This document shows positions 1 through 21,923 of a stretch of DNA of 21,923 nucleotides, piece after piece (positions within the stretch are counted from its first letter, which is position 1; every line of letters starts with the position of its first letter). This DNA is from a virus. Made by a program: the position numbers and the translations under genes. Location of the stretch: the IMG/VR virus record IMGVR_UViG_3300031974_000532, positions 1-21,923 of that record; one strand, written 5' to 3'. The notes under the pieces were generated by a model that ran no database searches, had not been told where the DNA came from, and saw nothing but the letters and a program-made list of their open reading frames with translations.

Positions 1-1351
1 TTGAATTAAAATATAAAGCACCAGTAACTAAAGCATTACCATCATTGTCTACTGACGGATTAGAAGTTTTACTTCCTAAGTATCTGTCATCAAAAGTATC
101 ATAAGCAGCAGCAGCAGAAGCAGCAGATGTTGCTGCGGCAGTAGCAGAATTAGAAGCATTAGTTGCAGAGGTTGCTGAAGCGGTAGCAGAATTACTTGAG
201 TTAGTAGCGGAATTTGCCGCATTAGTTTCACTTGTAGAAGCGTTAGAAGCTGAAGTGGCTGCGTTAGTAGCACTGGTACTTGCTGCGGTAGCCTGGTTAG
301 TAGCTGTGGTAGCAGAACCAGCAGCTGCGGTTTCAGAACTGGCAGCGTTTGTTTCACTGGTTGATGCAGCACTAGCACTGTTTGCAGCAGCGGTAGCACT
401 TGTAGCTGATGCAGTAGCACTATTAGCAGAATTTGTAGCTTGGGTAGAAGCTGTTGTTGCACTTGTTGCAGCGTTAGTTTCTGAAGTTTCAGCATTTGTC
501 TTGGCTGTTTCAGCCGCTGTCTTTGCAGTTTCAGCAGCTGTTTGAGCTGTTTCGGCTGCTGTTTGTGCTGTCTGTGCGTCTGTTTCAGATGATGCCGCAG
601 CAGTTGCACTAGTAGCAGAAGCAGTTGCAGAGTTAGCAGCAGCTGTAGCTGATGACGCCGCATTAGTGGCTGATGTAGTTGCAGCAGCAGCATCGACTAA
701 TAAGCTCCATTTAGCACTATCAGTATTTGTTGTAAGAGGTTGTGAGCCAGAACTAGTGTGAGCTGTTAAGGCTATAAAAATATTATTAGTAGAGGTATCT
801 TTAACAATATCTCTAATAGCATAAGTTGTAGACGCACCCCAATTTCCTTTAACTGTTCCTAGCTCCTGGGTAACTGAAATTTCACCAGAGCTATCAAAGG
901 CTAAGATTTTAGAAGCTCTTTCTGTAGCACCAACTGTAAATTCAGTTGATGTCATAGTGTTAGTTCTAGAAAGTTTTATAGCTCTATCAAGTTCTTCTTG
1001 TACTTCTTGTACCTGGAGGGTGAGTTTATCTAGAGCAGATTCATGTGAGGCACTAGGGAAGGGGTCGTTCTCAACATAGTCTGTACCTTGTGTTAAATTC
1101 GTATCTCTTATTAAAATTACAGTTTCACCATTTGCTGGAATATTACCAGATGTAAATGTCACTGTTCCAGATCCAGAGCTGTCTGAAATATTATAATGAG
1201 AGCTAAGAGTTTTTACAGTTTCTGTTCCAGTAGAACTTCTGATTATTACTTTTAACTCTGCTGTTGTGTTAATTAAAAAATCATAAGTAAATGCAGCGGT
1301 GCTACCATTACCATTATAACTTTTTTTAACTGTCGTACTTGATACTGTCAT
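1..1351 (-). CDS. Tail fibre protein, T7 gp17-like N-terminus (partial, 3' end outside window)
   Basis: The ATG at 1351 opens a frame that stays open to the window edge (450 codons). The N-terminus, MTVSSTTVKKSYNGNGST, followed by FTYDFLINTTAELKVII and later DRAIKLSRTN, looks like the T7-type tail fibre N-terminal domain (roughly residues 1-150). In that family this domain anchors the fibre to the tail tube. A YAIRDIVKD..NNIFIAL segment (about residues 175-200) follows. Residues 224-412 are 27 uninterrupted Ala/Ser/Thr/Asn heptads, and the frame continues YDTFDDRYLGSKTSNPSVDNDGNALVTGALYFNS, given here only as a location marker in pieces: YDTFDDRYLGSK, then NPSVDNDGNALVTGALYF. That last stretch is typical of the start of a fibre shaft or receptor-binding region. 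The receptor-binding tip lies outside the window. Two stop codons of the upstream gene (TAATAA) directly precede the ATG. The N-terminal assignment is secure; host specificity cannot be inferred. Confidence 0.88.
   Translation of the reverse strand, partial: MTVSSTTVKKSYNGNGSTAAFTYDFLINTTAELKVIIRSSTGTETVKTLSSHYNISDSSGSGTVTFTSGNIPANGETVILIRDTNLTQGTDYVENDPFPSASHESALDKLTLQVQEVQEELDRAIKLSRTNTMTSTEFTVGATERASKILAFDSSGEISVTQELGTVKGNWGASTTYAIRDIVKDTSTNNIFIALTAHTSSGSQPLTTNTDSAKWSLLVDAAAATTSATNAASSATAAANSATASATSATAAASSETDAQTAQTAAETAQTAAETAKTAAETAKTNAETSETNAATSATTASTQATNSANSATASATSATAAANSASAASTSETNAASSETAAAGSATTATNQATAASTSATNAATSASNASTSETNAANSATNSSNSATASATSATNASNSATAAATSAASAAAAYDTFDDRYLGSKTSNPSVDNDGNALVTGALYFNS
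116..682 (-). repeat. 27 tandem heptads (21-bp units) in the tail fibre gene
   Basis: Translated on the minus strand, residues 224-412 of the fibre divide without a gap into 27 seven-residue units of the type A-x-x-S-A/E-T-x, such as AANSATA, SATSATA, AETAKTA and ASTSETN. A central subset (AQTAQTA, AETAQTA, AETAKTA) carries Glu, Gln and Lys. Ala or Ser fill the positions that would be hydrophobic in an ordinary coiled coil, which suggests a thin trimeric Ala-rich rod. The repeat also creates long spurious open frames on both strands, which I do not count as genes. Confidence 0.85.
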
Positions 1352-1354
1352 TTA

Positions 1355-4300
1355 TTAATCTCCAAATGCAACAGAGTTAATATCTCCGTTTAACATATAT
1401 TCCTTCCTTTTTTTGTGTATTTCATATTCATCATAAAATTCATTTTTAAATGCATTATTAAATGCTTCATCGTAATAATCTTTTTTAATAGCTAGTAATA
1501 AATTCTTTTTTTCTTTGTTATTAGCTTTTTGGTATGTTCTTGAAAAAATTAAAGATTCTATTGCTGTTTCAAAATCTTCCCCATTGATAAAGGTTTCGTT
1601 AGTTGCTTGATTTATTAAAAAGTAATTTTGTTCTGGTGTTAGTTTCATTCCATCATAGCGAGAGTTATCTAACGCTAATGGATTGCCTAGTCTTACAACC
1701 TCGTATGGTATTTCATCTCTACCATTAGCAATAGTCAATGGCATAACAAAATTCCATGCCTTTTCACCAACAGTCAATCCATAGTTTTTAGATATTTCAT
1801 TTCCAAAAGCATCTAATACTGGATATGTATCATTTGGAACTCCAGGTAATATACTGATTACTTTATTTATTCCTTTATGGATCGTCATTACTGAATCAAA
1901 TTTAGTAGGCAATCCGTAAAATTGATTGATGACTGGTTGTCCATCTTCATTTAAAAGTACATTCCCATCATCATCAAAAACAAATTCATTTTCATCTACC
2001 TCAAAAGCATAGGAATAATCTTTAACAGTTCCATCCATAGCTCTATCTACACCCTTGACCATTGCTGAAAATGGAACAAAAGAACCAAGTACAGTTTCAG
2101 AAAATTCAGAAAAATTAGCATACGTTCCGTCAAATATTTTTGCTAAAGATGCAACACTTTGTATGTAAGGTTGTTCTTTAAAAGTATCGTAGGTTGTACC
2201 CACCCATGCCATCAAAAGATTATCTCTTGCTTTTGGATCTTTTGTTCTTGCGAGTTTTTCCCACATAGTTGCAGATGTTCCAAGTAAAGCACCAATAGGC
2301 TCAAATCCCATATAGCTTATATATTTATGATTTCCAGTTGGTAATCCTCTGTCATCGAATAAAGCAACACCCTCTGGTAGATTTGGATCTTTATAAACAA
2401 AACTAAAAGGTTGCCAGCCTAAATCTCTTAGTGCATCTCGTTGTTCTTTATCTGCTGGTGCTGCTCCAGTTATGTATCCTTGGCTGTAAAGATAGCTTGT
2501 ATAGGCATAGGTACTAGCAGTTACAGACATTTTTGCCATAACGCTTTGTCTATATTTAGTATCTCTCCAAAATTTATTTTTATTAATGCCTGGAAATGCT
2601 TCAACACCATGATATTTCATAAAGGTTTTAAAAATATTTATAGGTGTTTTTACAAATGGCATAATAAGTTTCATGCCAGGCACATCTTGTAAGGCTTGTA
2701 TTTTTTTACCTACAAGTCCTAAATCATTTTGAAAAACAACTTCTTGTACTGCTTCTTTTAAATCAGCTTTTCTATTAGTGGGAATATCTCCATCAATAAC
2801 TTTTTGTGCTTCATCTAAAGCTAATTGATTTATTTCTCCCTCTGTTTTTCCAGAGCCTTTATATTTATCTATTGTTTCTTGATAAACATCGTAAGCTATT
2901 TCTCTTTTGTTTGCACCATGTGCAATATTTTTTAAAAACTCGTCTTGCCATAACATTAATTTAAAAGGTAAACCAGACGCTTTACCAATATAATCTACAG
3001 CTTTGCCACCAGTACCAGTTAATCCTAAATATTCACTAGAAAATTTTGGTGATTTAGATACTTCAAATCTTTGTGTTGCATCACTGGGTGTACCAGTTTT
3101 AAAAGCATAGTTAGCCATTTTAAATGCTTCACTAATACTTTCGATGTATCCTTGAATGTAAGCAAAGGCTTTTCCAAAATCATCACCTTTTGTATTATCA
3201 CCCCAATATTCACCTGGCATTAAATCTCTGTTGTGTAAAGACCTAACTTTGTAAATACCTTTTTTTCCAGTATTTATAATAGGATTAATTACGACTTTTT
3301 GTAAAACTTCATTAGGTATTCTTAATGCAGCTCCTATAATTTTTTCTGGTACTTTAACAGCAGAATAAATAGCTGATCCAAAAAAATTTCTAAATAAAGT
3401 TCTGGTACTCCATAGTAAGCCACCTTGGTATAATTCTTCTACCGCTTCAATAGTTCTTACTCCCCATGCTTTTTCAGCAATTTTATCACCAGCTATTTGA
3501 CCATTCTTATTTACAGCATCTAAATATCTTTCAGCCAAATGTTGCGTTGTATCAGCACCACCATTTTCTTTTAATATTTCTTTGGTGTATTCACCAACAT
3601 TTGTGTAGGCACCTAAAGAGCCAGGTGTTTCTATAGGTATTTTGAAAGCATTTAATGATCGAGCAACCTCTGACTGCATACCTTTAAATTTATGTTGAAA
3701 TGCAGAGTGCATAGCCATACTTCTTCTAAAATCTAAAAGAAGCTGTTCATCAATGATTCCTTTAGCTTTTTGATCTACCACTTTTTTAGCTAAGATATTT
3801 AATTGATTTGCACTATCTGTTAGTACATATCTAGCAGCTGTAATTTGTGTTGATAAAGGTACGCTTGGATCAAATAAATCGGTGTTTTTAATATTTTTAA
3901 TCCAGTCATAACCTTCTGCTTTATTTTTGGTTTCATCAAAACTTACAGATTTATTTTTTTTTAATCTTTCAGCTGTTGAATTTAAAACTTTTTTTATACC
4001 ATCATTATCTTCGATATATTTAAAATTTATATATCCAGTATTTTCTGGTGTTGCATTATTGATGTCATTTAAGACACCCATATTGCTTAAATCAGCGTCA
4101 TCTCTATAAATATTATCTTCAATTTGTGTTATAGATTCATCAAGTTTTTGTTCTTCTTTTAAGATTTGTTCTTGTTTTATATTTTCATCTTTAAAGATTT
4201 GTTCTTGTTTTTTATTTTGATCTAAAATATTTTTTGGCTTTGGTTTTATCTTAGTAAAACCACTAGCCATTGAAGCATATAATGGTTGATCTTCTTCTGG

Positions 4301-4384
4301 CGTGGAGGGTGCCATCTCGGTGACACCACCAGTTTGTGATAATTTAATATCATTTAATAATGATTCTTGATCTTGCAAAGCCAT
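1355..4384 (-). CDS. Large internal virion protein, LPD38-like (gp16 position)
   Basis: 1009 aa beginning MALQDQESLLNDIKLS. Residues about 570-665 contain FVKTPINIFKTFM, then YLYSQGYITGAAPADKEQRDALRDLGWQPFSF (written here only to mark QGYITGAAP and LGWQPFSF). This matches the style of 'large polyvalent protein-associated domain 38' (LPD38) found near the C-terminus of giant phage proteins; the name is from memory of the motif. Residues about 55-90 are Lys/Glu/Gln-rich with a repeated KNKKQEQIFKDENIKQEQIL-like unit and are likely coiled. Its place just before the tail fibre matches T7 gp16, the DNA-ejection protein. I see no lytic transglycosylase motif. There is no in-frame ATG, GTG or TTG between the ATG used and the upstream stop, and no clear Shine-Dalgarno. 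An 83-nt gap separates it from the 943-aa gene. The virion role is inferred from position. Confidence 0.72.
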   Translation of the reverse strand: MALQDQESLLNDIKLSQTGGVTEMAPSTPEEDQPLYASMASGFTKIKPKPKNILDQNKKQEQIFKDENIKQEQILKEEQKLDESITQIEDNIYRDDADLSNMGVLNDINNATPENTGYINFKYIEDNDGIKKVLNSTAERLKKNKSVSFDETKNKAEGYDWIKNIKNTDLFDPSVPLSTQITAARYVLTDSANQLNILAKKVVDQKAKGIIDEQLLLDFRRSMAMHSAFQHKFKGMQSEVARSLNAFKIPIETPGSLGAYTNVGEYTKEILKENGGADTTQHLAERYLDAVNKNGQIAGDKIAEKAWGVRTIEAVEELYQGGLLWSTRTLFRNFFGSAIYSAVKVPEKIIGAALRIPNEVLQKVVINPIINTGKKGIYKVRSLHNRDLMPGEYWGDNTKGDDFGKAFAYIQGYIESISEAFKMANYAFKTGTPSDATQRFEVSKSPKFSSEYLGLTGTGGKAVDYIGKASGLPFKLMLWQDEFLKNIAHGANKREIAYDVYQETIDKYKGSGKTEGEINQLALDEAQKVIDGDIPTNRKADLKEAVQEVVFQNDLGLVGKKIQALQDVPGMKLIMPFVKTPINIFKTFMKYHGVEAFPGINKNKFWRDTKYRQSVMAKMSVTASTYAYTSYLYSQGYITGAAPADKEQRDALRDLGWQPFSFVYKDPNLPEGVALFDDRGLPTGNHKYISYMGFEPIGALLGTSATMWEKLARTKDPKARDNLLMAWVGTTYDTFKEQPYIQSVASLAKIFDGTYANFSEFSETVLGSFVPFSAMVKGVDRAMDGTVKDYSYAFEVDENEFVFDDDGNVLLNEDGQPVINQFYGLPTKFDSVMTIHKGINKVISILPGVPNDTYPVLDAFGNEISKNYGLTVGEKAWNFVMPLTIANGRDEIPYEVVRLGNPLALDNSRYDGMKLTPEQNYFLINQATNETFINGEDFETAIESLIFSRTYQKANNKEKKNLLLAIKKDYYDEAFNNAFKNEFYDEYEIHKKRKEYMLNGDINSVAFGD

Positions 4385-4467
4385 TGATTTTATTGAGATT
4401 TTAACAAAGCGTAGAGCCGCAATGTTATCTCACCCTATATTATTTTTTGTAGTTTTTGTAGTTATTT
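4385..4467 (-). other. 83-nt gap between the two large internal-protein genes, with weak inverted repeat
   Basis: This is one of few non-overlapping junctions in the cluster. On the transcript strand it holds two AACTACAAAA repeats just after the upstream stop, then an imperfect inverted repeat GAGATAACA...TGTTAAAATCTC close to the ATG at 4384. No -35/-10 pair and no ribosome binding site stand out. It may affect translation of the downstream gene, but this is weak. Confidence 0.3.
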
Positions 4468-7299
4468 TTAAACTAATGCAGTATTTTTTTCTTGTTGATC
4501 TTCTACTTGTGCAATCGGCACGCCTTCGGTTAAAATTTCTTTTTTCATGTTTGGTGTAAATAACATCATTGGAACTTTATTTGAACTATCGACACCTATT
4601 TCTAATCCAAAATCATTAATTAACCACTCGTTAATGTATGAGTCTATATCACTACCAAGTTCTTTTTGTAACTCGTCAAATGACATATTAGCGTAGGTAG
4701 CTTCATTAAGATCATCTCGTAAATATAATTGAAATTCTTTTTGTAAATATTTATTTTCTTTTGTTATTCTATAAACATCTTGAATTGTTTCTGCTTCTCT
4801 TAATCTAGTATTTTGATAATTAAATGTGGCATCAACATCAAAAGAAACGCTACCTTCATCTTGTTTACCAATAGATGCTTCATCTATTTTAGCTCCATAT
4901 TTCTTACCAAACTTATTTGTAAACTTAACTAAAGTATTATCATAAAATACTTTTAAATTATCTTGACCAGGATATCTGGCAGCTTGCATATCACCAGAAG
5001 TAAGAGCTATACCATCATAGTCATTATCTACTGCGTACTTAATTAATCGCTTCATTGTAAGTTCGTGCCAGTTCTTTTTAAATGGTGCGTCTGCAACTAG
5101 ATTAGGTAGCATAAATACATTATCTCTTTTTTGCATTAAAATATTAATCATCCTATCGTCATAATAAATTTCTTCACTATAATTATCACCATATATTTCT
5201 TTTAATTCTTTTTCTCTTAAATTTATTTCATTTTGAATTTTTTTCTTTGCATCAGAAGTATAACCTTCTTTTCTACCAGTTTGGTGTAAATCAGATTGTA
5301 TTTCTTCTATGAATAAAATTTTCTTATTGTCTATTATTCTGTCATTAAATCTTGCATGAGCTATAAGATTTTCTCCAGCATTAACTGAACCATTATAATG
5401 ATGCTTTGTATAAACTTGAGGTGAACCTGGTACTGTAATTAACATTTCCTTGTAGTTTTCTCCTCCAGGAGTTACATAACTTTCAAACATAGCTGGTTTT
5501 TTATCTGGGGTTAGTTGGTAAATGCCATATCGTTCTTCTAAAAATGTTTCAATAAAATCGTCTTCTAACATTTCGTTTTCAGATATGTTATCATTTATGT
5601 AGAACTCATCTAATTCATCATAAATTTCTTGATTATTTTTAACAATTAATTTTGCATCATCATAAGAATTTGCATTTAATAATTCTTCTGGAATATCCAT
5701 ACCTTTTTCATCACCTGGTATAAATAAATCGCTTTTATTATTTGCAGCTTGAGATCCTTCTAAAATTTCATCTTTAACTTTTGTGGTTAAAGAATTATCA
5801 GCAATAAAATCATCTAGCTGTTCTTTAGTGACACTTGGATTATCTTTTAAAAATGTATCTAAACCTAAATCTTGTATCTCTGATTGTTTAATACCAGCAG
5901 TATTATTAAGTGTAGCCAGGATCTGATTACCTGGTTGTTGTTTAAATTTAAAATTAGATATAGTTTTTTCTACATTAGAGTAAAAAGGTTTTTCTGATGT
6001 AACTAATTCATCAGCTTGTTTTATAACTTGACCAGAACTATCTACAGCTACAGCTGGTGTTATTGGTTTATTAGATGTAGCGGCAGCTCCTAGTGATTTA
6101 ATTTCTTGTACTTCGTGACCATCTCCTAATATTTTACTAAGTTCGTCAGCTTCTTCTTTTGTAGCAAAAGAGGCTATAGTAATTCCATTTTTATCTTGAA
6201 CTTTAAAATCACCATTGATGCCATTATCTTTTTCAATGCTGTATCCTAATTTCTTAGATAATTCCGTTCTGCCTTCTTTGTTATATTTTAATTTTTTCAT
6301 AAAATTATAAAGTGTTTTTGTTTTGCTTATTGTCTTAATTGTAAGACCCAAACCTAATCCAACTGGTGCATTACCAGCAGCATTTTTAAGTTTTCTTTCT
6401 AACGCAGTGTCATCATCATTAGCCGCTAAACTTTCTCTAAGAATATTTAAAACAGTTCCAGATTCTTCACCAAAACCAAAACCTTCTAGCATATTTAAAA
6501 GATTTACATCGTCTTTTTTTTGTGTGGCTCCAGCAAATTCTACACCTAGCTCTGCTAATACAGCTTTTATAATTGGTGCTTTTTTTAATTTACTGACATT
6601 ACCTAATACATCATAAATTTTCTTACCGCCTAATCCATATTGTAAAATATATTCAAACATGGGAGCTGGAGAAAATTCTTGATTTTCATATTGTATAGCG
6701 TCAGCAGATGCAACGCTTTGTGATATTTCTTGCCAACCTTCTTTTAAATTACCATCTTCATTAAATGGATGATTTTCTGCACCAGGTTGAAAATCTTCCC
6801 TCATATTCAAAAAACCATTTTTAATTTCTTCGTTAGTCACATTTAAAGTAATGTTTCCTTTACGAAATATTCTAGCCTGGTCATCAAACAATTCTCTAAT
6901 TTGACCACCAGTAATAAGTCTTGATCCTTGTTCTAAAAAATCACTAAAAGCTAATCCAGCTTTTTCTAATGATTTATACCAATCTCCTTTTGTAGATGAC
7001 ATAGACCATTTTTTTATTCCACCTAACATACTAGGTATTTTTTCAAGCATCTCTTGGCTAACTTCTTGATTATTATCTACAGCCTGTTTTATTTCATTAA
7101 TTTCCTCTGATGGTACTTCTGAAATTAAATGGGATATATCATTGTCATCAACCCCTAACATTGTTTTTGTACCTGTATCCCAATTAAAAACTGCATTTAT
7201 TTCTTTATAGTTTTTACTTGGTAGTCCTTTTTGTAATTCTGAATAAATAGGATCTTGTATATTTTCACTTTTTTGTATGTTTTGTTCTATTTCGTTCAT
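4468..7299 (-). CDS. Large polyvalent-type internal virion protein
   Basis: 943 aa. The start is an ATGA overlap with the stop of the upstream gp15-position gene. The first 200 residues are acidic and helical, with little recognisable. Residues about 270-340 hold an amphipathic/glycine-rich stretch (NAPVGLGLGLTIKT). Residues about 660-770 hold a motif set I recall from giant phage and mobile-element proteins: IEEIQSDLHQTGRKEGY, PFKKNWHELTMKRLIKYA, then YDGIALTSGDMQAARYPGQ. The function of this domain is not known to me; it may be an effector or processing domain. Position after the gp15-like gene suggests a capsid-internal protein ejected into the cell. Other phages often have such domains in one giant protein with LPD38, whereas here the LPD38-like part is a separate gene downstream. 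Confidence 0.68.
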   Translation of the reverse strand: MNEIEQNIQKSENIQDPIYSELQKGLPSKNYKEINAVFNWDTGTKTMLGVDDNDISHLISEVPSEEINEIKQAVDNNQEVSQEMLEKIPSMLGGIKKWSMSSTKGDWYKSLEKAGLAFSDFLEQGSRLITGGQIRELFDDQARIFRKGNITLNVTNEEIKNGFLNMREDFQPGAENHPFNEDGNLKEGWQEISQSVASADAIQYENQEFSPAPMFEYILQYGLGGKKIYDVLGNVSKLKKAPIIKAVLAELGVEFAGATQKKDDVNLLNMLEGFGFGEESGTVLNILRESLAANDDDTALERKLKNAAGNAPVGLGLGLTIKTISKTKTLYNFMKKLKYNKEGRTELSKKLGYSIEKDNGINGDFKVQDKNGITIASFATKEEADELSKILGDGHEVQEIKSLGAAATSNKPITPAVAVDSSGQVIKQADELVTSEKPFYSNVEKTISNFKFKQQPGNQILATLNNTAGIKQSEIQDLGLDTFLKDNPSVTKEQLDDFIADNSLTTKVKDEILEGSQAANNKSDLFIPGDEKGMDIPEELLNANSYDDAKLIVKNNQEIYDELDEFYINDNISENEMLEDDFIETFLEERYGIYQLTPDKKPAMFESYVTPGGENYKEMLITVPGSPQVYTKHHYNGSVNAGENLIAHARFNDRIIDNKKILFIEEIQSDLHQTGRKEGYTSDAKKKIQNEINLREKELKEIYGDNYSEEIYYDDRMINILMQKRDNVFMLPNLVADAPFKKNWHELTMKRLIKYAVDNDYDGIALTSGDMQAARYPGQDNLKVFYDNTLVKFTNKFGKKYGAKIDEASIGKQDEGSVSFDVDATFNYQNTRLREAETIQDVYRITKENKYLQKEFQLYLRDDLNEATYANMSFDELQKELGSDIDSYINEWLINDFGLEIGVDSSNKVPMMLFTPNMKKEILTEGVPIAQVEDQQEKNTALV

Positions 7300-8996
7300 T
7301 GAGTAATTCTCTTTTGTAATTGTGAAATTTTATTCAAAATAATTTGTTTATTTTTAAGTAAACTAGTTACTGCTCTATATTTTTTAACTGGTATCTCTAC
7401 GCCATTAACTGTAAAATTTAAATCACCTTCTTTTACTTTTGCAAAAGCTGTATTTAAATCTTTAACAGTTTTATTAAAATCATTAAAGTCTACAAACGCT
7501 GAACTTATATCATTACTAGACAGATCTAAAATTACATTAGATTTTAATGTTTCTATCATATTTTTAATACTTTGATTTATTATTCGTTTTTTCTCTATTT
7601 CAAATTCAGTGGTTCCAACTTTACCTTTATTAGTAAAAATATAATTTCTCATTTCACTTTCAGCAGCAGCAATTTCACCAGTCACTAAATTAATTAATTC
7701 ATCGTCATCTCTATCAAGCTGTTGTTCTAATATTCCTAAATTTGTAAGTAAATCATTTACAATAAAACTTTTTTCTTCACCTATATTTCCATCAATAACA
7801 TTTATTAATTTATCAAAATCTGATCTTGTTAAATTTTCTGAAGCATTAAAAACGTCATCTATGGTTAAAGTATTTAATATTCCTTCTTTTTGTAATTTAC
7901 TCATAACAGTTTGATTTGTAATCGTGCTAAATATTTGCTCGCCATTAGCATAACTTTCAGCTTTTTCTATTGTTTCAGCTGTCACATATTCTTCATCTAA
8001 GTTTTTTAATTTTTTAAGTTCTTGTTGTCTGTATTCTAAATTATCTATATCATTAACATCACCTAAGATAATATTTCTTAAATATTTATTAGCGAGTTTT
8101 TTTGTTTGTTTATCAACATGAGTATCAATAGTATTAAGATCTTTTAAAATATTTACTTTGTCGTTTGCAGCTGCTGATAAAATTTTATTCATAGCTTCTG
8201 GATCATCTAACTTATTAAATAGTGTTAAGTCTAAACCATTACTTAATGAATTTTCAATAGTAAGACCATCGGTTAGTAAAGTTTGACTTGTTAATAGTAT
8301 CTCTGTTGCTGAAAGTTCTTTTGTGACAGTCATCCAATGATTGTATGCAGCTTCATAATAAAAATCTTTTTTAGTATCTTCATAAGTTTTTGCAGAAATA
8401 TTAAATTTTATACCTTCAAGTTTTTTTTCAAATTCAGCTATTTTTAAAATATATTCTGTAGCTAATTCATCACCACTATAACTTTTATGTAATTGAGATA
8501 TGTCTTGACCTATATCGTTAATACTGTTCATAGTGGTAATAACATGGTTTTGTTCTATTCTTGTATTTGATTCTTTTAAAACTCTGCTCTGTGTGGTTAA
8601 AAACTCTAATGTAAATGATGATGTAATAGAATCTCTAAGACTGGTGCTTTTTACATTTTTATTATTAAGAATATTTTTATTTATAATTTGATCTCTTTTT
8701 TTTATTAAAGAATTATTAAATTCATCTGGTTCAATATTAGACATATAAAGTTCTTGTTCGTATTCATTTAATTCTTGTTTTGATTGTAATATAATTTTAT
8801 TTGATAAAGTTTTATCTCTTTGGTCTTGTAGTGCTATCGCATATTCAGCTATGGCATTTCCAGTATTTGTTGCAGTTTTTGCAAGCATAGCATAAGGAAC
8901 TGTTAGTTGATTACTTAACTGAAAGTTAGGTTTGACATTAGGGTTGGCTGCTAATCTACCGCCAGTAATTTGATTTATGTCTGGAATTTTAACCAT
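7296..8996 (-). CDS. Internal virion protein, gp15 position
   Basis: 566 aa from the ATG at 8996, MVKIPDINQITGGRLAANP. A longer reading from a GTG at 9035 is possible, but its extra 13 residues fall wholly inside the upstream gene. The ATG at 8996 gives the compact ATGGTTAA overlap with the stop at 8989. After a short N-terminus (QLSNQLTVPYAMLAKTATNTGNAIAEYA), the protein is almost entirely Lys/Glu/Leu/Ile-rich helix, consistent with the coiled, tube-forming internal core proteins of podoviruses. There is no detectable enzymatic motif. Order (after gp13- and gp14-like genes, before a very large protein) matches T7 gp15, part of the DNA ejectosome. The sequence is too diverged for me to claim homology to gp15 directly. 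Confidence 0.72.
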   Translation of the reverse strand: MVKIPDINQITGGRLAANPNVKPNFQLSNQLTVPYAMLAKTATNTGNAIAEYAIALQDQRDKTLSNKIILQSKQELNEYEQELYMSNIEPDEFNNSLIKKRDQIINKNILNNKNVKSTSLRDSITSSFTLEFLTTQSRVLKESNTRIEQNHVITTMNSINDIGQDISQLHKSYSGDELATEYILKIAEFEKKLEGIKFNISAKTYEDTKKDFYYEAAYNHWMTVTKELSATEILLTSQTLLTDGLTIENSLSNGLDLTLFNKLDDPEAMNKILSAAANDKVNILKDLNTIDTHVDKQTKKLANKYLRNIILGDVNDIDNLEYRQQELKKLKNLDEEYVTAETIEKAESYANGEQIFSTITNQTVMSKLQKEGILNTLTIDDVFNASENLTRSDFDKLINVIDGNIGEEKSFIVNDLLTNLGILEQQLDRDDDELINLVTGEIAAAESEMRNYIFTNKGKVGTTEFEIEKKRIINQSIKNMIETLKSNVILDLSSNDISSAFVDFNDFNKTVKDLNTAFAKVKEGDLNFTVNGVEIPVKKYRAVTSLLKNKQIILNKISQLQKRITQ

Positions 8997-9495
8997 AATA
9001 TTTATTGTATGCTCCGTATGAAGAGGCAGCACCACTTAGTAAGCTGCTGACTGCCTGTGTTCTTGCTGCAAAAGCCTGGCTCTGACCAGTCATCAAAGCT
9101 ATATCGCCTTGCATCCTTTCCAGGTTCGCTGATTCACTTGCATTTCTTTTTCCAAGTTCTGCATTGTAAGCAATAGTTTTTTCTTCAAAAGTTGCTTGTT
9201 CAGCATTATTTCTTAATACATCCATTGGTGTACCTTGATCTAAAACAACACCACTTTTTAAATATGCTATTTTTGTTCTTGATTGTAATTTTTCAAATTG
9301 GTTTTTAAAATTTTTTATATCTTGATCTTTTTGTCTTTCAATTAATATGGCATCTTGTTCGCTAAGATCAGCTCTGTAATCATGAATTTTTTTATTATAC
9401 TCGCCAGTTTGTTGAGCTGCTTTGGCTTGTGCCATGCTAGCACTAGCTGCTACGACAGCAGATGCAGCTGTTGCTGCTATTGCTAAAGGTGACAT
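8989..9495 (-). CDS. Internal virion protein, gp14-like
   Basis: 168 aa. The start (ATG at 9495) forms a TAATG overlap with the stop of the gp13-like gene. The N-terminus, MSPLAIAATAASAVVAASAS, is a hydrophobic small-residue helix as in T7 gp14-type ejection proteins, which form the pore in the outer membrane. It is followed by a charged coiled-coil segment (about 30-75), a conserved-looking SGVVLDQGTPMDVLRNNAEQA-type stretch (SGVVLDQGTPMDVL, about 81-94), and a small-residue C-terminus ending in KYYG. Length is close to T7 gp14 (about 196 aa). Confidence 0.8.
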   Translation of the reverse strand: MSPLAIAATAASAVVAASASMAQAKAAQQTGEYNKKIHDYRADLSEQDAILIERQKDQDIKNFKNQFEKLQSRTKIAYLKSGVVLDQGTPMDVLRNNAEQATFEEKTIAYNAELGKRNASESANLERMQGDIALMTGQSQAFAARTQAVSSLLSGAASSYGAYNKYYG

Positions 9496-9926
9496 TATAT
9501 TACTCTCGCATATCTCATGTAATCTTGTTCCATGTAATCATATTTTTTCATTAATCCCTCTGGTTCCATTCCTAAAAATTTTGCAAATCGATGACCATCA
9601 TCAAAGCTGTGTAATACTGCTGTTTGCAAACGATGGATGTCGTTTTTTTCTATTAAGTAGTTAGTATATTTTTTTATAGTCCTGGCAGTTTCTATTGGAT
9701 ATTTATTTATGTGATGGGAAGCTATAACCCATCCTTCATAACAACCTTGCCAATATTTTATGATACCACCGCATACAATCGGTCTGTTTTCTTTAACACC
9801 AGTGAAACAATCATCGACTTCTAAATTATCTATAAAAGATAAACTTTTTTGATTACCAATAAGCATATTGTTAATGTCTTGAAAAACAACATATCCATGT
9901 TCTTTTATAAATGGTCTAATTTCCAT
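9495..9926 (-). CDS. GNAT-fold-like structural protein, T7 gp13-like (DUF2833 type)
   Basis: 143 aa, TAATG-coupled to the upstream tail nozzle gene. The sequence has the pattern of gp13-like proteins with an acetyltransferase-like fold: IVCGGIIKYWQGCYEGWVI in the middle (about 50-68), helix IETARTIKKYTNYLIE, and a C-terminal FAKFLGMEPEGLMKKYDYME-type motif (FLGMEPEGLMKKY) ending MRYARVI. In T7, gp13 is needed for virion assembly but is not retained as a major part of it. Whether it has acetyltransferase activity is unknown. Confidence 0.75.
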   Translation of the reverse strand: MEIRPFIKEHGYVVFQDINNMLIGNQKSLSFIDNLEVDDCFTGVKENRPIVCGGIIKYWQGCYEGWVIASHHINKYPIETARTIKKYTNYLIEKNDIHRLQTAVLHSFDDGHRFAKFLGMEPEGLMKKYDYMEQDYMRYARVI

Positions 9927-12196
9927 TATCCGTCATAAGTATTGAGCTGCGGATATAAAGCAGTCACAGTTAAAGGAAGAGGTTGTGTTTGTTTTACAAA
10001 TACAAACCCATCGGTTTCATAGTCAGAGTTAAATTCAATTTGTTTATCTCCGCTAAATAAACTAACCGCTTGATCCATAGCCATAGAGGAATCTCTAAAA
10101 GGTATTATGTCTGTGTTGTCTGCTTGACTTCCTACTTCAGCTCCCACTGTTTCGAATAGCCTTATTGTTAATTCTTGTATTCTTTTTGTTTTACCTTGTG
10201 CTGATCCATCGGCACTACCACTTTCTATTCTCATTGTTTGTAGACTAGAAGTATAAGGTAATCCGACTGTTATTTTTGTAGCTGACCTATCTAATGTAAT
10301 AGATCCATTACTCACAGTTTTGTTTGCATGAGTAGCTCCGTTAGCCAGGATAGAAACTGTTTGACCTTCTAAATGATCTAGACCAGAAACAGAAGTCACT
10401 GCTGATCCAGAATATTGCAAGGCACTATCTAAGAACCAGGCATCCTCAATTACAGAAGAATAATCAAATGGTTTTAAAAATTCCACATATCTGCGTGTAG
10501 CACCATTGACTGTTCTTTTTACAATCATATACAAAGTATCTTCACCTTGTGATGCAGCAGTAGAGTTAGATATAGCAGCCACACTTTCTACGACAGCAGT
10601 ACCACTATTAAAAGCACCACCCAAAATATGTCGGTGCCAGGCAACCACTTGTTCTGATCTTTGATACGTCATAGCACAAAGAACGCCATCGGATCTTACA
10701 ACCCACACAATGCTGTCTGGTTCTTGTTGATAAGTCCATTGTGTAAATCCAGTTGCTACACCAGATCCACCTATATGTTCTGATAATATAGTTAGGTCTG
10801 GAGCTATGTATCCATCAGTGTCATAGTCATAAGTTAGTTCACGAACTTTTTTACCAGCTCGTTGTACAAATAAAATTTTATTACCAGCAATTAAAGCATC
10901 TACATCAGAGGTACCATATCCAGCTTGTCTTTTAATTTGTATATTAGTTGGTGTAATAGGCTCTGCACTGGATGATGCGGTAGCTATAAACTCACCACTA
11001 GATGTACCTAAGACTAAAGTTCTTAAACCTTTAATATATTTAATGGCATTAACCTGGTCGGAACCAATCGTAAACTTCATACCATCAGTAGCATTAGTGC
11101 CAGTAGTCATGTTTTCAAAATCACCAGATTGAGAAAAAAATATTGTTTGAGGATTAGCAGTTGTTGCTGCAAAAACTAATCGTTGTTCAAAGAAGGTGAC
11201 ACAAGAAGGATGACCAGTAGTATCTGAAAAAGCACCTAATTGAAAAGAAGCTGTAGCATCTGTATTGGCAAAAGCTGTTGTAATAGTACAAACAACTACA
11301 GTAGAGTTTGTCCTGGCTGTTATTGTAGCAACACCAGAATTAAATTTTATAGATCTACCGACATCTGTTGTAAGCCATCCCTGGTCATTGTTAATACCAG
11401 TAGTTGCAGAGGCTGTTATATTTACATTTGTGCCAGTAGAGGCAGAAGCTGGGGTGAGGGTAGTAGTAGTAGTGTTTGGATCTAAGAAAGCATCTCCGTC
11501 AAAATTTATTTCATCAAGGCTCCAGGTTGTATGACCAGTTCGTGATAACTTTGATGCTTCGTGAGAAGGATGACACAAAAACATTACATCTGCTGACTGT
11601 GCAAACTTTAAATCAAAAACTTGTGACGATGTATATGGTGTTGTAAGTTCAAAAACTCTACTGACTGTACCACCAGAAGAGTAAGCTGAAAATGCAGAAG
11701 AATTAATATTAACACCATCAACATTTTGTAATTCAAAAGTATTAGTTGTTTTGTTAGCTACTAAAAAAGTTTTACCATTAACTTGTGTCATGCCAGCAAC
11801 ACTGGAAATAACAACTGTATCTCCATTGCTGTAGCCATGACTATTAGCTGTTACAACTGCTGGATTAGCCTGGGTAATTCCAGAAATATTTTTGTTTGCT
11901 TCTAGAACTTGACCGCCATCTTTGTGAACTCTCATATATAAATTACCAAACTCTAAGACATAAGTTTGTGTTGTTGAAAATTCAAAAGGTATTAGTCTTG
12001 TAGCATTAGCAGAAGTTTTAACTTCACTAATAAACTGTGTACCAGGTCTACGAGTAGCACCACCATGAGGATGTACAATCATATTCTCTAAAGTTTTACA
12101 ACCTTGGTAATATTTTGTTAAATCTGTTCTGCCATCTAATCTTGGTGAAAGTTCACCACCAGTAAAATTAGAAAAAGCAAATGTTGATCTTGGCAT
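9926..12196 (-). CDS. Tail tubular protein B (gp12-like tail nozzle)
   Basis: 756 aa. The N-terminal motif FSNFTGGELSPRLDGRTDL, followed by NMIVHPHGGATRRPGTQF, is diagnostic of podovirus tail nozzle proteins. Residues about 103-178 hold an inserted domain (ITQANPAVVTANSHGYSNGD ... TTNTFELQNVDG) resembling the E1_FCCH-type domain found in many phage tail proteins. A second Thr/Ser-rich beta domain lies at about 245-320. The C-terminal half (SGEFIATAS, YQRSEQVVAWHRH, MRIESGS) is typical of the nozzle beta-propeller. It is TAATG-coupled on both sides: to the 43-aa gene upstream and to the gp13-like gene downstream. Role: end of the DNA channel and fibre attachment. Confidence 0.9.
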   Translation of the reverse strand: MPRSTFAFSNFTGGELSPRLDGRTDLTKYYQGCKTLENMIVHPHGGATRRPGTQFISEVKTSANATRLIPFEFSTTQTYVLEFGNLYMRVHKDGGQVLEANKNISGITQANPAVVTANSHGYSNGDTVVISSVAGMTQVNGKTFLVANKTTNTFELQNVDGVNINSSAFSAYSSGGTVSRVFELTTPYTSSQVFDLKFAQSADVMFLCHPSHEASKLSRTGHTTWSLDEINFDGDAFLDPNTTTTTLTPASASTGTNVNITASATTGINNDQGWLTTDVGRSIKFNSGVATITARTNSTVVVCTITTAFANTDATASFQLGAFSDTTGHPSCVTFFEQRLVFAATTANPQTIFFSQSGDFENMTTGTNATDGMKFTIGSDQVNAIKYIKGLRTLVLGTSSGEFIATASSSAEPITPTNIQIKRQAGYGTSDVDALIAGNKILFVQRAGKKVRELTYDYDTDGYIAPDLTILSEHIGGSGVATGFTQWTYQQEPDSIVWVVRSDGVLCAMTYQRSEQVVAWHRHILGGAFNSGTAVVESVAAISNSTAASQGEDTLYMIVKRTVNGATRRYVEFLKPFDYSSVIEDAWFLDSALQYSGSAVTSVSGLDHLEGQTVSILANGATHANKTVSNGSITLDRSATKITVGLPYTSSLQTMRIESGSADGSAQGKTKRIQELTIRLFETVGAEVGSQADNTDIIPFRDSSMAMDQAVSLFSGDKQIEFNSDYETDGFVFVKQTQPLPLTVTALYPQLNTYDG

Positions 12197-12327
12197 TAAA
12201 CTACCTTTTTATTGATTTTCTTTTTTTTATTTCTTAATTTTGCAAAATCAACTTTTTCCATTTTATTAGGATCACCGCCTAGTTTTGCAATTTTTTTTTG
12301 TTTAGATGTAAGAATAGTATTACCCAT
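12196..12327 (-). CDS. 43-aa Lys-rich protein between the two tail tube genes
   Basis: A 43-codon frame, MGNTILTSKQKKIAKLGG...DFAKLRNKKKKINKKVV. Its ATG overlaps the stop of tail tube A (TAATG at 12325-12329), and its own TAA overlaps the ATG of tail nozzle B (TAATG at 12194-12198). It fills the gap between the two genes exactly, which is strong evidence that it is translated. About 14 of 43 residues are Lys or Arg, mostly C-terminal. It could bind DNA or an acidic tail or capsid surface; I do not recognise the family. It is too short for many gene finders. Confidence 0.75.
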   Translation of the reverse strand: MGNTILTSKQKKIAKLGGDPNKMEKVDFAKLRNKKKKINKKVV

Positions 12328-12905
12328 TATAACCTCGCATTTATAAAGTCACCAGCTTGCAATCTATTATCATCATCTGCTGAACCTTCTGTAGCATCAG
12401 CAAACCTTGCTTCTTTTAATTTAGCATCATAAAGACTAAACATTCGATCCATTAAAGTAGAGGATTGGGTGATGGGATAACAAAGTTCTGCCGCTAGCCT
12501 GGCACTTATTGTTTCTATTAGTAGTGTGTCGTATTTTGTTGTGTCAGTAATCTTTGCAACATATTGAATTTTTATAGTTGCTTGATTAGTTAATAAATTT
12601 CTTCCTTCTATTCTGTAAGTTTCTTCTCCAGATAAATTAGAATTTTCAGTTTTTAAAACTCTTAAACAATCCGCTGGTAATGTGTACTGATAGCTCCATT
12701 CAAAATTAGGGGTTTCAGTATTAGCTGCTAAATCAATTCTTTTAATTAAACAGTTCCAGGGATGTGAACGAAAGATGGCATCCCTTACTGGTTCATATCT
12801 TTGATTGCATAAGCGACCATTCTTTGAGTTTTCAGTAAGGGAGATAATCGTAGCTCCGCCTAACATATTTAAAGCTGAATTACATATATCTACTGTAGAT
12901 GCCAT
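12327..12905 (-). CDS. Tail tubular protein A (gp11-like adaptor)
   Basis: 192 aa. The opening MASTVDICNSALNMLGGATI, then LCNQRYEPVRDAIFRSHPWN, with later LPADCLRVLK and IETISARLAAELCYPIT, is the standard pattern of podovirus gp11-like head-tail adaptors (T7 gp11 is 196 aa). It forms the ring beneath the portal to which the nozzle binds. A clear ribosome site (AAGGAGAAGAG) precedes the ATG. The stop overlaps the start of the 43-aa gene. Confidence 0.9.
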   Translation of the reverse strand: MASTVDICNSALNMLGGATIISLTENSKNGRLCNQRYEPVRDAIFRSHPWNCLIKRIDLAANTETPNFEWSYQYTLPADCLRVLKTENSNLSGEETYRIEGRNLLTNQATIKIQYVAKITDTTKYDTLLIETISARLAAELCYPITQSSTLMDRMFSLYDAKLKEARFADATEGSADDDNRLQAGDFINARL

Positions 12906-12917
12906 CTCTTCTCCTTT

Positions 12918-13367
12918 TTATTCTACGCTATAGACAACGATACATTTGATGGTGCCAGAAATTGTAGCACCGCCAGTTGTAATCACTACGTCTGTGACAG
13001 CAGTTGTTCTATGACCTACACCAGTCATGGTTGCAATGGCTGCACCAGTTGATGAGCCACCTAACATTGACTGAGTTTGACCAGCAACATTCCAAGTGCC
13101 AGTGGCTGCAATGAATAAATCATCATCTGCCGCTGTTCCAACTTTAAGTGTTGAAGATCCACCCAATGCATCACATTTAAGAATTAAATCGTGAATTGTT
13201 GCATTAGTAGGTATTCTTGCGATTGATATATCTGAACCAGATGCAAGTGAGGATGCTTCGTAAGTACCATGAAATACTCTAAGCTTTCCTCCAGCGAGTT
13301 CGCTGTCTACTTTAACAGTAGGAGTTGCGTCTAGATTAGTTAGTTCTGTTCCTTTTACACTAGCCAT
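12918..13367 (-). CDS. Putative capsid decoration / head protein
   Basis: 149 aa, rich in Gly, Ala, Thr and Val with a beta-strand character: SDISIARIPTNATIHDLILK, LKVGTAADDDLFIAATGTWN, ATISGTIKCIVVYSVE. Phages of this gene order commonly carry a protein of this size and composition between capsid and tail tube A. It is often annotated as head or decoration protein. There is no N-terminal signal or coiled coil. It lies 9 nt after the capsid gene stop and has the good ribosome site AGGAG. The role is inferred from position and composition only. Confidence 0.65.
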   Translation of the reverse strand: MASVKGTELTNLDATPTVKVDSELAGGKLRVFHGTYEASSLASGSDISIARIPTNATIHDLILKCDALGGSSTLKVGTAADDDLFIAATGTWNVAGQTQSMLGGSSTGAAIATMTGVGHRTTAVTDVVITTGGATISGTIKCIVVYSVE

Positions 13368-13376
13368 TTTTTACTC

Positions 13377-14249
13377 CTATTCATCACAAGCTATTTCGAC
13401 AACTTTTACTTCTTCCATACGCACAGCTCCGATGCTCATGCAATAGTAAACCTGTGTACTATAACTTTTGTCAGCTCTTTCAGAAATCTTTGCTTGAACG
13501 TCTTTACCGATTGCAAGTTTAATTGCATCTTCTGTAAAAGCATAACAAAGTCTGTCGTCTGTATTAGTAGCGTCTAAAGACAATCTGTTAGACATAATGA
13601 ACTCAAATCCTAGGAAAGAATTAACTTGTCCTTGTGCTAAAGCCTTAACAGTGTTGAAGTCAGATGACTTTACTTCTGTTGTGTTTAACAAGTCTGAAAT
13701 TTGAGTTGGTGAGCAAACCACATATCTCTTTAAAGATGGGTCAACATCTGCTAAGTCCATTAGTTTTTTTGCTTCTAATAGTTTTGCAACTGTCATTCCA
13801 TCTGATTGAGATGAACTAAATGGTTTTTGTGAGGAAGGAAGAGCTGTAGATGTTGCTCCACTTACTCCAGTGCTTGCTACTCCGCCTAAAGCTGCAATGA
13901 TAACATCATCCATAGATCTACCCATAGCAGCAGCCGCAGCTCTTGCATAAGTTGATGTAGGATCAATTAACATTCTTACTTTGTCGGATTCATCGACTAA
14001 GTCCGCCCATTCGTAATCTTCGAGGCTGACTCTTCTTCTTGCGTGTGGTACATCGATTTGGGGAGTGTCACCATGTCTTGATGTTCTTTTGATAGCAGCG
14101 GTAGAACCGATTTGTTCAAAAAAAGCATTGTTAGCTTGTACACTCTCAATATCAACAGCACCCCTGAGTTTACTTCCCATCGATTGTGACAGTAATTGAA
14201 CATTGTTCTTATACTGTTCAACGAAAGAAGTTGTAATTTGACTTGACAT
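13377..14249 (-). CDS. Major capsid protein
   Basis: 290 aa. MSSQITTSFVEQYKNNVQLL, RRRVSLEDYEWADLVDESDK and ARAAAAAMGRSMDDVIIAALGG form the N-terminal pattern of a known family of phage capsid proteins with the HK97 fold. FIMSNRL and CYAFTEDAIKLAIG follow. It starts with the strongest ribosome site in the window (AAGGAGAAAG, 8 nt from the ATG by its AAGGAG core) and lies after a 162-nt structured leader, as expected for the most abundant virion protein. It follows scaffold, as usual. The family is a little shorter than T7 gp10A (345 aa). Confidence 0.9.
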   Translation of the reverse strand: MSSQITTSFVEQYKNNVQLLSQSMGSKLRGAVDIESVQANNAFFEQIGSTAAIKRTSRHGDTPQIDVPHARRRVSLEDYEWADLVDESDKVRMLIDPTSTYARAAAAAMGRSMDDVIIAALGGVASTGVSGATSTALPSSQKPFSSSQSDGMTVAKLLEAKKLMDLADVDPSLKRYVVCSPTQISDLLNTTEVKSSDFNTVKALAQGQVNSFLGFEFIMSNRLSLDATNTDDRLCYAFTEDAIKLAIGKDVQAKISERADKSYSTQVYYCMSIGAVRMEEVKVVEIACDE

Positions 14250-14411
14250 AAGTCTTTCTCCTTTTTGTGTTGTTATTATAAATGTTCAGACTAGCTACCG
14301 ATAAAATCGACTTGTCTTGGATTTTAAAACTTTTGGTTTGCTTTCTTTCAAGCTGTCTTTAAAGACCACTATGTGGCTACCTTTATAATCCAGGCATTAC
14401 TGCCTAGGAAT
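14250..14411 (-). promoter_or_regulatory. Leader of the capsid gene: candidate promoter and hairpins
   Basis: This 162-nt gap lies between scaffold and capsid genes. On the transcript strand it carries, in order: a hairpin AGGCA-GTAA-TGCCT (14392-14405); the palindrome GTCTTTAAAGAC (14355-14366); a small hairpin CGAT-AAA-ATCG (14299-14309, as read on the plus strand); a perfect TATAAT at 14275-14280, 25 nt before the ATG; and the AAGGAGAAAG ribosome site at 14254-14263. The -35 region opposite TATAAT is poor. No T-run follows any hairpin, so an intrinsic terminator is unlikely. A dedicated capsid promoter or mRNA-stabilising leader fits best. Confidence 0.5.
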
Positions 14412-15224
14412 TTATTCTTCGTCTGGATACATCATTTGTCTTAATTCAAAGACATCTTGCACAGCTCTGTCATGGTTTGGATGGTTCTTATCCCAGTAGG
14501 GGGAACCAGGCACCATGTGCTGGTCAATCTTTCTTTGTGCTTCGTCTGGCGTAAAGACATTTTCTTGTGGTGCATTGATAGGTTGATCTTCACCTATCAT
14601 AGACGCTAATTTTACAAAACCTTTAATGAGATCTGGATTGTTTCCTAGAGATGAACCATCTGCCAGGGTAATTCCATCTAACTGTTCTTGTGTAAAAACA
14701 TTCTGTGCTAATCGCATAGCAGAATTTAATTTACTGTCATAGGCTTTGCCATATTCTTTTCTTAATAAAGCTTCTGTTTCAGCTCGTTGTGTTTCTACAT
14801 CAACACTAGCATTTGTTTGTGCTTGTTCTTGTGCCTCATTATAAAAACCTACTAGAGCAGATACTTGTTCATTATTAAGACCTAGCTCATAAGCTAATGG
14901 TTTAAAACTTGTTATCATATCTGACGCTTCACCTTCGATGACATATTCATCAGCTGACGCTGGTCTACCCATTTTAGAATAAACTTGTTCTGCAAATTGT
15001 TTGATATCTTCTGGTGTGGCGTGTTCAGTGGGTACTGCAATTTTGTCTGCTCCAATAAATTTTTGAGCATTAACATAAGATTTTGCTAGACCTGGAATAT
15101 CTACGATGGTTTTCATCGAAGGATCATTTTTTAAATCGTCTGGAAGTTGATCTCTCCAGTTTATTTCAGTAGGCTCAGACACTGGAACTGGTTGTTCTTG
15201 TGCTACCTGGTTTTCTTCTACCAT
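14412..15224 (-). CDS. Capsid assembly scaffolding protein
   Basis: 270 aa, acidic and helical. INWRDQLPDDLKNDPSMKTIVD, marked here by WRDQLPDDLKNDPS, then LAKSYVNAQKFIGADKIAVP and MGRPASADEYVI, is the common opening of podovirus scaffold proteins. The C-terminal part (NVFTPDEAQRKIDQHM ... SPYWDKNHPNHDRAVQDVF) is also typical. It acts inside the procapsid and leaves before packaging. The ATG lies 50 nt inside the Bbp19-like gene and has the ribosome site GGAGAAAAG, so it is read by internal re-initiation. Directly upstream of the capsid gene, as expected. Confidence 0.88.
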   Translation of the reverse strand: MVEENQVAQEQPVPVSEPTEINWRDQLPDDLKNDPSMKTIVDIPGLAKSYVNAQKFIGADKIAVPTEHATPEDIKQFAEQVYSKMGRPASADEYVIEGEASDMITSFKPLAYELGLNNEQVSALVGFYNEAQEQAQTNASVDVETQRAETEALLRKEYGKAYDSKLNSAMRLAQNVFTQEQLDGITLADGSSLGNNPDLIKGFVKLASMIGEDQPINAPQENVFTPDEAQRKIDQHMVPGSPYWDKNHPNHDRAVQDVFELRQMMYPDEE

Positions 15225-15423
15225 TCTTTTCTCCTTTAATCATATTTTTGAGAAATAGGATAACTGTTCTTTGACCTTCTAAGTAAGCAAGGTTGTTAGT
15301 GTTATTATCCATTGTTGTATTATGGATATGAAATCTAAGTTCTAAATCCTCTAATACTTCTGCACCATCTCCCTGTGCAAAAACTTTTTGATATTTTTCT
15401 CGTAGCTTTTTAATTTCTTCCAT
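15175..15423 (-). CDS. Bbp19-like small phage protein
   Basis: 82 aa from the ATG at 15423, which has an AAGGAG ribosome site 4 nt away. A longer reading from 15537 would run for 114 nt inside the upstream gene and has no such site. The core, YQKVFAQGDGAEVLEDLELR, followed by LAYLEGQRTVILFLKNMI, matches the Bbp19-type domain (F..G..VL.dL....H......EG.R). That domain is common next to portal and scaffold genes in tailed phages; its function is unknown. The last 16 codons overlap the scaffold gene in another frame. Confidence 0.72.
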   Translation of the reverse strand: MEEIKKLREKYQKVFAQGDGAEVLEDLELRFHIHNTTMDNNTNNLAYLEGQRTVILFLKNMIKGEKNGRRKPGSTRTTSSSV

Positions 15424-15688
15424 CGTACTCCTTTTGTAATTTAGCAGCACATTCATCGGTACGCCAAGTAGCATCCATTCCAGCGTAAATAGCATCATTT
15501 CTTCCAACAAATTCATCTTTTTTGTTGAAGTATCCAACCATAAACATGTATGGATACACTAGTCCAGGCATACGCTTTGACCTTAATACAATATTTGGAA
15601 AATTTTTATTTACATACCATGTTCCAAATTGATTTTTAAACCAAATATCCCAATCAGTTGATATTTTACTTTTTTTTGTTTTTATCAT
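15410..15688 (-). CDS. Hypothetical protein, 92 aa
   Basis: MIKTKKSKISTDWDIWFKNQ opens a basic, aromatic-rich small protein (several Trp, Tyr and Phe, e.g. NQFGTWYVNKNFPNIVL and GLVYPYMFMVGYF). I do not recognise it. The stop overlaps the start of the Bbp19-like gene by 14 nt, which supports translation. It is the first gene after the 122-nt gap downstream of the portal and may be transcribed from signals there. Confidence 0.6.
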   Translation of the reverse strand: MIKTKKSKISTDWDIWFKNQFGTWYVNKNFPNIVLRSKRMPGLVYPYMFMVGYFNKKDEFVGRNDAIYAGMDATWRTDECAAKLQKEYDGRN

Positions 15689-15810
15689 TTTTATTTCCTT
15701 CCATAGTACTGTGTATGTTTTGGAAGAAATTTTCCAAACCTTCTATAGTCTATGTGTATAAACTATGTGAATTTTGGAAATGATTTTGCAAAAAAAATGG
15801 TAATTAATTA
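15689..15810 (-). promoter_or_regulatory. 122-nt gap after portal: inverted repeat and 13-bp tandem repeat
   Basis: This is an A+T-rich gap containing the inverted repeat TTTGGAA-GAAATT-TTCCAAA (15719-15738) and a tandem repeat of 13 bp, TATAGTCTATGTG / TATAAACTATGTG (15744-15769), with two mismatches. On the transcript strand TTCACA is followed after 18 nt by TATAGA, a weak -35/-10 pair. It looks like a promoter or operator region for the head genes rather than a terminator, since no T-run follows the stem. Confidence 0.45.
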
Positions 15811-17391
15811 TTATTTTAAGGCTTCCACCATAGGTGCTGCTTGACCAGCTGCTTTAGCTTGATCTAGTTCTGCTTGTTGCTCCATCATAGCCTGTTGTTG
15901 TGCAGCTCTTTCTTCTCTTAGCTCTGCAACTTCTGCTTCTGATTTCATAATCTTAGCTGGAACACCTAATACTTCTTGTGTGTGCTTTACAAACTTATCG
16001 ACATCTAAATAATCAAACACTGGTGCCATTTGTGATAGTGGAGCTAGCATCTCTAACATTCTAGAAGCTGCTGTTATATCACCAGTTCTTTGTGACCTGG
16101 CTAATGGTGAAGTGTATTCGATATCAATGGTTTGACCTTGTAAACTTTCTGGGGGTACTGGGAACATATTCATCTTTAACATAATATTAAAACAACGAGT
16201 GATAAGAGGCTGTAGCATTTCTCCTTGTAGTCTACCTAATACTGGAGCTAACATTCTCATCTTCTCTTCGTTTCTTTGTAAAACTTCTGTAGCTGTCATG
16301 TTTACTCTTTGAGCTAACAATAATTGATCTACATAAAATGCTTTTCTAATAGCATCTCTTCTTTGTTCTTCGTACTCAACACCGATACCAATGTTGGCAT
16401 TTGTGTTTAAAGGTTCAATTCGATCTCTTGAACCAGAACGATAAAAATTTAATCCGCCAGGCACAGTTCTAATAGGCAACATAAAACCATCGTCTGGAAC
16501 GAGAAGAGGGGGGTCGATAACTTTTTGTGCAGCCTTAATTAAAGTTTCTGACATTTTGTTTATCATCTTAATGTCTGGTAGTGCTGTCATGGCTGGTGAA
16601 CGACCATAAGTTTCGATAGATGACTTTACAAATCTAGGCACTACATAAGGGAACTCATCATAGCCACCTTCACCTAATAGAGTGTTATCTTCTGGATCAC
16701 AATAAATAGAAGCGAAGGCTTTATTCTTAGCATCTATCTTATTAGGATTCCTATCTTCTCTGGGATAAACAACATGAAGTAAATCTATTTCTTCGTAAGG
16801 TTCTGCTTCACTTAGTTTTGTAATCTTTTTAGACACATCACCAAACAAAGACACAGCACCTTTAGCTGACATTTTAAATTTTCTATAAACTGTATCAACA
16901 CGACCAAACTCATTTTCTTGAATATAGATTTCAGAAATATGCCTGGTTGAAAATCTTAGAACTTTATCTTCATCTTGTTCAATCATCATACCAGCAGTAC
17001 CGAATGTTATAAGATCTTGATAGAGTTCGTGTATTTCTTGTTGAAAGTTAGAACGATTAAGAACTATATACATTTGTTTTGTACATTCTTCTAACCATTC
17101 CATTGCCTTATCATCAGCATTTAAACCTGGTTCTTTATAATTCATCATAAACCAAGGTGAAGCTGCATTAGTTAGCATTCCATGTAAGGATGAAGCTAAC
17201 AGTTCAGCAGCATTAATTGCAGAACTATCAAATACTCTTTCAGTTCTTTTCTCACCTTTACTAAATTTAGTAACGATATCCGCTCTTCTAGGTAGCACAT
17301 AATCAGCAATTTCTTGCCAGTGTGTTTCCCAAGTTCCTCTAGCTGATTTTAATTTAGAAAATCTTCTTACTAATTCTTGTGTATTAATCAT
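15811..17391 (-). CDS. Portal protein (head-to-tail connector)
   Basis: 526 aa. ARGTWETHWQEIADYVLPRR (18-37), VFDSSAINAAELLASSLHGM and LTNAASPWFMM (54-84), then FGTAGMMIEQDE, and late YVDQLLLAQRVNMTATEVLQR followed by LAPVLGRLQGEMLQPLITRC (each marks its region) identify the T7-type head-to-tail connecting family (T7 gp8 is 536 aa). The C-terminus is a Gln/Ala/Glu coiled segment (ELREERAAQQQAMMEQQAEL). A dodecameric ring at the capsid vertex, it binds TerL during packaging and tail tube A afterwards. The start is TAATG-coupled to the 204-aa gene. Confidence 0.93.
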   Translation of the reverse strand: MINTQELVRRFSKLKSARGTWETHWQEIADYVLPRRADIVTKFSKGEKRTERVFDSSAINAAELLASSLHGMLTNAASPWFMMNYKEPGLNADDKAMEWLEECTKQMYIVLNRSNFQQEIHELYQDLITFGTAGMMIEQDEDKVLRFSTRHISEIYIQENEFGRVDTVYRKFKMSAKGAVSLFGDVSKKITKLSEAEPYEEIDLLHVVYPREDRNPNKIDAKNKAFASIYCDPEDNTLLGEGGYDEFPYVVPRFVKSSIETYGRSPAMTALPDIKMINKMSETLIKAAQKVIDPPLLVPDDGFMLPIRTVPGGLNFYRSGSRDRIEPLNTNANIGIGVEYEEQRRDAIRKAFYVDQLLLAQRVNMTATEVLQRNEEKMRMLAPVLGRLQGEMLQPLITRCFNIMLKMNMFPVPPESLQGQTIDIEYTSPLARSQRTGDITAASRMLEMLAPLSQMAPVFDYLDVDKFVKHTQEVLGVPAKIMKSEAEVAELREERAAQQQAMMEQQAELDQAKAAGQAAPMVEALK

Positions 17392-18005
17392 TAACTATCA
17401 CCTAAATTTTGTTTTGATCCACCTAACAACAAACTAGGCACGCTATAAGGATCATCTTTATAACCTTGTCTTTTTCTTGCTAAGATACTTTGTGCTGTAA
17501 TTTTTTTTTCTTTTGGTTTTTTAACTAAACCTTTAACAATACTACCAACAGCACCGCCTTTTTCTATAAAGCTAGGAACGATACCTTTTACTTTTTTTGT
17601 TTCTGGTAAGTATTGTCTATAGTCTGTGGTTTTTTTACCTGGTGCAGTGCTAATACCTTCTCTTAAATATGAATCATCTGCTTTACCACCAAACACAGCT
17701 CTGCTCGCATCTCCTATAAGCTCACCGCCTGTTGGTGCAGATGAAATAATTTTTCCAGTGTAGTCTGCTGCTGTAGCTCCAGTCTTTGTTACTGTCATTT
17801 TTTTTCCTGTTGCTGGATCTATTCTTTTAAGTCCTTTAACAGTTCCAGTTGTTTCTACAAACTGTATTCCACGACCACGATTAGCAGCTTCTTCTAGTTC
17901 TTTTTCTCTCTTCTTAGAGATCTCACCCCCAGTCATGATGTTTGACATTAAATCTTGTGTTTTAATTTTTCTATCTTGTTTTTGTGATGCTGTTGGTGCT
18001 GACAT
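17391..18005 (-). CDS. Hypothetical basic protein, 204 aa
   Basis: MSAPTASQKQDRKIKTQDLM begins a Lys/Gly/Thr-rich, probably largely disordered protein with few hydrophobic segments. Near its C-terminus is DPYSVPSLLLGGSKQNLG; the SLLLGG resembles the KTLLG ends of the two smaller genes just upstream. The ribosome site AGGA of this gene is formed by the last codons of the preceding gene. Its TAA overlaps the portal ATG, suggesting linked expression and a packaging or head-completion role. I do not recognise the family. Confidence 0.65.
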   Translation of the reverse strand: MSAPTASQKQDRKIKTQDLMSNIMTGGEISKKREKELEEAANRGRGIQFVETTGTVKGLKRIDPATGKKMTVTKTGATAADYTGKIISSAPTGGELIGDASRAVFGGKADDSYLREGISTAPGKKTTDYRQYLPETKKVKGIVPSFIEKGGAVGSIVKGLVKKPKEKKITAQSILARKRQGYKDDPYSVPSLLLGGSKQNLGDS

Positions 18006-18007
18006 GA

Positions 18008-18262
18008 TTATCCTAATAAAGTTTTGTATCCTAAGTTTGCTGGTTCATTAACACCAGTAACGGATGTCAATAAAGTACCGCCTTTACCTTTTCTCTTAGA
18101 TTTTTTACCTTCATCTCCTGGTTGTGTTGTTTCTGCCATACCTTCAGATATAGATTTTGACATTTCTACTATTGGAGGTGTTGGTAAAGGTGCTTCTTTT
18201 ATTTTTTCTAAAGTAGATTCTATTGGCATTACTGGCTTACTTTTCGATCTTAAAAATCCCAT
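18008..18262 (-). CDS. Small KTLLG-end protein (copy 2)
   Basis: 84 aa: MGFLRSKSKPVMPIEST at the start, a basic segment KKSKRKGKGGTLLTSVTGV, and end GYKTLLG. The N- and C-termini and the K-rich 'G.T.LTS' segment match the preceding 72-aa gene, so the two are tandem paralogues. I recall a similar end (rGR..TiLT...KTLLG) in small proteins next to terminase or portal genes of many podoviruses, without known function. The codons TTATTAGGATAA for LLG-stop provide the AGGA ribosome site for the 204-aa gene. Confidence 0.68.
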   Translation of the reverse strand: MGFLRSKSKPVMPIESTLEKIKEAPLPTPPIVEMSKSISEGMAETTQPGDEGKKSKRKGKGGTLLTSVTGVNEPANLGYKTLLG

Positions 18263-18266
18263 ATTT

Positions 18267-18485
18267 TTATCCTAATAATGTTTTTGTGTTAATATTTGCT
18301 TCTGTTTCATCACCCATCATTGATGTTAAGATGGTAGAAGTTCTTCCTTTTTTCTTTTTCGTTTTTTTTGCTTGCTCTTCACCAGCATCAATTACATCTT
18401 TATCAGATTCATCTGGTGTATCTGGTAAGGGTGGTACCTCTGGTATTGGTGGTGGTGGTGTTATTTTTGGTCTTAAAAATCCCAT
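18267..18485 (-). CDS. Small KTLLG-end protein (copy 1)
   Basis: 72 aa: MGFLRPKITPPPPIPEVPPL, a Pro-rich N-terminal arm, an acidic middle (DTPDESDKDVIDAGEE), a basic KKTKKKKGRTSTILTSMMGD segment, and end NTKTLLG. The ATG follows the terminase stop directly (TAAATG), and the ribosome site GGAG lies in the last terminase codons. It is paralogous to the next gene. Charge-block design suggests a flexible linker or binding peptide; position between TerL and portal suggests packaging or a head-tail role. Confidence 0.68.
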   Translation of the reverse strand: MGFLRPKITPPPPIPEVPPLPDTPDESDKDVIDAGEEQAKKTKKKKGRTSTILTSMMGDETEANINTKTLLG

Positions 18486-19778
18486 TTAATTTGCTCCGAA
18501 TACTTGATAATCATTTTCTGCTTTTAGTTGAGGTGCTTGTTTTCCTTTTGTACCTTCTGTTAAAGAAACAGCTGCTACTCTGAGGCTGTCACAAATATGT
18601 GAACTCCAATCATGTACTGGCTTGCTAAATAATTTATTATTAACATTCCATTTACGATGGTAATGACGAAGTGCATCTATGACTATCTCACATTGTTTTT
18701 GGTCAAAATAACTTCTTGATAACAACATGGATGTCATGTGGATACCTTCTTCTACAGATAGTTTCGGTGCAACCTTAAACCGAATACCTAACTGATAAGC
18801 AACTTCTCTTCTGGTCATGCCATTAGAAAAATCGTGTTGTTCTATATCATGGGGTGCAAAATGCTCTCCATAAACATATTCTCTATTTTTTATATCTTTA
18901 ATAAAATAGGGTAGACCTTCACCACTTTGAACCAGGCTATCTATAAAATAGATTTGTCTGCCTATCTCTTGAAAGAATATTATACTGGTACTATCACTAT
19001 AGCCTATATCCCAGGCTGTATGTACTGGATACCCAGGGTCATAACTAATATTAGTAATGTTTCCTTGTGCGTCTAACTTATCTATTATTTTTCCGTATAT
19101 GGTACCAGAGATAGAAGCAGAGAAGTCACATTCAAACTCTTGACGATACTCTTCTTCCGTCATATTTTTCTTTAACTGGTTAAGTTCAAACTCATCTATA
19201 ATACCAGTTTCGCTTGCTTTAAAGACCTTACAGTACCATGCTGGGTCTGCGTTAGCCTTCTTATACAAGTCATACAAATAATTTCTTGTTGATAACGGAG
19301 TTCCAATAAATAAACATTTGCCTTTACGATCTGATAGAGCTGGAAGAATTACTTTAGGAAAGACTTCTTCGTCAATCAGCTGCACTTCATCCATCACTAC
19401 AAGATCATAATAATTACCACGCAGTGCATCTGGATTAGCATCGATACCATAAAGGGTTATCCTGGCACCATTGGGAAAGTCACATCGCAGTTCAGTTTCA
19501 TTGTATTTGATGCCAGGAATTTCTTTTGTAAATTGTTTGATGTAATCCCAGGCTATCGACTTAGCTTGTCGAAAGGTCGGAGCTACATAAGCCATTCTAA
19601 TATTTGGCATGGTATGCGTGAAGGCATACTTAATCATGTGATTAATTCCAGCCATACTTTTACCACCTCGTCTGTGCATTATGACAACGCTAAATCTAAA
19701 GTTCTCCAAGGCATCATGGATTTCTCTTTGTGGTTGTCGAGGCGAGTAGGGTATTAAAATCTGTTTTGCATTTGCCAT
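18486..19778 (-). CDS. terL: Terminase large subunit
   Basis: 430 aa. Walker A variant HRRGGKS (35-41), Walker B DLVVMDE (125-131) and coupling motif FIGTP (157-161) mark the packaging ATPase. The nuclease half shows AWDIGYSDSTS (256-266), APHD (308-311) and HDWSSHICDSLR (389-400), supplying the acidic metal-binding residues. The protein cuts concatemeric DNA and pumps it through the portal. It is a little shorter than T7 gp19 (586 aa) and closer in length to compact P22/lambdoid-type TerL proteins. The ATG overlaps the stop of a 58-aa gene (TAATG). Confidence 0.95.
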   Translation of the reverse strand: MANAKQILIPYSPRQPQREIHDALENFRFSVVIMHRRGGKSMAGINHMIKYAFTHTMPNIRMAYVAPTFRQAKSIAWDYIKQFTKEIPGIKYNETELRCDFPNGARITLYGIDANPDALRGNYYDLVVMDEVQLIDEEVFPKVILPALSDRKGKCLFIGTPLSTRNYLYDLYKKANADPAWYCKVFKASETGIIDEFELNQLKKNMTEEEYRQEFECDFSASISGTIYGKIIDKLDAQGNITNISYDPGYPVHTAWDIGYSDSTSIIFFQEIGRQIYFIDSLVQSGEGLPYFIKDIKNREYVYGEHFAPHDIEQHDFSNGMTRREVAYQLGIRFKVAPKLSVEEGIHMTSMLLSRSYFDQKQCEIVIDALRHYHRKWNVNNKLFSKPVHDWSSHICDSLRVAAVSLTEGTKGKQAPQLKAENDYQVFGAN

Positions 19779-19954
19779 TAATGAACTGTCTTTGATAATG
19801 GATTTTGACCTGGCATTGTTGAGAATAAACCCAACAGTGAATTAAGATTATTTATAAATTCTATTTGTTCTTCTTTGCTTTGAAACTTTGTAAACTCTAT
19901 AGTAACTTTTAAGTTTTTATCATCGTAGTAGATAATGGATTGAATTTCGTTCAT
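19778..19954 (-). CDS. 58-aa protein coupled to terminase large subunit
   Basis: MNEIQSIIYYDDKNLKVTIE opens a 58-codon frame that continues FTKFQSKEEQIEFINNLNSL and ends SKTVH. Its TAA overlaps the ATG of the terminase (TAATG at 19776-19780). The alternating hydrophobic pattern IIYYDDKNLKVTIEFTKF predicts a beta hairpin followed by the helix KEEQIEFINNLNSLLGLF, giving a compact beta-beta-alpha fold. I do not recognise it. Without this gene there would be a 400-nt empty region between the terminase subunits. Confidence 0.72.
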   Translation of the reverse strand: MNEIQSIIYYDDKNLKVTIEFTKFQSKEEQIEFINNLNSLLGLFSTMPGQNPLSKTVH

Positions 19955-20012
19955 GTGTGTGTGAGTGTCTAATTTGGGATATATATATATAATCTACGTG
20001 CCAGGTGGTTTT

Positions 20013-20026
20013 GGGGGGTACCCCCC
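20013..20026. repeat. Perfect palindrome G6-TA-C6
   Basis: GGGGGGTACCCCCC is the only long G/C run in a very A+T-rich window and is a perfect 14-bp inverted repeat. A stem of five G-C pairs with a GTAC loop can form in single-stranded DNA or RNA. On neither strand is it followed by a proper T-run, so a standard terminator is not supported. Confidence 0.8.
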
Positions 20027-20147
20027 TCGCACTTTTTGCAGAAAAACATTATATATCAACGATAAATATTATTACGAGCTACGCTACGCCAGGCATATCG
20101 GTTATGACAACTGATCCAAACCTAGTAAACTCAACAAAAATAAATAA

Positions 20148-20168
20148 ATAACCACAACATAACCACAA
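20148..20168. repeat. Direct repeat ATAACCACAA x2
   Basis: ATAACCACAA occurs at 20148-20157 and again at 20159-20168 (11-bp spacing, about one helical turn), just downstream of the terminase small subunit stop. Two copies one turn apart would suit binding of a protein to one face of the DNA. Confidence 0.55.
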
Positions 20169-20181
20169 ATGTACTCGCACC

Positions 20182-20667
20182 TCATGTCGTGTGCGTGGAA
20201 CCATCCGCTTCCTCTGTTAATATTGGGTCTTTACTTGCCTTCATATCCCATCCAACAGTATAATGCACTCCTCCTTTATGCTCATTCACAACCTTGTCGT
20301 TATACTGAGGTAGTATCTTAGAAGCTATCCATCGTAGGTGTGTGAGCTTCGTGTTCAACAATGTAATATCTAAGTGTGTCTTGTCTTTAGTAGTAGTTAG
20401 CTTTTCCATCTCTTCAAAGCCTTTGTCGAGATTAGTTAAAGCTCCATTCATTCTAGCCTGGGTGATACTGTCATTAAACTTGTCATCCTTTGACATCCAT
20501 TCATACACTGTCGTTAGGCTCGGAAACTCTGGTGATGAACAGATCTTGCTTAGTGGTATCCCATTCATCAAGTTTACTTTGATGTCGCTCTTCAATATAT
20601 CTTTTGATCTGTTCTTCGCTATAGCTTTGGAATTGTTTAAGTTTTGAATAGGCTTTGATTTTACCAT
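20182..20667 (-). CDS. terS: Terminase small subunit
   Basis: 161 aa. The central helix-turn-helix, LMNGIPLSKICSSPEFPSLT, then TVYEWMSKDDKFNDSITQAR, is the classic small-terminase pattern (P....V..W...d..F...i..AR). The helix HLDITLLNTKLTHLRWIASKILPQYND, marked by LRWIASKILPQYND, is also typical. It recognises the packaging site and recruits TerL. The ATG at 20667 has GGAG 12 nt upstream and gives a full-length DNA-binding domain. An ATG at 20568 would remove its first helix. The first 167 nt overlap the HGGMSTG gene in another frame. Confidence 0.88.
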   Translation of the reverse strand: MVKSKPIQNLNNSKAIAKNRSKDILKSDIKVNLMNGIPLSKICSSPEFPSLTTVYEWMSKDDKFNDSITQARMNGALTNLDKGFEEMEKLTTTKDKTHLDITLLNTKLTHLRWIASKILPQYNDKVVNEHKGGVHYTVGWDMKASKDPILTEEADGSTHTT

Positions 20668-20803
20668 CTAATGTTTTAGCTCCAGTAGACATACCACCAT
20701 GATACTTGCATCGACCATTAGCCAAGGCTTTAGCCTGGCATGGATTACCATCATACTTACGAGCTGCACCACAATGTATCTTGCGTGATGGTCGTCCTAC
20801 CAT
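20501..20803 (-). CDS. HGGMSTG Cys/His small protein
   Basis: 100 aa: KIHCGAARKYDGNPCQAKAL, then GRCKYHGGMSTGAKT. Cys11, Cys22, Cys32 and His35 are spaced like a zinc site, and HGG-S-TG is a motif I know from short proteins encoded next to phage terminase small subunits. The function is unknown. The C-terminal half (SEEQIKRYIEERHQSKLDEW) is helical and is read from the same DNA as the start of TerS, in another frame. No ribosome site is clear; a hairpin lies close before the ATG. Confidence 0.68.
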   Translation of the reverse strand: MVGRPSRKIHCGAARKYDGNPCQAKALANGRCKYHGGMSTGAKTLDGKIKAYSKLKQFQSYSEEQIKRYIEERHQSKLDEWDTTKQDLFITRVSEPNDSV

Positions 20804-20819
20804 GTAATGAATTTCATAC

Positions 20820-20835
20820 AGACTGAATCCAGTCT
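20820..20835 (-). promoter_or_regulatory. Hairpin before the HGGMSTG gene
   Basis: AGACTG-AATC-CAGTCT (plus-strand reading) is a perfect 6-bp stem with a 4-base loop, extendable by a wobble and an A-T pair on the RNA. It lies just after the stop of the 146-aa gene. No T-run follows, so attenuation or RNA processing fits better than a strong terminator. A 12-bp palindrome TACAATATTGTA is close by at 20849-20860. Confidence 0.45.
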
Positions 20836-20843
20836 ATTACAAT

Positions 20844-21284
20844 CTATATACAATATTGTAGTCTTTGTCGAATATTTTTTTCGTCATTAACAACAAAGGT
20901 CATCATGAATAAATTGTTTTTACACTTCTTTGCTAATGTAGATCTGTGTTTACCAAACAAATACTCCATCTTCTTCCAAGGTAATTTGTTAGCACGCATC
21001 CACAGCATCTTGCGTTCATCTTCATCTTTCACATAAGCTATCAAGTCATGCACTAAAGATAATCGAGATAACTGCTTTCCAGAAGGTGGCGGTAGCTTGA
21101 TATAAGCCTTATCCCATCCATAAGCGAGCCAATCTTTAGGTATATCAACCCATTGTGCTTTATACTCTTTAGGTTTAATGCTGGGTAATCTCCTGGCAGT
21201 TCTCATACTTTCTTCAAACCAACTCCACAAGGTGTAACTATCAATTTCAATAGTAAATCGCTGTAAATTCTTTTCAGCTCTCAT
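20844..21284 (-). CDS. DUF6362-like protein
   Basis: 146 aa. SMRTARRLPSIKPKEYKAQW (26-45), the helix LSRLSLVHDLIAYVKDEDE and the end segment MLWMRANKLPWKKMEYLFGK followed by HRSTLAKKCKNNL resemble DUF6362, a family common in phages and prophages of alphaproteobacteria. The end segment has the look of a helix-turn-helix (W..ia..fG.sR.Ta). A regulatory or packaging-linked DNA-binding role is possible. The ATG overlaps the initiator stop (ATGA). The family name is from memory of the motif. Confidence 0.65.
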   Translation of the reverse strand: MRAEKNLQRFTIEIDSYTLWSWFEESMRTARRLPSIKPKEYKAQWVDIPKDWLAYGWDKAYIKLPPPSGKQLSRLSLVHDLIAYVKDEDERKMLWMRANKLPWKKMEYLFGKHRSTLAKKCKNNLFMMTFVVNDEKNIRQRLQYCI

Positions 21285-21922
21285 TTACCATTACACATCA
21301 TCTTTGCATAATTTAATGCATCATTATGTGTTTCTTCATCGTTTAATCGATCAATCCAATCTGCATATCTTTCTCTTGATAATTTACGAACCATCAGATT
21401 ACGATATTTATATTCCATATTCTGATGATAGGTTCTTCCGCTATCGACTACTTCACGATATTTAATAGATTTAATCTTTGCTATGTGCTTCACCATATCT
21501 TTTAAATCCACGACATTACTCCTCTCAGTTGATTTATTAGTTAATTCATTAAGTTGATTATTAGTAAATTGGGGGATCAGTGCTGATCTATGTTCCGATC
21601 TGTTTTGATCTATGTTCCGATCAGTGCTGATCTCTGTTAAGAACTCAACTGATCTATAATCAATGCTGTAATCGTTAGATCTACCTGGATATCCTTTGAC
21701 ATTACGAACAAGATAACCACAGTCGATTAACTTTTTTATTACTCTTCTATCAGAGATAAGAGATATGTTTGCATCAACTGCAAAGCGTTGTTGAGATGGG
21801 AATAATTTTCCAGTTTTGTTATTAGCTCTATCTAAAAGATAGAACATTACTCTGCGTGAAGTATCGTTAAGCCTACAATCAGCATTAACGAACTTTAAGA
21901 GTTTCCACTTATTAAGCAGCAT
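21281..21922 (-). CDS. Winged-helix replication-initiator-like protein
   Basis: 213 aa if it starts at the ATG at 21922; it may extend past the window edge, one base away. Residues about 15-95 (RLNDTSRRVMFYLLDRANNK, LFPSQQRFAVDANISLISDR, RRVIKKLIDCGYLVR) form a winged helix-turn-helix of the type found in phage replication initiators and Rep proteins. A polar linker (about 95-140) is encoded by iterons and an A+T-rich repeat block. The C-terminal helical part (HQNMEYKYRNLMVRKLSRER ... NDALNYAKMM) may recruit a helicase or loader. The design parallels lambda O. A transcription regulator is the main alternative. Confidence 0.7.
   Translation of the reverse strand: MLLNKWKLLKFVNADCRLNDTSRRVMFYLLDRANNKTGKLFPSQQRFAVDANISLISDRRVIKKLIDCGYLVRNVKGYPGRSNDYSIDYRSVEFLTEISTDRNIDQNRSEHRSALIPQFTNNQLNELTNKSTERSNVVDLKDMVKHIAKIKSIKYREVVDSGRTYHQNMEYKYRNLMVRKLSRERYADWIDRLNDEETHNDALNYAKMMCNGK
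21527..21570. repeat. A+T-rich direct repeats next to the iterons (candidate unwinding element)
   Basis: AGTTGATTTATTAGTTAATT (21527-21546) and AGTTGATTATTAGTAAATT (21552-21570) are near-identical apart from one extra base, 25 bp apart. The 40 bases 21531-21570 hold only 6 G or C. They lie directly beside the iterons, where lambda-type origins have their A+T-rich melting region. Confidence 0.65.
21575..21662. repeat. Four in-register 22-bp iterons (candidate replication origin)
   Basis: Units begin at 21575, 21597, 21619 and 21641. Unit 1 is GATCAGTGCT followed by GATCTATGTTCC. Unit 2 (GATCTGTTTT, same right half) and unit 3 (same left half, GATCTCTGTTAA) each match it at 19 of 22 positions; unit 4 is degenerate (14 of 22). 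GATC occurs at 21575, 21585, 21597, 21607, 21619, 21629 and 21651, alternating at 10 and 12 bp. Each strong left half in units 1 and 3 is the inverted repeat GATCAG-TG-CTGATC. The period is not a multiple of three, so the same DNA is read in different frames. Confidence 0.85.
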
Positions 21923-21923
21923 T

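Follow-up and report, generated by a model that had tools for sequence, protein, structure and literature searches.

Replication of phage lambda starts inside the gene of its own initiator. Dimers of the O protein bind inverted-repeat iterons, the adjoining 40 bp of A+T-rich DNA is opened, and the P protein takes part in the loading of DnaB (PMC5043065). In vitro, two iterons can be enough when they adjoin the A+T-rich stretch (PMC7466680). Two further systems have features in common with the locus described here. Initiators of the RepA_N/DnaD type (pSK41, pTZ2162, RepA of the Vibrio PLE) have semi-palindromic iterons and a lineage-specific C-terminal domain, as in our case (PMC7145576), and in the alphaproteobacterial repABC plasmids the origin is contained in an A+T-rich part of the gene for the initiator, RepC (PMC3155836).

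The locus most closely resembles the lambda origin in O and the origins of other lambdoid and Stx phages. As in lambda, dyad iterons stand about two helical turns apart between the parts of the gene encoding the DNA-binding N-terminus and the C-terminal part, an A+T-rich stretch follows on the 3' side, the next gene overlaps the initiator gene by 4 bp (a DUF6362 gene here, P after O in lambda), and the gene order is lambdoid with a divergent repressor. Unlike lambda, the locus has its own unit sequence and a stricter spacing of 22 bp, its initiator is shorter (213 vs. 299 aa) and without significant pairwise similarity to O, and a DUF6362 gene takes the place after the initiator, with no recognisable P. 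Lambda O served as a control: the same dyad scan returned spacings of 20, 24, and about 22.5 bp, the stability scan placed the melting minimum in A+T-rich DNA on the 3' side of the iterons, and O and P overlap by 4 bp. On the best reading, the array adds a member to a kind of origin already known, the lambda type.

The likeness to RepA_N/DnaD-type initiators lies in a DnaD-like winged helix: DnaD_N was matched by 12 of the 20 family members scanned, and the RepA_N structures 4pql, 5kbj, and 4pt7 were among the VIA-align matches (Z 7.6–7.9), tied with many unrelated winged helices. The RepA_N N-terminal domain (PF06970) was matched by none of the 20 members, and the PLE iterons are in a non-coding region, unlike the intragenic array described here. 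RP-C was weakly matched by 8 of the 20; the studied repC, unlike our array, is without iterons, and repABC is a plasmid rather than a phage system.

Genomic context

The window analysed is the whole virus record, a linear fragment of 21,923 bp. Its main genes are on the minus strand in the order tail, head, portal, and terminase, followed by the DUF6362 gene (20844..21284) and an edge gene for a 213-aa protein, the initiator (21281..21922). The start of the latter coincides with the contig edge, and relatives share the same ATG start. Judged by its portal protein, which is 55–59% identical to those of cultured HTVC010P-type Pelagibacter podophages, its nearest cultured relatives, the marine phage is a relative of this group. 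By eye, the end of the DUF6362 gene contains a helix-turn-helix-like stretch. Elsewhere in the window, two adjoining small ORFs with similar starts (MGFLRSKSKP and MGFLRPKITP; 18008–18485) probably arose by tandem duplication, and 21-bp coding repeats occupy an Ala/Ser/Thr-rich part of a tail-fibre-like gene at the contig edge (267–643).

A longer relative, L005, carries in its first part an integrase gene, phosphoadenosine phosphosulfate reductase and other small genes, and two genes in the place of the recombination functions, one of them with a weak CRISPR-associated/nuclease-type match. It continues with a repressor-like gene on the minus strand, beyond which the coding strand switches to plus, with a 98-aa ORF followed by the initiator gene, DUF6362, and genes for the terminase. 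This gene order is the lambdoid layout. Among the early genes scanned in L005, no P gene, helicase gene, or helicase loader was recognised. TATGGTC/GACC-ATA repeats in the gap that separates the 98-aa ORF of L005 from its repressor-like gene (5530–5600) are candidate repressor operators.

The minimum of cumulative GC skew in six longer relatives was located at the initiator gene or up to about 2 kb upstream. The sign of the skew tracks gene orientation, so this check, suggested along with the original prediction, yielded no independent evidence, and the skew is simply compatible with an origin at the initiator gene. The skew of the window itself is uninformative because the fragment end cuts at this gene. 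DnaA boxes numbered three in the window, below chance expectation, with none in the initiator gene.

Iteron array within the initiator gene

The array consists of four 22-bp units at positions 21575–21662 and sits in the middle of the initiator gene, about 265 bp past the start codon. On the plus strand, the units read GATCAGTGCTGATCTATGTTCC (from 21575), GATCTGTTTTGATCTATGTTCC (21597), GATCAGTGCTGATCTCTGTTAA (21619), and GAACTCAACTGATCTATAATCA (21641); on the gene strand, the array reads TATAGATCAGTTGAGTTCTTAA / CAGAGATCAGCACTGATCGGAA / CATAGATCAAAACAGATCGGAA / CATAGATCAGCACTGATCCCCC. The original description of three near-identical tandem units with a degenerate fourth in register was confirmed, and Tandem Repeats Finder reported the array with a period of 22 and a score of 100, the second-highest in the window. 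Each complete unit forms an imperfect palindrome (GATCAG-NN-CTGATC), so that palindromic sites of about 14 bp recur at 22-bp intervals. All four iterons are numbered along the minus strand. Iteron 1 (21641..21662) is degenerate, with a single good half-site and a dyad axis at about 21647.5. Iteron 2 (21619..21640) contains the dyad GATCAGCACTGATC at 21619–21632, iteron 3 (21597..21618) the weaker dyad GATCAAAACAGATC at 21597–21610, and iteron 4 (21575..21596), which adjoins the A+T-rich stretch, again GATCAGCACTGATC at 21575–21588; the dyad of iterons 2 and 4 has the form GATCAG-CA-CTGATC. The seven GATC start positions (21575, 21585, 21597, 21607, 21619, 21629, and 21651) confirmed the alternation of 10 and 12 bp noticed earlier, which follows from the dyads, 10 bp being the distance from arm to arm within a dyad and 12 bp that from unit to unit.

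The same DNA is read in different frames in successive units, as had been pointed out: CGG-AAC-ATA-GAT-CA gives R-N-I-D-Q, and TCG-GAA-CAT-AGA-TCA gives S-E-H-R-S. The strength of the repeat was expressed as a self-match score (matches minus mismatches) and compared with shuffles preserving the protein and codon usage. The best 22-bp match of the gene to itself scored 31, whereas the maximum was 20 in 1000 synonymous-codon shuffles of the gene and 13 when the linker codons were shuffled 1000 times.

In a nearest-neighbour stability scan, the initiator gene has its lowest stability over 40 bp immediately 3' of the array. This A+T-rich stretch (21525..21569, minus strand; 82% A+T) is a candidate unwinding element. 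In each representative tested, the position 3' of the array was the stability minimum of the gene or within about its lowest 6%, and the stretch is nearly unchanged between clades A and B. An 11–13-bp repeat (AACTNAT...) is discernible at 21534–21570, possibly representing unwinding-element repeats.

The initiator protein

The protein is predicted to have three parts, all encoded on the minus strand. The winged helix at the N-terminus (codons 2–87; 21662..21919), already proposed from the sequence, is backed by Pfam (HTH_36, E 1.2e-9), PHROGs, and the AlphaFold2 model, and VIA-align related it to winged helices with Z 7–9. Codons 94–137 (21512..21643), which take up most of the array together with the A+T-rich stretch, form a predicted disordered linker with pLDDT below 50 over most of its length. 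A helical C-terminal domain (codons 140–210; 21293..21505) was modelled as a separate domain with pLDDT 84. No PDB match to its fold was obtained at E below 1; we propose that it recruits the helicase. The resulting order of winged helix, iterons, A+T-rich stretch, and C-terminal domain matches that of the lambda O control, as expected from the original comparison with lambda.

HTH_36 and PHROG replication-initiation families, O-like ones included, were matched by all 20 members scanned. The protein encoded in the window matched the 'O-like' PHROG 391 at 3.2e-6 and had no match to Phage_rep_O (PF04492), which was matched by 4 of the 20 members (best 9e-5). Profile comparison with lambda O by hhalign was not significant (probability 0.2), so the sequence kinship to lambda O appears to be generic only. 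The initiator very probably acts in the manner of lambda O, and it may or may not belong to the same protein family.

Homologues and conservation of the DNA repeat

Scans of IMG/VR gave 39 initiator loci, with 28–96% protein identity to the initiator of the window, which were grouped by eye into about seven clades. A second scan of viral contigs with a wider alignment added no new contigs, and a scan of genome contigs gave no relatives. When DUF6362 and the initiators from clades A, D, G, and E were compared with public phages by tblastn, no relatives were revealed, apart from one weak match to a Bifidobacterium phage.

The alignment of homologues that had been recommended as a check showed a changing linker peptide over a DNA repeat that persists in unchanged register. 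In the nearest clade (L002–L008), the array is kept almost letter for letter. In the sister clade L013–L015 (clade B; protein identity 65–67%), the register and the number of four units are retained, with a change of both unit sequence and peptide; the units read TATGTATCAGTTCAGTCATCAA / CAAGTATCAGTTCAGTCGATAA / CAAGTATCAGTTGAGTCAAGAA / CAAGTATCAGCACAGATACCCC. In more distant clades, the same linker holds two to three units at intervals of 22 or 23 bp (or 45 = 22 + 23), either as spaced dyads of the form GACA...TGTC or GGACA...TGTCC or as CACGCCACAATTGAC repeats. Palindrome-like units 22–23 bp apart were thus present at the same place in nearly all clades, with differing unit sequence and peptide. 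Self-match scores were significant in most representatives and weak, without significance, in L016, L020, and L043. A role for GATC as such, to which the original prediction had drawn attention, is not supported; the array of the closest sister clade, clade B, contains no GATC, and the idea of an involvement of Dam was dropped for this reason.

Synonymous divergence of the iteron codons, pooled over eight sets, was 0.20 of the gene average, a value as low being reached in none of 20,000 permutations, and non-synonymous divergence (pN) was not reduced. Between L032 and L033, for example, pS was 0.08 in the array vs. 0.79 in the winged helix. Permutation clade by clade gave a significant synonymous depression in A, B, D, and F, and a non-significant result in C, E, F2, and G. 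Since synonymous divergence is low while amino-acid change is not reduced, selection acts on the DNA; judged from these patterns, the array is kept for its DNA and not for its peptide, in agreement with the earlier claim.

Function of the array and alternative explanations

Taken together, the repeat, its dyads, the DNA-level constraint, the position, the A+T-rich neighbour, and the domain layout make it highly probable that the array is the replication origin of the phage, an intragenic iteron origin of the lambda type. The original proposal of such an origin is therefore supported by the persistence of the repeat, the frozen synonymous sites, the initiator-type protein, and the lambda-like order. 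By analogy, we infer the steps of binding, dimerisation, unwinding, helicase recruitment, and transcriptional activation. The N-terminal winged helix would bind each palindromic 22-bp iteron, probably as a dimer, and the spacing of two helical turns would let the bound initiators stack along the same side of the helix. This assembly would then open the A+T-rich DNA that lies directly 3' of its sites, and the host replicative helicase would be brought in by the helical C-terminal domain, directly or via a partner, with transcription of the early rightward operon running through the origin. Clades with two units fit this scheme, because in lambda a pair of iterons beside the A+T-rich stretch can be enough in vitro (PMC7466680). 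Of the whole mechanism, helicase recruitment is the least certain step, given that the early genes scanned in L005 included no recognisable P or helicase gene; the DUF6362 product could be a helicase-loading partner or a late regulator.

An operator function of the array, either in autoregulation or for another transcription factor such as the phage repressor, with the protein being a transcriptional regulator, is unlikely. Palindromic sites would suit a repressor equally well, winged-helix proteins also regulate transcription, and the orthologues in cultured phages carry the annotation 'putative transcriptional regulator'. However, the site lies far inside the gene, adjoining its most meltable stretch, and the iteron motif recurs nowhere else in the window or in an 18-kb stretch of a relative. 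The region between repressor and initiator in L005 has its own repeated motif (TATGGTC/GACC.ATA), unlike the iterons, and the PHROGs matched by the protein are replication-initiation families.

An RNA structural element in the initiator mRNA is still less probable. The array as RNA did fold better than shuffles (z −3.4), as did those of some relatives; however, z varied from −0.3 to −4.6 across clades with differing topologies, no Rfam match was obtained, and the known DNA element of lambda reached −6.9 in the same test, so the folding is likely a by-product of the dyads. Least probable of all is a recent functionless tandem duplication or a repeat at the protein level. Slippage does generate tandem repeats, but 22 bp is not a whole number of codons, and there is no repeat in the peptide. 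Moreover, the arrangement is common to clades with 28–67% protein identity and frozen synonymous sites, and the codon shuffles and the synonymous-divergence test already contradict this explanation.

Counterparts in cultured Pelagibacter phages

The gene gp57 of HTVC010P and its orthologues comprise 19 records, mostly annotated as 'putative transcriptional regulator'. HTVC010P gp57 weakly matched O-like initiators, and the protein similarity of its family to the initiator family of the window was marginal (profile E 0.068). We examined ten gp57-type genes, namely HTVC010P gp57 (L092, 31592–32278) and the orthologues L093–L101. A linker repeat was present at 22 bp in eight of them and at 21 bp in HTVC034P; HTVC203P had no clear linker repeat. 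Most isolates have dyads in these repeats, and in HTVC024P, Greip, and HTVC100P the second unit is a perfect 7-3-7 palindrome (TAGCCGT TTT ACGGCTA). The linker contains an A+T-rich stretch, and in nine of the ten genes the melting minimum is just downstream of the repeats. Over the linker, synonymous divergence falls from about 0.6–0.8 to 0.13–0.3, and amino-acid change stays high. These sequence patterns suggest that the gp57 gene of HTVC010P-type phages is likely both initiator and origin, and represents a second, more distant family.

Our literature search found no paper joining iterons with pelagiphages and no description of the replication start of HTVC010P-type pelagiphages, the paper on Skadi included. 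For that phage, two transcriptional regulators, a helicase loader, and no DNA polymerase were reported, and rolling-circle-like replication was guessed (PMC10504331).

A wider proposal seems to us evenly balanced: that podophages of the Pelagibacter type lacking DNA polymerase genes, among them the abundant cultured HTVC010P group, would use a lambda-type origin in their 'transcriptional regulator' gene; that recognition helix and iteron would change together by clade on a frozen 22-bp geometry, giving self-contained, mutually incompatible replicons; and that the C-terminal domain would recruit the SAR11 helicase by an undescribed contact. A likely origin, one gene and one 90-bp site per genome, can hereby be named for a widespread marine phage group. 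It covers uncultured clades and about ten cultured phages, and is checkable in cultured strains. The clades also amount to a natural collection of initiator/iteron pairs whose specificity has diverged and whose geometry is constant. In the cultured isolates L092–L098, a second synonymous dip (0.22–0.35) was observed at codons about 73–94, the wing region, where amino-acid change was low too.
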